From contig NZ_JALIQP010000004.1 of assembly GCF_023566055.1 (NCBI RefSeq), positions 62,001-126,000 on the forward strand: DNA of 64,000 nt, in the 5' to 3' direction. This stretch comes from Halosolutus amylolyticus (GTDB lineage Archaea; Halobacteriota; Halobacteria; Halobacteriales; Natrialbaceae). A program made the position numbers and the translations under genes. The notes under the pieces are model-generated. The model had not been told where the DNA came from. It did not search any database and saw only the letters and a list, made by a program, of their open reading frames with translations. Of the stretch, positions 1 to 64,000 are shown piece by piece; the first letter of the stretch is position 1, and each line of letters opens with the position of its first letter.

Positions 1-831
1 GACCTGTTCGGACAGCAGGTCGAACTCGGGGACGTTCTGGACGACGACGACGCCGTCATTCGTCGCTTCTGTGCCGTACGTCCATTCTTCGCCCGTTTCA
101 TCATACGATTCCATATCGTAGTCGTAGACCCGATCGAACTCCTCGTCGTTCGAGTTGGTGAAGTACATCTTCACCTGCATCCCCTGGTACTCGTGAACGG
201 AGCCGTCGGACAGATTGTACGTGAGATTGGCTGTCTCGGTGAGGAGTTCGCTCCTGTCGTAATCTCCTGCATCGACGTCGTCCCACCCGGTCGTGTGAAT
301 GAACTCGTCCGGCGTCTCCGAATCTCGATGGGTCTGGTTCGATAGATACGCGAGTTGCGCGCTGTGGGCGCTGTACTCTTCGAGAAGCTGAATCTCGAGG
401 TTCGTATAGTAGTCGTCGATCGACTCGTTCACGTTCTCGGTCGCGGTCGCCTTGGTCGCGTTGTTCTCCCAGGAGTTGGCGATCGCCTCTTTGCCCTCGA
501 GCGAGGCGATCGTCGGCGTGTCTTCGAGGTAGTTCCCGGTCAGGATATAGGTCGACTCCCACGATTCTTCAACGCCGCGCGCGTTGGCGTGGACGTCCGA
601 CTGAAGATAGGCACCCGACTCGGTTTCGTCGACGGTCCCGAGTTGTTCGGCGGTCGTACACGGCTTGTTAACGATCTCGAAGAACCGGGCCGGCGAGTCA
701 CACACCTGCTCGGTCGTCGAGTCCTGGGCGGCTGCCGGACTCGCCGCGATCGGCGCGACGAGCGAGCCGACCAGGAGGAACGCGAACAGGAGGGTGAACG
801 CGCGATGGGCGATGGGCCGATGGGCCGCCAC
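1..831 (-). CDS. Exported spike-like surface protein, 3' part beyond window
   Basis: The frame is open from a GTG at 831 to the window edge (277 codons, no stop), so the C-terminal part is missing. Residues 10-40 form a clear Sec-type signal peptide: basic start, hydrophobic core, ASPAAAQ cleavage region. The mature part is Asn/Thr-rich with several N-x-S/T sequons and two Cys near the mature N-terminus. The GTG directly follows the TGA of the small membrane gene upstream, so the genes are translationally coupled. An exported protein behind two small membrane proteins is the order of pleolipovirus envelope genes (VP3-like, then VP4 spike). The assignment rests on context and signal peptide; a haloarchaeal S-layer-associated protein is the alternative. 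Confidence 0.6.
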   Translation of the reverse strand, partial: MAAHRPIAHRAFTLLFAFLLVGSLVAPIAASPAAAQDSTTEQVCDSPARFFEIVNKPCTTAEQLGTVDETESGAYLQSDVHANARGVEESWESTYILTGNYLEDTPTIASLEGKEAIANSWENNATKATATENVNESIDDYYTNLEIQLLEEYSAHSAQLAYLSNQTHRDSETPDEFIHTTGWDDVDAGDYDRSELLTETANLTYNLSDGSVHEYQGMQVKMYFTNSNDEEFDRVYDYDMESYDETGEEWTYGTEATNDGVVVVQNVPEFDLLSEQV

Positions 832-960
832 TCAGACCACCCCCGCCGTCGCCGCGATCGCCGCCAGTACCACGGTCAGCCCGGACGCCCCGAGGCAGTA
901 GCCGAGCACCGCGTATCTGTACAACTGAGCGTTTTCGTCGTCGAAAAACTCGATATTCAT
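832..960 (-). CDS. 42-aa single-pass membrane protein
   Basis: ATG at 958-960, TGA at 832-834, 42 residues. The first 14 residues are polar and acidic; residues 15-42 form one long hydrophobic Ala/Gly/Val-rich segment ending at the C-terminus. It lies 14 bp after the 143-aa membrane gene, and its stop abuts the GTG of the exported protein, so the three form one operon. Small membrane proteins are normal in pleolipovirus structural modules. No catalytic motif is visible. It is too short for a firm family call, but high third-position GC and tight packing support it as real. Confidence 0.6.
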   Translation of the reverse strand: MNIEFFDDENAQLYRYAVLGYCLGASGLTVVLAAIAATAGVV

Positions 961-974
961 GCTTTCCACCTCCG

Positions 975-1406
975 TTATCCCGTGTAGGAGACGTACACCG
1001 ACGCTCCCGCGAGGTACAGCACCATCGCCAGCCGGATTACGTCAGCCGATTCTACGAACGTCGCGAACGCCGGCACGAACACGTACATGACCGGTGCCAG
1101 CAGTGCGAAGCCGATCGCCGCCAGTTCTTGCGTCTCGTGGTCCGTATCCTGGTTATACAGGTTCGTCCCGATGATCCACAGATCGCCGAACAGCGTGATC
1201 AGCAGCGCGGCCGAGATGTCGGCCCCGCCGATCGTCCAGATGGGCTGGGTGAAGTCGTACCCTCCGAACACGTTGATCTGCATGGACCAGACGCCGAAGA
1301 TCATCGCCCCGGTGATCGGGACGAGCATCAGCGCCGCCACGTCGACGAGGTCCACCTCGTTCTTGTCGCTCGGCGCGAACTTGCCGAAAGTTGTTCTCGT
1401 TGCCAT
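975..1406 (-). CDS. Four-helix membrane protein, VP3-like candidate
   Basis: 143 aa with a polar N-terminus (about 18 residues) and four hydrophobic segments near residues 22-45, 58-82, 92-118 and 122-141. A small four-TM protein directly upstream of a spike-like exported protein is the layout of the internal membrane protein in pleolipoviruses. It is the first gene of the leftward operon. The ATG at 1404-1406 gives a sensible cytoplasmic tail (MATRTTFGKFAPSDKNE). Sequence alone shows only membrane topology; the viral role is inferred from neighbours (exported protein, integrase, PhiH1-type repressor). Confidence 0.6.
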   Translation of the reverse strand: MATRTTFGKFAPSDKNEVDLVDVAALMLVPITGAMIFGVWSMQINVFGGYDFTQPIWTIGGADISAALLITLFGDLWIIGTNLYNQDTDHETQELAAIGFALLAPVMYVFVPAFATFVESADVIRLAMVLYLAGASVYVSYTG

Positions 1407-1467
1407 AGTGCAACGACGGCGGTGGCATCCGCCCGCGCAAAAACGTCAGCAAAACCTAGGCTATGTC

Positions 1468-1504
1468 TTGGTGAAACCGATAGTCACCAAGGTTTATACC
1501 AAGG
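1468..1504 (+). promoter_or_regulatory. Promoter with inverted-repeat operator
   Basis: A perfect 8-bp inverted repeat, CTTGGTGA (1468-1475) and TCACCAAG (1485-1492), with a 9-bp spacer. A further CCAAG lies at 1500-1504. A TATA-like TTTATA (1494-1499) sits between the last two CCAAG copies, about 23-28 bp before the ATG at 1522. Overlap of the repeats with the TATA box suggests repression by a dimer, possibly autoregulation by the AbrB-like product of the gene that follows. Confidence 0.6.
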
Positions 1505-1521
1505 CGGGTTGCCCGCAGGAT

Positions 1522-1707
1522 ATGGCATTGAACAAACTCAGACAGTTAGACCAGAACTCGGCCGGCATCACGCTCCCGAAAGACGACCTCCGGATCGAGG
1601 GGCTCCTCGACGAGAACGGGAAACTCGACGGCGAACATCACGTGCACATTCGGCACGTCGACGAGGGAGAGTGGACGCTCGAACTTGTCGAGGAGATTCA
1701 CTCCTGA
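1522..1707 (+). CDS. AbrB/MazE-like small DNA-binding protein
   Basis: 61 aa. The N-terminal pattern (KLRQLDQNSAGITLPKDDL) resembles the swapped-hairpin AbrB/MazE/SpoVT fold, in which a strand is followed by a V/I-T-L-P-K turn. The C-terminal half is acidic with a predicted strand (EWTLELVEE). Small proteins of this type are common haloarchaeal and halovirus regulators. The TATA box and palindrome immediately upstream, and the divergent membrane/spike operon, suggest control of the structural genes and of itself. The start ATG at 1522 has the promoter spacing of a leaderless mRNA. Family fairly sure, target inferred. Confidence 0.7.
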   Translation: MALNKLRQLDQNSAGITLPKDDLRIEGLLDENGKLDGEHHVHIRHVDEGEWTLELVEEIHS

Positions 1708-1819
1708 CCGTCATTACAGTTTTTGCTATCAGGAAATGTAGAACAGCGGTATAAGCAGAATAATTCCAAAGACTGAGGTGGACAGTTCGATCTGACAGAA
1801 AATATAGATTGGGTACTAT

Positions 1820-2281
1820 TTATGGCCAGTCTTCACTTGCAACGGATGTTTGGGTACCGTCACTCTCGATAACTGCGATTGCTGTGATGGTCCCCTCGTC
1901 CTCAGCATTAGCGGTGTCCCAGTCGCTATTGTTGCCGGTCCCAATTGTAACAGTGTCTCCGGCGGTTAATTTTTCACCATACTCGTTAGCACTGGTGTCG
2001 TAAACGGAACTGTTGAGATCCTCAGCGTCTGACCCGAGAACGACGTAATCTGAGTTACCAAGTGATGTCACTTCAACTTGAATCTCATCGGATGCATTGT
2101 CATACTCAATCGTCACACCAGCTTGAGCCTCCTGACTCACGCTACCACCAAGATCCAGCACGAACGCCGCGATCACGGCCGCGAGAATGACTGTGATGGC
2201 GACCATCAGAATTACTCCGATGACCGGACTCACTGCACGCTCTTCTTCATTTCCGACTAATTTGTTTGTTATACTACTCAT
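1820..2281 (-). CDS. Type IV pilin (PilA family)
   Basis: 153 aa from the ATG at 2279-2281. The class III signal reads [17 protein letters not shown], with prepilin peptidase cleavage expected before the hydrophobic H-domain, which is the haloarchaeal PilA consensus. The C-terminal head is acidic, strand-rich, with a final Trp-Pro. One base separates this ATG from the stop of the pilin upstream, so they are co-transcribed. A more upstream start (2335) would overlap the upstream coding region. Role: subunit of surface pili used for adhesion. It lies between virus-like structural genes and the integrase, which is unusual for a pilin. Confidence 0.88.
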
Positions 2282-2282
2282 T

Positions 2283-2708
2283 TTAGAAGTCGTACTCGTC
2301 GCTGGCAACGACGGTTTCCGTACCATCTTCTTCAATTACAGCAATAGCAGTGATCGTCCCATTTTCGCCAGAATTACCGTCATGAGTCAGCGTATCGCCA
2401 ACTTCCAACTCCTCCGAGCCGTTGAATGTAGTAAGGCTAGTGGCGTCGCCGCCGATATTCACGTGATCTGCATTCCCGAGTGACGTTACTTCAACACGAA
2501 TCTCTTCGCTTCCATTTTCTTCGTTGATGTCAATGTTAACACCAGCCTGAGCTTCCTGACTGACACTGCCGCCGAGGTCGAGCACGAATGCCGCGATCAC
2601 GGCCGCGAGAATCACGGTAATCGCGACCATGAGAATCACGCCGATAACTGGACTCACTGCACGTTCCTCGTCGTTTCCGACGAGTTTCTTTCCGATGTTT
2701 TCTAGCAT
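2283..2708 (-). CDS. Type IV pilin (PilA family), tandem paralogue
   Basis: 141 aa. The signal is [17 protein letters not shown], followed by the same hydrophobic domain as its downstream neighbour; the stretch from AVSPVIG through the H-domain to EAQAGV is identical at protein level. The head domain has diverged and is shorter. The DNA of the shared domain differs at many synonymous sites, so this is an old duplication under strong purifying selection, not recent conversion. A Shine-Dalgarno GAGGT (complement of 2714-2718) lies 5 bases upstream of the ATG and a TATA-like element further up (complement of 2743-2750). Confidence 0.88.
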
Positions 2709-3041
2709 TGTTTACCTCACAGCACCCACGTGAACGGTGAGAAGGCTTATGCCGGGGTATCTGGTATCCCGACCTGCGCTTGGGGATTGGGGGTACACAC
2801 ACCAACCCAGCGCCCACCTTCATGCCGTCTCCGATTTCGGTGCTGATAGTCACCTGTCGGTCAGGGGTTCATATATTTATGGGATCGTGAGTTTCTCACA
2901 GACTGATAACGGTTTCAGTCCTGATAATCAGCGTGCCGCAGAACCCGTACAGCACCCCCTTGAAACCGTTCCGTCTGGCGATTCCGTTCAGCTGAACCCG
3001 GGGCAATAACCGTTATGGCCACCCTGACACACCTATACGAC
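2709..3041. other. Divergent intergenic region between pilins and HTH gene
   Basis: It holds the pilin promoter and SD on the minus strand (around 2714-2750). On the plus strand there is a TATA-like CATATATTTATG near 2868-2879 with no convincing gene directly after it. A 9-bp inverted pair, ATAACGGTT (2906-2914) and AACCGTTAT (3008-3016), brackets the last 100 bp; the second copy coincides with the TATA-like GTTATG before the 3042 start. No ORF in it looks coding. Confidence 0.5.
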
Positions 3042-3848
3042 ATGGCCGATCGGGATGCGCTCGTCACCGAGCAAGACCTGGCGCGCACCTACGACGGTGG
3101 CGTGTACGACGACGCCTGGGTGGCAGTCCGCGAGTATCGCGACGTCGCCCGGTACCAGTCCGAGAACCCGGACAAGGGGTACACCGCGATCGCGAACGCG
3201 CTCGACCTTCCGCAGGGCCGGGTCCGGTCCTGGACCGACGGCAAGACGCCGAACGTCGTTGCCGGGATCGAAACCGCACGCGATCGCGGCTGGATCGACG
3301 TCAAGTACGACGACGACGCGTTTCTCCCACTGAACGCACTCGTCGCGGGGATCTTCTCGGGCGGGTCGATCATTCGGACGAACTGGGTTCCGAAGTGGAC
3401 GCTCAACGAACAGGGATACCACTCCTACGTCGTCGACGCGCTCGAGTTGGCCGGCGTCGGATATACGACCCACGAGGAAGCGGACGAGAACGGTGGGCCG
3501 ACGATCCGGCCGGCCGACGACGGAGCGATTCTCGGGCGAGTCCTGTGTGTTTTGGGCGCGCCGATCGGCAAGAAGTCGGAACTCGACGACATCACACTCC
3601 CCTGGTACTTGGACGGCGCGCCCACGGACGTCCGCGAGATGTTCGCCCATTCCTACATCGCGAACCGTGGGTACAGTAATCCAGAGAGTACCCGAGTACA
3701 GATTATCGAAAAGCGACCGCAGTCCTATCGCGAGTCGCTGGCGGCGTTGCTCGAAGACGTCGCCGGCGCGCCGGTCACGGTCGGCGATCGATCGGTCACG
3801 ATCTCCGCCGACGCGGCGCGGGCGCTTGGGATCGAACTGTCTAACTGA
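3042..3848 (+). CDS. HTH protein with degenerate LAGLIDADG-like core
   Basis: 268 aa from the ATG at 3042; an in-frame ATG at 3015 is possible, but a TATA-like GTTATG at 3012-3017 favours 3042. Residues 45-68 look like a helix-turn-helix (YTAIANALDLPQGRVRSW). Residues 97-110 (LNALVAGIFSGGSI) and 197-210 (VREMFAHSYIANRG) sit where a two-motif LAGLIDADG endonuclease would have its paired helices, but the acidic catalytic positions are Gly/Ser and Asn. I read it as a DNA-binding relative of homing endonucleases or WhiA-like regulators without nuclease activity. Family assignment is by eye only. It stands alone, next to the TIR-bounded segment that starts 31 bp downstream. Confidence 0.55.
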   Translation: MADRDALVTEQDLARTYDGGVYDDAWVAVREYRDVARYQSENPDKGYTAIANALDLPQGRVRSWTDGKTPNVVAGIETARDRGWIDVKYDDDAFLPLNALVAGIFSGGSIIRTNWVPKWTLNEQGYHSYVVDALELAGVGYTTHEEADENGGPTIRPADDGAILGRVLCVLGAPIGKKSELDDITLPWYLDGAPTDVREMFAHSYIANRGYSNPESTRVQIIEKRPQSYRESLAALLEDVAGAPVTVGDRSVTISADAARALGIELSN

Positions 3849-3954
3849 ACCCTTCAATCAGTGATAGATTCAAGATGACGTGCTGAATACAGCACGCAAG
3901 TCAGAGGTAGTTAGAGACGGGTCTCTCCTTCCTCCTTCTTATTCTATACCACAC

Positions 3955-3963
3955 CTTTATCAT
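3955..3963 (+). promoter_or_regulatory. TATA-like box of the nuclease-like gene
   Basis: CTTTATCAT lies 24-32 bp before the ATG at 3987, the spacing of a leaderless haloarchaeal transcript. It supports 3987 over the in-frame TTG at 3981. Confidence 0.5.
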
Positions 3964-3986
3964 ATCTTGTTATAAACATCTTGAGT

Positions 3987-4508
3987 ATGTTCGGACAAGG
4001 TAATCAAACGTATCAAGAGGTAGTTGACCTGATCCACGCATGGCGGCCTTCTCAGGATTATGGTCACGAAAGCAAATTTCAGAGTGAATTGGCTGATTTT
4101 CTGGATGAGGAACTCAACAGACAAAGTGATGGTATGATGGGCGATATAATGGGTGGTGGACGTAGCAACTATGTGGTCAGCCGTGAACGCGGAAATGCTC
4201 GTGGCGATGTTGTAGTTGATGATACAGTCGGAATTGAAATGAAACGACACTTCTCAAATGACCAGAAGCGAAAATTACGTGGTCAACTTGAAGATTACGC
4301 TGACAATTATCCATATGTGATTGCCCTTGCGTGCGGGATCGATGATACGGATGGCTGGCGAGAGGTCGAGAATAAGTTTATTCAAGGCCGAGGGATGGGA
4401 ATGAATCAAACACAATTTACGTTCATAGCCAAACGACGAGAGAACTTCGGTGAGGAACATGACTTCGGTGGAGGAGGCGGTTTCGGTGGCGGCATCCCAG
4501 GACTTTAA
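3987..4508 (+). CDS. PD-(D/E)XK nuclease-like protein
   Basis: 173 aa. All landmarks of the restriction-endonuclease fold are in order: Glu28 in the first helix (HESKFQSELADFL), Asp74 in ARGDVVVDD, Glu84-x-Lys86 in VGIEMK, and a QxxxY helix motif at Gln100/Tyr104 (RGQLEDY). A strand VIALACGI follows, as in RecB-like and type II-like nucleases. The tail from residue 161 is almost pure Gly/Phe (GGGGGFGGG). Codons are AT-richer than in the neighbours, which suggests transfer. It is followed by two tiny coupled ORFs, the second a membrane peptide. A defence or element-maintenance nuclease is plausible, but no known system was recognised. Confidence 0.6.
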   Translation: MFGQGNQTYQEVVDLIHAWRPSQDYGHESKFQSELADFLDEELNRQSDGMMGDIMGGGRSNYVVSRERGNARGDVVVDDTVGIEMKRHFSNDQKRKLRGQLEDYADNYPYVIALACGIDDTDGWREVENKFIQGRGMGMNQTQFTFIAKRRENFGEEHDFGGGGGFGGGIPGL

Positions 4509-4519
4509 AAATTGATAGT

Positions 4520-4567
4520 ATGATCAACTCGAAACTCGCTGAGATTATGGCCAAAGGGATGAACTAA
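4520..4567 (+). CDS. 15-aa leader-like ORF
   Basis: ATG at 4520, TAA at 4565-4567, encoding MINSKLAEIMAKGMN. Its stop overlaps the next ATG (TAATG), the arrangement used for translational coupling. Too short to judge by codon use; listed because of the exact overlap and its position 11 bp after the nuclease-like gene. Confidence 0.25.
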   Translation: MINSKLAEIMAKGMN

Positions 4568-4662
4568 TGGCTGAAGACCCACTTCAAAACCTTCCCGACT
4601 GGATAGTACTACTCGTGTTAGTTCTTTTCTTGATAGGCGCTGCTATCGTCCTCTACTTTTGA
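4567..4662 (+). CDS. 31-aa single-pass membrane peptide
   Basis: MAEDPLQNLP is followed by an uninterrupted hydrophobic run of about 19 residues to the C-terminus, so it should be a small membrane-inserted peptide. It lies within the TIR-bounded segment, coupled to the preceding tiny ORF and just downstream of the nuclease-like gene. Small membrane peptides occur next to nucleases in some toxin or defence cassettes, but nothing here proves that. Real translation is unproven. Confidence 0.4.
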   Translation: MAEDPLQNLPDWIVLLVLVLFLIGAAIVLYF

Positions 4663-4783
4663 CTGAACATTCCTGACCACACTACATCTATGCTCTGTAT
4701 TCAGCACCAGAGTTGTGTCATTTGTTGAAGATTTCAACAAAGCCGGTTGAACAGGATTATTTTGGCTGGTGGGGCTTCCGTAC

Positions 4784-5053
4784 TCACTCCAAGTCTTCGG
4801 CGGCGAGTTCTCCTTCGAGATAGGCTCGTCCCCGATCGGAAATCCGATACAAACCACGATCCTCATCGTAGTACTCGACCAGTCCGCCGTCTTGCAGTGC
4901 CCGAAGTCGACGGCGAACGTGCGAAATTTTGTAATCGATATTCGCCTCGACGGTGGACGGATTCGCGACGATCGGCTCGTTACCCTCGTTGAGAAGGAAC
5001 TCGAGGATCGCATCGTCAGCACGCGTCATCCAGTCCACCCGTGGTCGTCGCAT
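4784..5053 (-). CDS. PhiH1-type winged-helix repressor
   Basis: 89 aa. The opening (RVDWMTRADDAILEFLLNEGNE) and the winged-helix pattern (NIDYKISHVRRRLRALQDGGLVEYYDEDRGLYRISDRG) match the haloarchaeal family related to the repressor of phage PhiH. The recognition helix is near residues 38-55 and the wing near 60-72. It is transcribed away from the small-gene/integrase operon, as expected of a lysogeny repressor facing early genes. The start at 5053 keeps the conserved DWMTRADD motif. Function as repressor of the integrase operon is inferred from position. Confidence 0.82.
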   Translation of the reverse strand: MRRPRVDWMTRADDAILEFLLNEGNEPIVANPSTVEANIDYKISHVRRRLRALQDGGLVEYYDEDRGLYRISDRGRAYLEGELAAEDLE

Positions 5054-5594
5054 TCTCTTGGTAAGACACGGAACTCCATGTTAGAATGCTCGGTACGATG
5101 GTATTTGAACGCTATTCGATTCCTTGTAGTGCATTGTTCGATGCATTAGTTTGAAGTACTATCCGTTCCTGAGTGCGGACAACGGAAGCCAGACGGACCC
5201 GCCGCTGCCCGGACGGGTCCTTGTGAGAACGCGGACCCGGTGTTAGGGGCACCGGCCCGCTGGCTCCCGTAAGTGAGTACGGAAGCATGCTATCGCTGAA
5301 CGCACCGGGGGAAAAGTCCCCCGATCGACCGCATCGATCGGCCCGCGGTCCACAGCCCACGGCCCATCGAAACCGTTTCGGAAATCGTATCGGAAATCGC
5401 CGCAGATTCCAAAATCGTATTCGAGAGGCCGTCAGTTGCCGATTTCTGTTTGTCGGAACTATCGGAACCGGCCGTGCAGCGACTAAGAGGGTATCGGACA
5501 GTCGTTACGAACCACCGACGGACGGCGACCGCACGCCCCCAGGTTCCACGTGATGGCGCGCGCGGTGAGTCCGCGGTCCCACAAGCGTGAGACC
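5054..5594. other. Control region between repressor and integrase operon
   Basis: 541 bp without a convincing gene; ORFs here have poor codon composition. It should contain the divergent repressor and early promoters. A direct repeat CGGAAATCG occurs at 5379-5387 and 5391-5399 (12-bp period, roughly one helical turn), with related CCGATTTC on the other strand near 5440: an operator candidate. GC-rich inverted stretches such as GACGGACCCGCC...GGACGGGTCC lie near 5195-5220. Confidence 0.45.
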
Positions 5595-5672
5595 ATGCCA
5601 AATCAAACACGCCACCACGGTAAGCGTACCGGATACTGTAACCAGCGCGATACTCGCGAGGTGGGCCGATGA
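5595..5672 (+). CDS. 25-aa basic peptide at head of integrase operon
   Basis: It starts ATG at 5595 and ends TGA at 5670-5672, overlapping the next ATG by the classic ATGA. The peptide (MPNQTRHHGKRTGYCNQRD...) is strongly basic with one Cys. The exact overlap is the only strong support; it may be a leader peptide that couples translation of the zinc-ribbon gene. Confidence 0.35.
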   Translation: MPNQTRHHGKRTGYCNQRDTREVGR

Positions 5673-5836
5673 GCGCCACCGATCGCGACGTCCCGCCCTG
5701 CGACGGCTGCGGGTTGACTGTGGGCCGCGTTCGTGAACTCGAGGTCCAGAATCCCGACGGGAAAGTCACCGTCTGCGACAGCTGCGAGGAGACCCTTCGA
5801 GCGACGATCGTCGCGGAGGTGCGGGTCTATGTCTGA
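5669..5836 (+). CDS. 55-aa zinc-ribbon-like protein
   Basis: Two Cys pairs, CDGC at residues 11-14 and CDSC at 36-39, form a likely four-Cys zinc ribbon. High third-position GC and overlaps at both ends (ATGA before, 8 bp after) indicate a real gene in the early operon. Small CxxC proteins directly upstream of integrases are common in haloarchaeal integrative elements; the role could be regulatory or excisionase-like, but there is no direct evidence. Confidence 0.65.
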   Translation: MSATDRDVPPCDGCGLTVGRVRELEVQNPDGKVTVCDSCEETLRATIVAEVRVYV

Positions 5837-6131
5837 GGCCGATCGCGATCGGCGAGCCGACGCGATGGAACGGCAGGCCGAGGCGCTCGAGGCGATCGCG
5901 ACGGAACTGCGCTACCAGAACGCGGCGCTCGTCGAAACGATCGACGCGATCGACGACCTGGCCGCGCGCGTCGACGAACACCACGTGCCGGACACCCGGC
6001 CGCGGGATCGGTCCGGCACCGCACTTCAGACGGCGATCGCCGATCGGCTCTTCGAACGCGACGATCTCGAAAACAGTCCGATGAGCGCGCTCGCGCGCGC
6101 CGAGAACTGGCGGGAGCGTGACGGACGATGA
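5829..6131 (+). CDS. 100-aa coiled-coil protein upstream of integrase
   Basis: 100 aa, starting at the ATG at 5829 inside the end of the zinc-ribbon gene and ending in ATGA overlap with the integrase. Residues 5-50 form a heptad-like helix (MERQAEALEAIATELRYQNAALVETIDAIDDLAARV), probably a coiled coil; the rest is charged. No enzymatic motif. Tight coupling to the integrase suggests a recombination accessory factor such as an excisionase or directionality partner (inference). Confidence 0.65.
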   Translation: MSEADRDRRADAMERQAEALEAIATELRYQNAALVETIDAIDDLAARVDEHHVPDTRPRDRSGTALQTAIADRLFERDDLENSPMSALARAENWRERDGR

Positions 6132-7156
6132 GCAGGGATCTGTCGCCGCGAAAGGCGCGTGATCGGTTCCTCTCCCGCCGCCGGCAGGAGAACACCGAGA
6201 AGACGGTTCGGAGCTACGAGAACCGACTGACCCGGTTCGTCCAGTGGGCCGAAGAGGAGCAAATCGACTCGATGGCGGAGCTGACCGGTTGGGACCTGGA
6301 CGAGTACCGGGCGGCCCGTGAGGCGGCGGGTGTCGCGCCCGCGACCTTGAAGGGGCAACTGACGGCGGTGAAGCAGTTGCTCGATTACTGTGCGTCGATC
6401 GACGTCGTCGACGACGAGCTCCCCGACAAGGTGAACGTCCCCACGCTTTCGCGGGCGGAGGAATCGAGCGATACGATGCTCGAAGTCGACGACGCGAAGT
6501 CCATCCTGTCGTTCTTTCGGACGTCGACCGACTGGTTCGGTCGGCCCGAACACGCGTTCCTCGAGGTCGCGTGGCACGTGGGCGCTCGAATGAGCGGGAT
6601 TCGAGCCCTCGATCTCCGCGACTTCGACCCGGACCGACAGACGCTCGAGTTCCGCCACCGGCCGCCAACGCTGTTGAAGAAGAAAGAGCAGGGGGAGCGA
6701 GTCGTCGGGATCTCGGAACCGGTCGTGAAGGCACTTCGAACGTACATTGCCCGCGAGCGATTCGAGAAGCGCGACGAGAACGGACGTGAGCCGCTGTTTT
6801 GCGGCCGGCAGGGCCGCCCGTCGGATACGACGTTTCGGGCGTGGTCGTACCTGGGGACACAGCCGTGTCTCGTCGTACAGTGCCCGCACGGGAATCGCCG
6901 ACAGACCTGCGATTTCACTCGCCGGAACCACGCGAGCAAGTGTCCGTCGAGTCGGTCACCCCACGCGATTCGAACGGGATCGATCACGTGGCAGTTACTG
7001 CGCGGCCTGGCGATCGAGACCGTCGCGAAACGGGTGAACGCGAGCCCCGAGACGATCCGGCGCCACTACTACAAGGCGACCGAGCGGGAGGAATTCGAGG
7101 AACTGCGCGCCAACCAAACTCTGAAACTTGACATTGAAGACAATGATGAGCGCTAA
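6128..7156 (+). CDS. Tyrosine recombinase/integrase (provirus)
   Basis: 342 aa. An N-terminal SAM-like core-binding domain (about 8-95) is followed by the catalytic domain. Landmarks: Arg I in HVGARMSGIRAL (near 153), Lys region KKKEQGE (near 182), HxxR in SPHAIR (near 279-282), and the Tyr nucleophile in RRHYYKAT (near 313). A Cys-rich insert with four Cys (CLVVQC...C...C) precedes the HxxR box, a possible zinc site typical of haloarchaeal integrases. It is the last gene of the overlapping early operon. No tRNA was found beside it, so the attachment site is undefined. Function as integrase is confident. Confidence 0.9.
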   Translation: MSRDLSPRKARDRFLSRRRQENTEKTVRSYENRLTRFVQWAEEEQIDSMAELTGWDLDEYRAAREAAGVAPATLKGQLTAVKQLLDYCASIDVVDDELPDKVNVPTLSRAEESSDTMLEVDDAKSILSFFRTSTDWFGRPEHAFLEVAWHVGARMSGIRALDLRDFDPDRQTLEFRHRPPTLLKKKEQGERVVGISEPVVKALRTYIARERFEKRDENGREPLFCGRQGRPSDTTFRAWSYLGTQPCLVVQCPHGNRRQTCDFTRRNHASKCPSSRSPHAIRTGSITWQLLRGLAIETVAKRVNASPETIRRHYYKATEREEFEELRANQTLKLDIEDNDER

Positions 7157-7289
7157 AAAGCGGCGTAAATTAGCGAGTGACGGCCAGATGGTAGGGGCAA
7201 ATCCACTAGCGCACGTCCCTCCGACCCCATTCCTCTGCCGCGAACAAATTCGTGAGCGACGGGTTCGTGACGAGATTACTGTGACGTAG
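7143..7289 (+). CDS. 48-aa hypothetical ORF overlapping integrase end
   Basis: It begins at ATG-ATG (7143/7146) inside the last codons of the integrase and runs to TAG at 7287-7289. The peptide is basic at the start (SAKKRRKLAS) and again near the end (REQIRERRVRDE). Composition is mixed. It could be a small coupled gene or mark the right border of the element. No family recognised. Confidence 0.35.
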   Translation: MMSAKKRRKLASDGQMVGANPLAHVPPTPFLCREQIRERRVRDEITVT

Positions 7290-7517
7290 ATGAGGGACGC
7301 GCAACGAATACTCTACTCCAGGGATCACTCGTGAACGGTTCGGAGTCGTCCGTCGAACCACGATCGAATCGACCGACAGGAATCCGACCAGAACCGTCAC
7401 CATCTGCTCATTTGTGTTCGATTCTGGGGCGTGAGTGACGATATGGTCTCTCATCCGGACACCGATACCTACCCTCTTTGGGACAATCCTCTTCCCTGAA
7501 TAGTCCCGAACGTCGAT

Positions 7518-7832
7518 ATGGTCCCCACTGACCATAGCTGTCCGCGAAACGGCGATCGCGAGGAAATATGGGTCGTGCGGGGCGACTCGGAGTCCGTGGT
7601 CGAGACGATCCTCCGCGGGTTGGCGCGTATCGAGGGCGTTTCCAGGAGCGAACTCGATCCGCTCTACGAACGGGTAGAGACGGACGCGCTGGCAGCCCTG
7701 CTCGGGCACGCGAGAGACGCCGACTGCGCCGTCGGCGTCGAATTCATGACCGACGACTACACGGTCCGGGTCTCGAACGACGGTCGGGTGTATATCCACG
7801 ACGGAGTGCCGACTGTAGCGCCGCGTCGGTGA
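7518..7832 (+). CDS. HalOD1 output-domain protein
   Basis: 104 aa, essentially a single HalOD1 domain: SVVETILRGLARIEGVSRSELDPLYERVETDALAALL followed by VGVEFMTDDYTVRVSNDGRVYI. This haloarchaeal domain is thought to be an output module of two-component signalling. It is probably cytoplasmic, and the multi-PAS kinase gene follows 250 bp downstream, making a signalling partnership plausible. A second orphan HalOD1 gene lies at 19951-20256. The start ATG at 7518 leaves a short polar tail before the domain. Confidence 0.8.
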   Translation: MVPTDHSCPRNGDREEIWVVRGDSESVVETILRGLARIEGVSRSELDPLYERVETDALAALLGHARDADCAVGVEFMTDDYTVRVSNDGRVYIHDGVPTVAPRR

Positions 7833-8053
7833 CGCCCGGACCGTGGTCGACCCGTCGACGGTACGCACGCCGATCGAGCGCGTCACCCGTCCGGAACCGC
7901 TGTGATTGCGGTCCGTGACCGACGCACCGCCCGATCGATCGGGTGGACCGTCGGCAACTGCTTCTCGCCGATCGTGCCGAACGGGTCCCGCGTGTCGATC
8001 GGGACTGGGCCACGGCGATCGAAGCTATCACTGAGACTGGAGATTGGCGAGAG

Positions 8054-8059
8054 TTTTAT
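8054..8059 (+). promoter_or_regulatory. TATA box of the seven-PAS kinase gene
   Basis: TTTTAT ends 24 bp before the ATG at 8084, the spacing of a leaderless transcript; it rejects the longer reading that would start at 7943. Confidence 0.6.
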
Positions 8060-8083
8060 CCGCCTTACGAGCGATCCACGGAC

Positions 8084-11000
8084 ATGAGCACACGCGCCGA
8101 CGCTCCTGCGGATGCCTTCTGGGGGGACGTCGAGGACGATGTCGCGCTCCAGCGATATCGGACCCTCGTCAGTACGATCGACGACGGCATCTACCAGCTC
8201 GACGCGAACGGTCACTTCGTCGCCGTCAACGAGACGATCGTCGAGCTCACCGGCTACGCGCGCGACGACCTCATCGGCGAGCACGTTTCGCTGCTGATCG
8301 ACGACGACGACATCGCACGCATCACCGACCGAATACCGTCCGCCCTCGAGTCCGAGGCGGCCGACATCGAGACCCTCGAACTGACGATCGAGACTGCCGA
8401 GGGGGAGCGGATTCCGTGTGAGCTGCGGATCAACATGCTCGTCGAAGACGGGTCGTTCCAGGGCACGATCGGGGTCGCACGAGACGTCTCCGAGAAGCGA
8501 CGGCGGCAGGAATCACTCGCGTCCGCACAGGCGTCGTACGAGTCGATCACCGACGTGCTCGACGAGGCGAACATCGGAGTGGTCGTGCTCGACGACGAGT
8601 TTCAGATCGCGTGGACCGACGAGAAGATCGCGGAGTATCTCGGTCTCGATCGGGACGCCCTCGTCGGACGCGACAAACGACGGGTCGTCAACGAGACGAT
8701 GAAACACCGGTTCGCGGATCCGGAACGGTTCGCGGAGACCGTTCTGGCCACCTACGACGACAACAGCTACACCGAACGATTCGAGTGTCGCGTGACGGCG
8801 GACGACGGTCGCGACGGACGGTGGCTCGAACACTACAGCAGACCGATCGAGTCGGGACAGTACGGCGGGGGTCGGATCGAACTCTACTACGACATCACGG
8901 ACCGGAAGGTGACGGAGGACGCTCGAAAGGAGACCGAGGCGGAGTTTCACTCGCTGGTCGACGCCGTCGAGGAGTACGCGATCTTCCGCCTCGATCGGGA
9001 CGGACGCGTCATTAGCTGGAACCAGGGGGCGCGGGAGATCAAGGGCTACGATCGCGAGGAGATCCTGGGGGAGCACTTCTCGACGTTCTACACCGAGGAA
9101 GATCGGGCGGCCGACGTCCCAGCGCACAATCTCGAGAGGGCGCTCGAGAACGGCTCCGCCGAAGACGAGGGGTGGCGCGTCCGGAAGGACGGCACGCGGT
9201 TCTGGGCGAACGTGACGATTACGGCGATCAGGGACGTCGACGGCACCCACCGGGGCTACCTGAAAGTCACCCGCGATATGACCGATCGGCGGGAGCGCGA
9301 ACGCGAACTCGAGAGCGAACTCCAGCGCATCCTCGGCCGGATCTCCGACGCGTTCTACGCGGTCGACGAGGAGTTCAGGTTCACCCACGTCAACGAACGT
9401 GCGGAGGAACTCCTCCAGCAGTCCGAGGAGGAACTGCTCGGCAAGAGTATCTGGGAGGTGTTCCCTTCCGCCGCCGAAATCGAGGAGGTATCCGATGCCT
9501 TCCGGACGGCGATGGAATCGCAGGAACCGACCAGCTACGAACTCTACTACGAGACGCTCGAGTTCTGGGTCGAGGCGAACCTCTATCCCTCCGAGACCGG
9601 CATCTCGGTCTACTTCCGGGACGTCACCGATCGCAAGGAACGCGAGCAGGAACTCAGGCGGACGGAGCGTCGGTTCGAGGCGATTTTCAACGATCCGAAC
9701 ATCCTCGTCGGACTGTTAGACCCGGACGGGACGGTACTCGACATCAACGGGACGGCGATGGAGTACGTCGATGCCGACCTCGACGACGTGACGGGCAAGC
9801 CGTTCTGGGAGACGCCGTGGTGGGGTGGCGGCGATGGGGTCCAGGCCGACGTCAAACGGTGGACCGAACGGGCTGCGTCGGGCGAGTACGTGGAGTTCGA
9901 GGCCGACCTCACACAGCCGAACGGCGAAGCGTACACGCTCGAGGGCGTCTTCAGGCCCGTTACGAACGAAGAGGGTGAGGTCGTCTCGCTCGTCGTCTCC
10001 GATCGAGACGTCACCGAACGCAAGCGCCGCGAGCGGCAACTCAGGGAGTCCGAACAGCGCCACCGAACGCTCGCCGAGAACTTCCCGAACGGGATCGTCA
10101 CCATGTTCGACGACGACCTCCAGTACACCCTCGCTGCGGGGCGCGGATTCGAGGACCTCCCGATGTCACCGGCCGACGTCGAGGGCCACCCGGTCCAGGA
10201 CGTGTGGCCCGACCCCGTCTCCGACGCGCTCGAATCCGCGTTCCACGACGCACTCGAGGGCGAGACGAGCGCGATCGATCTCCAGTACGCCGGGCGGGAG
10301 TGGGTCGTCCGCGTGGTGCCGATATCCGACGACGACGGCGACGTCTTCGCGGGGATGACGATCGCCCAGGACATCACCGACCGCAAGGCGCGAGAACGCG
10401 CGCTCGAGGAGAGCGAACGTCGGTACCGCACGCTCGCGGAAAACTTCCCGAACGGCGCCGTCGGAGTGTACGACTCGGACCTCCGGTACACGCTCGCCAG
10501 GGGTGCCCTCATGGGCGAGCAGTTACCCAGCGCGGATCGACTCGAGGGGAGCCGGATGCCGGACGTCTTCCCCGAAGAGACGGTTTCGGATCTCGAACCG
10601 GTGTTTCGGGGAGCGATCGATGACGGCGAAACCGACAGCGTGACGACGGAATTCGACGGCCGCATCTGGCGGGTGTGGGCCGCGCCGCTTCGCGACGCCG
10701 ACGGCGAGATTTTCGCCGGCCTGAGTTTCGCCCAGGATATCACCGAGCAGGCCGAGCGCAAACGCAAACTCGAGGAGGTAATCGAGAAGCTGGAGGCATC
10801 CAACGAGCGTCTCGAACAGTTCGCCTACGCCGCCTCCCACGACCTGCAGGAACCGCTCCGGATGGTGTCGAGCTACCTCCAGCTTATCGAGGCCCGCTAC
10901 GCCGACGAACTGGACGAGGACGGCGAGGAGTTCCTCGAGTACGCCGTCAACGGCGCCGATCGGATGCGTGAGATGATCGACGGTCTGCTCGAGTACTCCC

Positions 11001-11476
11001 GGATCGAAACGCGAGGCGATCCGTTCGAACCGGTCGACCTGGACGCCCTGCTCGCCGACGTGCGGTCCGATCTTCGGATGCAGATCGAGGAGTCCGACGC
11101 CGAGATCACGTCGACGGATCTCCCGCGCGTCGAGGGAGACGACAGCCAACTCCGCCAGGTGTTCCAGAACCTGCTCTCGAACGCGATCGAGTACAGCGGC
11201 GACGAACCGCCGCGGATTCACGTCGGGGCCGAACGTGACGGCCAGCAGTGGATCATCTCGGTTCGGGACGAGGGGATCGGGATCGATCCCGACGTCGAAG
11301 ATCGCATCTTCGAGGTGTTCGAGCGACTCCACAGTCAGGCGGAACACCAGGGGACCGGGATCGGCCTCGCACTCTGTGAACGGATCGTCGAACGCCACGA
11401 CGGCGAGATCTGGGTCGACTCGGAACCGGGAGAAGGGACGACGTTCTCGTTTACGCTTCCAGCCGTCGACTCGTGA
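8084..11476 (+). CDS. Sensor histidine kinase with seven PAS domains
   Basis: 1130 aa from the leaderless ATG at 8084; no transmembrane segment, so a cytoplasmic sensor. PAS domains start near residues 19, 150, 285, 409, 526, 654 and 776. The sixth and seventh are close duplicates (both contain YRTLAENFPNG or HRTLAENFPNG). HisKA follows with H-box AASHDLQEPLRM (His near 917), then HATPase_c with N-box QNLLSNAIEYS (near 1024), DEGIGIDPD and GTGIGLALC. The third PAS has the SWNQGAREIKGY signature of sensory PAS domains. No response regulator gene is adjacent. Redox, light or ligand input cannot be told from sequence. Confidence 0.93.
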   Translation: MSTRADAPADAFWGDVEDDVALQRYRTLVSTIDDGIYQLDANGHFVAVNETIVELTGYARDDLIGEHVSLLIDDDDIARITDRIPSALESEAADIETLELTIETAEGERIPCELRINMLVEDGSFQGTIGVARDVSEKRRRQESLASAQASYESITDVLDEANIGVVVLDDEFQIAWTDEKIAEYLGLDRDALVGRDKRRVVNETMKHRFADPERFAETVLATYDDNSYTERFECRVTADDGRDGRWLEHYSRPIESGQYGGGRIELYYDITDRKVTEDARKETEAEFHSLVDAVEEYAIFRLDRDGRVISWNQGAREIKGYDREEILGEHFSTFYTEEDRAADVPAHNLERALENGSAEDEGWRVRKDGTRFWANVTITAIRDVDGTHRGYLKVTRDMTDRRERERELESELQRILGRISDAFYAVDEEFRFTHVNERAEELLQQSEEELLGKSIWEVFPSAAEIEEVSDAFRTAMESQEPTSYELYYETLEFWVEANLYPSETGISVYFRDVTDRKEREQELRRTERRFEAIFNDPNILVGLLDPDGTVLDINGTAMEYVDADLDDVTGKPFWETPWWGGGDGVQADVKRWTERAASGEYVEFEADLTQPNGEAYTLEGVFRPVTNEEGEVVSLVVSDRDVTERKRRERQLRESEQRHRTLAENFPNGIVTMFDDDLQYTLAAGRGFEDLPMSPADVEGHPVQDVWPDPVSDALESAFHDALEGETSAIDLQYAGREWVVRVVPISDDDGDVFAGMTIAQDITDRKARERALEESERRYRTLAENFPNGAVGVYDSDLRYTLARGALMGEQLPSADRLEGSRMPDVFPEETVSDLEPVFRGAIDDGETDSVTTEFDGRIWRVWAAPLRDADGEIFAGLSFAQDITEQAERKRKLEEVIEKLEASNERLEQFAYAASHDLQEPLRMVSSYLQLIEARYADELDEDGEEFLEYAVNGADRMREMIDGLLEYSRIETRGDPFEPVDLDALLADVRSDLRMQIEESDAEITSTDLPRVEGDDSQLRQVFQNLLSNAIEYSGDEPPRIHVGAERDGQQWIISVRDEGIGIDPDVEDRIFEVFERLHSQAEHQGTGIGLALCERIVERHDGEIWVDSEPGEGTTFSFTLPAVDS

Positions 11477-11599
11477 CGGAAGTGCGGTCGCCGTCTCGAC
11501 TCGCCGTGGACGTTCGGCCGGCGGACCGGCGGCCGCCCGCGTCGGAGATGATGAGATTCCTGAATACGTTTTACGGCGCTCGGTCCCGTACACCCACGT

Positions 11600-11998
11600 A
11601 TGACCGCTCAGGCGACGTCCTCGTCACCATCATCGATGGCCGCACGACCAGCCGGACTCGTGGCCGCAATCGGGACCTGGATCCTCCTGTCGGGTATCTT
11701 TCTGACTGGTTTCGGGTGGATCGTCACGCTGAACGTCCTCCTCGGGGCAACGATCGCCACGGTCGCATCGTACGCGGCGGCCTGGCCGTCGGACGGGCCG
11801 CTTCCCGGGCCGTCCCTCGTCGCCCCGCTGATCGCACTCGTGCTCGGGATCGTCGTGATCGCCCTGCCCTTCCTCCTGAACGTCGCCGACGCGCGAATGG
11901 TCTGGAGTAACGTGATCGCCGGAGCCCTCGTCGTGGTCCTCTCCGCGGCCGCCGTCTACGGGAGCGTGCAGTTGCAGAAGCGGACGACGCGTGCCTGA
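11600..11998 (+). CDS. SPW-repeat-like membrane protein
   Basis: 132 aa with four hydrophobic helices (about 20-38, 42-60, 72-95, 103-122). Two halves each carry a W...N-x-(L/I)-x-G-A motif (WIVTLNVLLGATIA and MVWSNVIAGALVVV), characteristic of SPW-repeat membrane proteins. Function of the family is unknown. The TGA stop (11996-11998) is formed by the first bases of a palindromic repeat element. No operon partner: the next gene is convergent. Confidence 0.72.
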   Translation: MTAQATSSSPSSMAARPAGLVAAIGTWILLSGIFLTGFGWIVTLNVLLGATIATVASYAAAWPSDGPLPGPSLVAPLIALVLGIVVIALPFLLNVADARMVWSNVIAGALVVVLSAAAVYGSVQLQKRTTRA

Positions 11999-12080
11999 TA
12001 CGGTTTACTGTACGTCAGTTCCGGCACAACCGCGATCCGGGCGGCGGTTGCGCCGGTACATCGGTACAGCAATCCGTATG
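11996..12080. repeat. 85-bp nested palindromic element, family 1 (copy A)
   Basis: Outer arms: TGATACGGTTTACTGT and, at the other end, ACAGCAATCCGTATG (imperfect complement). Inner stem CCGGCACAACCGC pairs with GCGGTTGCGCCGG (12 of 13). Short conserved unpaired spacers (GTCAGT; TCGGT) join the arms. It is nearly identical to the copy at 49244-49328 and equal in length. It lies between convergent genes. Confidence 0.85.
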
Positions 12081-12173
12081 GCTCCCGGTCGGAGAGTCGA
12101 ACCGGCAGGGACGACGTGAGACGATCGGTTACCTCGAGACGCCGTCGAGACCGGTTACGTCCCGGGCAGCCGT

Positions 12174-12332
12174 CTACTCGGAAATGTCCTCTTCTAGTAC
12201 GGTCGTTTCCGCGACGACGAATCTCGCCAGCGTTCGCTTGGTGTGGCTCTCGAGCAGGTGTTCCTCGAGACACCGTCCGGGATCGAGTCCGTCGTGACAG
12301 ACCGGACACTCGGGTGGTGGTCGCGTCGCCAT
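12174..12332 (-). CDS. 52-aa C2H2-type zinc-finger protein
   Basis: 52 aa with one finger near residues 9-30: CPVC, a helix, then HLLESH. Such small fingers are frequent in haloarchaea and are presumed nucleic-acid or protein binding. The start ATG at 12332 gives a short polar lead. Its 3' end faces the SPW gene across the palindromic repeat. Possibly co-transcribed with the other small zinc gene 117 bp upstream (12449-12667). Confidence 0.7.
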   Translation of the reverse strand: MATRPPPECPVCHDGLDPGRCLEEHLLESHTKRTLARFVVAETTVLEEDISE

Positions 12333-12448
12333 ACAGGGGACAGGATACCAGGTCGCAAAAGGATGCGGCCGGCCCCTGCTCCCGAACGCGCCCTTCCCGG
12401 CCGAGACACTATCGCTACGGCGATCGTGGAGGACGAGCGCCGACGCGA

Positions 12449-12667
12449 TTACGATCGCGAGCGGTCGTCGGTCGCGTCCCCGTCCGCGAAATCGATGGCT
12501 GCGGCGGTATCGTCGAGATCGGTAAAGCTGGTGCTCCCACAGGAACACCCGTCCCGACTGCCGATCGGCTGGAGGCCCCCACCGTCGAGTTCGATCGCAG
12601 CGTAGATCGAGCCACACTGTACACAGGCGGCGACGGTGCGTGCCTGTGCGTCGTCACTGTCGTCCAT
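12449..12667 (-). CDS. 72-aa zinc-ribbon protein
   Basis: 72 aa. A knuckle ACVQCGS (Cys 15 and 18) pairs with GCSCGS (Cys 41 and 43), giving a probable four-Cys ribbon around residues 14-46. The tail is very acidic (FADGDATDD). The start ATG at 12667 precedes MDDSDDAQ; longer readings have poor composition. Function unknown, probably cytoplasmic. Confidence 0.68.
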   Translation of the reverse strand: MDDSDDAQARTVAACVQCGSIYAAIELDGGGLQPIGSRDGCSCGSTSFTDLDDTAAAIDFADGDATDDRSRS

Positions 12668-12896
12668 CAGGGGTCGCTCGTCAGTCCGATGATGTAAATG
12701 ATGTGTGAGGATACGAGTAACAACAGCGACCGATCGATCGTCGCAGGCCGGCAGTGGCACGGATCGAGAACGATGAGCGAACCGACCGGTCACTCGAACT
12801 GAATCTACTGAAATACGAACTGTCATGGCGTCTGGGTGGCGGGAAAGGCTACCGGAAACACAATCCGTCTATACGTCTTCGTGGTGGAGTCCACTG

Positions 12897-13565
12897 ATGA
12901 CAACAGTCGTTGAACTCGAAATTCCGGCCGAGCGACTCGGGTTGGCCCGGACGTTCGATCGAGTTCCGACGTTCGAGTTCGAGGTCGGGGGACTGATCGG
13001 TGACTCACCGCCGCTGGTGTGGATCACGGGCGCCGATCAGTCGACCGTCGAACGGGCACTCGAAACGGATCCATCGGTGGAGATGATCGCGGCGCTCACC
13101 GACGGAACCGACGGCCCCAACGACTGCTGGCTGTTCCGGCTCGAATTCGGCGAGGAAGCGAAACTGTTCCAGCGGATTATCGCCGAGAACGACGGGGCGA
13201 TCCTGGCAGCACACGGCCAGGAGGGGTGGTGGTCCGTGAAGCTGCTGTTCCACGATCACGAGGCGGTCTCGGCGTGTCACGACCTGTTCGACCAGTACGA
13301 GTTCCGGGTGGAAGTGACGCGCGTGGCCGGGACGAACGACGTCGCGAACGCGGAGACGCCGCTGACGGAAACCCAGTACGAGACGATCTACAAGGCGTAC
13401 GAACTCGGCTACTTCGACGTCCCGCGGGAAGTAACCCTCGAGGAACTGGCGTCCGAACTGGGAATCTCTCATCAGGCGCTGTCCGAACGCCTCCGACGAA
13501 GCCACGCGGCGCTCGTCAGCGCGGAGCTGTCCGGCGGGATGACGCCGGTCGAACTCGACCCCTGA
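12897..13565 (+). CDS. Bat-type HTH_10 transcriptional regulator
   Basis: 222 aa from the ATG at 12897 (MTTVVELEIPAERLGL); the 12825 start is upstream of the conserved beginning. The N-terminal part has the Bat-associated ligand-like fold. The C-terminal 55 residues are the HTH_10 domain: LTETQYETIYKAYELGYFDVPREVTLEELASELGISHQALSERLRRS. The GYFDVPR motif is diagnostic of the bacterio-opsin activator family. Expected to be a cytoplasmic DNA-binding regulator; targets unknown. Confidence 0.88.
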   Translation: MTTVVELEIPAERLGLARTFDRVPTFEFEVGGLIGDSPPLVWITGADQSTVERALETDPSVEMIAALTDGTDGPNDCWLFRLEFGEEAKLFQRIIAENDGAILAAHGQEGWWSVKLLFHDHEAVSACHDLFDQYEFRVEVTRVAGTNDVANAETPLTETQYETIYKAYELGYFDVPREVTLEELASELGISHQALSERLRRSHAALVSAELSGGMTPVELDP

Positions 13566-13909
13566 TTCGGCGCCGGTGCCGGTCGAACCGGACGGACGTC
13601 GAACGGTCGTCCGTCGCAATGACCGTATTTGCCATTCCGACCTCGCAGTACGATATTAGTGTTCGTACGGTCACCTCATTCGCCTTTGCCCCCTGGAGTT
13701 CACTGACAAGTAGATTTAATAGTGGATACTCCGATAGTACGACTGTCGGCGTGAACTCGCTCGCGCCGATCCCGAAACGTACGGGATGCCGGTGGCTGAT
13801 TCGTGCTCGCGGACGGGGTCACTCGTGGCTGTGTGATCCCTTCCGTCCTCGTTTTTTCGACGTCGTTCCCGGAGCGACGGCGAACGAACGCGGCAGTTCC
13901 CGGTGACCG
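13566..13909. other. 344-bp convergent intergenic region, no gene
   Basis: Between convergent genes. A TATA-like AGATTTAATAG occurs near 13711-13721 on the plus strand, but the open frames after it lack coding-like composition. No repeat element seen. Confidence 0.4.
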
Positions 13910-14374
13910 TCAATCAGCACGGGAGGCGTGACTCGCCGCGTTCGGCTCGGTATCGGGGGCCGACTCGGTTTCGAGGACGCGATGCGCGTGGAAAACCACG
14001 GCGAAGTCCTGCGGGCTCGGGATCGCACAGGCGAGCCAGCCGATCGCTCCGGCAGCGACGATCGGCGTCTCGGCCGTGACGTACCCGGAGACGCCGAGTC
14101 CGAAGACGGGAACCGCCAGGAGGAAGGGAGCGAGGGCTGCGAGACGGAAGGGCCAGGGTGGTTCGGAGCCTGCTGGTCGTGGACGGACGACTGCCCACGG
14201 ACAGCTCGCGAGGAGGCCGAGGACGCCGTCCGTTCGGCCGGGGAAGTAGATGACGTCGTAGTCGACGCCCGCTAGCCTGAGGACGAGCGCGTGTGACCAC
14301 TCGTGAGCGACCAGCCCGGCGACGACGGCGAGGGCGAGTATACAGCCGACGACTGCCACATCCGTTCCAATCAT
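13910..14374 (-). CDS. Integral-membrane metalloprotease-like protein (M50/DUF3267-like)
   Basis: 154 aa from ATG 14374 (MIGTDVAVVG). The first membrane helix leads into HEWSH (His24, Glu25, His28), a zinc-binding HExxH as in site-2 protease-type membrane peptidases. Three more hydrophobic segments follow. A later short PSPQDFAVV may supply the third ligand (Asp), as expected for the N/D-P-x-x-D type. Length is near the lower limit for the family. Substrate unknown. The alternative start at 14392 adds six residues. Confidence 0.65.
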   Translation of the reverse strand: MIGTDVAVVGCILALAVVAGLVAHEWSHALVLRLAGVDYDVIYFPGRTDGVLGLLASCPWAVVRPRPAGSEPPWPFRLAALAPFLLAVPVFGLGVSGYVTAETPIVAAGAIGWLACAIPSPQDFAVVFHAHRVLETESAPDTEPNAASHASRAD

Positions 14375-14558
14375 GTCTCGCGTGGGATCCACACGGGGGG
14401 CGTGTTCATCGACGAGGCGATGGTGTCGTGTGCGATCCCACGCAATCGAGTCGAGAGACTCCCCTCGGTAATCCAGCCGGGTGTACGGATCCGCGTTTTA
14501 AGACCGCGAGCGATCGATCGGCCAAGCGGTTAAGTACTGTGGGCTGGTACCGCATGCC

Positions 14559-15290
14559 ATGGAATTCAGCGAATCGCTCGAGTTCGGCCACGCGGACCGC
14601 AAGGGCATCTACGAGTACGTCGAGCGCCACGGCGCCGTCGATCCCGACGAGGTGCAGTCCCACCTCGGGATCGATCCCAGCGGCTTCCGTCACCACGTGG
14701 CGATCCTCAAGCGCGACGGTCGTCTCGACGAGCGCGACGGCAAACTCCGCGTGACGATCGACGCGGGGGCCGAAGAGGAGTACGTCTCGGAGACCCTCGA
14801 GTTCCACATCCGGCCGGCGAGACAGGAGGACCTCTCGGGGATCGTCGGTGCGATCCGGCAAGTCGCCGAGGAGCGGACCTACATCGAGGCCGAGAGCGTG
14901 GCGGACGAGATCGACCACGAGGAGACCCTGCTCCGGCACAACGAACTCGAGTCGCGGATGTTCTTCGTGGCCACCGTCGACGACGAGGTCGTCGGCTGGG
15001 TGCACCTCCACGCGCCGGAACTCGAGAAACTCGCCCACACCGCCGAACTCACCGTCGGCGTGCTCGAGGGGTATCGCGGTCACGGCATCGGCTCGCACCT
15101 CCTCGCGCGGGGACTGGAGTGGGCCGGGTCGAACGGCTTCGAGAAGGTCTACCAGAGCGTCCCCTCGACCAACGAGGAGGCCATCGAGTTCCTCGAGGAA
15201 CACGACTGGGAGACCGAGGCCGTCCGCGAGGACCACTACAAACTCGATGGCCGGTACGTCGACGAAGTGATGATGGCCGTCGACCTGTGA
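14559..15290 (+). CDS. HTH-GNAT acetyltransferase
   Basis: 243 aa. Residues 10-70 form a winged helix (YEYVERHGAVDPDEVQSHLGIDPSGFRHHVAILKRDGRL). Residues 80-243 form a GNAT domain with the acetyl-CoA loop V-x-E-G-Y-R-G-H-G-I-G (VLEGYRGHGIGSHLLA). The fusion suggests a DNA-linked or regulator-type acetyltransferase, or simply domain shuffling common in haloarchaea. Cytoplasmic; substrate unknown. Confidence 0.85.
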   Translation: MEFSESLEFGHADRKGIYEYVERHGAVDPDEVQSHLGIDPSGFRHHVAILKRDGRLDERDGKLRVTIDAGAEEEYVSETLEFHIRPARQEDLSGIVGAIRQVAEERTYIEAESVADEIDHEETLLRHNELESRMFFVATVDDEVVGWVHLHAPELEKLAHTAELTVGVLEGYRGHGIGSHLLARGLEWAGSNGFEKVYQSVPSTNEEAIEFLEEHDWETEAVREDHYKLDGRYVDEVMMAVDL

Positions 15291-15385
15291 CCGGCCACGA
15301 TCGACCGACCAGGCGGACCGTTCTGTGCGTATCGAGCGTTGATCTCAACACGCGTTTTATGTGACGCTCGTCGCATAGTTGCGGT

Positions 15386-16285
15386 ATGCGTCTCGCTCTC
15401 ACGCCCTGGGCGATCGACGACGGACTCGACGAGCCGGCGGCCGTACTCGTCGTCGCGGGTCTGGGCCTCGCCGTCAGCGGCGTCGTCCACGGGCTCACCG
15501 CGCCGGCGGATCCGTCGGTCGCCACGCTCCAGGTTTTCGTCTCGCTGCTCGTTCCGACCGGCGTCGCGACCGGCGGCTACTGGTTATACGCTAGCGACGT
15601 ACCGATCGAGACCCGCTGGCGCGTCGTCACCTGGGCGTCGACCGGGATCGTCGTCGCCTGCGCCCTCGGGGCCTGGCTCCAGTTCTCTGCAGCCCTCGGC
15701 GGCGGGGCGGCTGGCGATCCGTGGTCGCAACTCACGACGCTCGCGGCGGGCGGAAGCGCGGTCGGGTTCGTCACCGGCGTCAGCGTCGGCCAGTCCTCCG
15801 ATCGAGCGCCCGAAACGGAGCCCACGCCGTCCGGAACCGACTCCACAACTCTCGACGGGCCGACCTCCGGGGGAGCGGCCGCGCACCAGTCGGCGACCCC
15901 GCACGGCGAGCACGTATCCCCTGCGGCGGACGCGACGTCCGACGCCGATCGCGCGGTTCCAGCCCACGCTCCGACGACGGCGAAACGGACGCTCGACGTT
16001 CTCGGGGACGATCGGGCACGCGTCGCCCTCGCGATCGTCTCAGCGGGCGAGGGGTCGCTGTCCGTCGACGACCTCGCAGTCGCGGTCGCCGAGCGCACCG
16101 GCGATCCCGTCGACGCGACGGCGATCGAACTCCGACACGCGACGCTTCCCAAACTCGAACGGGCGCACGCGATCGAGTGGGACCGGTACGGGAACACGAT
16201 CGCGCTCCCGGAGCACGCGATCTTTCAGGAAGGCGTCCGGGAAGTCGCCGCACTGCTCGACCCGTTCGAACCGGGATCCCGGTAG
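15386..16285 (+). CDS. Membrane protein with C-terminal winged-helix domain (DUF7344-like)
   Basis: 299 aa. Four hydrophobic segments in the first 145 residues (about 18-36, 47-65, 78-100, 115-132) are followed by a long Ala/Pro/Thr-rich linker to about 195. The C-terminal domain (RTLDVLGDDRARVALAIVSAGEGSLSVDDLAVAVAER...LRHATLPKLERAHAIEWDRYGNTIAL) resembles haloarchaeal DUF7344 wHTH modules. It may be a membrane-tethered regulator. The stop (16283-16285) abuts the stop of the small minus-strand gene that follows. Confidence 0.75.
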   Translation: MRLALTPWAIDDGLDEPAAVLVVAGLGLAVSGVVHGLTAPADPSVATLQVFVSLLVPTGVATGGYWLYASDVPIETRWRVVTWASTGIVVACALGAWLQFSAALGGGAAGDPWSQLTTLAAGGSAVGFVTGVSVGQSSDRAPETEPTPSGTDSTTLDGPTSGGAAAHQSATPHGEHVSPAADATSDADRAVPAHAPTTAKRTLDVLGDDRARVALAIVSAGEGSLSVDDLAVAVAERTGDPVDATAIELRHATLPKLERAHAIEWDRYGNTIALPEHAIFQEGVREVAALLDPFEPGSR

Positions 16286-16507
16286 TCAGATCGGACTCTC
16301 CTCCGCGTCGGCGACCTCGAACAGCGTCTCGTATCCCTCGTCGTCCGGAAGCTGGTCACGGACGTCCTCAAGGGCACCGTCGAGAATGACCCCTTCAGGT
16401 GAAAGCGGCTCGGCGGGACGCCAGGATCCGGAATCGCGGCCGCAACGCTCGCAAACGGGGGCTCGAACCGAAAGACAATTCCACCGGTCGGGGCTACGAG
16501 AGCACAT
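16286..16507 (-). CDS. 73-aa small protein with CxxC knuckle
   Basis: The product carries CERCGRD (Cys near 18 and 21) and a long acidic amphipathic C-terminus (GALEDVRDQLPDDEGYETLFEVADAEE). The last 25 codons have strong third-position GC, arguing for coding. Its start ATG (16505-16507) and the plus-strand ATG of the GTPase (16506-16508) share the same CATG, so either the two genes have overlapping leaderless starts or this gene starts further in. Uncertain. Confidence 0.45.
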   Translation of the reverse strand: MCSRSPDRWNCLSVRAPVCERCGRDSGSWRPAEPLSPEGVILDGALEDVRDQLPDDEGYETLFEVADAEESPI

Positions 16508-17684
16508 GCTTTCGATCGCGCTTGCCGGGAAGCCAAACGCCGGCAAGTCCACGTTCTACACGGCGGCGACGATGGCCGAGGTGGACGTCGCCAACTACCC
16601 CTTTACGACGATCGACGCCAACCGGGGGGTGAGCTACGTCCGGACCGAGTGTCCCTGTCTCGACCGCGAGGAGCGGTGCAACGCCGACAACTGCGAGGAC
16701 GGCAAACGATACGTTCCGATCGAACTCCTGGACGTGGCGGGGCTGGTTCCGGGGGCCCACGAGGGGAAAGGGCTCGGAAACCAGTTCCTCGACGAACTCA
16801 CGAACGCGGACGTGATCGTCAACGTGATCGACGCCTCCGGCGGGACCAACGAGAAGGGCGAACCGGTCGACGTCGGGGAGCACGACCCGCTCGAGGACAT
16901 CGACTTCGTCGAGGAGGAGATGGACCTCTGGCTGGCCGGCATCGTCGAGCGCAACTGGGAGGCAGTCGAGCGCAAGTCCCGATCGCCCGATTTCGACATC
17001 GACGACGCGCTCGCGGACATGCTCTCGGGTTTCGGCGCGTCGCCGAAGCAGATCGCGACCGTCCTGCGCGAACTCGACTATCCCGAGGACCCCATCCAGT
17101 GGGAGGACGAGCACCGCGAAGAACTCGCGCGACTGGTCCGCGAGCGAACCAAGCCGATCGTCGTCGCGGCGAACAAGATCGACGTCGCGCCCGAGGAGAA
17201 CGTCGAGAAACTGCTCGACCTCGACAAACCCGTGATTCCCACCACCGCTGAGGGCGAACTCGCGCTTCGCCGCGCCGCGGACAACGGTCTCGTCGACTAC
17301 GACCCCGGCGACGAGACGATCGAGATCGGCGACGGCGTCAGCGACGCCCAGCGCGAGGCCCTCGAGGGGCTGGCCGAGACGATGGCCGCGTACGACGGCA
17401 CCGGCGTCCAGGGTGCGCTGAATCACGCGGTCTACGACCTGCTCGATCACCTCACGGCTTACCCCGTCGAGGACGCCTCGAAGTGGTCCGACGGCAGCGG
17501 CAACGTTCTGCCGGACGCCCATCTACTCCCACAGGGATCGACGCCAGTCGACCTCGCCTACGCGGTCCACTCGGATATCGGCGACGGCTACCTCCACGCG
17601 GTCGACGCCCGATCGAACCGGGAGGTCAGCGACAGCTACGAACTCGAGGAGGGCGACGTGATCAAGATCGTAAGTACGAACTGA
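16506..17684 (+). CDS. ychF: OLA1/YchF-type Obg-family GTPase/ATPase
   Basis: 392 aa. P-loop GKPNAGKST at 8-16; switch region VANYPFTTIDANRGV; G3 DVAGLVPGAHEGKGLGN; G4-like NKID; C-terminal TGS domain (about 310-390: VLPDAHLLPQGSTPVDLAYAVHSDIG...). The PFTTIDANRGV pattern and a TGS end identify the YchF/OLA1 group, with the archaeal Cys-rich insert (CPCLDREERCNADNCEDG). Known roles are ribosome-associated nucleotide hydrolysis and stress response. It is preceded by the putative small gene on the opposite strand. Housekeeping gene, high confidence. Confidence 0.92.
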   Translation: MLSIALAGKPNAGKSTFYTAATMAEVDVANYPFTTIDANRGVSYVRTECPCLDREERCNADNCEDGKRYVPIELLDVAGLVPGAHEGKGLGNQFLDELTNADVIVNVIDASGGTNEKGEPVDVGEHDPLEDIDFVEEEMDLWLAGIVERNWEAVERKSRSPDFDIDDALADMLSGFGASPKQIATVLRELDYPEDPIQWEDEHREELARLVRERTKPIVVAANKIDVAPEENVEKLLDLDKPVIPTTAEGELALRRAADNGLVDYDPGDETIEIGDGVSDAQREALEGLAETMAAYDGTGVQGALNHAVYDLLDHLTAYPVEDASKWSDGSGNVLPDAHLLPQGSTPVDLAYAVHSDIGDGYLHAVDARSNREVSDSYELEEGDVIKIVSTN

Positions 17685-17773
17685 CAGATTCTAACAAACT
17701 AACGCTACGTCTGAGGTGGTTCTGTCGATCAGTACAGAGAACTCACATAGCGAATAGTCAGTAAAATAATCGG

Positions 17774-18043
17774 TCACTCGTCTGTGCGGGATGAGTCATC
17801 AGAATGCTCTGTTCCGGGGAGTGGAAATTCCGCATCTTCGGGTGTCTCAACTTCACTTTCAGGCATAGTTCGTCTGATGAGGTAGATAACGAGTCCAACC
17901 ACAGAGAAAATAACAATAATTGTAGCCCACATCACCGAGTTTTCGATCCCTCGTTTCTCTGCGTCTTTCAGCACAAGAATCGACAGTATCACGTGTATTG
18001 ATACGTATGCGATTGTCAGACCAAGGAAAGCAATAGACTCCAT
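17774..18043 (-). CDS. Two-TM PLDc_N-like membrane protein
   Basis: 89 aa from ATG 18043 (MESIAFLG). Two helices flank a conserved cytoplasmic turn ILVLKDAEKRGI, resembling the PLD nuclease N-terminal-type membrane domain (DA-x-x-RG, then a helix ending YLIRR). The tail after residue 60 is acidic. Local DNA is AT-richer than flanking core genes. A longer frame reaches 18175 but lacks coding signal. Function unknown. Confidence 0.65.
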   Translation of the reverse strand: MESIAFLGLTIAYVSIHVILSILVLKDAEKRGIENSVMWATIIVIFSVVGLVIYLIRRTMPESEVETPEDAEFPLPGTEHSDDSSRTDE

Positions 18044-18241
18044 TAAATGACGGTTTAGGTTATTCCGTAATATGTCTTTTTCAACAGGAAGGTGATGGAC
18101 CCGATGCTTACTTCGCATCTGCGGTGATCGCAACGGTCGAAGTTGGTCAAAATGGTGTTTATATGTTGTGTACATTGTGTGTACTCAGTATCGGTAACCA
18201 AGACCGTGAGTACTAACTGATAAGACGGGAGTCGTAGCGCG

Positions 18242-18382
18242 TTACTCGTTTTCGAGGGCGTCGTAGATATCTCGGTTCGCGTCCCGGTCTGCCGCTGCCG
18301 CTCGCTGGACGAGTTCTCGTCGGATGTCCTCCATCACTTCATCGAGCGGGGAACCGGACTCTGAACCATCCTTGGTCGCCAT
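18242..18382 (-). CDS. 46-aa acidic small protein
   Basis: ATG at 18380-18382, TAA at 18242-18244. The product (MATKDGSESGSPLDEVMEDI...) is mostly one charged helix (DEVMEDIRRELVQRAAAADRD). High third-position GC supports coding. No homologue recognised. It stands alone between a membrane gene and a GNAT gene. Confidence 0.5.
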   Translation of the reverse strand: MATKDGSESGSPLDEVMEDIRRELVQRAAAADRDANRDIYDALENE

Positions 18383-18652
18383 ATTCGGGGTATCGTTCCG
18401 ACCGTGGTTAACCGTTCGTGTTGGACGACTCGCCGGTCAGCCGATCGCGGAAACCTGTGTGTGAAATCCGTGTCACATTCCCTCTCCGTTGACCGGAATG
18501 TTTATCATTCATATAATGACAGCAGAATATGGGGCTGACCGATGACCGTTTCGTTCTGCTTCTGAGTTGACTGCCGGCGTCTCGCGCGAGACGCGGTCAG
18601 CATCGGCTTCGTCAGCGCATCGTTGGTTAGCCAACAGACCATCAGAGAGACT

Positions 18653-19222
18653 ATGACAGGATCGACGTTTATCGACTGCGACCGCCTCGATCTCAGACCA
18701 GCCCAGGAGGACGATATCGAGTTCCTCCGAGAGGGTGTGAATCACCCACAGGTACGCCGGTATATTAGCTCGTTCAGGACTCCGTACACCGACGAACGCT
18801 ACCGGGACGAGCTGTGGCCGATGGAACACGACGAGGACACTGTCTCTTTGCTCGCCGTTCCGAACAAAGGCGAATTCGAGGACGAGCCAGTTGGGTCCGT
18901 CTCCCTATCCCCCGTGCTGTACACGGACGGGTACGCGAACTTCGCCGTCTGGTTTCATCCGAAAGCGTGGGGGAACGGATACGCTCTCGAAGCGAGCGCA
19001 CATCTGATCGAGTACGGGTTCCGAGACCTCCGGTTACACCGTCTCTCGGCGACGGCGATGGCCCCAAACGAGGCCTCCAGGACGCTCTTGGAGCGGCTCG
19101 GATTCGTTCACGAGGGAACTGCTCGTGAAACGCAGTTCGCGAACGGAACGTACGTCGACGTCGAACGGTACGGTCTGCTGATCGACGAGTGGACCGGTCC
19201 GAAAGAGGTGCTCGAAAGGTAG
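18653..19222 (+). CDS. RimJ/RimL-type GNAT N-acetyltransferase
   Basis: 189 aa from ATG 18653 (MTGSTFIDCDRLDLRPAQEDD). RLDLRPAQEDDIEFL is the first GNAT strand-helix; WFHPKAWGNGYALEASAHLIEYGF is the acetyl-CoA loop in the RimJ form; APNEASRTLLERLGFVHEG is the terminal helix-strand motif. Likely acetylates a protein N-terminus or a small amine. The 18623 start adds an unrelated leader. Cytoplasmic. Confidence 0.87.
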   Translation: MTGSTFIDCDRLDLRPAQEDDIEFLREGVNHPQVRRYISSFRTPYTDERYRDELWPMEHDEDTVSLLAVPNKGEFEDEPVGSVSLSPVLYTDGYANFAVWFHPKAWGNGYALEASAHLIEYGFRDLRLHRLSATAMAPNEASRTLLERLGFVHEGTARETQFANGTYVDVERYGLLIDEWTGPKEVLER

Positions 19223-19313
19223 CTGGAGCGGCGTCGCGATCGCTCCGAATATAGATCGGAAAAGACGATCGCGTTTTTTCCGATTCATCAGCGGTACGAT
19301 AGCCGATATCGAC

Positions 19314-19781
19314 TCATTCCAGCGGGTGTGCGTAGTCGACTTGCTTCGGCCGGAAGTCCGTATTGCGGTAGAACCGGCGTGCGTCCTCGTTGTGCCACTC
19401 GCAGGAGACCTTGAGATGGTCGCAACCTCGCTCGCGAGCTAGTTCTTTCACACGTTCGATGACCGCTGTACCATGGCCCTGGTTCCGGTGACTTTCGTCG
19501 ATCGCGATGTTCACGATGCGAAGGTACTGTGAGTACTGCCGGGACGGGTGGTGGCCCTCGCGGAGCGTGACGAAGCCGATCGTCTCGTCCTCGTGAACGA
19601 CGAGGTAGTCAGTGATTTCGTCAGCCTCGAGATGGGCGCGGAACCCATCATCTGGCACGTCGTCGACATCCGCATACGCGAGTTCGTTCAGTTCGTCGTA
19701 CGCTTCCATCGCTTTTGCGAGGGAGTACCAGCGGTCAACGAGCGAGCCGAGGTCTTCGTCACCGGCTTCGACGAGTTCCAT
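19314..19781 (-). CDS. GNAT N-acetyltransferase
   Basis: 155 aa, a compact GNAT: GFVTLREGHH, then VNIAIDESHRNQGHGTAVIERVKELARERGCDHLKVSCEWHNEDARRFYRNTDF. The motif R-N-Q-G-H-G-T is the acetyl-CoA pyrophosphate loop and the final ARRFYRNTDFR the closing element. Unrelated in detail to the convergent RimJ-like gene 91 bp away. Substrate unknown. Confidence 0.87.
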   Translation of the reverse strand: MELVEAGDEDLGSLVDRWYSLAKAMEAYDELNELAYADVDDVPDDGFRAHLEADEITDYLVVHEDETIGFVTLREGHHPSRQYSQYLRIVNIAIDESHRNQGHGTAVIERVKELARERGCDHLKVSCEWHNEDARRFYRNTDFRPKQVDYAHPLE

Positions 19782-19950
19782 ACGACGATTCTCCGCCGTT
19801 CTTTCTTCAAATTACGCACGGTATGTGCCCGTCTCCCACTCCGTCGTGATGGACACTGAAACGCGAGATGGCGTCGTTACGTCTGACCACTGTTGGGACG
19901 AGGGCGTGACCGATACGCTCCCCCAGTGATTCGTCCCGAAGACGGGTCGC

Positions 19951-20256
19951 TCACTCGGTATCGACGTCCACGACGAGCCGTCCGCTCGTCTCGATCGTGA
20001 CCTGGACGTGATCGATATCGAACGTGACCGAAACGGTGCTGTCCCGGTCGCCGCCGACGATCGCGTCGAGCGCCTCCGGGTCAACGTGATCGTACAGCGC
20101 GATTCCCCGTTCGTGAGCGAGATCGATCGGAGTCGTGTCTTCGACGGTAGCGACGGCGTCGACGATGGCGTGGCTCGGTCGCGTCGTCGACCAGTCGTAG
20201 TGCGATTGAACCGTACTACCGACGCCGGACGGTCCGTCACCTCGGGACGTTTCCAT
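19951..20256 (-). CDS. HalOD1 output-domain protein
   Basis: 101 aa from ATG 20256 (METSRGDGPSG). HalOD1 spans about residues 28-100: AIVDAVATVEDTTPIDLAHERGIALYDHVDPEALDAIV followed by VSVTFDIDHVQVTIETSGRLVVD. An orphan output module with no kinase nearby; the same family as the 7518 gene. The nearby TATA-like stretch near 20284-20300 (AGTATGTTGTAATATTA) may hold its promoter. Confidence 0.82.
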   Translation of the reverse strand: METSRGDGPSGVGSTVQSHYDWSTTRPSHAIVDAVATVEDTTPIDLAHERGIALYDHVDPEALDAIVGGDRDSTVSVTFDIDHVQVTIETSGRLVVDVDTE

Positions 20257-20382
20257 ACCCCGGGTTCGACGATACATGTGAAAAGTATGTTGTAATATTA
20301 CTCCAACATCTATCTCTCATTTCGTCAGGACCGGAGCGGAATCGTAGCGGACTGTTGATCGGCGGTCTCGAAACCCGCGCGG

Positions 20383-21243
20383 TCACCCGATCGCCGCCAG
20401 CGGTTCGAACCAGACGGCCGCGACGAGGACGGCCAGGAAGACGTACGACCCGCGGATGAGCAACATCGTCGCGAGTTCCGGGTCGGCCCGCCGGGCGACG
20501 GTCGCGACCGCGGCGAACGCGAGCGCCGCGAGCACCGCCGTCGGCGGGAAGATCCGTGCGACGGCGAAGCCGACGACGATCAGCAACGCGGTGGCCATCA
20601 GCCCGTAGGCCACGTCGTAGGCACGGTCCGGGCCGACGGCGACGGCGACGGTGCGTTTGTGGATCGATCGATCGTAGGCGTAATCCTGCGCGTCGTCGAT
20701 GACCTTGATCCCGGAGAGGAGCACGAGAAAGACGAGCGCGAAGCCGATCGGGACCGCGGCGAGGGTCGCCGCCTGGACGTAGAAGCCGCCGACCAGCGAG
20801 AGGGCGATCCCGAGCGGATAGCCGGTCGTCGCCGTGACGGGGTTCGTGTCGAGTTGCGGCGCGTGGTGGAACGCGATCAGCCACGTCGGCACCGTGATCG
20901 CGACGGCCACCCGGTCCACGAGAACGAACAGGAGGACACAGCACAGCGCGAACACCGTCGTCGAGAGCGCGAGGCCGATGCGACAGCCCCGTTCGGTCAG
21001 CGGGTGGTCGTCGTCCTCGCCGCGGACGTGGAAGTCGACGTAGCCGTCCTTGACGTGGGCGGTGTAGACGGCGGCGAACATCGCGAGGACGTGTACTGTC
21101 GCGACGACCGGATCGAATTCGGACGCGAGAATCGCGCCGAACAGCGACGCGGCCAGCGGCGGGAGCATGAAGACGGGATGGACCTGCGACAGGAACGCCC
21201 GTCCCGTCGCCCTGGAGTCGGTCCCGTGTCTCGCGATGGACAT
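20383..21243 (-). CDS. UbiA-family prenyltransferase
   Basis: 286 aa from ATG 21243 (MSIARHGTDSRA). Multiple membrane helices and the two Asp-rich motifs of UbiA enzymes: KDGYVDFHVRGEDDDHP (near 65-80) and IDDAQDYAYDRSIHKRT (near 180-195). These bind prenyl diphosphate with Mg. Possible substrates in haloarchaea are menaquinone precursors, geranylgeranylglyceryl phosphate or heme; the first motif starts with K-D rather than N-D, so the substrate cannot be fixed. The longer start (21336) runs into the divergent promoter of the ThDP gene. Confidence 0.83.
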   Translation of the reverse strand: MSIARHGTDSRATGRAFLSQVHPVFMLPPLAASLFGAILASEFDPVVATVHVLAMFAAVYTAHVKDGYVDFHVRGEDDDHPLTERGCRIGLALSTTVFALCCVLLFVLVDRVAVAITVPTWLIAFHHAPQLDTNPVTATTGYPLGIALSLVGGFYVQAATLAAVPIGFALVFLVLLSGIKVIDDAQDYAYDRSIHKRTVAVAVGPDRAYDVAYGLMATALLIVVGFAVARIFPPTAVLAALAFAAVATVARRADPELATMLLIRGSYVFLAVLVAAVWFEPLAAIG

Positions 21244-21371
21244 GGTTCGGGTGTCCACGGACTGAAATATAATACCCCGGTCGTGTTCGCGCGTTCCGCA
21301 GGGCCGATCGATCGACCCGTACGGGTTCCGAAACACACAGTTTCATGTTGAGTCCCGTGCCACCAGCCACC

Positions 21372-23063
21372 ATGACAGACAGCTACACTGGTGCCGACCT
21401 CTTCGTCGACGCGCTGGAATCCTACGGCGTCGACTACCTCTTCGGGAACCCTGGAACGACCGAACTTCCGGTCGTGGACGCGATCGGGGACAGCGACGTC
21501 GAGTACGTGCTCGGCCTCCACGAGGACGTCGCGGTTGGGATGGCCGCGGGGTACGCCCAGACTCGCCGGTACCACTCCCACCACGACGAGTCGATCGCCC
21601 CGGTCGGCGTCGCGAACCTCCACATCGCACCCGGCCTCGCACACGGGCTCGGGAACCTCTACGCCGCGAAGATCGCCGGCGCGCCGCTGGTCGTCACCGC
21701 GGGGAACCACAGCACCGACTTTCGCCACGAGGAGCCGATCCTGAGCGGGGATCTCGTCGACATGGCCGAGGGGTTCTGCAAGTGGTCCGACGAGGTGCTG
21801 GACGTTGCCGCGCTGCCGACGATGCTCCGGCGGGCGTTCCGGGTCGCGATGACGCCGCCGACCGGCCCCGTCTTCCTCGGCCTGCCGCTGGACGTCATGC
21901 TGGCCGAAACCGACGCCGATCCGGAACGACTCGGCGCGATTCCGAACGCCGGGAGCGGCGATCCGGCACAGCTCGATCGGGCCGCGGACCTGCTCGCCGA
22001 GGCCGACACTCCAGTCCTGGTCGTCGGCGACGGCGTGGCCCGATCGGGCGAGGACGCGGTCGCGGCGGCGGTCGAACTCGCCGAGTCGACCGGGGCTCGC
22101 GTCCACGGCGAGATCCTGGCCTGCGAGGTCGATTATCCGACGGACCACGACCAGTGGGTGTCCTACATCCCGCCGGACGAGGACCTCGCCTCGATGCTAA
22201 TGGACAGCGACACGCTCGCCTTCGTGGGCTGTTCGACCAACACGACGCTGACCCGCCACGAGGAGGCGCTGGTCGATCCCGACACGACCTGCATCCACGT
22301 CGGCGACGACGCCTGGCAGATCGGCAAGAACCAGCCCGCGGACGCGGCGATCGTCGGCGACCCCGGCCTCGCCATGCAGGGGCTGATCGAGCGCGTCGAC
22401 GAACGGCTCTCGGACGAGGTGGTCTCCGAGCGACTCGAGCACGTCGCCGCGATCAAGGAGATGGTCGAGGCGAGGATGCAACAGATGGGCGAGGACGAGG
22501 ATCCGGACGATCCCCGGGCCTCGAAGGCCCAGCTGGTCGACGCGATGGAACGGGTCGCCGGCGACGCCTACATCGTCGACGAGGGGGTCACCTCGAAGTA
22601 CGCCATGTTGACCCGGTGGGACCTCGCCCCGGAACAGTACATCTCGAACAAGGGCGGCGGACTCGGCTACGGCCTCCCCGCGTCGATCGGGGCGGCCGTC
22701 GCGGAGGGCCAGCGCGACGATCCCCGCGACGTGATCGGTTTCGTCGGCGACGGCTCGTACCTCTACTACCCCCACGCGATCTACAGCGCGGCCCGCTACG
22801 ACCTCGATCTCACGGTCGTCATCCCGGACAACCGTAATTACCGGATCCTGAAAGACAACACGCTCGACATCCTCGGCGGCGAAGAGGACGACTACGAGTT
22901 CGTCGGGATGGACTTCGAGCCGCCGGTCGACATCGTGCAAAACGCCGAGAGCCACGGTGCACGCGCGGAACTCGTCGAGACGCCCGACGGGATCGAGAGC
23001 GCACTCGAGGACGCGCTCGCGACAGACGGCCCGAACGTGCTCGACGTGCTGGTCCACGACTGA
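21372..23063 (+). CDS. Thiamine-diphosphate-dependent enzyme (acetolactate synthase/benzoylformate decarboxylase-like)
   Basis: 563 aa from ATG 21372 (MTDSYTGADLF). PYR domain: GNPGTTELP with the catalytic Glu near 31. Central FAD/ADP-like domain at about 200-340. PP domain: GDGSYLYYPHAIYSAA...NRNYRILKDN (GDG near 458), the ThDP-Mg site. Overall layout as in acetolactate synthase large subunits, but no small regulatory subunit gene is adjacent and the ALS-specific Trp/FAD contacts are not obvious. Benzoylformate or phenylpyruvate decarboxylase-type activity is a good alternative. Cytoplasmic. Confidence 0.85.
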   Translation: MTDSYTGADLFVDALESYGVDYLFGNPGTTELPVVDAIGDSDVEYVLGLHEDVAVGMAAGYAQTRRYHSHHDESIAPVGVANLHIAPGLAHGLGNLYAAKIAGAPLVVTAGNHSTDFRHEEPILSGDLVDMAEGFCKWSDEVLDVAALPTMLRRAFRVAMTPPTGPVFLGLPLDVMLAETDADPERLGAIPNAGSGDPAQLDRAADLLAEADTPVLVVGDGVARSGEDAVAAAVELAESTGARVHGEILACEVDYPTDHDQWVSYIPPDEDLASMLMDSDTLAFVGCSTNTTLTRHEEALVDPDTTCIHVGDDAWQIGKNQPADAAIVGDPGLAMQGLIERVDERLSDEVVSERLEHVAAIKEMVEARMQQMGEDEDPDDPRASKAQLVDAMERVAGDAYIVDEGVTSKYAMLTRWDLAPEQYISNKGGGLGYGLPASIGAAVAEGQRDDPRDVIGFVGDGSYLYYPHAIYSAARYDLDLTVVIPDNRNYRILKDNTLDILGGEEDDYEFVGMDFEPPVDIVQNAESHGARAELVETPDGIESALEDALATDGPNVLDVLVHD

Positions 23064-23091
23064 CGCGAGGGGACGACCCAGACTTCGCGTC

Positions 23092-23174
23092 CCGTATAGA
23101 TCGGTGGACGTCAGTGCCGGTGGGACCGCGACCCGTCCGCAGTCCCCCGGTAAATCGTTACAGCAGACCGTCTG
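23092..23174. repeat. Degenerate nested palindromic element, family 1 (copy D)
   Basis: The right arm GTTACAGCAGACCGTCTG resembles GTTACAGCAATCCGTATG of copies B and C; the conserved spacers GTCAGT and TAAATCG are kept, and an inner GGGACCGCG/CGCAGTCCC hairpin forms. The left arm is worn. Length (83 bp) fits the other five elements. It lies between two tandem plus-strand genes. Confidence 0.55.
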
Positions 23175-23237
23175 AAACGCCGCCCGGAGCGACGCGGCCG
23201 ATAGACACTTTGCAGTACTCTCCAAGCGCTAGTTACG

Positions 23238-25034
23238 ATGGGATGGCCGGTGACCCCGTACAGCCTCGTCTTCCTCTGTTCGTTCGTCGTCGCTGTCGGC
23301 ACCGCCACGATCGCCTGGCGAACGCGTCCGGCGCCGGGTGCGGCCGCCCTGACGGCGTTCATGGGGAGCGTCGCCGGCTGGCTCGGCACGCACGCACTCG
23401 AGATCGAAGCGGCGTCGCTCGCGTGGAAGGTGTCCTGGGCCAACGTGCAGTGGCTGTTCGCCGCCGTCATCCCGACGCTCTTTCTCGTCTTCGCCGTCCA
23501 GTACACCGGGAAGAACGACTGGCTCACCCGGCGTCGGCTGGGTCTGCTCGCGATCGAACCGCTCGTGATGATCGGCCTGGTCGTGACCAACGATCGGGCG
23601 AACGTCCTGTGGGGGCCGACCTACGAGCGGACGCTCCCGTTCGGCTGGACGGGCGATCCCGTAACGGTCGCGACCGCGGACCCGAAGATCGGGACGTTCG
23701 TCCACCTCGGCTACGCCACGCTCTGTCTCCTTGCCGCCTCGATACTGCTGATCGACCTGCTCGTCCGCAACGAGCGTCTCTACCGGTGGCAGGGCGCGGC
23801 CGTCCTCGTCTCGGTGGCGGTCCCGTGGGGAACCGCCGTCCTCTCCGCGTCGTCGCTCGAGATCGTCGGGATCACGCCGCTGGGGTTTACGATCACCGGC
23901 CTCGCGATCACGTTCGGCCTCTACCGGTACCGGCTGCTCGAACTCGCGCCGATCGCCCGCTCGGCCGTCGTTGAAACGCTCGACGACGGCGTGCTCGTCG
24001 TCGACGACGACCGCCGCATCGTCGACGCCAACCCGGTCGCGAACGACCTCTTCGGTGGGAGTGATGACACTCTCGTCGGCGATTCGATCGGGGACCTCGT
24101 CCCGAGCGACGTCGACTCCCTGCTGGAGTCCACGGCGATGCAGGACCGCGACGGCGACGCGGAGGCCGTCCCGGACGCGGCCAGGTTCTCGCTGGACGGG
24201 GAGTCGGGCCGGCGCTACTACGAACTCTCGACGTCGACGATCGACGACGGCCACGGGCGACCGATCGGCTGGACGATCGTCGTCCACGACGTGACCGAGC
24301 GGGAACGGCGGGCGAGGGAACTCGAACGAACGAATCACAAGCTCGACGAGTTCGCGAGCGTCGTCAGCCACGACCTGCGAAACCCGCTGACGGTCTCGCG
24401 AGGGTACCTCGACATGCTCGAAGAGGAGTACGATCCCGAGTACGTCGAGATCATCGACGAATCGCACGATCGAATGGAGCAACTGATCGACGACGTGCTC
24501 GCGCTCGCCCGGCAGGGCCACGGTGCGCTCGACCCCGGCCCCGTCTCGCTCGCGAGCGTCGCGCGGGACGCGTGGGCGACCGTCGAGACCGCCGATGCCA
24601 CGCGTTCGGTCGTCGACGATCCGACGATCGAGGCCGATCGGACGGCGCTCCAGCAGTTGCTCGAGAACCTGTTTCGAAACGCCATCGAACACGGTTCGTC
24701 GAACGGGTCGGCGGGGGCGGTGACCGTTCACGTCGGACGCTCCGAGGACGGCGTCTACGTGGCCGATTCCGGGACGGGGTTCGACGCCTCCGTCGATCGC
24801 GATCGACTTTTCGAGTCCGGCTACTCGACCGGCACGGAGGGGACCGGACTGGGGCTGGCGATCGCGGCGGAGATCGCCGAGGGACACGGCTGGTCGATTC
24901 GGGCGACCGAGAGCGAGTCGGGCGGTGCACGCTTCGACCTCGACGGCGTCACGGTGCTCGATCGATCGGGGACCGGCGAGGACGAGGATGCGGGGCCGAT
25001 CGAGACCGACCGCGTGAGCGGACCCGCGGCGTGA
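23238..25034 (+). CDS. 7TM-PAS sensor histidine kinase
   Basis: 598 aa. Residues 1-230 form seven hydrophobic segments of the histidine-kinase N-terminal 7TM type. PAS about 240-345 (VVETLDDGVLVVDDDRRIVDANPVANDLFGG). HisKA with H-box VVSHDLRNPLTVSRGYL (near 372). HATPase_c with N-box LENLFRNAIEHGSS and GTGLGLAIAAEIAEGHGW. A classic haloarchaeal membrane sensor; no cognate regulator beside it. The ATG at 23238 directly precedes the first helix. Confidence 0.93.
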   Translation: MGWPVTPYSLVFLCSFVVAVGTATIAWRTRPAPGAAALTAFMGSVAGWLGTHALEIEAASLAWKVSWANVQWLFAAVIPTLFLVFAVQYTGKNDWLTRRRLGLLAIEPLVMIGLVVTNDRANVLWGPTYERTLPFGWTGDPVTVATADPKIGTFVHLGYATLCLLAASILLIDLLVRNERLYRWQGAAVLVSVAVPWGTAVLSASSLEIVGITPLGFTITGLAITFGLYRYRLLELAPIARSAVVETLDDGVLVVDDDRRIVDANPVANDLFGGSDDTLVGDSIGDLVPSDVDSLLESTAMQDRDGDAEAVPDAARFSLDGESGRRYYELSTSTIDDGHGRPIGWTIVVHDVTERERRARELERTNHKLDEFASVVSHDLRNPLTVSRGYLDMLEEEYDPEYVEIIDESHDRMEQLIDDVLALARQGHGALDPGPVSLASVARDAWATVETADATRSVVDDPTIEADRTALQQLLENLFRNAIEHGSSNGSAGAVTVHVGRSEDGVYVADSGTGFDASVDRDRLFESGYSTGTEGTGLGLAIAAEIAEGHGWSIRATESESGGARFDLDGVTVLDRSGTGEDEDAGPIETDRVSGPAA

Positions 25035-25055
25035 GACGGGGTCGGGCCGGCGGCG

Positions 25056-26486
25056 TCACTCGTCGGCTTCTGGTCGTCGAATCCGTCCGCCGTCGATCGT
25101 TTCCGGGAAGATTTTCTCCGGGTTGAGCGTGTCCGTCGGATCGAGCGCGTGCTTGAGCCGGCGCATCGTCTCGACCGCCCCGGTCCCGTGTTCGGCCTCG
25201 AGATACTCGCGTTTTCCGTGGCCGATGCCGTGTTCGCCGGTCGCCGTCCCGCCGAGGTCGATCGCTCGCTCGACGATCTCGCGGTACAGTCGCTCGCCGC
25301 GGTCGACCATCGCCTCGTCGTCCGGATCGACGAGCACGCTGTAGTGGAGGTTGCCGTCGCCCGCGTGGCCGAAGCAGGGCGCGAGCAGGTCGTACACCTC
25401 GGCGAGCCGTTTGGTCTCGTGGACGATCTCGGGGTAGGCGCTGATCGGGACCGTGACGTCGCCGGGGTGGAGCGGTTCGAGGTCGGGATCGTACGACGCG
25501 ACGGCGTAGGCCAGTTCCCGCCGGGCCCGCCAGAGCGATTCCATCTCGGCGTCGTCGTCGCTCAGCTCGAAGCGGGCGACGTCGTGATCCTCGAAGATGG
25601 CCCGACAGAGGTCTATCTCCTCTTCGATCCCGTGGTTGGCGTGGAACTCGAGGAAGACCATCGGTGCGTCGGGCAGATCGGTTCCGAGGTACGCGTTCGC
25701 CATCCGCGCGCTCACCCCGTCGACGAGTTCGATCCGGGCCACGTCGACGTCCGTCCGGACCGCGTCGAAGACGGCTTCGGCCGCGTCGTCAAGCGTCTCG
25801 AAGATGGCCCGGCCGCCGCGGATCTGCTGGGGCCGGCCAGCGAGTTGGAGCGTCGCCCGCGTCACGACCGCCAGCGTCCCCTCGCTCCCGACGAGGAGGT
25901 CGGTCAGGTTGTAGCCGCTCGAGGTCTTGATCGCCCGCGATCCCGTCTCGATCACCGTCCCGTCCGCCAGCACCGCCTCGAGGCCGAGCACCCAGTCGGC
26001 GATCTCGCCGTACCTGACGGTCTTCATCCCGCTGGCGTCGGTCGCGATCATCCCGCCGATCGTCGAGATGTCGCCCGACGACGGCAGCGGCGGGAAGAAG
26101 AGGCCGTCCTCGGCGACGTACTCCTCGACGTCCGCGCCGATGATCCCCGGGCCGACGTCGATCTGGAAGTCCTCGGGCCGGTAGTCGACGACCTCGTCCA
26201 TCCGGGTGAGGTCGAGACTGATCCCGCCGTGGGCCGGGACGGCGTTGCCCTCCAGTCCCGTCCCCGCGGCGTAGGGCGTGACCGGGACCTCTCGATCGGT
26301 CGCCGCCGCGAGGACCGCCGCCACGTCGGCCGTGGATTCGGGGTAGACGACGGCGTCGGGGACGACGCCCCGGTCCTGTTGCTCGGCTCCCCAGTCGGCC
26401 GCGTGCGCGTCCCTTCGCCCCTCCGCGAACGAGACCTGGTCGTCTCCGAGGTCGAGATCCTCGAGGAACGAACAGTCGTGTGTCAT
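25056..26486 (-). CDS. FAD-binding oxidase, GlcD/D-lactate dehydrogenase type
   Basis: 476 aa from ATG 26486 (MTHDCSFLEDLDLGDDQVSF). PCMH-type FAD domain: VPVTPYAAGTGLEGNAVP, the signature of GlcD/Dld, then PLPSSGDISTIGGMIATDASGM. C-terminal FAD-oxidase domain ends in HAGDGNLHYSVLVDP...GTATGEHGIGHGKREYLEAEHG, with the conserved active-site region. Oxidises a 2-hydroxy acid such as D-lactate or glycolate to the 2-oxo acid, electrons to quinone or ETF. No glcE/glcF-type partner gene adjacent, which favours single-subunit D-lactate dehydrogenase. Confidence 0.88.
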   Translation of the reverse strand: MTHDCSFLEDLDLGDDQVSFAEGRRDAHAADWGAEQQDRGVVPDAVVYPESTADVAAVLAAATDREVPVTPYAAGTGLEGNAVPAHGGISLDLTRMDEVVDYRPEDFQIDVGPGIIGADVEEYVAEDGLFFPPLPSSGDISTIGGMIATDASGMKTVRYGEIADWVLGLEAVLADGTVIETGSRAIKTSSGYNLTDLLVGSEGTLAVVTRATLQLAGRPQQIRGGRAIFETLDDAAEAVFDAVRTDVDVARIELVDGVSARMANAYLGTDLPDAPMVFLEFHANHGIEEEIDLCRAIFEDHDVARFELSDDDAEMESLWRARRELAYAVASYDPDLEPLHPGDVTVPISAYPEIVHETKRLAEVYDLLAPCFGHAGDGNLHYSVLVDPDDEAMVDRGERLYREIVERAIDLGGTATGEHGIGHGKREYLEAEHGTGAVETMRRLKHALDPTDTLNPEKIFPETIDGGRIRRPEADE

Positions 26487-26642
26487 ACGTGAACGTCGGT
26501 CAGCTATCCTATCAACGTTTCCCACGGTTCGGGCCCCGGTCGGTCCGTTCTCCACCGGTACGATCGCTACCAGTTCGATCCGCGTTCGGGTCGACCAGTT
26601 GTTGGGGCAACGATAACGTCGTTGGCGGTCGTTCGGACACGC

Positions 26643-26942
26643 GTGACCGAGACGCCCAGCGATCGATCCGACGACGCACTCGACGAACGGGTCCGCGAAC
26701 TTCACGAGCACCTCGCGGCCACCGCCGAGTTACCGATCGATCGAACGACCAACCGCTGGCTCGGCGAGGCCGAAGCGGTGGCTCGCGACGCGGCGACAAG
26801 CGACCTCGATCCCGAGACGACGAAAGAGCGGGTTCGGCAGGTCCAGCACCTCCTCGCCGAGGCCGACGATCCGACCGACGACGAGGCAGCGACACGCGTC
26901 GCTACGGCCCGCGAGGTGTGTGAGTCGATCCTCGAGAAGTGA
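26643..26942 (+). CDS. 99-aa conserved-looking haloarchaeal protein
   Basis: 99 aa from GTG 26643 (VTETPSDRSDDALDERVREL); a TTG at 26622 is the other option. Helical, acidic, with repeating charged helices (LDERVRELHEHL, LGEAEAVARDAAT, ERVRQVQHLLAEADD, ATREVCESIL-like end). No motif for an enzyme or DNA binding. A possible TATA-like GATAAC lies near 26612. Function unknown. Confidence 0.62.
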   Translation: MTETPSDRSDDALDERVRELHEHLAATAELPIDRTTNRWLGEAEAVARDAATSDLDPETTKERVRQVQHLLAEADDPTDDEAATRVATAREVCESILEK

Positions 26943-26969
26943 GCTAGCGAGTCGAATGCTGTCTCCGTC

Positions 26970-28319
26970 TCACGCCGACTCGTGCGGCCAGGACTTGATC
27001 GTCTCGTAGTTCCCGGGCGGTACCGGCCCGTCGAGGAGCGGATCGTCGGTCTCGTCCATCCACTCGTAGAGCCGTCGCGAGAGGTCGCGGCGGACGTCCT
27101 GGTATCGCGGCTCGAACGCCACGTTCTCGTCCTCCTGTGGCGCGTTCTTGAGGTCGTACAGTTCCTCGTACGGCCGCGGTGGGATGCCGTAGGTTTCGCG
27201 GACCTCGCGCCCGGATTCGCTCGCGAAGATGTCCTTCGAGAGGTAGACCGCCGGCAGGTCCCAGAAGTTCCGGACGTACTTGTACTGGTCCGTCCGGATC
27301 GCCCGGACCGGGTTGTACAGGTCGTGCCAGGTCATCTCGGCGAAGATCCGATCGCGCGGCTCGTACTCCTCGTCCGTCAGCAGCGGCAGGAAACTCCGCC
27401 CGTCGAGGTCGTCCGGGACGCCGATCCCGAGCAACTCCAGCAGCGTCGGGAGCACGTCGACGTTGCTCAGGAGTTCGTCGTACCGTTGCCCGCCGTCCGT
27501 GACGCCGGGATAGCGAACGATCAGAGCCGCCTCGATCCCGGGGTCGTAACAGCTCCCCTTCGCGAGCGGGAAGGCGATGCCGTGTTCCGTCGTGAAGAGC
27601 ACGACCGTCTCGTCCGCGAGTCCGGCGTCCTCGAGCGCCGCGAGAATCGTCTCTACCCCGTCGTCGACCGCCCGGACCATCCCGTGCATCTCCGCCAGGT
27701 CCTGTCTGATTCCCCGTCGATCCGGGAGGTACGTGAGCGGCCGGACCGCGTCGGGGTCGTCGGTATCGTAGCGATCGGCGTCGAAGCCGAACCGGCCGTT
27801 CTCCTCCTCGACCCGGTGGCACTCGAAGAAGCCGATCGACGCGAAAAACGGTTCCTCGTATCCGCCTCGGTCGAGAAACGACGAGACGACGGCCGAGACG
27901 GCCTGCGCCCGGTTCGTCTGGTGGACCGACGGCGACACTCCCGGAAACAGGTTCCCCTCGGAGTGGATGTGGTCGTATCGCAACTCGTCCGTATCCTGCG
28001 TGACGTGTTGCAGGCCGAACAGGTGGGTCTCGTAGCCGGCGTCGCCGAGGTAGTGAGGGAGAATCCGCTCGTCGTCGTGGAGCTCCCAGTGCGTGTGGGC
28101 GAGCCCCATCAACCCGTTCACGTGGGGGTATCGGCCGGTCATGAGACTCCCGCGACTCGGCGAACACTGGGGTGCCGTCGCGAAGTGGTTCTCGAAGAGT
28201 GCGCCCTCCGCTGCGAGGGCGTCGATCGCCGGCGTCTCGACGTCGACCCCGTAACAGTCGAGGTGCCGGCCGAGGTCGTGACAGTGGATCAGGAGCACGT
28301 TCGGTCGCGAACCGTCCAT
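26970..28319 (-). CDS. Sulfatase-family hydrolase (SGSH-like)
   Basis: 449 aa from ATG 28319 (MDGSRPNVLLIHCHDLG). The formylglycine motif C-x-P-x-R is CSPSRG (Cys52, Arg56). HCHDLGRHLDCYG opens the metal site. Later TTEHG replaces the usual SDHG, so one metal ligand Asp is Glu. C-terminal LYDLKNAPQEDENVA is the typical sulfatase tail signature. Closest in pattern to heparan-sulfamidase-like sulfatases. No signal peptide, so cytoplasmic or wrongly started. Substrate is unknown. No maturase gene nearby. Confidence 0.85.
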   Translation of the reverse strand: MDGSRPNVLLIHCHDLGRHLDCYGVDVETPAIDALAAEGALFENHFATAPQCSPSRGSLMTGRYPHVNGLMGLAHTHWELHDDERILPHYLGDAGYETHLFGLQHVTQDTDELRYDHIHSEGNLFPGVSPSVHQTNRAQAVSAVVSSFLDRGGYEEPFFASIGFFECHRVEEENGRFGFDADRYDTDDPDAVRPLTYLPDRRGIRQDLAEMHGMVRAVDDGVETILAALEDAGLADETVVLFTTEHGIAFPLAKGSCYDPGIEAALIVRYPGVTDGGQRYDELLSNVDVLPTLLELLGIGVPDDLDGRSFLPLLTDEEYEPRDRIFAEMTWHDLYNPVRAIRTDQYKYVRNFWDLPAVYLSKDIFASESGREVRETYGIPPRPYEELYDLKNAPQEDENVAFEPRYQDVRRDLSRRLYEWMDETDDPLLDGPVPPGNYETIKSWPHESA

Positions 28320-28446
28320 GAGTACGTCGCTACCATGACCGATCGGATAAGTGTTGGAGGGCCAACGTACTGGCACCAGGGGGTCGCCCCCGTCTCCTCC
28401 AGTCGACCGCCGCGCTCCCTCCGGTTTTAAGACGGTTCACCACACG

Positions 28447-29502
28447 ATGAACGATGATGGCAGATCGGAACCGACCGCCGCGGAGGGGAGTCGCGTGAAC
28501 GCTGACCTCGACCTCCTGGTCCGACTCAACGACTACGATCGGCCCCAGGACGTCGCCGATCGGGCCGTCCAGGTCGAGGATCTGGGCTTCGATCGCATCT
28601 CGATGGGCGAGACGACGGGCTGGAACATCGTTCCGCCGCTCACGCTCGTCGCGGATCGTACCGACCACCTCGGCGTCTCGAACGACGTCATCTCGCCGTT
28701 CGGGCGATCGCCGGCGATGCTGGCCCAGACCGCGCTGACGCTGCACGACGCCGCCGACGGCCGGTTCCGGCTGGGGCTCGGTCCGAGTTCGCCGGCGATC
28801 ACCGAGCGCTGGCACGGCGAAGACTTCGATCGGCCCCTGCGGCGTACGCGGGAGACGATCGAGGTGATCCGATCGGTCTACGACGACGGGAGCCCGGCCT
28901 ACGAGGGCGAGATTTTCGAAATCCAGGGGCTGAACTACGAGCGAGAGGTGCCGCAATCGCCGCCGCCGATCGATCTCGGGACGCTCGGCCCGAAAGCGAC
29001 GGAGATGGCGGGCCGATTCGGCGACGGCTGGGCCCCCCAGATGTTCACGAAAGACGGTCTCGCGGATCGACTGGACGATCTGGAGCGCGGTGCGGAACTC
29101 GCCGGCAGGGGGCTCTCGGACCTGCGGGTGAGCCCGATCGTGCGCGGAATCGCCGCCGAGGACCGCGAGCGCGCCCGCGAACTGGCCCGCGGGACGATCG
29201 CGTTCATGCTCGGGGCTTACGGCCCCTACTACGGCGATTCGGTCGCCGAGCAGGGGTATCCCGACGTCGTCGCGGACGTCCGTGAGGCCTGGCAGGACCG
29301 GGACACCGAGGAGATGGCCGCGCGGCTGCCCGACGTGGTCCTCGACGAACTCGCGCCGGCCGGGACGCCCGACGAGGTTCGCGAGTGGGTCGAGGAGTAC
29401 GCCGCGATCGACGGCGTCGACGCCGTCCGCGTCGGGTTCGTCGACGGGATGACCGAGGCCGACAAGGAGACGACGATGGAGGCGCTCGCCGACCTAGCGT
29501 AG
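28447..29502 (+). CDS. LLM-class F420-dependent oxidoreductase
   Basis: 351 aa from ATG 28447. A luciferase-like TIM barrel: NADLDLLVRLNDYDRPQDVADRAVQVEDLGFDRISMGE, VISPFGRSPAMLAQTALTLHDAADGRFRLGLGPSSP (the FMN/F420-binding GLG region), and ERWHGEDFDRPLRRTRETIEVIR. F420 rather than FMN is the usual cofactor in haloarchaea. Substrate unknown. TTTTAAG at 28425-28431 is the probable TATA element, giving a short leader or leaderless mRNA. Confidence 0.88.
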   Translation: MNDDGRSEPTAAEGSRVNADLDLLVRLNDYDRPQDVADRAVQVEDLGFDRISMGETTGWNIVPPLTLVADRTDHLGVSNDVISPFGRSPAMLAQTALTLHDAADGRFRLGLGPSSPAITERWHGEDFDRPLRRTRETIEVIRSVYDDGSPAYEGEIFEIQGLNYEREVPQSPPPIDLGTLGPKATEMAGRFGDGWAPQMFTKDGLADRLDDLERGAELAGRGLSDLRVSPIVRGIAAEDRERARELARGTIAFMLGAYGPYYGDSVAEQGYPDVVADVREAWQDRDTEEMAARLPDVVLDELAPAGTPDEVREWVEEYAAIDGVDAVRVGFVDGMTEADKETTMEALADLA

Positions 29503-29590
29503 TCAGCGCCGTCGCTATCGTACTAACTGACACGAGTTACCCGCCGACGGTTCCCTTGAAGCGTTCGATCGATGACGGGTTTTCGAAGCC

Positions 29591-30409
29591 GTGCTGAATA
29601 CAGAGGATGAGTGCAGTACGTCAACCTCGTTTGTTTCATACCAAAATCAATGAACTATTTATTCAGTAGATATGCTTGCTAACCGAGGTTGGAGATCAAT
29701 TCAGCCGGTACAGTGAGTTCGACCCGAGTACCGCTAAGTGAGCGTGCCGACAGCCGGGCCTCAAGTTCGACCACCCCCTCCTCAGAATCAGTGTTATCCA
29801 GAACCGTGAGCAGGACGTGGACGCGCCCCGCTGTCGTTCCACGCGGGTACGCGTATCGGCGCTTGGAAGACGTCGACCCCTCGGCTTCCGAGGGAGATCT
29901 ACCCCATGTCGAACTATAGGAGGCCGCAATACCGGGATTGAGCGTTGCCCTGACATCACCAGTCGCCACGAGTTCAACGGTAACGTCTGACCAGAGCCCG
30001 TCCCGTTGTATTGCCCAGACGACCTCGACAGCCACCTTTTGCTCCGTCGTTCGCTCGGGGATCGAGACCCCGAGGAGTGCGTCGTCGTCCTCAACGGGGG
30101 TAACAGCGGGGCTAAGGGAATCAATCTGTTCACCATCCTTGCGGACGACAGTACCATCGTCTGTCCGTTCGAGATCGAGGCTGGATGACCCATACAGGGC
30201 TGCGCCGACGATCGCACCACTGCTGCCAAGTGCGCCGAGCCCACCGATGGCGATCACGTTGCGCCGCTTCATTCAACCGATCTTTAGCAGCATCTGCGAA
30301 GGGTCTTCTGGTGGACAGTGTCTCGATAGCTGTGTCACCTGCACAGAGCCATCACCCCTTCACAAATCGATCCATCTCTCGTGGGAGAGTCGCGCTGTGT
30401 ATTCAGCAC
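29591..30409. mobile_element. 819-bp segment bounded by inverted repeats, second copy
   Basis: GTGCTGAATACAG (29591-29603) at the left and TGTATTCAGCAC (30398-30409) at the right form a 12-bp terminal inverted repeat; the thirteenth base differs. The left end continues AGGATGAG, resembling the right end of the 3880-4707 segment (AGCATAGA) read inward. A TTTCAAC motif lies 30 bp outside the right repeat, as in the other segment. It contains one unrelated gene and no transposase. The same size class with exchanged cargo is the notable feature. Confidence 0.5.
29679..30272 (-). CDS. Exported or membrane-anchored hypothetical protein (cargo of TIR segment)
   Basis: 197 aa. It starts MKRRNVIAIGGLGALGSSG followed by AIVGAALYGSSS, a basic start and hydrophobic core typical of a Tat-like or uncleaved signal anchor (KRR, no full SRRxFLK). 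The rest is strand-rich, acidic and Ser/Thr-rich, without Cys. Codon use is less GC-biased than neighbours. It fills the TIR-bounded segment almost exactly. No family recognised; a secreted beta-sandwich-type protein is likely. Confidence 0.65.
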   Translation of the reverse strand: MKRRNVIAIGGLGALGSSGAIVGAALYGSSSLDLERTDDGTVVRKDGEQIDSLSPAVTPVEDDDALLGVSIPERTTEQKVAVEVVWAIQRDGLWSDVTVELVATGDVRATLNPGIAASYSSTWGRSPSEAEGSTSSKRRYAYPRGTTAGRVHVLLTVLDNTDSEEGVVELEARLSARSLSGTRVELTVPAELISNLG

Positions 30410-30525
30410 GCTGTTTATATCAACCGCTGAGGGTTTCAACAGCGCCACACCGATCGCACCGTCCGCGATTTCCGCTCGCTTCGCTGCCGAACCGCTCCCG
30501 ACGTGCGATCCGGCCCCATCGACGT

Positions 30526-31332
30526 TCAGCAGCTCCCATCGCCCTCGAGATCGCTCGCCTCGAGCGGCCGCGCGTCGTCCCAGTACTCCTCGTGCAGGTC
30601 GAGCGCCCAGTCCCGGACCGTCCCGTCGTCGGTCTCGAGCGACGCCTGCAGCATGCCGGCCTCGTCGCGGACGAGCATGTTTACCACGTCGTCGGCGATG
30701 GACACGGCGAACGGAATCTCGCCGTCGTAGATCCGGATCTCCGCGTTTTCCGCCTCGACGAGGTCCCGGAGCGGCCGTCGCAACGCCGCGTCCTCGGCGA
30801 CGGCGTCGATCGCGCTCGCCGACAGGACGCCGCCGAAGGTTCCGTCCTCCTCGACTGCGTGCTCCCGGACGACCTCGATCATGCGCTCGTTGAACGCGTG
30901 GGAGACGACGCGGGTCCGATCGGCACGGCTGACGAGTTCGGTCACCCGCTGGACGGGGGCGCTCGGTCGCGTCTGGCTCGGCACGACGATCGTCGCGTCC
31001 CGGAGGCGGCGGAGGTCGAAGGTCATCGCCTCGGTCGGGAGCCACGCGACGATGTCGCGGAGTTTCAACTCCGTCTCGAGGATTTCGTAGAGGTCGGTGA
31101 TCCCGTCGGCCACGAGACGGCCCGTCGCGGTCGCCTCGTACCCGTCGCCGGCGCTGCTGATCCAGTTCCGATCGTCGAAGTCCCGGAGCACCCGGCCAAG
31201 CGTCGGCTGTGACGCGCCGGTGATCTCCTCGAGTTCCCGTCGCGTCCGGGGCCCGTCACAGACCGCGTTCAACACGTCGATCCGGTTCTCCGACAGCGCG
31301 AGAAACTCGATTTCTTCGAGAACCTCGTCCAT
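30526..31332 (-). CDS. Winged-helix regulator of the FilR1/DUF1724 type
   Basis: 268 aa. The N-terminal wHTH (about 5-75: LALSENRIDVLNAVCDGPRTRRELEEITGASQPTLGRVLRDFDDRNWI) is followed by the domain PF08350 (methanogenesis regulator FilR1 middle domain) near 125-245, with SRADRTRVVSHAFNERMIEVVREH and IRIYDGEIPFAVSIADDVVNMLVRDEAG. It probably senses a ligand through the C-terminal part. A paralogue of the same layout is at 61816-62727. Transcribed alone; targets unknown. Confidence 0.85.
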   Translation of the reverse strand: MDEVLEEIEFLALSENRIDVLNAVCDGPRTRRELEEITGASQPTLGRVLRDFDDRNWISSAGDGYEATATGRLVADGITDLYEILETELKLRDIVAWLPTEAMTFDLRRLRDATIVVPSQTRPSAPVQRVTELVSRADRTRVVSHAFNERMIEVVREHAVEEDGTFGGVLSASAIDAVAEDAALRRPLRDLVEAENAEIRIYDGEIPFAVSIADDVVNMLVRDEAGMLQASLETDDGTVRDWALDLHEEYWDDARPLEASDLEGDGSC

Positions 31333-31576
31333 AGCGACCCGTCTCGCCGACGGGAGAAAGCGCTTTCGAGTGGTGAAAACCTTTCACTCTATGAACGAGC
31401 GGCGACGGGAGAAATTCCGACACGGCGAGTGGATATTTCTTGCCGGGAAATATTTTCTGAATTAACTTATGTGCCGGCATCCCCTCGTATCTCGTAACAA
31501 TGACTCACGAACGTCGAACGAACGTCCACGCGAACGGACCGTGGACGCGTTCGCTCCCGGAGGTGTTGGCCCGCCA

Positions 31577-32554
31577 GTGAACCGTCGGACGATCCTCTTT
31601 TTCGTCCTGTCGAGCCTGTTCTTCGGCGGGACGTTCGTCGCCGCGAAGGCCGGCCTGGCGTACTTTCCACCCCTGCTGTTCGTCGCGCTCCGGTTCGACA
31701 TCGCGGCCGTCGTCCTGCTTACCTACGTCCTCGCCACGTCCGACCGGGCGGACCTGCTCCCGTCGACCCGGGGTGACGTGACGGGGATCCTCGCGACCGG
31801 CGTCCTCGTGATCGGCCTGACGAACGCCCTGCTGTTCGTCGGCCAGCAGTACGCCACCAGCGCCGTCGCCGCAATCGTCTTCAGTCTCAACCCCATCCTG
31901 ACGCCGGTGTTTGCGGCGGTCCTCCTCTCGGACGAACGGCTCTCGGGCCGCGGCGCGATCGGGATCGGCCTCGGCCTCCTCGGCGTCGCGCTCGTGGTCA
32001 GTCCCGATCCCGCGTCCCTGGCCGGCGGCGACGCCCTCGGCAAGGCGATCCTGTTCGCCGGTGCGGTCAGCGCCGCGATCGGGGCCGTGCTCATCCGCCG
32101 GGCCGACGCGACGCTCTCCAGTACGGTCCGCATCGCGTGGGGACTGCCCCTCGCCGCCGTGCTCACCCACGGCTTCGCCTGGGGGGCCGGCGAATCGACG
32201 GCGTCGATCGCGTGGACGCCGGCAGCCGTCCTCTCGCTCGCCTACGTCGCCATCGTCGCGGGCGTGCTCGCGTACATCGCTTACTTCGCCCTCCTCGACG
32301 CGGCCGGCGCGATCCGATCGAATCTCGTCTTCTACGTCGTCCCAGCCGTCTCGACGATCGGCGGCTGGGCCCTGCTGGGCGAGTCGATCGCCCCCCTCGC
32401 GGTGGTCGGCTTCCTGACGATCTTCGCCGGGTTCGCAGTGCTCGGCAGCGAATCGATCGACGTCCGATCGCGGCTTCCGAACGTGGCTTCGGGGTCGGCC
32501 GCGATCGATGAGGGGGCTCCACAGGAGGAACCGCGCGGATTCCGGTCGGACTGA
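31577..32554 (+). CDS. EamA/DMT-family transporter
   Basis: 325 aa from GTG 31577 (VNRRTILFFVLSSLFFGGTFV). The ATG at 31469 would add 36 residues of atypical codon use, so the GTG is preferred. Ten hydrophobic helices in two homologous five-helix halves, the EamA repeat: GGTFVAAKAGLAYFPPLLFVALRF... in the first, AIGAVLIRRADA...LYYALLD-like AYFALLDAAGA in the second. Exports or imports a small metabolite across the cell membrane; substrate cannot be told. A TATA-like AAATATT lies at 31448-31454. Confidence 0.85.
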   Translation: MNRRTILFFVLSSLFFGGTFVAAKAGLAYFPPLLFVALRFDIAAVVLLTYVLATSDRADLLPSTRGDVTGILATGVLVIGLTNALLFVGQQYATSAVAAIVFSLNPILTPVFAAVLLSDERLSGRGAIGIGLGLLGVALVVSPDPASLAGGDALGKAILFAGAVSAAIGAVLIRRADATLSSTVRIAWGLPLAAVLTHGFAWGAGESTASIAWTPAAVLSLAYVAIVAGVLAYIAYFALLDAAGAIRSNLVFYVVPAVSTIGGWALLGESIAPLAVVGFLTIFAGFAVLGSESIDVRSRLPNVASGSAAIDEGAPQEEPRGFRSD

Positions 32555-32593
32555 ACGTCGAGGGGATCGGGTCGATACGCACGACAGGCCGTC

Positions 32594-33859
32594 TCAATCG
32601 ACGTCCGGTCGGGGAGCGCTCGATTCCGCCGTCCCGATCGCGGGAACCGGCGACGCCAGGACGACCATCGTGACGGCGACTACCACGAACCCGGCCCCGA
32701 TCGCGGCGAGGAGCACGATCGGCGAGGTCAGGTCGGCGAGATACCCCGCGACCGGCTTCAGCGGCGCGCGGACGAGCGCATAGCCCATCGACGCGGCGCT
32801 GAGAAGCGTCGCCCGGCCGACCGACTCGACCCGATCGTTGAGGTACTGGTTGACCAGCGGCCTGTACAGCGCGGTCGCCCCTTTCATACAGAAGAAGACC
32901 GGAATCGCGAGCAGGCCCAGGACGAGCGGCGTCAGGAACAGCCCCGCGATCGCGACGGGGAGCGCCAGGAGGGCCGTCCGGAGGCCGAACAGGTCGCGCA
33001 CGCTCTCCGCGTAGTAGCTCGCGATCGCCGACAGCGCCGCGAATCCCGCGTAGACGACCCCGAGCGTCGCCTCTTCGGGGACGGTCGGGCCGGCGATCGA
33101 CCGCATCGGGTCGATCCCGGCGAGCACGTCGACGGTGATCGGCTGGACGTACGTGTCGGCGACGCTGACCAGCGCGAAGAACAGCGCGACGAACAGGACG
33201 AACGCCCGGAGCGAGGGGTTCGAGAACCGGGTCCGGAGTATCGAGAGCGACTCGCGCACGCCGACGGTCTCGGTGGGGGACGAGCGATCGAACTGCGCGT
33301 TCGCCGGCATCGAGAGCACGACGACGACGCCGATCCCGTGGAGGAACGCGGACGCGACGAACGGATACGTCGGGTGGCCGACGTACAGGAGACCCCCGGC
33401 GATCATCGTCGCCGCCGACACCCAGTGGTGGACCGACCCGCCCCTGCCGCGGACGCGCGTGAACGTCTCTTCGTCCGTCCGATCCCGGAGCGTCTCGTAG
33501 AGCCACGCGTCGGCCGTCCCCGACTGGAGCGACAGCGCGATCGACCAGATCGCGTACAGGACGACGAACCCGGTGAAAGAGTCGACGACGACGAATCCGG
33601 CGACGGACGCGGTCATCGCCGCCATCCCCAGGGCCAGCGCGTTTCGTCGCCCGAACCGATCGGCCACGTACCCCGTCGGGACCTCGAATGCGACGACGAG
33701 GAGGGCCGAAATCGCACCGAGCGTCCCGATCTGGGTGTACGTGAGGTCCTTCCAGAGCAAGAACAGCGTGAACACCGGCCAGATGAAGCCGACCGAGTCG
33801 GTGGCCTGGTACAGATAATACGCGAGGATCGGCGCTGGGCGGGGCGGGAACCGGGACAT
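32594..33859 (-). CDS. MFS transporter
   Basis: 421 aa, 12 membrane segments. The loop between helices 2 and 3 carries the MFS signature GYVADRFGRRNALALG, with D-R-x-G-R-R. Starts MSRFPPRPAPILAYYLYQATDS, then the first helix. Likely a drug- or metabolite-proton antiporter; nothing fixes the substrate. Convergent with the EamA gene, 39 bp between stops. Confidence 0.87.
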   Translation of the reverse strand: MSRFPPRPAPILAYYLYQATDSVGFIWPVFTLFLLWKDLTYTQIGTLGAISALLVVAFEVPTGYVADRFGRRNALALGMAAMTASVAGFVVVDSFTGFVVLYAIWSIALSLQSGTADAWLYETLRDRTDEETFTRVRGRGGSVHHWVSAATMIAGGLLYVGHPTYPFVASAFLHGIGVVVVLSMPANAQFDRSSPTETVGVRESLSILRTRFSNPSLRAFVLFVALFFALVSVADTYVQPITVDVLAGIDPMRSIAGPTVPEEATLGVVYAGFAALSAIASYYAESVRDLFGLRTALLALPVAIAGLFLTPLVLGLLAIPVFFCMKGATALYRPLVNQYLNDRVESVGRATLLSAASMGYALVRAPLKPVAGYLADLTSPIVLLAAIGAGFVVVAVTMVVLASPVPAIGTAESSAPRPDVD

Positions 33860-33983
33860 CGATGCCGTCGAATTCCTCGTACCGACTCGCTATAAGGGCT
33901 CGCTGATCGGCGTTTTTGTAGAGCGACTGACTATTCCACGACCCGGTCGGTACGCGGATCGAGTGAGCCCTGCGATCGCGACC

Positions 33984-35105
33984 CTACCGAACCGCTCGCG
34001 TCGCGCCGTCGATGATCTCGAGGGCCTCTTTCAGTTCCTCCATCCCCGTCGCGTAGGAGAGGCGGGCGTACCCCTCGCCGTTCGCGCCGAAGGCGTCGCC
34101 GGGAACGACGACGACGTCCCGATCGAGCACTGCGTCACACCAGCCCTCGGGGACCTTCGGCATGACGTAGAACGCTCCTTCCGGCTTCGGCACCTCGAGT
34201 CCGGCGTCCTCGAGTCCGTCGAGGACGACGTCGCGTCGCCGTTCGAAGGCCTCGACCATCTCCTCGACGGGGTCCTGTGGCCCCGTCAGCGCCGCCTCGG
34301 CGGCGTACTGTGCCGGCGCGGAGGCACAGGCCTGGGCGTACTGGTGAACCCGGAGCATGCGTTCGATCCGCCGGTTCGATCCGAGCACCCAGCCGAGTCG
34401 CCACCCGGTCATCGAGTAGGTCTTCGAGCAGGCGCTGACGACGACGACGTTGTCCGTCTCGGCGAACTCGTACGGCGAGCGGTGCTCGCCCTCGAAGACG
34501 ATGTGCTCGTAGACCTCGTCGGAGAGACAGAGCACGTCGTGTTCGTCGGCGATGCGCGCGAACTCGCGCATGTCGGCCTCGCTCTGGACGGCCCCCGTCG
34601 GGTTGGCGGGGCTGTTGACGACGAACGCCGCGGTGTCGTCGGTGATGGCCTCCTCGACGGTCGCCGGATCGAGGGTGAGATCCTCGCGGAGGCCGACCGG
34701 TTTCGGCTCCCCGCCGGCGATCCGGGTCAGGGCGTCGTAGGAGACGAAGCCGGGATCGGGGAAGATCACTTCCTGGCCCGCGTCGACGTGGGCCTCGAGG
34801 ACGAGGTGCAGCGCCTCGCTCCCGCCCGAGGTGGCGATGACGTCCCCGGGATCGATCGCCAGGTCGTAGTCGCGGTCGTACTTCTCGGCGATCGCCTCCC
34901 GGAGCGATCGGGTCCCCTTGTTCGAGGTGTAGGCGTCGGTCAGTCCGTCCTCGATCGCTTCGATCGCCCCGCGGCGGGCGTGTTCGGGCGTGGGAAAATC
35001 CGGCTGGCCGATGCCGAGGTTGATCGCGTCCTCGCCCGCGGCCTCGAAGACCTCCCGGATACCGCTGATCGACACCTGTTCGACCCGGGCTGCAAATTCC
35101 GTCAT
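33984..35105 (-). CDS. Class I/II PLP aminotransferase (aspartate/aromatic type)
   Basis: 373 aa from ATG 35105 (MTEFAARVEQVSISGIREVFEAAG). Fold-type I landmarks: LGIGQPDFPTP near 30-40, TSGGSEALHLVLEA (92-105), NSPANPTGAV, SDEVYEHI with the Asp-Glu-x-Tyr, and the PLP Lys228 in SACSKTYSMTGWRLG. The FPTPEH and GWRLGW pattern is that of archaeal AspC-like enzymes. Transfers an amino group between amino acids and 2-oxoglutarate, cytoplasmic. The upstream 67 residues in frame are unrelated. Confidence 0.9.
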   Translation of the reverse strand: MTEFAARVEQVSISGIREVFEAAGEDAINLGIGQPDFPTPEHARRGAIEAIEDGLTDAYTSNKGTRSLREAIAEKYDRDYDLAIDPGDVIATSGGSEALHLVLEAHVDAGQEVIFPDPGFVSYDALTRIAGGEPKPVGLREDLTLDPATVEEAITDDTAAFVVNSPANPTGAVQSEADMREFARIADEHDVLCLSDEVYEHIVFEGEHRSPYEFAETDNVVVVSACSKTYSMTGWRLGWVLGSNRRIERMLRVHQYAQACASAPAQYAAEAALTGPQDPVEEMVEAFERRRDVVLDGLEDAGLEVPKPEGAFYVMPKVPEGWCDAVLDRDVVVVPGDAFGANGEGYARLSYATGMEELKEALEIIDGATRAVR

Positions 35106-35339
35106 GCCTAGACGGGTGACGTGAACCCCGATAACTCTTGATGTACCGGTGGCCGGCCGTCGGGAGGTATCGATCGCGAGGTCAGTGCGGTCCCGATCAC
35201 CGTTTCGACGGAATCGCCCTGTTCGTCGGTTCCGTTCCGTCGAGGACGCTCCGCTCGCCGCTCCCACGGGACCATCCCGTCCGTCGTGTGGACGGATCGG
35301 CCACAACGGTTATCCCTCGGCTCGCTCATTCCCGACCTG

Positions 35340-36002
35340 ATGACGACATCTCGACGCGCGTTTCTCGCTGCGGGAGCCTCGCTCGGGCTCGCAGCGACTG
35401 CCGGGTGTCTCGACTTCGTACAGGGGAACGAACCGCTCGAGTTCCACGCGGACCGGGTCGCACCGGCCCAGTCCGCGCTCGAGGACACCGAGTACGAGGA
35501 GCGAGCGATCGAGAAGGAGACGATCGAGGAGAGCGTCGAGGCGGGCGTCGAACGGGAGGTCCGCGCGACCGTCTGGCTCTCCTCGTACACGAAGGAGATG
35601 GCGTACCAGGACGAACAGCAAGAAGCGAGCCTGTTCACGGCTATCTCGATCCCGGGCATGGAGGTCGCCGGCCGATCGTTCAACCCGATCGACGACATGA
35701 CGAACGAGGAACTCCTCGACGAGTTCGTCGACGAGATGGACGGCGAACACGGGCAGGTCGAGGACCTCGACCACCAGGAGACGTACACGCTGGAGGTCCT
35801 CGACGGGACGCGCGACGTCGACGTCTTCCTCGGCGAGACCGAGTTCCAGGGTGAGCGCGTCGACGTCGAACTCAGGATGACCTCGTTCGATCACGAGGGC
35901 GACATCCTGGTGTTGCTGGGTAGCTACCCCGAGATGCTCGCCGACGAGGGGCCGACGATCGACGACCTGATGAAATCGGTCGAACACCCGGCCGAGAACT
36001 GA
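35340..36002 (+). CDS. Tat-exported lipoprotein, DUF6517 type
   Basis: 220 aa from ATG 35340. Start MTTSRRAFLAAGASLGLAAT has the twin-arginine motif SRRAFL and a hydrophobic core ending in the lipobox TAGC (Cys21). The mature part is acidic with a strand-rich middle, ending in a short LLGSYPEM...IDDLMKSVEHP. The layout is that of haloarchaeal DUF6517 lipoproteins. Anchored outside the membrane; function unknown. The convergent end of the transcript meets the palindromic element at 36116. Confidence 0.82.
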   Translation: MTTSRRAFLAAGASLGLAATAGCLDFVQGNEPLEFHADRVAPAQSALEDTEYEERAIEKETIEESVEAGVEREVRATVWLSSYTKEMAYQDEQQEASLFTAISIPGMEVAGRSFNPIDDMTNEELLDEFVDEMDGEHGQVEDLDHQETYTLEVLDGTRDVDVFLGETEFQGERVDVELRMTSFDHEGDILVLLGSYPEMLADEGPTIDDLMKSVEHPAEN

Positions 36003-36115
36003 CGGCGGCCGGTCTCGACTCGTTCGATCGCCAGCCGTCCCCCTATACTCTGGCCGAGGAACGATCGGACCGGTGGTAACGGCCGCTCTCACGCCGGGAG
36101 CGCCGCGCTCGACGC

Positions 36116-36199
36116 TATAGTAGCCACTGAAAGTCAATGCACACCTGATCGCAGGACGACTTTGCGATCAGTGTGTAAATCGTTTCAGTGGCTACTATA
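36116..36199. repeat. 84-bp nested palindromic element, family 2 (copy E)
   Basis: Perfect outer arms TATAGTAGCCACTGAAA and TTTCAGTGGCTACTATA (17 bp). Inner stem CACACCTGATCGCA pairs with TGCGATCAGTGTG (one extra C). Conserved spacers GTCAAT and TAAATCG match the family 1 elements. Differs from the 43747 copy only in three loop bases. It lies between convergent genes. Confidence 0.88.
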
Positions 36200-36216
36200 A
36201 CCGACCCGATCGACGA

Positions 36217-36450
36217 CTACCCCTCGCTCCGGACGACGCGCGTCGCTCCCGATCGGGGGTCGATGTGGACTCGCCACGCTCCGGACTCGCTCGTCGCGGG
36301 CACGATCCAGGTCGATCGCGTGCGGTGGGGCAGCGACGTGACGACTGACTCGCAGCCTGCGTCGGCCAGCGTGTCGTAGGCGAGTACGGCGGCTTCTTCG
36401 CTGGTCGTGATTTCGGTCGTGTCGTCGTGGCTGGTGAGCGGATCGGTCAT
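36217..36450 (-). CDS. 77-aa hypothetical protein
   Basis: 77 aa from ATG 36450 (MTDPLTSHDDTTEITTSEEA). One compact domain: AVLAYDTLADAGCESVVTSLPHRTRSTWIV, then WRVHIDPRSGATRVV; mixed helix and strand. Good third-position GC. Small haloarchaeal orphan; no motif for an enzyme. Its upstream side carries the direct repeats at 36520-36571. Confidence 0.6.
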   Translation of the reverse strand: MTDPLTSHDDTTEITTSEEAAVLAYDTLADAGCESVVTSLPHRTRSTWIVPATSESGAWRVHIDPRSGATRVVRSEG

Positions 36451-36519
36451 GGTCCTCCACGTGTACGGTTGTCGTTCACACTCAAGAAACGCCGATTCAG
36501 TTCCCAGCGGTTTGGGACG

Positions 36520-36571
36520 GGGGTGGACCGGTACAGGCCCCTTTATGCCCGGGGTGGACCGGTACGGGCCC
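36520..36571. repeat. Two 15-bp direct repeats flanking a TATA-like box
   Basis: GGGGTGGACCGGTAC at 36520-36534 and again at 36551-36565 (31-bp period), each with a palindromic ACCGGT. CTTTATGCC between them reads on the minus strand as a TATA-like GGCATAAAG. The position fits an operator upstream of the 77-aa gene, or downstream control of fixX. Confidence 0.5.
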
Positions 36572-36624
36572 GTCAACCCTGCCGCTCCGCGCCGATCCCT
36601 CCCTCTGCGGGCGCGTGTTTCCCG

Positions 36625-36936
36625 TCACCCGTGTTTGAACGTCACGCCGCTCCCCGTCTCGGGATACTCCCAGACGACGTTGTCGTACGGGCAGGCGAAC
36701 CGACAGCTCGAGCACTCGAGACAGTTCTCGTAGGCGATGTGGGGGACGCCGTCGTCGCCCTCGCGCCAGACGTTTGCGGGACAGACGCTCACGCAGTCGT
36801 TCGTCTCGCAGTCGGCGCAGATGTCCGGCACTTTCACGTCGAGGTGGGAGTCGCCGGGATCGTCGTACTTGACGGTGTAGAGGCGATCCTCCATCGAGTC
36901 GTTAGTAATCTCGGGCGTCTTGGGTTGGACACTCAT
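36625..36936 (-). CDS. fixX: FixX-type ferredoxin
   Basis: 103 aa. Cys pattern CADCETNDCVSVCP (near 40-53) and CLECSSCRFACP (near 72-83) makes a bacterial-type ferredoxin, the usual FixX partner of ETF-quinone oxidoreductase FixC. It ends the leftward fixABCX cluster and is separated from fixC by one base (start 36936). Electron carrier from FixC to acceptors. The N-terminus adds about 20 acidic residues, as in haloarchaeal versions. Confidence 0.87.
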   Translation of the reverse strand: MSVQPKTPEITNDSMEDRLYTVKYDDPGDSHLDVKVPDICADCETNDCVSVCPANVWREGDDGVPHIAYENCLECSSCRFACPYDNVVWEYPETGSGVTFKHG

Positions 36937-36937
36937 C

Positions 36938-38293
36938 TCAGGTCACCATCTTTCGATATCTGAAGGCCAGTTTCGCGGCCCCGGACCAGCCGCCGAGCGC
37001 GTCGAGCACGGCGTGTTTCGCGTTCTCGGCGTGGACCTCCTTCGGGTCGCGATCGATCCGGAAGTACTCCGTGCCGGCGTCGGCGAACGCGCGCGGCAGG
37101 TCCTCGAACAGCAGGTCGCGATCGGCCTCGACCGCGTCCATCATCCACGCGTACCGCTCCAGGTTCTGGACCACGAACGACTCTTCGAGCGCGTCGGGAT
37201 AGGCCCGCAGGGCGTCGGCGTCCGTCCGGTCCCGATCGGCCGCGCGAGCGATCGCGTTGCCGGCGTGGTAGCCGCTCTCGACGGCCATGTTCGTCCCCTC
37301 GAGGTGGACGCCGTTGTTGAGCACCAGGCCGGCGGCGTCGCCGACGATCGCCGCGCCGTCGTGGACGAGGTCTGGGATGCTCTCGGCGCCGCCCTCGGGG
37401 ATGGTCTTGGCGCTGTACTCGACGGTTCGGGCGTTTCGCACCAGCGGCGCGACGGCGGGGTGAGTCTTGAACGCGTTCAGCGTCTCTTCGGGCGACTGGT
37501 CGGCAGCGACGGCGTCCTCGATCCGGTAGGCGACGCCGACGCTCACCGTGTCCTCGTTGGTGTAGATGAAGCCGCCGCCGAAGGCGTCGCCGACGGCTCC
37601 CTCGCCGAAGTAGTGGTAGGAGACCCCCGCGTCGTCGACCAGACGGAACCGGTCCTCGATGACCCCGTCGCGCTCGGGGAACTCGAGGACCTCCTTGGCC
37701 GCGACGGCGACGTTCTCCCGGCGCTCGGTCTCCTTGAGGTTCGCCCCCTCGCTGACCAGCGAGTTGCCGCCCTCCGCGAGGACGACGTAGGGGGCCCTGA
37801 TCGTTCCGTCGGGCCGATCGGTCTCGACGCCGACGATGCGGCCCCGTTCCCGGACGAGGCCGGTGACGGTCGTTTCGGTCACCAGCGTCGCCCCTGCGTC
37901 GACGGCCTGCTCGGCGAACCACTCGTCGAACTCGCCGCGCAAGACGGTGTAGGAATCGTTGTGGGGCTCCCGGTGCCACTCGCCGGGGCGCAGGGAGACG
38001 GCGGTCTCGTCCTCGTCGCTCAGCATGCTGAATCGGCGCTCCGCGACGTACCGCTCCAGCGGGGCGTCCTCGAAGTCGGTCAGTTCGCGGATCGTCGGGG
38101 TGTACAGGACGCCGCCGAAGACGTTCTTCGCGCCCGGCGACGATCCGCGCTCGATCACGAGCACCTCGAGGCCGCGATCGGCCATCGTCAGGGCCGCGGC
38201 GCTACCCGCGAGACCGGCCCCGACGACGATCGCGTCGAACGCGTCGTCGTAGTTCGGTTCGTCCGGCGTGTCGGTTTCGAGTGCTGGACTCAT
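36938..38293 (-). CDS. fixC: FixC, ETF-quinone oxidoreductase family flavoprotein
   Basis: 451 aa. FAD-binding GxGxxG: VVGAGLAGSAAALTMADRGLEVLVIERG (near 22-50), then NVFGGVLYTP, the FixC/ETF-QO substrate-lid motif. HDGAAIVGDAAGLVLNNGVHLEGTNMAVESG is the C-terminal FAD contact; KLAFRYRKMVT ends it. It overlaps fixB by 4 bp and is followed by fixX. SD GGAGGTGG lies just upstream. Passes electrons from the FixAB flavoprotein to quinone, with ferredoxin as second partner in bifurcating complexes. Confidence 0.9.
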   Translation of the reverse strand: MSPALETDTPDEPNYDDAFDAIVVGAGLAGSAAALTMADRGLEVLVIERGSSPGAKNVFGGVLYTPTIRELTDFEDAPLERYVAERRFSMLSDEDETAVSLRPGEWHREPHNDSYTVLRGEFDEWFAEQAVDAGATLVTETTVTGLVRERGRIVGVETDRPDGTIRAPYVVLAEGGNSLVSEGANLKETERRENVAVAAKEVLEFPERDGVIEDRFRLVDDAGVSYHYFGEGAVGDAFGGGFIYTNEDTVSVGVAYRIEDAVAADQSPEETLNAFKTHPAVAPLVRNARTVEYSAKTIPEGGAESIPDLVHDGAAIVGDAAGLVLNNGVHLEGTNMAVESGYHAGNAIARAADRDRTDADALRAYPDALEESFVVQNLERYAWMMDAVEADRDLLFEDLPRAFADAGTEYFRIDRDPKEVHAENAKHAVLDALGGWSGAAKLAFRYRKMVT

Positions 38294-39330
38294 TGTACCA
38301 CCTCCCCGATCGGTTCGGTTTCGAGTCGCTCGACCAGTGCGGGACAGACCTCGAAGAGGTCGCCCACGATGCCGTAGTCGGCGTGGTCGAAGATCGGTGC
38401 GTTCGGATCGTCGTTGATCGCCACGACGGTGTCGCTCTTGTTCATCCCCTCGACGTGCTGGATCGCGCCGCTGATCCCGACCGCGACGTACAGCTCCGGC
38501 CTGACGGTCTTGCCCGTCTGGCCGACCTGTCGCGCGCCGTCGATCCAGCCCTCGTCGACCGCGGCGCGACTCGCCGCGAGTTCGGCGTCTATGGCCTCGG
38601 CCAGTTCCCGCGCCGGGCCGAGGTCGCCCTCGACGCCGTGGCCGACCGCCACGATCCGATCGGCCTCGGTGATGTCGGCGGTCTCGCCGACCTCCCGTTC
38701 GAGGACCTCGCTGACGGCGTCGTCCTCGTCGACGACGACCTCGACGTCGACGATCTCGCCGGCATCGCTGTCGATCCGATCGGGATCCGGTTCGGCCGCC
38801 TCGAAGACGCCCGGCCGGATCGTCGCCATCTGCGGGCGGTGTTCCTCGCAGAGGATCGTCGCCAGGATGTCGCCGCCGAACGCCGGCCGGCGGGCCTGCA
38901 GGACCCCCTCGTCGTCGACGTCGATCTCGGTGACGTCGGCGGTGAGGCCGGCGTGGGCGGGGACGGCGACCCGGCCCGCGAAGTCCCGGCCCGTGTGCGT
39001 GCCGCCGATCAGGACGATCGAGGGCTTGCGGTCCTCGACCATCGCGCGGAACTGTTCGCCGTACGGATCCGCGCGGTAGGGTTCGAAGACCGGATCGTCG
39101 GCGACCAGCACGCGATCGGCACCGCGGGCGATCGCTTCCTCGGCCACGTCATCGAGGTCTTCGCCGATCGTCAGCGCGACCAGGTCGTCGCCGGTCGTCT
39201 CGGCGAGCGCCTTCGCCTCCGCGAGCAGTTCCCAGGAGACGGGCATCACGTCGCCGTCGTGTTCCTCGACGAACACCCAGACGTCCTCGTACTCGTCCGG
39301 ATCGATCGCGGGGCCGTCGTCGTCGGTCAT
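38290..39330 (-). CDS. fixB: FixB, electron-transfer flavoprotein alpha subunit
   Basis: 346 aa. N-terminal ETF domain, then the C-terminal FAD domain near 210-345: VGHGVEGDLGPARELAEAIDAELAASRAAVDEGWI, VGQTGKTVRPELYVAVGISGAIQHVEGM (the ETF alpha signature), DPNAPIFDHADYGIVGDLFEV. The overlap with fixA upstream is 4 bp. SD AGGTGA precedes the ATG. Together with FixA it binds FAD and mediates electron transfer, probably bifurcating as Fix-type ETF. Confidence 0.91.
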   Translation of the reverse strand: MTDDDGPAIDPDEYEDVWVFVEEHDGDVMPVSWELLAEAKALAETTGDDLVALTIGEDLDDVAEEAIARGADRVLVADDPVFEPYRADPYGEQFRAMVEDRKPSIVLIGGTHTGRDFAGRVAVPAHAGLTADVTEIDVDDEGVLQARRPAFGGDILATILCEEHRPQMATIRPGVFEAAEPDPDRIDSDAGEIVDVEVVVDEDDAVSEVLEREVGETADITEADRIVAVGHGVEGDLGPARELAEAIDAELAASRAAVDEGWIDGARQVGQTGKTVRPELYVAVGISGAIQHVEGMNKSDTVVAINDDPNAPIFDHADYGIVGDLFEVCPALVERLETEPIGEVVQ

Positions 39331-40103
39331 GCTCTCACCTCCGTGATGGCCGCGGCGAGGTCGTCGACGTCGTCGACCACCTCGGACTTCCGTTCGACCG
39401 GATCGACCGTCTCCATCCGACCGACGGACGTCGGGGAGACGTCGAGACCGACCTCGTCTTTGATCCCGAGGTCCTCGGCGTCCCAGACGGTCGGCTCGAA
39501 GTCGTTCTCGCCGTAGATCTTGCGATGCAGTGGGGCCGGTCGGGGGTCGAACTCGCCGAACGCGACGGCGACGACGACCGGCAACTCGGCGGCGACCAGT
39601 TCGTACCCGCCTTCAACGTCGCGTCTGGCGACGAGCCTGCCTTCCTCGGGCCGGGGATCGACCGCCTCCGCGTAGGTCAACTGCGCCCAGCCGTTGTGCG
39701 CCGCGATCCCCGGCGGAACCTGTCCGGTCGAGGAGTCCGTGGTCTCCTCGCCGGCGACGACCACGTCGGCCCCGAGTTCCTCGGCCGCCCGCGCCAGCGT
39801 GAGGCTCGTCGGCCACGTGTCGCTGCCCGCGAACGCGCGATCGGAGATCAGGACCGCGTCGTCACACCCCATCGCGACGGCGTCCTCGAGGATACTCGTC
39901 GCGTTCGGCGGCCCCATCGTCATCGCGATCACCTCGCCACCGGCAGCGTCCCGGATCGTCAGGGCCGCCTCGAGGGCGTGCCGATCGGGCCCGTTCATGA
40001 CCGCGGGCGCACTCGCCCTGTCGAGTCGCCCCGTGTCGGGATCGATGCCGACCTCGTCAGCGTCGGGTACCTGTTTGATCCCGACGACGATTGTCCATGT
40101 CAT
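39327..40103 (-). CDS. fixA: FixA, electron-transfer flavoprotein beta subunit
   Basis: 258 aa. ETF beta pattern: VVGIKQVPDADEVGIDPDTGRLDRASAPAVMNGPDRHALEAALTIRD, MTMGPPNATSILEDAVAMGCDDAVLISDRAFAGSDTWPTSLTLARA, then GEETTDSSTGQVPPGIAAHNGW, the FixA nucleotide-binding loop. First gene of the fixABCX operon, with about 100 bp between its start and the end of the Mrp-like gene. No nitrogenase in this window, so a general electron-bifurcating role is more likely than nitrogen fixation. Confidence 0.9.
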   Translation of the reverse strand: MTWTIVVGIKQVPDADEVGIDPDTGRLDRASAPAVMNGPDRHALEAALTIRDAAGGEVIAMTMGPPNATSILEDAVAMGCDDAVLISDRAFAGSDTWPTSLTLARAAEELGADVVVAGEETTDSSTGQVPPGIAAHNGWAQLTYAEAVDPRPEEGRLVARRDVEGGYELVAAELPVVVAVAFGEFDPRPAPLHRKIYGENDFEPTVWDAEDLGIKDEVGLDVSPTSVGRMETVDPVERKSEVVDDVDDLAAAITEVRA

Positions 40104-40205
40104 ACTATCACCACATTCGGACGTAGGACCGCGAGACGGGAGGTCTACTACGGCAGTTCCAGTCGTGTGGGAACCCCCTTCACGGGTGCGTGTCCTTATG
40201 TCGTC

Positions 40206-41249
40206 TCAGGCGAGTTGCCGCCGGGCGACGGTCCGGCGGTTGACCGCCCCGACGCGGTCCGCGACCGCTACGGCGAGTCGCCGGAACGGCGCGTCGTCCG
40301 CCTCGCTCACGCTCGCCACGTCGTGGCCGTCGAACCGGGGCGGTTCCGCAGACGTGGCGATCGTACTCCGATCGCACGGGACGAGTCCGAGCGTCGGACA
40401 CCCGGATCCGGGACGGCTGAACTGCCACTCGTTCTCTCTCGCCGGGTCGCCGCGTCCGCTCGAACGCCGGGCGACGGTTTCCAGAACGCCCAGCAGAGAC
40501 GGCTCGAGGCTCTCGAACGCCTCGATCGACGTTCGAACGGCCGCCGGGTCCGCGTCGGCGGACGCGACGGCGATCGTCCCGTCGATCGCCATCGCTTCGA
40601 CGACGACCTGCGGAACCCGCCCGGTTCCGGCCGGGAGCGTCACGAGCAGGTAGTCCAGCGGCCCCCACTCGAGCGCCTCCAGGACGGGCGGGAAGAGGAG
40701 TTCGAGGACGGTCGCCCCGGCCGGCGGATCGTCGCCGGCCGGGATCGCCGGGCCGAGGCGGACGACCGGCACCTCCCGGACGGTCGGGGGGACGATCGGA
40801 TCGGCCGAGAGGTCCGGCGGATCCGCCGTCTCGATCCACGTCTCGATCCACGTCTCGTCGTCCCCGTCGAGACGGATGTCCAGCACGCCGACGCGAGCGC
40901 CGAGCGACGCGAGACCCATCGCCAGGTTCGCGGTCACGAGCCCCGTTTCGGCGTCGGGGTCCGTCGTCCCGATCGCGACCGCGTTCTTGATACCCGGGAC
41001 GGGCTCTCGCTGGTCGTCGCGATCGGCGTACAGCCGCGGTTCGAGTCCGACGCCGCGGCAGAGTGCACGGATCTCGTCGCACATCGTCCACTCCGCCGGC
41101 GACAGCGGCGCGTTGAACGCGAGGGAGACGACTGCGACGTCCGCCTCGACGTGGACGTCCGTCACGAGTCCCAGCGAAACGATGTCGACGTCCAGTTCCG
41201 GATCTTCGACCGCACGGAGCCGCTCCCATAGCTGATCTTCCGGTATCAT
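40206..41249 (-). CDS. Mrp/NBP35-like protein lacking a Walker A motif
   Basis: 347 aa from ATG 41249. Residues 1-75 are a MIP18/DUF59 domain (LRAVEDPELDVDIVSLGLVTDVHV). From 88 the order matches Mrp carriers: K-N-AVAIG...ANLAMGLASLGARVGVLDIRLDGD, but the P-loop (normally GKGGVGKS) reads GTTDPDAETG, so ATP binding is lost. No CxxC near the end, so the Fe-S binding dimer motif also seems absent. A local duplication repeats WIET (residues 134-141). It is not in the fix operon by overlap, but directly upstream on the same strand. A regulatory or scaffold paralogue is likely. Confidence 0.72.
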   Translation of the reverse strand: MIPEDQLWERLRAVEDPELDVDIVSLGLVTDVHVEADVAVVSLAFNAPLSPAEWTMCDEIRALCRGVGLEPRLYADRDDQREPVPGIKNAVAIGTTDPDAETGLVTANLAMGLASLGARVGVLDIRLDGDDETWIETWIETADPPDLSADPIVPPTVREVPVVRLGPAIPAGDDPPAGATVLELLFPPVLEALEWGPLDYLLVTLPAGTGRVPQVVVEAMAIDGTIAVASADADPAAVRTSIEAFESLEPSLLGVLETVARRSSGRGDPARENEWQFSRPGSGCPTLGLVPCDRSTIATSAEPPRFDGHDVASVSEADDAPFRRLAVAVADRVGAVNRRTVARRQLA

Positions 41250-41384
41250 GGTCTCACCCGGGATCGCTATCCCATACGGGAGCGATGGAGACGCCGGACC
41301 CAAAACCGCCGGTCCGGTTCCCGGACACTGACGCTGTGGATACACGCGTGCAGGTCATGCCCACTCAGCAAGAACGGTCCCCAT

Positions 41385-41390
41385 CTTATA
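41385..41390 (+). promoter_or_regulatory. TATA box for the Bat-type gene at 41417
   Basis: CTTATA ends 26 bp before the ATG at 41417, so the transcript is leaderless and the upstream in-frame starts (41285, 41357) are rejected. Confidence 0.6.
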
Positions 41391-41416
41391 CGATCCTGGC
41401 GACGCCAGCCATTCGT

Positions 41417-42040
41417 ATGCCCGCCACGTCCGTCCAGCAATCGACAGGGGGTCCAGAAACGCCGCCGCTCCGGGCGAGGCTCGAGGTCGACCCTGGCCCG
41501 AACGCCAACTGCCCGGTCGTTTCGGCGGCGCCGAACGCGGCGGCGGTCACCCGGAGCGTCTCCAGTGGTGGAAGCTGTCACAGCGAGATCACGGTGATCG
41601 ACGACGGCACCTGCGAGCGATCCTACGTGTCCTCGGCCACGACGGGCGACTGCGTCTGTGGCGCGATCAGCCAGTTCGACTGCGTGTTCGACGTCGAAGC
41701 GGTGACTGACGGCTCACTCGTAATTTCGCTGGTCGTCGAGGACCGGCCGTTGCTCAGCCGGATCATCTCCGCGCTCGAGGAGACCGGGGCGACCGTTCGA
41801 CTCCAGCGACTCGCACACGGAGTGGACGACGGGGACGTCACCCTCGAAATCGACGCGACGGACGTCACGGCCAAACAGCGCGAAGCCGTCGAACTCGCGG
41901 TCGAACTCGGCTACTACGATCGGCCACGAACGGCGACGCTTTCCGAACTGGCCGATCGCCTCGGCGTCTCGAAGTCGGCCGTCTCCCAGCGACTCAACGC
42001 CGTGGAACTCACGCTGATACGGTCGTTCGTGACGGACTGA
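41417..42040 (+). CDS. HTH_10 (Bat-type) regulator
   Basis: 207 aa, leaderless start MPATSVQQSTGG. The variable N-terminal part has several Cys (SGGSCHSE, DGTCERS, GDCVCG). The C-terminal HTH_10: VTAKQREAVELAVELGYYDRPRTATLSELADRLGVSKSAVSQRLNAVE. Same class as the genes at 12897 and 42068, and convergent with the latter across 27 bp. Expected role: DNA-binding regulator responding to redox or energy state (inference). Confidence 0.85.
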   Translation: MPATSVQQSTGGPETPPLRARLEVDPGPNANCPVVSAAPNAAAVTRSVSSGGSCHSEITVIDDGTCERSYVSSATTGDCVCGAISQFDCVFDVEAVTDGSLVISLVVEDRPLLSRIISALEETGATVRLQRLAHGVDDGDVTLEIDATDVTAKQREAVELAVELGYYDRPRTATLSELADRLGVSKSAVSQRLNAVELTLIRSFVTD

Positions 42041-42067
42041 CCGATGCAATCGATCCCGCTTTCGGGC

Positions 42068-42439
42068 TTACTGATCCACCATCGCGGGCTGACTCTCCCT
42101 CACGATCGATTCGATGAGCGTGGCTTCCGCACCACGGAGCCGCTGGGAGACGGCCGACTTCGATATCGATAGCTCGTCCGCGAGCGCCTCGAGTTCGACG
42201 GTCCGCGGCCGATCGTAGTACCCTCGCTCGAACGCCAGGACGAGCGCCTCCCACTGCTTCGGCGTGATTTCGTCGGTATCGATCTCGACGCTCGACTGTC
42301 CCGGCGACTCGATCGACATCGACTCTAACCGGACCGCCGGATCGACGTCGTCGATGCAGGTCAGGACCTGCTGGATCGGCTCGATCTCCGTGGCGAGTAT
42401 CGAGAGGCGCAGCCGCTCGACGTCGTCCCGGTCAGTCAT
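42068..42439 (-). CDS. Short HTH_10 (Bat-type) regulator
   Basis: 123 aa from ATG 42439 (MTDRDDVERLRLSILATE); SD GGAGGT (complement of 42449-42454) lies 9 bases upstream. Residues 60-115: ITPKQWEALVLAFERGYYDRPRTVELEALADELSISKSAVSQRLRGAE, an HTH_10 with little else. A lone HTH protein, convergent with its paralogue at 41417. Confidence 0.85.
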   Translation of the reverse strand: MTDRDDVERLRLSILATEIEPIQQVLTCIDDVDPAVRLESMSIESPGQSSVEIDTDEITPKQWEALVLAFERGYYDRPRTVELEALADELSISKSAVSQRLRGAEATLIESIVRESQPAMVDQ

Positions 42440-42900
42440 GGCGATCGTACCTCCTCGTGACCGACGGCCGCGGATCGATCCGGTTCCCTGTCTCGTGAAC
42501 CCCGCCGGCCGGAGACGTACGCTTCTCGCGGCGTGGACCGATCGCCCGTGGGATCGATCGACCGGGGGCCGCACGAGACTGCTCCGGACGGTGCGCCGTC
42601 GGAGTGATGGCCACGTAATCGTTCATACGAACACTTCGTCCGCGATCGTCGTGGCCCTCCGGCTGAATAATACAGTCGTTTATATCAGTCGGGGGCGTTC
42701 GCAGGGCGAGCCGACCGAATCGACGATCATTCCCGACGATCGCTTTCGAGCCGAACCGACCCCCGAGTTTCGGACCCCGCGTACGCGTCACGCTCGATCG
42801 ATCCCGCGGGCGATCGACCCGTGCCGTAAGAACGCCTGCAATATGTAGCGATGGACCGTTTTGACTCCCGGTCGCAGCTTCACGTGCGAGGTGACCGACC
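42440..42900. other. 461-bp divergent region before the DoxX operon
   Basis: It contains the SD of the short HTH_10 gene and a TATA-like GTTTATATC at 42678-42686 that could serve either direction. Strong SD GAGGTGA (42888-42894) precedes the DoxX ATG. No ORF in between is convincing; a 5' leader of about 190 bases would result if the TATA serves doxX. Confidence 0.45.
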
Positions 42901-43437
42901 ATGTCTACGAACACGATGCGGCTGGACACCCGTCTGTTCGGGCGGGAGGTATCGTACGGGCTCGACGGCCCCTGGGCCAGCTACTGGCTGGTCTTCCTCC
43001 GATTGATTACGGGCTGGTGGTTCCTCTCGGCCGGGCTCGGAAAAATCGTCGAATACGGCCTGCTCTACGACGCCGAGGGGTGGTTGTTGCACGCGACCGA
43101 GGGATCGATCGTCTACCCGGTCACCGAGTGGTTCGCGCTGAACGCGGTGATCATCCCGAACTTCATGGTTCCGTGGGGCCAGTTAGCGATCGGGCTCGGG
43201 CTCATCTTCGGATGTCTGACTCGGCTGGCCGCGGCCAACGGTGCAATCCTGATGTTCTTCTTCTACTTCGGGGGCACCGGCTGGGAGAACGGCTTCGTCA
43301 ACGGCGACCTGCTGGGACTGTTGCTGTTCCTGACGATCATCGTCTTCGCTGCTGGTCGCGTCTGGGGTATCGACGCGTACCTCGAACAGACCGACGCCGT
43401 GGAGAAGCGACCCTGGCTGCGCTACCTGATGGGCTAA
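42901..43437 (+). CDS. DoxX-family membrane protein
   Basis: 178 aa. Four hydrophobic helices; FLRLITGWWFLSAGLGKIVEYGLL is the DoxX start signature and VPWGQLAIGLGLIFGCLTRLAAANGAILMFFFYFGGTGW the second pair. SD GAGGTGA lies 6 bases before the ATG. Family members associate with thiosulfate:quinone oxidoreductase or are electron-transport accessory membrane subunits. Operon with the 95-aa gene 16 bp downstream. Confidence 0.83.
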   Translation: MSTNTMRLDTRLFGREVSYGLDGPWASYWLVFLRLITGWWFLSAGLGKIVEYGLLYDAEGWLLHATEGSIVYPVTEWFALNAVIIPNFMVPWGQLAIGLGLIFGCLTRLAAANGAILMFFFYFGGTGWENGFVNGDLLGLLLFLTIIVFAAGRVWGIDAYLEQTDAVEKRPWLRYLMG

Positions 43438-43453
43438 TACGAGGTGAACAACA

Positions 43454-43741
43454 ATGACCACAGATACACTGACGACCGCCGATCGCATCGCCATGCTGCT
43501 CGGGGGCGGCCTGGTCCTGCTCGGGACCATGATCCTCGGGTTCGTGAACGTGATCTCGAACGCACCCCACATGCCCGTCGTGGAAGAGGGTACCGTCGTC
43601 GCGACGCCGGTGGTCTCGCCGGACCTCCGGGCGTACGTCATCGCCCTCGGGCTACTGGTCTGGCTGGGCTTTGCGATCTACAAGCTAACGCGGGCCCCGT
43701 CCGTCGAGGTCGAACAGCAGACCACACCCGCAGCCGACTGA
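43454..43741 (+). CDS. Two-TM protein co-operonic with DoxX
   Basis: 95 aa with two hydrophobic segments (about 12-33 and 60-78) around a polar loop. The same SD GAGGTGA (43441-43447) as the gene before it, 6 bases from ATG. Follows doxX by 16 bp, so most likely a subunit or partner. No cofactor ligands obvious. The stop is 6 bp from the palindromic element at 43747. Confidence 0.7.
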   Translation: MTTDTLTTADRIAMLLGGGLVLLGTMILGFVNVISNAPHMPVVEEGTVVATPVVSPDLRAYVIALGLLVWLGFAIYKLTRAPSVEVEQQTTPAAD

Positions 43742-43746
43742 ACGGC

Positions 43747-43830
43747 TATAGTAGCCACTGAAAGTCAATGCACACCTGATCGCAGGACTGCGTTGCGATC
43801 AGTGTGTAAATCGTTTCAGTGGCTACTATA
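43747..43830. repeat. 84-bp nested palindromic element, family 2 (copy F)
   Basis: Outer arms are perfect over 17 bp inside the called limits, 18 bp with flanking bases (CTATAGTAGCCACTGAAA). Identical to copy E except for three loop bases. Inner stem TGATCGCA/TGCGATCA. It lies between the convergent doxX operon and the korB gene. Confidence 0.9.
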
Positions 43831-43894
43831 GACAAACAGCGACTCGGTCGCCGCCCGATTTTTCGATCGTCGAAATCCGGACCGCCGGTCGCGA

Positions 43895-44758
43895 TCAGTA
43901 GAACTCGCGGACGAGGTCCATCGCGTCGTCGGGCGCGCCGTCCGGAATCTCGGACATGTTCTCGGTGACGCCGTGCTGTTCGTGGTACGGGACCGAATTC
44001 TCTTCCTTGTACATCACGCCCTGGAACTCCTTCTCGCCGTCGAGGATGACTTCCTTCGCGGCCTCGTAGTCGGTCGGGTCGTGGCCCTCCTCCTCGAGGT
44101 CGACGAGGGTGTCGCGGAAGTAGTCGTAGGTGTCGACGTCGTTGAACGTGACGCAGGGGCTGAAGACGTTGACGAAGCCGAAGCCGTCGTGCTCGATCGC
44201 TTCCTGGACGATCTCCTGGTGGCGGAGGGCGTCGGAGGCGAACGACTGGGCGATGAAACTGGCTCCGGAGGCGAGCGCGAGCGCGAGCGGGTTGACCGGG
44301 GGCTGTTTCGGCCCTTCGGGGGTCGTCGAGGTCTCGAAGTCCGATCGCGACGTCGGCGAGGCCTGGCCCTTGGTCAGCCCGTAGATGCGGTTGTCCATGA
44401 CGACGTAGGTCATGTCGACGTTGCGGCGGACGGCGTGGACGAAGTGGCCGGCACCGATCGAGTAGCCGTCGCCGTCCCCACCGGCGACCATGACCTCGAT
44501 GTCGGGCCGGGCCATCTTGACGCCGGTGCCGACCGGGAGCGCACGGCCGTGGACCCCGTGGAGGGCGTAGCTGTGCATGTAGGTCCCGATCTTGCCGGAA
44601 CAGCCGATCCCGGCCACCACGAAGGTGTTGTCGGGATCGTTGCCGGTGTTCGCGAGGGCTTTCATCATGCCGTTCATCGTCCCGAAGTCGCCGCAGCCGG
44701 GACACCACGTTGGCTGTTTGTCGGACTTGAAGTCGGTGAATCTGACGTCGGAGCTCAT
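43895..44758 (-). CDS. korB: 2-oxoacid:ferredoxin oxidoreductase, beta subunit
   Basis: 287 aa. CPGCGDFGTMNGMMKAL and GIGCSGKIGTYMHSYALHGVHGRALPVGTGVKMARPDIEVMVAGGDGDGYSIG, the ThDP-Mg site with GDGD, then DNRIYGLTKGQASPTS. Starts MSSDVRFTDFK. Its ATG overlaps the stop of the alpha gene by one base. With that subunit it oxidises a 2-oxoacid, such as 2-oxoglutarate or pyruvate, and reduces ferredoxin with CoA. Confidence 0.92.
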   Translation of the reverse strand: MSSDVRFTDFKSDKQPTWCPGCGDFGTMNGMMKALANTGNDPDNTFVVAGIGCSGKIGTYMHSYALHGVHGRALPVGTGVKMARPDIEVMVAGGDGDGYSIGAGHFVHAVRRNVDMTYVVMDNRIYGLTKGQASPTSRSDFETSTTPEGPKQPPVNPLALALASGASFIAQSFASDALRHQEIVQEAIEHDGFGFVNVFSPCVTFNDVDTYDYFRDTLVDLEEEGHDPTDYEAAKEVILDGEKEFQGVMYKEENSVPYHEQHGVTENMSEIPDGAPDDAMDLVREFY

Positions 44759-46512
44759 TATGCGGGCACCTCCTCGGTGAGTTTCTGGGTAATCTCTTCG
44801 GCGAGTTCGTCCGCCTTGAAGCGAACACCCGTGTACTTGTTGATGCGCTTCACGCGGGTAAGCACGTCGTGTTCGATCACGTCGGCGAACTGGCCGGTCG
44901 CGTTACATTCGACGACGATCGTCTCGTCTGCGGCCTCGATCTCGTCGCTCAGGTCGGGGCGCGGGAAGATGTAGGGGACCGAGAGCACGCGGACGTCGAT
45001 GTCGTCCTCCTCGAGGTAGTCGAGCGCCTCGACGAGCGCGCCCTCGTTCGAGCCCCACGAGATGACGAGGTTGTCGGCGTCGGAGTTGCCGAATTCACGA
45101 TACTCCCAGGATTCCTGTTCTTTGGCCGTCTCGACCTTCCGGTTGCGCTTGTCGACCTGCTGGACGCGCTCGTCCTCGTCTTCGGTCCGGCGACCGAGTT
45201 CGTCGTGTTCGAGCCCCGTGCTCATGTGAGCGCCGTCGGTCGCGCCGGGGATGGCACGCGGGCTGACGCCGTCGTCGGTGACGGCGTGGGCGCGGAACCG
45301 ACCCTGGGCGTCGAGCCACTCGTCGACCTCGTCCTCGTCGACGAGTTTGCCGCGATCGATCTCGACTTCGTCCATGTCGAAGGCCTCGGGCGGGAACGTC
45401 TGTTCGGTGACCGACATCGCGAGGTCGGAGACGAGGAAGACCGGCGTCTGGTACTTCTCGGCGAGGTTGAACGCCTCGATCGTCTTCCAGAAGCACTCGG
45501 TGATCGACGTCGGCGCGACGACGAACCGCGGCACCTCGCCGTGGCCGCCGTACAGGGCCATGTTGAGGTCGCCTTGCTCCTGTTTCGTCGGCATCCCGGT
45601 CGAGGGACCGGAGCGCTGGACGTCGGCGATGACCAGCGGCGTCTCGCTGGTCGCGACCAGACCGAACGTCTCGGTCATGAGGTCGATCCCGGCCCCGGAC
45701 GTCGCGGTCATCGATCGGGCACCGCCGCGGGCGGCCCCGAGCGCCATGTTGATCGCCGACAGCTCGTCCTCGGCCTGGACGACGTGGCCGCCGTAGTCCT
45801 CGATCCGGCCCGTCAGGTACTCCATGATCGACGTCGCGGGCGTGATCGGGTAGCCGGCGTAGAATCGGCAGCCGGCGGCGATCGCACCCATGCCGATCGC
45901 CTCGTTGCCGTTCAGGAGGACGTAGTCCTCGTCGGTCGTCTCGAGATCGTATCCGAGGTGGTCCAGGTCGTAGTTCTCCTGGACGTACTCCTGGCCGAGG
46001 CGAGCCGCTTGCTTGTTGTTCTCGACGATCTTCGAGCCCTTGCCACCGAAGCGCTTCTCGAGGGACTCGTCGAGGTACTCGACGTCGAAGCCGGTGATCT
46101 CACACGCGGCACCGAGCGCGACGACGTTGCGCATGATGGCCCCGCCAGCGTCCTCGGCGAGCGACTTCAGGGGGACGTCGACGGCCGTCATCTCGTCGGG
46201 AATCTCGGCCTCCCACGAGCGTTCGCCGTCGTAGATGATGGCGCTGCCCTCGTGGAGTTCGTCCAGGTTCTCGTCGATCGTCCGCTGTGTCAGCGCGACG
46301 AGAATGTCCAGCCGATCGACGACGCTCTGGACGTCGTCGACCGCGGTCCGGATCTTGTAGGCCGTGTACCCCCCACGGATTCGCGACGCGAAGTCTTTCG
46401 ACGTGAATACGTGCCGTCCGGCTCTGGAAAGGGCCTGGGCAAAGATTTTCCCAGTGGAGTCGATTCCGTCCCCGGCCTCGCCTCCGATCGCCCAGTTGAG
46501 ATCCTCAGCCAT
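44758..46512 (-). CDS. korA: 2-oxoacid:ferredoxin oxidoreductase, fused gamma-alpha subunit
   Basis: 584 aa from ATG 46512 (MAEDLNWAIGGEAGDGIDSTG). The gamma domain occupies about 1-190 (GGEAGDGIDSTGKIFAQALSRAGRHVFTSKDFASRIRGG). The alpha domain starts near 205 with GNEAIGMGAIAAGCRFYAGYPITPATSIMEYL, the alpha signature. The gamma-alpha fusion is the common haloarchaeal form. Overlaps the beta gene; the divergent FNR-like gene starts 151 bp away. Substrate not fixed by sequence. Confidence 0.92.
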   Translation of the reverse strand: MAEDLNWAIGGEAGDGIDSTGKIFAQALSRAGRHVFTSKDFASRIRGGYTAYKIRTAVDDVQSVVDRLDILVALTQRTIDENLDELHEGSAIIYDGERSWEAEIPDEMTAVDVPLKSLAEDAGGAIMRNVVALGAACEITGFDVEYLDESLEKRFGGKGSKIVENNKQAARLGQEYVQENYDLDHLGYDLETTDEDYVLLNGNEAIGMGAIAAGCRFYAGYPITPATSIMEYLTGRIEDYGGHVVQAEDELSAINMALGAARGGARSMTATSGAGIDLMTETFGLVATSETPLVIADVQRSGPSTGMPTKQEQGDLNMALYGGHGEVPRFVVAPTSITECFWKTIEAFNLAEKYQTPVFLVSDLAMSVTEQTFPPEAFDMDEVEIDRGKLVDEDEVDEWLDAQGRFRAHAVTDDGVSPRAIPGATDGAHMSTGLEHDELGRRTEDEDERVQQVDKRNRKVETAKEQESWEYREFGNSDADNLVISWGSNEGALVEALDYLEEDDIDVRVLSVPYIFPRPDLSDEIEAADETIVVECNATGQFADVIEHDVLTRVKRINKYTGVRFKADELAEEITQKLTEEVPA

Positions 46513-46663
46513 GTTAGGGCGAAACTTGCCCGCCACCTATGAAAAGGCTTCTGAAACCCCGGCCATACACCCGCGACAGCGGCCCATATATTCACTCGAC
46601 GACGAAAAACTCCGCTCGATTCGAACGGAATCCCTTTTGAGGCTCCTGGCGAACTGGTTCGAC

Positions 46664-47329
46664 ATGAAGGGGACGCCAGTTTCCGTCGAATCGGTCCGCG
46701 AGGTCGGCCCGGATACCGTCGCACTCGAACTCGAGACGCCCGCCGGGTTCGACGCCGTGCCCGGGCAGTTCGTGTTGCTCCGTGCGGTCCCCGGGAGCGA
46801 CGACCAGCAGGACGTCGACGAGGACGACGTCGTCATGCGCCACTACACGCTCTCGTCGCCGTCGGTCGGGGACACGTTCGAGATCACCGTCGGGATCGAT
46901 CCGGACGGCGACCTCTCGCCGTGGCTCGCCGATCTGGACGGCGGCGAGACGGTACACGTCGAGGGCCCGTTCGGGACGATCACCTACGAGCGCGACTGCG
47001 ATGTCGTCGCGATCGCGGGCGGCCCGGGCGTGGGTCCCGCGGTCGCGATCGCCGAAGCGGCCCACGAGTCTAGTCACGGCGCGGCCGTCATCTACCAGGA
47101 CGACGACCCCGCCCACGTCGATCGCCTCGAGGCGATCGAAGCGGAGGGCGTCGACGTCCGGTTCGTCGAGGAGGACGCCCCCGACGAACTCGCGGACGCG
47201 ATCGCAACCTCCCACGACGAAGGGCAGGTCTACGCCTTCGGCTTCGAAGACTTCGTGCGGGCCGCCGCGGACGCGATCGACGACGCGGGCGGCGATCCGG
47301 ACGACGCGCTGATCGAGAACTTCGGCTAG
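46664..47329 (+). CDS. FNR-like FAD/NAD(P)-binding oxidoreductase
   Basis: 221 aa from ATG 46664 (MKGTPVSVESV). FAD domain with RHYTLSS (RxYTL motif, near 60) and EGPFGTITYE; NAD domain with AIAGGPGVGPAVAIAEAAHE (GGxGxGP). Short for an FNR and no 2Fe-2S domain is present. Divergent from the 2-oxoacid oxidoreductase genes, so likely to transfer electrons from ferredoxin to NAD(P) or in reverse (inference from context). Confidence 0.83.
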   Translation: MKGTPVSVESVREVGPDTVALELETPAGFDAVPGQFVLLRAVPGSDDQQDVDEDDVVMRHYTLSSPSVGDTFEITVGIDPDGDLSPWLADLDGGETVHVEGPFGTITYERDCDVVAIAGGPGVGPAVAIAEAAHESSHGAAVIYQDDDPAHVDRLEAIEAEGVDVRFVEEDAPDELADAIATSHDEGQVYAFGFEDFVRAAADAIDDAGGDPDDALIENFG

Positions 47330-47477
47330 GCTCCGAGACCACCCTCGTCGCGATACAGTCGGAGCGAGCGTCGGTCGTCAGGTACTGGCTCGTGGCGCGG
47401 TCACTGTCCGTCGCAAGACGTGTCACTGTTCCGTCGCAAGCACAGTCTCTACGCCCCCTCGCGTGGTGGGTCCAGTC

Positions 47478-47861
47478 ATGGACGACATCGTCGACGACGA
47501 CCTCGAAATCCAGCGCGATCTGGGCGAAGCGACGATCGTCTACGAGGAACCGGATGAGGGGACCGTCCGGAAGACGGTCCCGAACGAACACATCGCCTAC
47601 TTCCAGGACCACTGGATCATCAAGACCGACGAGGACGAGGAAGGCCACGACATCGTCCGACGGATCCCCTCGCGGCGGGTCCACTACGTCGAGCGATCCG
47701 TCGAACAGTTCGAAGAGGAAGTCGAGACGCTGATCGATCGGGTCCAGTCGTTCGCCAGCGAACTCGGGACGAAGATCCCGGTCGGTGGCGGAAGTGACGA
47801 TCGCGAACCCGTCGAACCGCACCGGATCGACGTCGAACGGGAGGGCGACGACGAGGGCTGA
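47478..47861 (+). CDS. 127-aa conserved-looking hypothetical protein
   Basis: 127 aa from ATG 47478 (MDDIVDDDLEIQRDLG). Core IVYEEPDEGTVRKTVPNEHIAYFQDHWIIKTDED...VRRIPSRRVHYVERSVEQFEEEVETLIDRVQSFA, strands followed by a helix. The C-terminal 25 residues are polar and acidic. No known domain recognised. Well-formed codon use. Confidence 0.65.
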   Translation: MDDIVDDDLEIQRDLGEATIVYEEPDEGTVRKTVPNEHIAYFQDHWIIKTDEDEEGHDIVRRIPSRRVHYVERSVEQFEEEVETLIDRVQSFASELGTKIPVGGGSDDREPVEPHRIDVEREGDDEG

Positions 47862-47899
47862 GCCAGCGACTCGACTCGAGTCTCGATCGACCTCCTGAC

Positions 47900-48283
47900 T
47901 CAGTGTTCGACGAACTCTATCAGGATCCCGCCCGTATCCTTGGGATGCAGAAACGCGACCTCGTGGCCCCACGCGCCGGGGCGGGGTTCCTCGTCGATCA
48001 GTCGCACGTCGTGCTCGCGCGCGGTCTCGAGCGCGCCCTCGACGTCGTCCGTCGCGAGCGCCAGGTGGTGGATTCCCGGGCCGTTGGTCTCGAGATAGCT
48101 CGCGATGGTGCCGTCCTCGATCGGTTCGAGCAGTTCGAGGTAGCCGTCGTCGCAGTCGAGGAAGACGACGCGCATGCCGTCGAACTCCTCCTCGTGGGCG
48201 ACCTCGAGGCCGAAGAGGTCGGCGTACAGTTCCGCGAGACCCTGTGCGTCGTCGGTCGCGATACCGGCGTGATCGAAGTGCAT
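47900..48283 (-). CDS. mce: Methylmalonyl-CoA epimerase
   Basis: 127 aa, the length of the family. Glyoxalase-fold halves: MHFDHAGIATDDAQGLAELYADLFGLEV and GPGIHHLALATDDVEGALETAREHDVRLI. Metal ligands His5 and His in IHHLALA, Glu in YLELLEP and in GGILIEFVEH. Interconverts (R)- and (S)-methylmalonyl-CoA for the mutase encoded at 51160. Propionyl-CoA pathway, cytoplasmic. The end of the gene is 38 bp from the convergent upstream gene. Confidence 0.9.
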   Translation of the reverse strand: MHFDHAGIATDDAQGLAELYADLFGLEVAHEEEFDGMRVVFLDCDDGYLELLEPIEDGTIASYLETNGPGIHHLALATDDVEGALETAREHDVRLIDEEPRPGAWGHEVAFLHPKDTGGILIEFVEH

Positions 48284-48361
48284 CGTGTCGTACTCGACGC
48301 GGGGTACGTGTTACTGTTGGGATTTTTCGTGCGGTATCCGGTTCCGGCGTCGAGGGCGCGC

Positions 48362-49198
48362 TCAGCGCAGGCCGATCGCGGCGGCCAGCCGATCCCAGAC
48401 GCCGCCCATCTCCGCGACGGTCCGCATCTCCTCGTCGGTCAGTTCGAAGTCGAAGACGTCGGCGTTCGCCGCGATGTGCTCGCGGCTCGACGCCTTCGGA
48501 ATCGGCGCGACGAACGGCTGCTGGAGGAGCCACCGGAGCGCCACCTGGGATGCAGACTTGCCGTCCCGCTCCCCGATCGCCGCGAGCCGATCGTCGCCCG
48601 GCACCGCGCCCTCGGCGAGCGGGCTGTAGGCCGTCAGGCAGATCTCGTGGTCGACGCAGTACTCGAGCAGATCGTCCTGGTGGTGGTAGGGGTGGTACTT
48701 CACCTGGTTCGTGACGATCGGCGTCTCCGAGAGCTGTCGAGCCGTCTCGAGTTGATCCACGGAAAAGTTGCTCACTCCGATATGGTCGACGAGGCCCTCG
48801 TCCTTGAGTTCGTTCATCGCCTGAAGCGTCTCTTCGAGGGGCACGTGGGACCGCGGCGCGTGAATCAGGAGGAGATCGATCGTCTCGAGTCCGAGCCGAT
48901 CGAGACTCGCCCGCGTCGACCGGTGGACGTCCTCGAACCCGAGGTTGCCGGTGTCCACCTTCGTCGTGACGAAGACGTCGTCCCGATCGACGCCGCTCGC
49001 CGCTATCGCGCGGCCGACGGCCTCCTCGTTGTCGTACATCTGGGCGGTATCGACGTGGCGATAGCCGACCTCGAGCGCGATTTCGACGGCTCGCTGGCAC
49101 TCCGCACCCGTCATCCGTGCAGTCCCGAACCCGAGCGCCGGAATCGTCGCCCCTCCCGCGTCGATCGTGGCTGTCGAGACGTCGCGATCGGACTCCAT
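48362..49198 (-). CDS. Aldo/keto reductase
   Basis: 278 aa from ATG 49198 (MESDRDVSTATIDAGG); the in-frame ATG at 49207 adds three residues. AKR barrel: LGFGTARMTGAECQRAVEIALEVGYRHVDTAQMYDNEEAVGRAI (catalytic Asp and Tyr), VTTKVDTGNLGFEDV (Lys), LLLIHAPR (His). C-terminal NADPH-binding PIPKASSREHIAANADVFDFEL. Reduces aldehydes or ketones, NADPH-linked; substrate unknown. Confidence 0.9.
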   Translation of the reverse strand: MESDRDVSTATIDAGGATIPALGFGTARMTGAECQRAVEIALEVGYRHVDTAQMYDNEEAVGRAIAASGVDRDDVFVTTKVDTGNLGFEDVHRSTRASLDRLGLETIDLLLIHAPRSHVPLEETLQAMNELKDEGLVDHIGVSNFSVDQLETARQLSETPIVTNQVKYHPYHHQDDLLEYCVDHEICLTAYSPLAEGAVPGDDRLAAIGERDGKSASQVALRWLLQQPFVAPIPKASSREHIAANADVFDFELTDEEMRTVAEMGGVWDRLAAAIGLR

Positions 49199-49243
49199 AC
49201 CGACCATTCGTCGAAGGCGATATTCAACGTCAGGCCCGCATTG

Positions 49244-49328
49244 TGATACGGTTTACTGTGAGTCATTTCCGGCGCAACCGCGATCCGGGCGGCGGTTGCG
49301 CCGGTAACTCGTTACAGCAATCCGTATG
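49244..49328. repeat. 85-bp nested palindromic element, family 1 (copy B)
   Basis: TGATACGGTTTACTGT at the left and ACAGCAATCCGTATG at the right; inner stem CCGGCGCAACCGC pairs perfectly (13 of 13) with GCGGTTGCGCCGG. Almost the same sequence and length as copy A at 11996. It lies between the aldo/keto reductase start and the Vms1-like gene start, the only copy in a divergent region. Confidence 0.88.
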
Positions 49329-49510
49329 AGGCCGGATCCGAATCCGGTCCCCACGATCCGGTCACCGACTGCCTTGCTCGCGCCGGCACGGTACTCAACA
49401 CCGCGACGCCATTACGATCGAGTCACACCGTCCGATCGAACTGGCGGGATTCGGTCCCTCTGACCGCCGTTCTTGCGGGTTCCCACCTCCCGCGACGCAT
49501 CTCTCAGACA

Positions 49511-50593
49511 ATGGCAACCGACGACTACGAACTCTACGATCGAATCGATCGATTGGCCGACGTCACGGCCGACCGCGACGTCCTCGTCAGCAGGGCCGTC
49601 ACGCCCGAGGCATCGATCGGCGAGGCGCGCCAGCCGGTCGAAACCGACTACGCCGAGGCGACCCAGCTCGACGAGCGGTCCGACCCCAGACAGCTCGTCG
49701 ACGCCCTCGAAACCGTCCGCAGCGAACTCAACGAGTACGACGAACTCCCCGAGAACGGGCTCGCGATCTACGCCGGCGTCCCCGACGACGACCTCGTGAC
49801 GGCCGTCTTCGACGATCCGCCGGCGCCGATCGCCCAGTCGACCTACGAGCACGCGAACGAGTTCGACCTCGACCCGCTGGCCGAGGTGACGGAACCGTCC
49901 TCGACGCACGGCCTGCTCGTCGTCGAGCGCGGCGGGGCGGCGCTCGGCCGACTGGACGACGAGGGCGTCGAGGTGATCGACAGCTTCGACAGCGACGTCC
50001 CCGGGAAATCGAGCGCCGGCGGCCAGTCGGCCGAGCGGTTCGAGCGCGATCGCGAACGGCAGAAACGCGACTTCTTCGACACCGTCGCCGAGCGCGCCGC
50101 GCAGTCGTTCCTCGGCGACGACCCCGTCGACAGCGTCCTGCTCGGCGGGACCATCGGCACGATCGAGGCGTTCCGCGACGAAGCCGACCTCGATCATCGT
50201 CTCGCAGACCGACTCGTCGATACCGAATTCGCGATCGAGTACGCGACCGAACAGGGGCTGCGAGAACTCGCCGAAAAGGGCCGGGAACACCTCGACGATC
50301 GCGAACGCGACGAACCACGCGAGCACCTCGATCGGTTCTTCGCGGGGATTCGCGACGACGAAGAACCGATCGCCTACGGCCGCGAGGAGGTCGACGACGC
50401 GCTCGAGTACGACGCCGTCGAGACGCTCTTGCTCTCGACTACGCTGGACGGGCGGTCGTTCCGCGAACTCGGCGATCGCGCCGACGAACAGGGCGGCGAA
50501 ACGGTCGTCGTTCCGGACGACTTCGCCGATGGCGACAGGTTCGCCGACGCGTTCGACGGCGTCGGGGCGCTGTTGCGGTTCCCGATCGAGTGA
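49511..50593 (+). CDS. Vms1/ANKZF1-like release factor homologue (aRF1-like)
   Basis: 360 aa. Layout of archaeal peptide release factors: N-terminal domain to about 125, central domain with KSSAGGQSAERFERDRERQKR (GGQ near 170-172), C-terminal ELD-like domain DEEPIAYGREEVDDALEYDAVETLLLSTTLDG, as in aRF1/Pelota-type domain 3. GGQSxxRF is the signature of the VLRF1/Vms1 group that hydrolyses peptidyl-tRNA on stalled 50S subunits in ribosome quality control. A distinct paralogue of the genuine release factor, not replacement for it. A Nudix gene follows 64 bp downstream. Confidence 0.8.
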   Translation: MATDDYELYDRIDRLADVTADRDVLVSRAVTPEASIGEARQPVETDYAEATQLDERSDPRQLVDALETVRSELNEYDELPENGLAIYAGVPDDDLVTAVFDDPPAPIAQSTYEHANEFDLDPLAEVTEPSSTHGLLVVERGGAALGRLDDEGVEVIDSFDSDVPGKSSAGGQSAERFERDRERQKRDFFDTVAERAAQSFLGDDPVDSVLLGGTIGTIEAFRDEADLDHRLADRLVDTEFAIEYATEQGLRELAEKGREHLDDRERDEPREHLDRFFAGIRDDEEPIAYGREEVDDALEYDAVETLLLSTTLDGRSFRELGDRADEQGGETVVVPDDFADGDRFADAFDGVGALLRFPIE

Positions 50594-50657
50594 GGACGAT
50601 CGGCTCCCCCTCCTGATTTGGGCCAAGTGTTTTCCAACCGAACGGCGGCTAGTGAGT

Positions 50658-51104
50658 ATGAGAAGCGAATCCGACGTCACGTACGTCGACAAAGTCTGTG
50701 CGTACATCACTCGTGGCCGGGACGAGTTGCTCGTGTTCGACGGCCCCGGACACGACGATCTGCAGGTTCCGAAAGGCACGATCGAGACCGACGAGGTCCC
50801 GCGGGCGGCACTGGAACGTGAGGTCGAGGAGGAGAGCGGACTCAGCACGCTTCGATCGATTCGCCACGTCACGAGCGACGTCTGGACCCGCCGGCATCGG
50901 CCGCCGAAGAGATACAACCGGCACTTCTTCCACGCGACGGTGGACGACGATCGGGACGGCTGGACCCACCTCGTCACCGGCGACGGCGAGGAACGGGGAT
51001 CGACGTTCGAGTACTCGTGGATCGATCTGCGGTCGAGCCGCGAGTTCGCGCTGGCACTCGACGACTATCTCCATCTCGTCGAACGATCGGCGTCACCGGT
51101 GTGA
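50658..51104 (+). CDS. Nudix hydrolase
   Basis: 148 aa from ATG 50658. Perfect Nudix box: Gly40, Glu46, Arg54-Glu55, Glu58-Glu59, Gly61 in the arrangement GX5EX7REUXEEXGU. Flanking strands AYITRGRDELLVFDG and RYNRHFFHATV. Hydrolyses a nucleoside diphosphate linked to another moiety. The upstream part of the long frame has no coding signal, so 50658 is the start. Convergent with the mutase gene. Confidence 0.88.
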   Translation: MRSESDVTYVDKVCAYITRGRDELLVFDGPGHDDLQVPKGTIETDEVPRAALEREVEEESGLSTLRSIRHVTSDVWTRRHRPPKRYNRHFFHATVDDDRDGWTHLVTGDGEERGSTFEYSWIDLRSSREFALALDDYLHLVERSASPV

Positions 51105-51159
51105 TCGATCCGGAACCGATCGATCTGCCGAGAGCGTCCGAGCGGAAACCGGACCGTCT

Positions 51160-52842
51160 CTACACTGCGCTGCCGGGCTGGTACTCGCCGAACTCGTCGC
51201 GCAGGACGTTGCAGATCTCGCCGACGGTGGCGTAGACCTTCACCGCGTCGATGATGTACGGCATCAGGTTCTCCTCGCTGCGGGCGGCCTCGCGCAGGGC
51301 CTCGAGTGTCGCGTCGACGGCCTCGTCGTCGCGCTCCTCGCGGGTCGACTCGAGGCTGTCGATCTGGCGCTTTTGGTCCTCCTCGGTCACTTCTTCGACG
51401 TCCATCTCGGGATCCTCGTCCACCTCGAACTCGTTGACGCCGACGATGATTCGTTCTTTCTCCTCGATCTCCCGCTGGCGATCGAAGGCCGTGTCCTGGA
51501 TCTGGCGCTGGACCCACTGCTGTTCGACGGCGTCGAGCATCCCGCCGCGCTCCTCGACCTCGTCGAGAATGTCGTAGGCCTCGGCCTCGACCTCGTCGGT
51601 GAGCGACTCGACGTAGTAACTCCCCGCGAGGGGATCGATCGTGTCGGCCGCACCGGACTCGTGAGCCAGGATCTGCTGGGTGCGGAGCGCGGTCCGGACG
51701 GACTCCTCGGTCGGGAGTGCGAGGGCCTCGTCCTTGCCGTTGGTGTGGAGGCTCTGAGTGCCGCCGAGCACCGCCGCCAGCGCCTGGTAGGCGACGCGGA
51801 CGACGTTGTTCTCGATCTGCTGGGCGGTGAGCATCGAGCCCGCGGTCTGGGTGTGGAACTTGAGTTGCTTGGACTTCGGGTTCTGGGCGTCGAAGCGCTC
51901 CTCCATGATGTCGTGCCACATCCGCCGGGCGGCGCGGAACTTGGCGACCTCCTCGAAGATGTTGTTGTGGCCGTTGAAGAAGAAGGAGAGCTGCGGCGCG
52001 AACTCGTCGACGTCGAGGCCGGCGTCGATCGCCGCCTGGACGTACTCGATGCCGTTACCCAGCGTGAACGCGAGTTCCTGTGCGGCCGTCGACCCGGCCT
52101 CGCGGATGTGGTAGCCGGAGATCGAGATCGTGTTGAACTTCGGCGTCTCCTCCGCGCAGAACTCGAAGATGTCCGTGATGATCCGCATCGACGGCTCCGG
52201 CGGGTAGATGTAGGTGTTGCGGGCGATGTACTCCTTCAGGAGGTCGTTCTGGATCGTCCCGCGGAGTTCCTCGCGATCGACGCCCTGCTGGTCGCCGACG
52301 GCGATGTACATCGCCAGCAGGACGGAGGCGGGCGCGTTGATCGTCATCGAGGTCGAGACCTCGTCGAGCGGGATACCGTCGAAGACGGTTTCCATGTCGT
52401 CCAGGGAGTCGATCGCGACGCCGGCCTTGCCGATCTCCCCGGCGGCCATGTCGTCGTCCGAATCGTACCCCATCTGGGTCGGCAGGTCGAACGCCATCGA
52501 GAGCCCGGTCTGGCCCTGGTCGAGCAGGTAGTGGTACCGCTCGTTGGTGTCCTCCGGCGTCGAGAATCCGGCGTACTGACGCATCGTCCACAGCCGGCCG
52601 CGGTAGCCAGTCGAGTAGACCCCGCGCGTGTACGGCGGCTCGCCCGGATTGCCCAGGTCCTCCTCGTAATCGAGGTCGGCGACGTCGGCCGGCGTGTAGA
52701 GCCGATCGACCTCCTGTCCCCCCGTGTCCGTGGTAAACGTCTCCTGGCGCTCGCCGAACCGATCGAGCACCGGCTGGACCTCCTCCTCGTGCCACTCCGC
52801 CTTGCTGGCACGGATCTCCTCGAGTTCGTCGGAATCGAACAT
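51160..52842 (-). CDS. mcmA: Methylmalonyl-CoA mutase, large (catalytic) subunit
   Basis: 560 aa, the length of a mutase alpha chain without a B12 domain. [38 protein letters not shown], the catalytic TIM barrel entrance; [91 protein letters not shown]. Requires a separate cobalamin-binding subunit, not present in this window. Isomerises (R)-methylmalonyl-CoA to succinyl-CoA; pairs with the epimerase at 47900. Confidence 0.93.
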
Positions 52843-53013
52843 TATGATTATCGAGGCTCGGGTGGGGCTTCAAGCTTGATGAACTCGTGTGGGTCGGTCG
52901 CACCGTTGTCCGTCGTCGATCGGTGACCGTCGTCTGCGGCCGAAAGCCGCTCACACCGGACACTCACTGCGATCGATACTGGCGTTTTTGTCCCGACCCG
53001 TCGATGGTCGCCC

Positions 53014-53250
53014 ATGGAGTCGTCCGTGCCGCGGCCCGGCGATCGCGACGGGGGAGACCGCCGTCGGGCCGCCGCCTCCGTCGCCCCGTTCCTGGCGCTC
53101 GGACTGGCGAACGTCCTGGTGCTCCTGTGGTGGGGGCTCGATCCCCTCTGGGCGTTCATGATCCTGCCCCCGATCCTGGCTATCACGGCGATCGGCTGGG
53201 TCGCCGTCCGGTACGGCTTCCACGAGGGGCCGCCGGGGCCGAACACCTGA
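53014..53250 (+). CDS. 78-aa two-TM membrane protein
   Basis: 78 aa. Polar, basic start (about 22 residues), then two hydrophobic segments around 24-42 and 47-65, then a short tail HEGPPGPNT. Codon bias good. No family recognised. It stands alone between divergent and convergent neighbours. Confidence 0.6.
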   Translation: MESSVPRPGDRDGGDRRRAAASVAPFLALGLANVLVLLWWGLDPLWAFMILPPILAITAIGWVAVRYGFHEGPPGPNT

Positions 53251-53330
53251 GCCCGCGATCCGCTCGTCGTCCCGATCCTCGTCCGGGCGAGTGTCGTCTC
53301 TCGTCGCCGGTCACCGACCCGTCTCGTCAG

Positions 53331-53945
53331 CTACCGGCCCGTATCGTACTTGTACGTCGCACTCTCCGGATCGATCCCGAAGTCCTCGGCGGACTCCTCG
53401 TCCGACCCCTCCTCGCGTTGCTCGGGGGCGCGTTTGAACGCCTCGCGCAGTCGATCGGGCATCCGGAACCGATCGATCTCGATCGCGAGCGGAACCGCTT
53501 CGGGATCCGTCCGATCGCGTTTGGCCGACAGGCGATCCCTGAGCGCGGCAGGTAACTGCGACTCCTCGATCCGCCGGAAGCCGAACTGGGCGAGGTAGGC
53601 GCTCTCGCCGGTCAGCGCGTAGACCCGCTCGAACCCCTCGTCGCCCGCGTACTCGAGGAGGCGCTCGACGACGTGGGCGCCGACGCCCTGGTTTCGCCAG
53701 CCTTCGAGGACGCCAATGCTGGTCAGTTCACAGACCGCGTCCTGACGGTCCTCTCGATCGTGGTCCGCCGACGAGTCGTCGAGTTTGTGGATGCGGATGC
53801 GGCCGAACCCGGCTTTCTCTCCGGAGGTCTCGTCGACGGCGATGACGTAGTCTCGCGAGCGGAACGCCGTGTCGTCGAGCTCCATCGACTCGATGTGATC
53901 GAGAAGCCACACTTCTTCTCTGTTTTTCGCGTCCCGCACGTACAT
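53331..53945 (-). CDS. GNAT N-acetyltransferase
   Basis: 204 aa from ATG 53945 (MYVRDAKNREEVWLLDHIE). Two parts: GNAT core about 20-150 with ELTSIGVLEGWRNQGVGAHVVERLLEYAGDEGFERVYALTG (acetyl-CoA loop EGWRNQGVG) and a C-terminal acidic extension. Resembles ArgA-like GNATs. Substrate unknown. Confidence 0.83.
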   Translation of the reverse strand: MYVRDAKNREEVWLLDHIESMELDDTAFRSRDYVIAVDETSGEKAGFGRIRIHKLDDSSADHDREDRQDAVCELTSIGVLEGWRNQGVGAHVVERLLEYAGDEGFERVYALTGESAYLAQFGFRRIEESQLPAALRDRLSAKRDRTDPEAVPLAIEIDRFRMPDRLREAFKRAPEQREEGSDEESAEDFGIDPESATYKYDTGR

Positions 53946-54080
53946 GATTCGACGTAGGGGACCTGTGGCCAAAAGCATTTGTGGGGGTCCACCGATCGAG
54001 CCGTCTCGATCGCGAGGCAGGGGCTCACGACGGGGGTCCCGAGCCCGGGGTCTTCTCCCGATCGATTTCCGGTGGTAGAA

Positions 54081-54088
54081 AATTTACA
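54081..54088 (+). promoter_or_regulatory. TATA-like box of the S9 peptidase gene
   Basis: AATTTACA ends 24 bp before the ATG at 54113, spacing of a leaderless mRNA. Confidence 0.5.
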
Positions 54089-54112
54089 TGTCTCTACGCA
54101 GAGAGGGACCCT

Positions 54113-56008
54113 ATGTCACGATCGATCGACGATCCGCTCGAAGCGCTGGCGAATCTCCCGACGATCGCACACCCGACCGTCTCGCCGGCCGGCGAAGAAG
54201 TCGCCTGCTACTACGACGTCACCGGGCGAAACGAACTGCACGTGATCGACGTCGAGACCGGCGAGCGGACGCGGTGGTCCGACGGCGAGGTGCCGCGAAA
54301 CGCCCGCTGGTTCGTCCAGTGGGACCACGACGGGGACCGCGTGTTCTTCCACCGCGACGAGGCCGGCGACGAACAGAACGACATCTACGCGCTCTCCCGC
54401 GACGGCGCGGTCGAACCGATCGTCGAGATGGGCGGCCAGAACGTCGTGTCCGACGTCGCTCCCGACGGCGAGTCGCTCCTGTTCGGTTCGACCCGCGACG
54501 GCCAGATGAACGTGTATCGTCAGGTCTTCGGCGGCGGGGCGACGAAGCTCACCGACTACGATCGGGCCGTCTGGGGAGCGATCGAGGCCCCGACGGGCGA
54601 TCGGATCGCCTACGCGACCAACGAGACCGACGACTTCGACAACCGCGACGTCTACGTCGCGAACGCGGACGGCTCCGACCCCCGGAACCTCGAGATCGGC
54701 GCGGTCGGTGCCGAGGCAGTCCCCGTCGACTGGGGCCCCAACGGGTCGCGATTGCTGGTCGCGGACAACACCGAGGACCTCGGGCGAGTCGGCGTGTACG
54801 ACACTGCGACCGACGATTCCGGGGCGATCACCTGGTACGGCGTCGGCGAGTACGAGGAACGGCCGGTTTCGTTTCTCTCGGGCGGCGAGGAGATTCTCGC
54901 GGTCCGAACCCGCGGCCCCCTCGCAGTGCCGATCGTCTACGACGTGGCGACCGGCGAGGAACGCGAACTGGACCTCCCCGAGGGGGTCACGTCGCTGCCC
55001 CCGATGGGGCCGTCCGAGTACGCCGTCGCCGGCGATCGGCTGCTCCTGCAGCACACGACGCCGACGCGTCGACCGGAACTGCTCCTCTACGACCTCGAGA
55101 CGGACGAGTACGAGACGCTGCTCGAAGCCGAGTACGGCCCGTTCGAACCCGCGGACTTCGCCGACGCGGAGTTCGTCCGGTTCCGATCCGACGGCGTCCC
55201 GGAGACGCCGGCCAGGGCCGTCGACCACGCCCCCTCCGAAGAACTCGAGATCGGCGCGCTCCTGTACGACTCTGGCGAGCGACCCTCGCCGCTCGTCGTG
55301 AATCCCCACGGCGGGCCGCGTGCTCGTGACGACAAGTCGTTCGACCTCTACACGCAGGTGCTGGTCTCGCAGGGCTTCTCGGTCCTGCAGGTCAACTACC
55401 GCGGCTCGACGGGGCGCGGCCGCGAGTTCGTCGAACGGCTGATCGACGACTGGGGTGGTGCGGAACAGGGCGACGTGGCGACTGCCGTCGAACACGTCCT
55501 CGAGACCCGCGACTGGCTCGACGACGATCGCGTGGTCGTCTTCGGCGGCTCCTACGGCGGCTACTCGGCGTACTGGCAACTCGTGCAGTACCCGGACCTC
55601 TACGACGCGGGGATCGCCTGGATCGGCGTCACCGACCTCGAGGACATGTACGAGAACACGATGCCCCACTTCCGTACCGAACTCATGGAGAAGTACCTCG
55701 GGACGCCCGACGAGAACCCCGATCTCTACGCGGAGCGATCGCCGATTACACACGTCGAGAACCTCTCGGCCCCGCTGCTGATCGTCCACGGCGTCTCCGA
55801 TCGGCGCGTCCCGATCTCGCAGGCCCGGCGCTTCCGCGACGCGCTCGAGGACGCCGGCTACGAGCGGGGTCCGAACGGCGACTTCGAGTACCGGGAACTC
55901 GGCGAGGAAGGACACGCCTCGACCGACCAGGACCAGAAGCTTCGCATGTTCCGGCAACTCGGTGAATTCCTCGATCGGCGCGTGCCGGATCGTCCCGAAG
56001 GCGAGTAA
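54113..56008 (+). CDS. S9-family peptidase (prolyl oligopeptidase/acylaminoacyl peptidase type)
   Basis: 631 aa from ATG 54113 (MSRSIDDPLEALANLP). Beta-propeller-like first half with repeats such as HDGDRVFFHRDE and TGDRIAYATNETDD. Catalytic domain: VNYRGSTGRGREFVE, Ser near 480 in GGSYGGYSAYW, Asp near 563 in HGVSDRRVPIS, His near 598 in EEGHAS. Cleaves small peptides in the cytoplasm; no signal peptide. The upstream frame to 53981 has no coding signal. Confidence 0.92.
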   Translation: MSRSIDDPLEALANLPTIAHPTVSPAGEEVACYYDVTGRNELHVIDVETGERTRWSDGEVPRNARWFVQWDHDGDRVFFHRDEAGDEQNDIYALSRDGAVEPIVEMGGQNVVSDVAPDGESLLFGSTRDGQMNVYRQVFGGGATKLTDYDRAVWGAIEAPTGDRIAYATNETDDFDNRDVYVANADGSDPRNLEIGAVGAEAVPVDWGPNGSRLLVADNTEDLGRVGVYDTATDDSGAITWYGVGEYEERPVSFLSGGEEILAVRTRGPLAVPIVYDVATGEERELDLPEGVTSLPPMGPSEYAVAGDRLLLQHTTPTRRPELLLYDLETDEYETLLEAEYGPFEPADFADAEFVRFRSDGVPETPARAVDHAPSEELEIGALLYDSGERPSPLVVNPHGGPRARDDKSFDLYTQVLVSQGFSVLQVNYRGSTGRGREFVERLIDDWGGAEQGDVATAVEHVLETRDWLDDDRVVVFGGSYGGYSAYWQLVQYPDLYDAGIAWIGVTDLEDMYENTMPHFRTELMEKYLGTPDENPDLYAERSPITHVENLSAPLLIVHGVSDRRVPISQARRFRDALEDAGYERGPNGDFEYRELGEEGHASTDQDQKLRMFRQLGEFLDRRVPDRPEGE

Positions 56009-56141
56009 GCGCGACCGTCCGGGCTCACTCCGTTCACGCAGTGTCCGGATCGCGATCGGCCCGCGAGACGGGTCGCGATCGGTCACGCCACCGTCGCCGA
56101 CGCACAGAGCTAAGAGACGGGAGACCCATCTGTGGGACGAA

Positions 56142-57806
56142 ATGCGTCACGCGAAGGGACCACTGCTCACCGTCGACGTCGGTGAGCGGACCGCGACCGA
56201 GACGACGATCGACGAGTTGCTCGAAACCTACGTCGGCGGGCGAGCGGCCGCGACGGCGCTCGCACACGAGCGGATCCCGTTCGACGCCGACCCGTTCGAC
56301 CCGGACAACCGGGCGTACCTGTCGACGGGCCCGCTCCAGCAGTCCCAGATGTCCTTCACCGGTCGGATGAACATGACGGGGCTGTCGCCGCTGACCGACG
56401 GCCTCGTCTCGACCAACGCCGGGGGCTACCTCTCGCGGAACTTCGTCGGCACCGGGATCAGCGTCCTCGAACTGGTCGGCGAGAGCGACGAGTTGCTCGC
56501 GGTGCACGTCCGAGACGACGGAGTGTCGTTCGAGGAAGTACCGGAACTCGAGGGGGCAACGGTGCCCGAAACGTCCGACTACATGGACGACCGGCACGGC
56601 CTCGGGCCCGAACACTGCATCGCGATCGGGCCCGCGGGGGAGAACCGCGTCCGCTTCGCCTCGGTGATGACGTTCGACTCGCGTGCGTTCGGCCGCGGCG
56701 GCCTGGGTGCGGTGCTGGGCGCGAAGAACGTCAAGTGCGTCACATTCGAGGGCGACGCGGCGCCGCCGGTCGAGATTCCGGACCCGCCGGAGATGGACAT
56801 CCACCGGGAAGCGGCCCAGTCGGACGACCTGATGCGCCGGCAGGGAACGACGGGCGGCACGGAGTTCATCAACGACAACTTCTCGCTGCCCACCCGCTAC
56901 TTCCGGGAGTACGAGTTCGAACACGTCGCGGACATCGGCGGCGACGCCGTCGAGGAGAAAAAGTACAAGAAAGGGGCGTGCTCGGCCTGCGCGTACGCCT
57001 GCAAACTGCCGACGCGGGACGAGGAGACGGGCGTCGAGACCGAAGGGCCCGAGTTCGAGACCGTCTATTCGTTCGGCTCCTGCCAGGGTGTGGGGGACAT
57101 CGTCGACGTGATGAGAGGGAACGAACTCTGCGACACGCTCGGGATGGACACAATCTCGGCCGGCGTCACCGTCGCGGCCTACCTCGACAGCGAGGACGAG
57201 TTCGGCAACGCGGCCCTCGCCCAGGAGGTGACCGAGAAGATCGCCTATCGAGAGGGGATCGGCGACGTGCTCGCGGCGGGCGTCGATCGGTGCCACGACG
57301 ACCTCGGCGTCGACAACTACACCGTCAAGGGGATGGAGTTCGCGGCCCACGACGGCCGCGTCCTCCACGGCCAGGGCCTGTCCTATGCAGTGGCGAACCG
57401 CGGCGGAGATCACATGTACGCCGGAATGTTGAGCCTCGAGTACAGCGGCGAACTCGACCCGGAGGGCACCCTCGGGAAGGCCGAGACCCTCGTCGAGGAG
57501 GAGAACGCCTCCGCGTTCCGGGACACCGGTATCGTCTGTGCGTTCGGGAGCGACTACGTCACCGACGAGCGCCTCGAGACGCTCTTCGACGCCGACTACG
57601 ACGACCTCATGGCCGTCGGCGCGGCGACCGTCCGCCTCGAGCGCCACTTCAACAACCAGCGCGGGTTCGATCGCGCCGACGATCGACTCCCCTACGAGAT
57701 TCCAGATCTCGAGGACGCGATCGAGGAGTACTACGACGCCCGGGGCTGGGACGACGGGATCGTGCCCGACGAAACGATCGAGACGGCCGTGCCGTCGGCC
57801 GACTGA
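56142..57806 (+). CDS. Aldehyde ferredoxin oxidoreductase family protein
   Basis: 554 aa from ATG 56142 (MRHAKGPLLTVDVGERTATE). AOR layout: LSTGPLQQSQMSFTGRMNMTGLSPLTDGLVSTNAGGYLSRNFVGTGISVL, pterin-binding FGRGGLGAVLGAKNVK, [4Fe-4S] ligands CSACAYAC (near 279) with the fourth Cys in ELCDTLGMDTIS. Oxidises aldehydes with tungsten-bis-pterin and ferredoxin. The gene stop TGA (57804-57806) is formed by the first bases of palindromic copy C. A MoaD/SAMP-type gene lies 1.9 kb away. Confidence 0.9.
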   Translation: MRHAKGPLLTVDVGERTATETTIDELLETYVGGRAAATALAHERIPFDADPFDPDNRAYLSTGPLQQSQMSFTGRMNMTGLSPLTDGLVSTNAGGYLSRNFVGTGISVLELVGESDELLAVHVRDDGVSFEEVPELEGATVPETSDYMDDRHGLGPEHCIAIGPAGENRVRFASVMTFDSRAFGRGGLGAVLGAKNVKCVTFEGDAAPPVEIPDPPEMDIHREAAQSDDLMRRQGTTGGTEFINDNFSLPTRYFREYEFEHVADIGGDAVEEKKYKKGACSACAYACKLPTRDEETGVETEGPEFETVYSFGSCQGVGDIVDVMRGNELCDTLGMDTISAGVTVAAYLDSEDEFGNAALAQEVTEKIAYREGIGDVLAAGVDRCHDDLGVDNYTVKGMEFAAHDGRVLHGQGLSYAVANRGGDHMYAGMLSLEYSGELDPEGTLGKAETLVEEENASAFRDTGIVCAFGSDYVTDERLETLFDADYDDLMAVGAATVRLERHFNNQRGFDRADDRLPYEIPDLEDAIEEYYDARGWDDGIVPDETIETAVPSAD

Positions 57807-57887
57807 TACGGACTGCTGTAGTCAATTACCGTCGATCACCGACCCCGTTCTGGTGATCGGCGGTAAGTAGTTACAGCAATCCGTATG
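57804..57887. repeat. 84-bp nested palindromic element, family 1 variant (copy C)
   Basis: Arms TGATACGGACTGCTGT and ACAGCAATCCGTATG; inner stem CCGTCGATCACC pairs with GGTGATCGGCGG (11 of 12), unlike the stem of copies A and B. Spacers GTCAAT and AAGTAGT are conserved. It lies between convergent genes and contains the stop codon of the AOR gene. Confidence 0.85.
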
Positions 57888-57916
57888 ACGCGATCGGACC
57901 GGCCGGTCCGGCGTCG

Positions 57917-58849
57917 CTAGCCCGCCGAGAGCGCCTCCTCGAGCCGATCCTCGATCGCCGACAGTTCCGCGTACAGTTCGTCGCTCGCCTCGTCCTGGAG
58001 GTCGTCGATCCGCGTCGCGAGCCCTTCCAGTCGGGTCCCCTTCTCGGTCTCGTCGCTCTCGACCTTCTGGACGTAGACGTCCTCCGTGACGTCGTAGACG
58101 TCCGCGGTCGAGAGGCCGGTGACGGTCAGGACGACGTCCAGTTTGTCGCGATCGATCCCGAGGACCCACTCGCGGGGGATGCCGTGTTCGTCGAGCGCGT
58201 CGAGGACGGTCTCCTCGTCCTTCGGGCGGCGGCGTTCGCGAGTGGTTCGTCGAACGGCACCGAACCGGCCCGCGAGTCGCTGGTCGGGCCCGAGTCGATC
58301 GAGCAACGCGTCGCGCGCCGTCGTTCGCATCCGGTCGGTACCCCGCTGGACGTCCGAGAGCAACACGTAGAGGTCGGTCAGCGAGTCGGTGTCGAGCGAC
58401 TCCGGGTCCTCCGCGTCGGCCTCGAGACGCTCGACGAAGTCGGCCAGCAACAGCGCGTCGTCGTGGACCCGCTCGGGCGCAGTTCGCGCCTCGATCGCCG
58501 AGAGCAGGTACGGGCTCTCGCCGCCGACGGCCCGCTCCGGATCGCGAACGATCGCGTCGTCGACCACGGTGTACGCTCCCGAGAGAGTCAGGACGGCAGC
58601 GTACGGCTCGACCCGGGGCGGCAGGTCGGCCACGGGAATCGCCTCGTCGGGGAGGCGATCGACCAGGACACCGAACTGCTCCCGCCAGAGGGGCTGTCGC
58701 TCGCCGCTGTCGGTGAATCGAACGGTAAGCCGGTCCGCGTCGACTGCGTCGACCTCGAACCGGCGCTCGGAGACCGGCGTGACCAGTTCCGCCCCCGGAT
58801 CGAGATCTTCGACGGTCGATCGCAGGTCGGTCCAGAATTCCTGGTCCAT
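57917..58849 (-). CDS. 310-aa hypothetical protein
   Basis: 310 aa from ATG 58849 (MDQEFWTDLRSTVEDLDPG). N-terminal strand-rich part with a possible ligand-binding sheet; then helices, ending in a long coiled helix TRIDDLQDEASDELYAELSAIEDRLEEALSAG. Region 205-240 (KDEETVLDALDEHGIPREWVLGIDRDKLDVVLTVTGLSTADVYDVTEDVYVQK) may be a small winged-helix-like fold. No catalytic motif. Not recognised; a haloarchaea-specific protein is likely. Confidence 0.7.
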   Translation of the reverse strand: MDQEFWTDLRSTVEDLDPGAELVTPVSERRFEVDAVDADRLTVRFTDSGERQPLWREQFGVLVDRLPDEAIPVADLPPRVEPYAAVLTLSGAYTVVDDAIVRDPERAVGGESPYLLSAIEARTAPERVHDDALLLADFVERLEADAEDPESLDTDSLTDLYVLLSDVQRGTDRMRTTARDALLDRLGPDQRLAGRFGAVRRTTRERRRPKDEETVLDALDEHGIPREWVLGIDRDKLDVVLTVTGLSTADVYDVTEDVYVQKVESDETEKGTRLEGLATRIDDLQDEASDELYAELSAIEDRLEEALSAG

Positions 58850-58947
58850 ACCGACCCTTCGCCGGGCGTCGTCAAAAAGCAGCCCCACGAACCTGCCACG
58901 CCCTCCCGGTGATTCCCACGGTACGACACCACTCTCCGGACGGGACG

Positions 58948-59607
58948 TTACTCGTCCGCCGCGACGACCGGCGGCAGTTCGGCGAGCGAGTCGAGTCGAT
59001 ACGTCGCCTCCGCACCGCCCGCGCCGGCCTCGTCCTCCCGCACGAGCAGTGCCGAATCGATCCCCGCGTTGTGGGCCGCCCGCACGTCGACCGCCCGATC
59101 GCCGACGTACAGCGCGTCGTCGGCGTCCAGCGAGTCCATCGCGGCGTGGATGTTCCGGGGATCGGGTTTGCGGCGAGCGAGGCCGTCCGGCGTCAGGGGA
59201 CAGCCGTGGACGGTCTCGAACAGCGATCGGAGTCCGAATCGATCGAGGACCGTCGAGACGACGCCCGGGTGGTTGTCGCTGACGATCCCGAGCGGGTGGT
59301 CGAGCGATCGCACGGTCGAGACGTCGTCGTACACCGATCGCAGGCCGCGCTCGATCGCCTCCCGTTGCGTTCGGACGAGTTCCCGCGCCGCCCGCGAACA
59401 GAACGCGTCGGTGTCGATGCCGAGGCTGCGACACCGTTCGGTGAGCGAGTCGAAGTCACCGGCGACGAGCGCGAGCAGGGTCTCGCGGGACGGGCCCGAC
59501 GCGCCGAGTGCGTCGTAGGTGCGTCCGACCGCGTCGGAGAGCCGCTCTCGCGAGGGGGTCTCGACGACGACCCCATCGAAGTCGAACAGGACCGCGTCGT
59601 ACTGCAT
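58948..59607 (-). CDS. HAD-superfamily phosphatase
   Basis: 219 aa. HAD motif I: DAVLFDFDGVVVETP (DxD nucleophile near 8-10). Cap domain near 15-80. Motif III near DGLARRKPDPRNI, motif IV in ALYVGDRAVDVRAAHNAG. Length and order as in phosphoglycolate phosphatase-like or beta-phosphoglucomutase-like enzymes. Hydrolyses a small phosphorylated metabolite. Confidence 0.88.
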   Translation of the reverse strand: MQYDAVLFDFDGVVVETPSRERLSDAVGRTYDALGASGPSRETLLALVAGDFDSLTERCRSLGIDTDAFCSRAARELVRTQREAIERGLRSVYDDVSTVRSLDHPLGIVSDNHPGVVSTVLDRFGLRSLFETVHGCPLTPDGLARRKPDPRNIHAAMDSLDADDALYVGDRAVDVRAAHNAGIDSALLVREDEAGAGGAEATYRLDSLAELPPVVAADE

Positions 59608-59676
59608 GCTGGTTCGTTCTCGTCGGCCAACACTCTTAAGAATAGGCGATTCGCTCTCGGCGACTACGGTGGCCGG

Positions 59677-59958
59677 CTAGCCGCCGTACACGGACGGAAC
59701 CAGCCGAATGACGGACTCGCTCTCGATGGGCGTCTCGACTCCATTCAGGTGGGTGACGTTTTTCTTGTCCCTGGTCACGACGGTCTCCCCGACCAGTCCC
59801 TCGCCGTCGGGTGCGACCAGTCGCCCGTCGAGCGACGGGTACGCCGTCTCGAGGTCGGTCAGCAGTTCCCCGACGGTTTCGGCGTCGGTCCCGAACTGGA
59901 CCGTCTTCTCACCGACGGCCTCGCGGAACGGGCCGAAAAAGACGCATTCGACTTGCAC
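59677..59958 (-). CDS. MoaD/SAMP-type ubiquitin-like sulfur carrier
   Basis: 93 aa, beta-grasp fold. It ends in SVYGG, the Gly-Gly needed for thiocarboxylate or isopeptide formation. ECVFFGPFREAVGEKTVQFGTDAETVGELLTDLETAYPSL is the first half; VTHLNGVETPIESESVIRLVPS the second, with the LV/IR-L-x-P motif. In haloarchaea such proteins act both in molybdopterin synthesis and in sampylation. The tungsten-pterin enzyme nearby makes the cofactor role attractive. Confidence 0.87.
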   Translation of the reverse strand: MQVECVFFGPFREAVGEKTVQFGTDAETVGELLTDLETAYPSLDGRLVAPDGEGLVGETVVTRDKKNVTHLNGVETPIESESVIRLVPSVYGG

Positions 59959-60149
59959 ACGTCGGAATAGCGCGCAATACGTCTTGTAACCGACGGTTCA
60001 GGTTCGCCTCGCCCGGGTACTCGAACCCGACGTGGACTGTTGCTTCCGTTCACGAATCGCACGGATCAGTGGCCGCCTTTTTCTCACAAACCAGTTACAA
60101 ATCACAAAAACAGTTATTACCTCCTATAACATCACTCGGGGTGTAATTC

Positions 60150-61505
60150 ATGCTGGAGAACACGCGGACTCGACGAACGCTACTGAAAGGGATCGGTGCA
60201 GGTGGGCTCACGCTCACGTTCGCGGGCCTCGTATCCGCGGACGGCGAGCAGCAGTATCTCGTCCGGGGAAGTACCGGTATCGTGCGGCAGGTTCGCCGTC
60301 GCGGGTATTCCGTCGAACACAGCCTCGCCGACGGGAAGGTGCTCGTCGTCGTCGGTGAACCGGAGGCCAGTGACGACCTCGAGGGAATCGACGACGTTTC
60401 GACTGCAGTTCCGGACTTCGAGTTCGAACTCGAGGAACCGGAACTGTCCGCGTCGGCCGACGTCGACGTGGGTGACGACGATAGCGGGCCAGGGAAGGGC
60501 AAGGCGAAGGGCCACGACGACGGCTCGGACGACACGGACGAAGACGACTGGCCGGCGCTGTTCGACCAGCAGTGGGACAAACGCGTCACGGCCGCCGACG
60601 AGGCCCAGGGATGGGCCACCGGAGACGGTCGACGGCTGGCGATCATCGACACCGGCATCGACCACACTCACCAGGACCTCGGGAACGTAAACACCGACGC
60701 GAGCGTCTCCATCATCGGGGGCGAGATCGGCGACCACACCGGCGACTCGGGCGACCACGGGACCCACGTCGCCGGGATCACGGCGGCGACCGGCGAGGTC
60801 GGCGTGATCGGTACGGCACCGGACGCCGAGCTCGTTTCCATACGGGTCTTCGGGGAGGAAGGCGGCGCGACGTTCGGTGATATCCTCATCGCGATGGAGT
60901 ACGCCGCAGACGTCGGCGCGGACGCGGCGAACATGAGTCTCGGGACGCCGCCGATCCCGCCGCAGGGCAACGCCGAGCAGTACCGGCGCGTGATGGAACC
61001 CGTCGCGCAGGCTGTCACCTCGCGGGGCACCTTGCTCGTCGGGAGCGCCGGAAACAGCGACGCGAACCTCCAGCAGGGCGGCTCTTTCACGCTCCCGAAC
61101 AGCCTCTCGGGCGTGACGAGCATCAGCGCGACCGGCCCGAACGACGAGCGGACGTTCTACTCCAACTACGGCACCAACGAGATCGACGTCGGTGCTCCCG
61201 GCGGTGGGTACGAGACGTTCGAGAAGACCGTCTCGGAAGACGAGGACGAGGTGGAGTGGCCCTTCCCGACGAACCTCGTGCTCTCGACAGTCCCGGGAGA
61301 CGGCTACGATTGGAAAGCCGGGACGTCGATGGCCGCGCCGCAGGTCACCGGCACTGTGGGCCTCGTCCGGGAGCGGTACCCCGATACGACCGCGAAACAG
61401 GTCGAGAAGTACATCAAACAGGGTGCCGACCTCGTGAGCGGCAACAGCGATCCCGACCTGGGCGCTGGCCGTCTCAACGCGAAAGACGCGCTGGACGTCG
61501 AGTAG
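60150..61505 (+). CDS. Tat-exported subtilisin-like serine protease (halolysin type)
   Basis: 451 aa. Tat signal TRRTLLKGIGAGGLTLTFAGLVSA. Propeptide about 30-150, acidic. S8 catalytic triad: Asp near 168 in AIIDTGIDH, His near 205 in GDHGTHVAG, Ser near 393 in GTSMAAPQ; oxyanion Asn near 299 in SAGNSD. An acidic linker about 110-135 (DDDSGPGKGKAKGHDDGSDDTDEDD) lies before the catalytic domain. Secreted protease. Only about 60-75 residues follow the active Ser, so the C-terminal domain of some halolysins is missing. Confidence 0.92.
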   Translation: MLENTRTRRTLLKGIGAGGLTLTFAGLVSADGEQQYLVRGSTGIVRQVRRRGYSVEHSLADGKVLVVVGEPEASDDLEGIDDVSTAVPDFEFELEEPELSASADVDVGDDDSGPGKGKAKGHDDGSDDTDEDDWPALFDQQWDKRVTAADEAQGWATGDGRRLAIIDTGIDHTHQDLGNVNTDASVSIIGGEIGDHTGDSGDHGTHVAGITAATGEVGVIGTAPDAELVSIRVFGEEGGATFGDILIAMEYAADVGADAANMSLGTPPIPPQGNAEQYRRVMEPVAQAVTSRGTLLVGSAGNSDANLQQGGSFTLPNSLSGVTSISATGPNDERTFYSNYGTNEIDVGAPGGGYETFEKTVSEDEDEVEWPFPTNLVLSTVPGDGYDWKAGTSMAAPQVTGTVGLVRERYPDTTAKQVEKYIKQGADLVSGNSDPDLGAGRLNAKDALDVE

Positions 61506-61815
61506 CGACTCACCGATCGAGAAACGATCGCACGGTCGCGTCGAACGATCCTCGAACGCCTCAGGACGGCGTCAGCCGGTCCCATAGCGACTTCATCTCG
61601 GACGCCGTCGAGAGCGTCCGGCGACCCGATCAGACGTGGGATGCGGCAATCGCCCTGGTTCGTCGGTCCCTGCTCGAAGCACTGGCGACGCCGTCAGCGG
61701 TTCGCTCGAGCGGCCGATGGACCGCGACGAGCGACGATGTACTCGATCACTGTCGCTCGTCGGCTGCTGACTCGGGAGGCCCCCCCAACAGGCGAGTTAG
61801 TCCATCGAGAACGCG
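61506..61815. other. 310-bp convergent intergenic region
   Basis: Between the protease and FilR1-type gene, both ending here. ORFs in this stretch have no coding bias. No terminal hairpin of the palindromic families is present. Confidence 0.4.
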
Positions 61816-62727
61816 TCACCGGATCGAATCCGTCCGCTCGTCGAGTGGCTCGGAATCCGCCCTGACCGAGGCATAGACCCGGGTCGCCCACTCACACGCG
61901 ATCGGTGCATCCGTATCGACGATCACCTGCATGAGTCCAGTGCTCTCGTCGTACCCCCCGATTCCGACGCATTCGTCGAAGATAGCGAGGCCGTACGGCA
62001 GTTCGTCACGCGTCCTGAGGGCCAGGTGTCCGCGATCGATCGCTTCCCGGGCGCGCTCCGGATACGACTCGAGGAGTTTCTCGACGGTGTGTGGCAGGTA
62101 GATGATTTCGGTGTCGGTTTCTTCGAATATCTGCCGGTGGAACTCGCCGAGAACGAGCGGCGCCATATGCGTCGTGTTGAACCCCCGGAACGACTCCGAC
62201 TCGTCGACGAGCGAGACGAACCGTTCGACCGGACTGTACGGAGTATCCCGTTCCGCAACGGTGATCGTCGCATCCGCGAACGGTTCGACGACGAATTCCC
62301 GGTGATCGTCGCAGATGACGTCGAGAAGCGGGGTTAGTCTGTGCGCGGTCCGTACGTTTGTCTCGAACCGGAGTACCTCCTCTGCGATGACCTCGCCGCG
62401 CCACGTCAACTCGAATCGGCCATCGACTTTCTCGACGAATCCCTGCTCGTCGAGCCACTGCGTGTAGCGGTGGCTCGTCGCCTGCGAGACGTCGAGTCGT
62501 GCTTCGATCTCTCTGCGATCGAGCGGTTCCTCCAACAGTGTTTCGAGGACCGGGCCGTGCCGGACGATGTCGCCGAGCAGATCCGTGTCGACGCGACTGT
62601 CCGCGTCCTCCAGGCGCTGGCCGAGATACCGACGATTCCGCTCGTTTTCCAGGATGGCCTCGAAGACCGGCGACCCCGGTGGTGGCTGCCGATCCTCGGC
62701 GGTCCGTTCGTCTCGATCGAGAACCAT
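61816..62727 (-). CDS. Winged-helix regulator of the FilR1/DUF1724 type
   Basis: 303 aa. wHTH near 45-110 (HGPVLETLLEEPLDRREIEARLDVSQATSHRYTQWLDEQGFVEKVDGRFELTWRGEVI), then PF08350-like domain about 165-290 with SESFRGFNTTHMAPLVLGEF and RGHLALRTRDELPYGLAIFDECVGIGGYDESTGLMQVIVDTDAP. A paralogue of 30526-31332. It lies divergent from the FAD enzyme at 62877, whose promoter it may control (inference). Confidence 0.86.
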   Translation of the reverse strand: MVLDRDERTAEDRQPPPGSPVFEAILENERNRRYLGQRLEDADSRVDTDLLGDIVRHGPVLETLLEEPLDRREIEARLDVSQATSHRYTQWLDEQGFVEKVDGRFELTWRGEVIAEEVLRFETNVRTAHRLTPLLDVICDDHREFVVEPFADATITVAERDTPYSPVERFVSLVDESESFRGFNTTHMAPLVLGEFHRQIFEETDTEIIYLPHTVEKLLESYPERAREAIDRGHLALRTRDELPYGLAIFDECVGIGGYDESTGLMQVIVDTDAPIACEWATRVYASVRADSEPLDERTDSIR

Positions 62728-62876
62728 GTGACTTTCTGGCTAGGGATGCGATGGCAATGGTAGTAACTCTATCCTGTACATCCCCCGAAAGACGTCTCAC
62801 TCCCTGAAACGGTACTCTCTCCGCCGAACGCTGTTCGATAGGTGAGGCCAACGTCCGCCACGACGTATGCGTTGGC

Positions 62877-64000
62877 ATGGCACACGATCCGATCGGCGTC
62901 GACGAGATCGAACCGTTCGAGGCGGCGCTTCACGGACCCGTAATTCGACCTTCCGACGAAAATTACGATCATACGCGCGCGGTGTGGAACGGGATGATCG
63001 ACAAATACCCGGCCGTGATCGCCCGCTGTCGGGGCGTCGCCGACGTCATCAACGCGGTGAATTTCGCCCGCGACCGCGATCTTCTCGTGGCGGTTCGGGG
63101 TGGCGGACACAACGTCGCCGGGAGTGCCGTCTGCGACGACGGACTCGTCATCGATCTCTCGGAGATGAGGGGCGTCTGGGTAGATCCTGACGCGCGGACG
63201 GCGTGGGTCCAGGGCGGGGCCACGTGGGCGGACGTGGACCACGAAACCCAGGCGTTCGGGTTGGCAACGCCCGGCGGTCTCGTCTCGGAGACGGGCGTCG
63301 CGGGACTGACGCTGGGTGGCGGACTCGGCCACCTCCGCTGCAAGTACGGCCTGTCGTGTGACAACCTCGCCTCGATCGACCTGGTCACCGCGGACGGCGA
63401 CTACCTGACCGCCAGCGCGGACGAGCACGAGGAATTGTTCTGGGGCCTCCGTGGCGGTGGCGGCAACTTCGGAGTAGTCACCGGCTTCGAGTTCGACCTC
63501 CACCCGGTCGGACCCGAGGTAGCGACCTGCCTGGTGTTCTATCCAGGTGACCGGCTGGCCGAGTGTCTCCGCGCCTACCGCGAGTACGTGGCGTCGGCTC
63601 CCGCCGAAGTCAGCACGCTCACGACGGCGGGCGTGATGCCCGACGAGGAACTGTTCCCGGCGGACGCGGTGAACGAGCCCAAGATCGGCGTCCTGGGCTG
63701 TTACGCGGGGTCGATCGAGGAAGGCGAGCGCGTGCTGAGACCGCTCCGGGAGATCGACGACCCGATCGCCGATTTCAGCGGGGCGATGCCGTACGTGGAA
63801 TTGCAGCAACTCTTCGACGAGGACTACCCCGACGGGATGCGCTACCACTGGAAGTCGCTGTACCTCGACGGCCTCTCGGAGTCCGCCATCGAGCGACTCG
63901 CCTACTGGACCGACGTCGCGCCCTCTCCGCTCTCGACGGTCGACGTCTGGCAGTTAGGCGGTGCGATCGAACGGGCCGACGTCGAGGAGAGCGCGTTCGC
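62877..64000 (+). CDS. BBE-type FAD-linked oxidoreductase, 3' part beyond window
   Basis: At least 374 residues; the frame is open to the window edge. MAHDPIGVDEIEPFEAALHGP, then VAVRGGGHNVAGSAVCDDGLVIDLSEM, the PP-loop of PCMH oxidases with the His of GGGHN as covalent FAD site; GLTLGGGLGHLRCKYGLSCDN and RGGGGNFGVVTGFEF follow. Related to berberine-bridge or 6-hydroxynicotine oxidase-like enzymes. Substrate unknown. The C-terminal FAD-binding part continues beyond the window. Confidence 0.88.
   Translation, partial: MAHDPIGVDEIEPFEAALHGPVIRPSDENYDHTRAVWNGMIDKYPAVIARCRGVADVINAVNFARDRDLLVAVRGGGHNVAGSAVCDDGLVIDLSEMRGVWVDPDARTAWVQGGATWADVDHETQAFGLATPGGLVSETGVAGLTLGGGLGHLRCKYGLSCDNLASIDLVTADGDYLTASADEHEELFWGLRGGGGNFGVVTGFEFDLHPVGPEVATCLVFYPGDRLAECLRAYREYVASAPAEVSTLTTAGVMPDEELFPADAVNEPKIGVLGCYAGSIEEGERVLRPLREIDDPIADFSGAMPYVELQQLFDEDYPDGMRYHWKSLYLDGLSESAIERLAYWTDVAPSPLSTVDVWQLGGAIERADVEESAF

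Follow-up and report, generated by a model that had tools for sequence, protein, structure and literature searches.

Nested palindromes of the haloarchaeon Halosolutus amylolyticus are probable IS630-type MITEs, many of them located on duplicated stop codons

Results

Six palindromes of two types lie in the window

The DNA analysed here, a stretch of 64,000 nucleotides of the Halosolutus amylolyticus genome (hereafter the window), carries six nested palindromes, two of which directly follow genes for an SPW repeat domain protein and an aldehyde ferredoxin oxidoreductase (Table 1). All six were found at the coordinates given in a preliminary description of this DNA, and their outer arms, inner stem and asymmetric spacers (left GTCA, right ATCG) matched that description. 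Its positions were right, but its boundaries took in the target duplications; without these, the element measures 80 bp, or 79 bp in one copy (57807-57885). The six, described there together, belong to two types with differing ends and duplications. Type I runs from TACGG to CCGTA (window copies at 11999, 23095, 49247 and 57807) and type II from TAGTAGCC to GGCTACTA (36118 and 43749). Both share one layout, made up of outer stem, asymmetric spacer, inner stem and loop, with a normal length of 80 bp. Within the young subfamily of type I, no variation occurs at the positions of GTCA and TCG. When copies were folded singly, five of the six in the window gave z-scores from -4.7 to -9.6, which none of 200 shuffles equaled, and the decayed copy at 23095 gave z = -2.45. 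No tRNA was found.

Table 1. Coordinates of the palindromes, their duplications and host genes, and of related features elsewhere in the genome (window positions unless a contig is named)
Feature	Position	Strand	Remarks
Host gene, SPW repeat domain protein	11660-11998	+	Ends in duplicated TGA; Pfam SPW, residues 2-96 of 112
Left target duplication TGA	11996-11998	+	Stop of gene 11660-11998
Probable MITE, type I, 80 bp, young subfamily	11999-12078	+	Flanks: left TGA, right TGG (decayed duplication)
Probable MITE, type I, decayed	23095-23171	+	Without intact duplication; weaker fold
TA target duplications of the 36118 copy	36116-36117 (left), 36198-36199 (right)	not applicable	
Probable MITE, type II, 80 bp	36118-36197	+	
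Probable MITE, type II, 80 bp	43749-43828	+	TA duplications 43747-43748 and 43829-43830
Probable MITE, type I, 80 bp	49247-49326	+	TGA duplications 49244-49246 and 49327-49329
Host gene, aldehyde ferredoxin oxidoreductase	56142-57806	+	Ends in duplicated TGA; AFOR_N, AFOR_C to residue 547 of 554
Left target duplication TGA	57804-57806	+	Stop of gene 56142-57806; right copy 57886-57888
Probable MITE, type I, 79 bp, second subfamily	57807-57885	+	Inner stem CCGTCGATCACC
Full IS630 transposons, TA duplications	G000:C7:168538-169590 and 169766-170821		DDE_3 transposase domain
Third-type copies	G000 (this genome): C4:6950-7057, C4:469879-469986, C2:65266-65373, C7:28609-28686, C4:203675-203752		
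Six empty sites	C2:182394, C4:412622, C4:444518, C2:215882, C2:278402, C4:230413		Last: left flank only

Two of the six copies (57807 and 11999) lie on the stop codon of a called gene and the other four on none. The 49247 copy is found between the starts of the divergent genes 48362-49207 (minus strand) and 49511-50593 (plus strand). Two further stops taken from the raw open reading frame list, at 49246 (plus-strand frame 47903-49246) and at 43746 (minus-strand frame 43746-44828), were dropped at gene calling. The window also contains two pairs of diverged direct repeats, 2106-2267 with 2530-2691 (162 bp, 82%) and 10007-10134 with 10370-10497 (128 bp, 73%), both possibly repeated protein domains.

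The elements are dispersed and flanked by target duplications

The three bases flanking type I agree between left and right in 50 of 57 copies; they are nearly always TGA or TCA and vary together, TGA with TGA and TCA with TCA. The target context is GNCTSAGNC, of which the 3-bp TSA is duplicated. Type II copies are flanked by a duplicated TA (46/53), mostly within CTAG. Both types have terminal inverted repeats, no coding capacity and arms that are paired in most copies, and they occur as dispersed multiple copies at sites that are filled here and empty in relatives, which together with the target duplications are the features of MITEs.

A genome scan for terminal repeats accompanied by a duplication recovered both types, full IS630 transposons and a third MITE type of 78 or 108 bp, with ends TACTGCCGGACAAAA, nested stems of its own and TCA, TGA, TAA or TTA duplications. 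In 1.593 Mb of this genome we counted 106 copies, namely 68 of type I, 33 of type II and 5 of the third type, which corresponds to about 300 when scaled by proportion to the 4.59-Mb genome; the six copies described earlier are those of the window. Among 41 related genomes sampled, type II matched in 18 and type I in 14, and every genome with matches belongs to the Natrialbaceae, the family of the host. In a plasmid collection, type I occurred mostly in Natrialbaceae, and type II was additionally present in Haloarcula, Halomicrobium and Halostella.

Eight filled sites were compared by alignment with the sister species G001 and G002. At six of them no element is present in the relative, whose gene terminates at the corresponding position, where the alignment shows TGA; the right flanks have diverged between species, and the exact sequence before insertion was recovered in only some of these empty sites. 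Of the other two, the alignment of C2:371414 is poor around the stop, and C1:25821 was uninformative.

Copies are in places found next to one another. Two type I elements stand head to tail with exactly one TGA between them (G000:C1:351581-351660 and 351664-351740; L403:11581-11740), as if the duplicated target had served twice. At G000:C2:22948-23076 a type II remnant directly adjoins the terminus of a type I element, and genome G021 carries closely spaced type II tandem pairs whose starts lie about 90 bp apart (contigs C84, C50 and C15).

Stem changes are paired between subfamilies

The differing inner stems had been presented as a covariation-like pattern. Such covariation is real between subfamilies: among 60 type I copies, 14 pairs changed on both sides (7.7 in shuffles) with 64 such cells (27.1 in shuffles), and the structure signal exceeded all slid control versions, bearing in mind that the shuffles ignore relatedness and that most of the signal lies between subfamilies. 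It does not extend to the young subfamily, whose 25 copies show 12 one-sided and no compensated changes in the inner stem, next to 11 one-sided and 4 both-sided changes in the outer stem. The uncompensated inner-stem changes therefore indicate that copies decay after insertion and that the hairpin is not maintained by selection at its locus. In this subfamily both orientations of the apical loop are found, GATCCGGGCG and CGCCCGGATC, on different position-20 backgrounds, as though the centre of the palindrome flips.

Because the inner stem is uncompensated and the loop occurs in two orientations, we favour correction of the palindrome at the DNA level, or a need for the hairpin in transposition, over RNA selection at each locus. 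The former, a putative template switching or arm-to-arm conversion in the source copies without any selection on structure, has about an even chance of being the cause of the stem covariation: the two loop orientations and the lack of compensation after insertion speak for it, but a hairpin or cruciform needed in transposition would leave similar traces between subfamilies.

Related IS630 transposons have like ends and duplications

Contig C7 of this genome contains two full IS630 transposons with TA duplications (Table 1), whose ends read TAGTAGTCGTTAGAA then GTAATTACTC on one side and TTATTTGCTC on the other. The type II ends, GAAAGTCAATGCAC and GAAACGATTTACAC, have the same left/right asymmetry, and type II thus matches an IS630 element of its own genome both in its ends and in its TA duplication. 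Because the C7 elements show this asymmetry, the "conserved unpaired spacers" of the preliminary description are best read as the inner parts of left and right IS630 transposon ends.

For type I, starting from a transposase of genome G026 (L328), we found a group of IS630 elements, 1.04-1.15 kb long, that have TSA duplications in the same context as type I; their hosts are Halobacteriales MAGs, Halomicrobium katesii, Natronomonas aquatica, Halovenus salina and others. The ends of this group, for example TACGGTCGTGCGTTAGTTTTTACCGG, and those of type I, TACGGATTGCTGTAACGATTTACCGG, are partly alike, at 16 of 26 positions, counted by eye and concentrated in TACGG and TTTACCGG. A transposase fragment of this group matched Pfam DDE_3 above the cut-off and scored 85.6 bits against the NCBIfam IS630 model, for which the cut-off of 100 is set for the whole protein. 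The catalytic-domain tree separates the main 3-bp group (support 100/100), and a further 3-bp element (L326 of G015) falls on the other side; since the latter sits outside the main clade, the 3-bp duplication may have had two origins, in a tree that is midpoint-rooted and in which long branches meet. The supported clade of IS630 transposons that duplicate 3 bp instead of TA is new here.

In this genome we found TA-type IS630 transposases and none of the 3-bp clade, so the partner of type I is missing here, either lost or unseen. PF13358 gave no match in the MITE-rich genomes G006, G007, G010, G021 and G023, in which the partner transposase seems lost or diverged. Scans of viral contigs with the end sequences returned chance-like matches only, and no paired ends at MITE spacing.

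Halomicrobium katesii has two type I-like ends, flanked by TGA duplications, at a distance of 1116 bp (L354:1384-2499), which may be a composite or a chance pair. As a type I parent this 1.1-kb pair was rejected: the frames it encloses look ordinary and by eye none is transposase-like.

Duplicated triplets of type I are frequently stop codons

Genes were called with a purpose-written codon-usage caller, and by these calls, on which the stop-codon counts rest, the duplicated triplet is the stop codon of a called gene in 44 of 68 type I copies. This placement is new here. Outside coding sequence 18% of CTSAG sites are stops, so that about 12 were expected against the 44 observed (P = 3e-17). When only sites up to 150 bp downstream of gene ends are considered, 58% of CTSAG sites coincide with the stop, and the observed 44/58 is still a modest excess (P = 0.0035). 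Only 1 of the 106 copies lies inside a called gene, though roughly half of all CTSAG sites are there. The target GNCTSAGNC is identical for stop and non-stop copies, and it resembles the common haloarchaeal gene end GAC-TGA.

Fetched loci, used as a second test, showed a similar picture, with 22/30 loci from this genome (partly overlapping with the census copies) and 13/27 from relatives at stops, hence 35/57 overall, compared to 6/71 control CTSAG sites. In the deposited annotation, a CDS ends on the duplicated stop in four of six opened plasmid records with type I; these encode an archease, an FAD oxidoreductase, a PHP protein and a glycosyltransferase. As the duplicated TGA falls on the stop, the protein is left intact. 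The duplicate that does not serve as the stop has changed in 14 of the 44 copies, often from TGA to CGA; a changed stop-serving duplicate, with read-through into the element, was seen in none of the 44, a count that is partly circular since a lost stop alters the gene call. Some type II copies also lie at gene ends, where the former TAG stop was within CTAG; there the frame runs 13 bases into the element (TAT AGT AGC CAC TGA), where the terminal repeat supplies the TGA that ends it. Relative to the gene, 26 type I copies are in opposite and 18 in the same orientation, without clear bias.

We conclude that the excess of type I at stop codons most likely results from the purging of harmful insertions together with a target motif that is like haloarchaeal gene ends. 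Full-length IS insertions of the 3-bp type fit this, since 0 of 18 have a coding-like frame ending at the duplication, in keeping with survival rather than aiming; these were scored with the codon usage of this genome, while their hosts differ and the copies may be younger. Active targeting of stops as such, beyond the motif, for instance through access coupled to transcription or translation, would account for the 44/68 copies at stops, for the modest excess over nearby CTSAG sites and for the difference between fetched and control loci. We consider it unlikely, given that non-stop copies carry the same target palindrome, that the full-length insertions lack such frames and that loss of coding insertions explains most of the excess. 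Also unlikely is the bolder proposal that type I and its IS630 clade form a stop-codon-seeking transposon (GNCTSAGNC, 3-bp stagger), whose hairpin would provide many genes with a portable 3' end.

Discussion

Our data very probably identify the palindromes as non-autonomous MITEs moved by DDE transposases of the IS630/Tc1-mariner family, with insertions in coding sequences lost and those at stop codons tolerated. The transposase would recognize two ends that share their outer part, the inverted repeat, and differ in their inner parts (GTCAnT on the left, ACGATTTA on the right). The element would then be cut out and inserted at a short palindromic target, which is CTAG for type II, giving a 2-bp TA duplication, and GNCTSAGNC for type I, giving a 3-bp TSA duplication. 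Many type I targets would be stop codons because CTGAG contains TGA and Asp-stop (GACTGA) is a frequent ending of haloarchaeal genes. Insertion at such a site would duplicate the stop and leave the protein unchanged, so that the copy is tolerated, while we infer that insertions within coding sequences were lost. The transposase that moved type I may have belonged to the 3-bp group, judging from the partly similar ends and the shared TSA duplication.

The preliminary description had argued against simple copying; transposition is precisely what would spread these elements. It had also allowed that two unrelated insertion sequences might explain the stem differences, and there are indeed two MITE types that correspond to different IS630 subgroups, each with subfamilies, but the types are related to each other.

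Our results give no support to its central proposal, that a functional hairpin is under selection. A cis-acting RNA or DNA hairpin kept at each locus as a terminator, stability element or small RNA would agree with the very stable folds, the compensatory changes between subfamilies and the strong concentration at gene 3' ends. Yet the inner stem of the young subfamily decays uncompensated, type I has no clear orientation relative to the gene, sister species manage without the element at the same sites, and within the window no Rfam family matched above its gathering score; with the target duplications and transposon ends added, such selection appears improbable. Mobilization of type I by an IS5-family transposase, in whose IS1031 subgroup a 3-bp TNA duplication is usual, is the least probable reading of all, as the PF01609 loci of this genome (the only genome considered for this label) have no type I-like ends in their flanks, similar ends and TSA duplications do occur in IS630 elements, and type II, which is clearly IS630-like, has the length and inner motifs of type I.

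If the palindromes are IS630-type MITEs, an apparent RNA mystery becomes a mobile-element family with identifiable relatives. It would also be a clear case in which target motif and purging together put a transposon on stop codons, where the stop is duplicated and the protein spared. A 3-bp clade within IS630/Tc1-mariner is relevant to the question of what fixes the distance between the two target cuts made by DDE transposases, and the TA-type and TSA-type elements present in the same hosts offer a natural comparison.

In the literature, of which our coverage was incomplete and which did not extend to ISfinder, we found no account of these elements, of a 3-bp TSA duplication in IS630 or of stop-codon placement. 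IS630 MITEs as such are already known, and type II is of this ordinary kind. RUP of Streptococcus pneumoniae, a 107-bp MITE derived from IS630-Spn1, has 108 copies, IS630-like ends and a TA target (PMC2229807). Type II works in the same way; in contrast to RUP, our elements are archaeal, 80 bp long and close to a continuous single hairpin, and type I duplicates 3 bp (TSA) and is found for the most part on stops. Correia/NEMIS elements of Neisseria are short, high-copy, TA-flanked inverted repeats whose transcripts fold into long stem-loops, and for which RNase III processing and an IHF site have been described (PMC2229807); the likeness to our MITEs is one of architecture, without a shown sequence relation.

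Among haloarchaeal repeats, the SMR of Haloquadratum are nearest in size, being transposase-free, about 80-110 bp long and bounded by terminal inverted repeats, and they were reported without target duplication; PATE of the same genus have no terminal inverted repeats but IS605-like palindromes near their termini (PMC3119063). Our elements have clear duplications and are set apart from both by the published descriptions, as distinct from sequences. The SMR label fails on these duplications and on ends that match transposons, and the PATE (IS605-type) label on terminal repeats and duplications. That of REP/RAYT, short GC-rich palindromes that lack a duplication and are moved by a Y1 transposase, likewise fails on the duplications.

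IS630 and ISY100 are described with TA duplications (PMC2170065), and IS630 prefers CTAG according to Tenzen and Ohtsubo (1991), as cited in PMC2170065. The elements reported here resemble them in having parents with a DDE_3 transposase and a length of about 1.05-1.15 kb, and type II uses CTAG as IS630 does, whereas the 3-bp TSA clade departs from the 2-bp TA duplication described for the family (PMC2170065).
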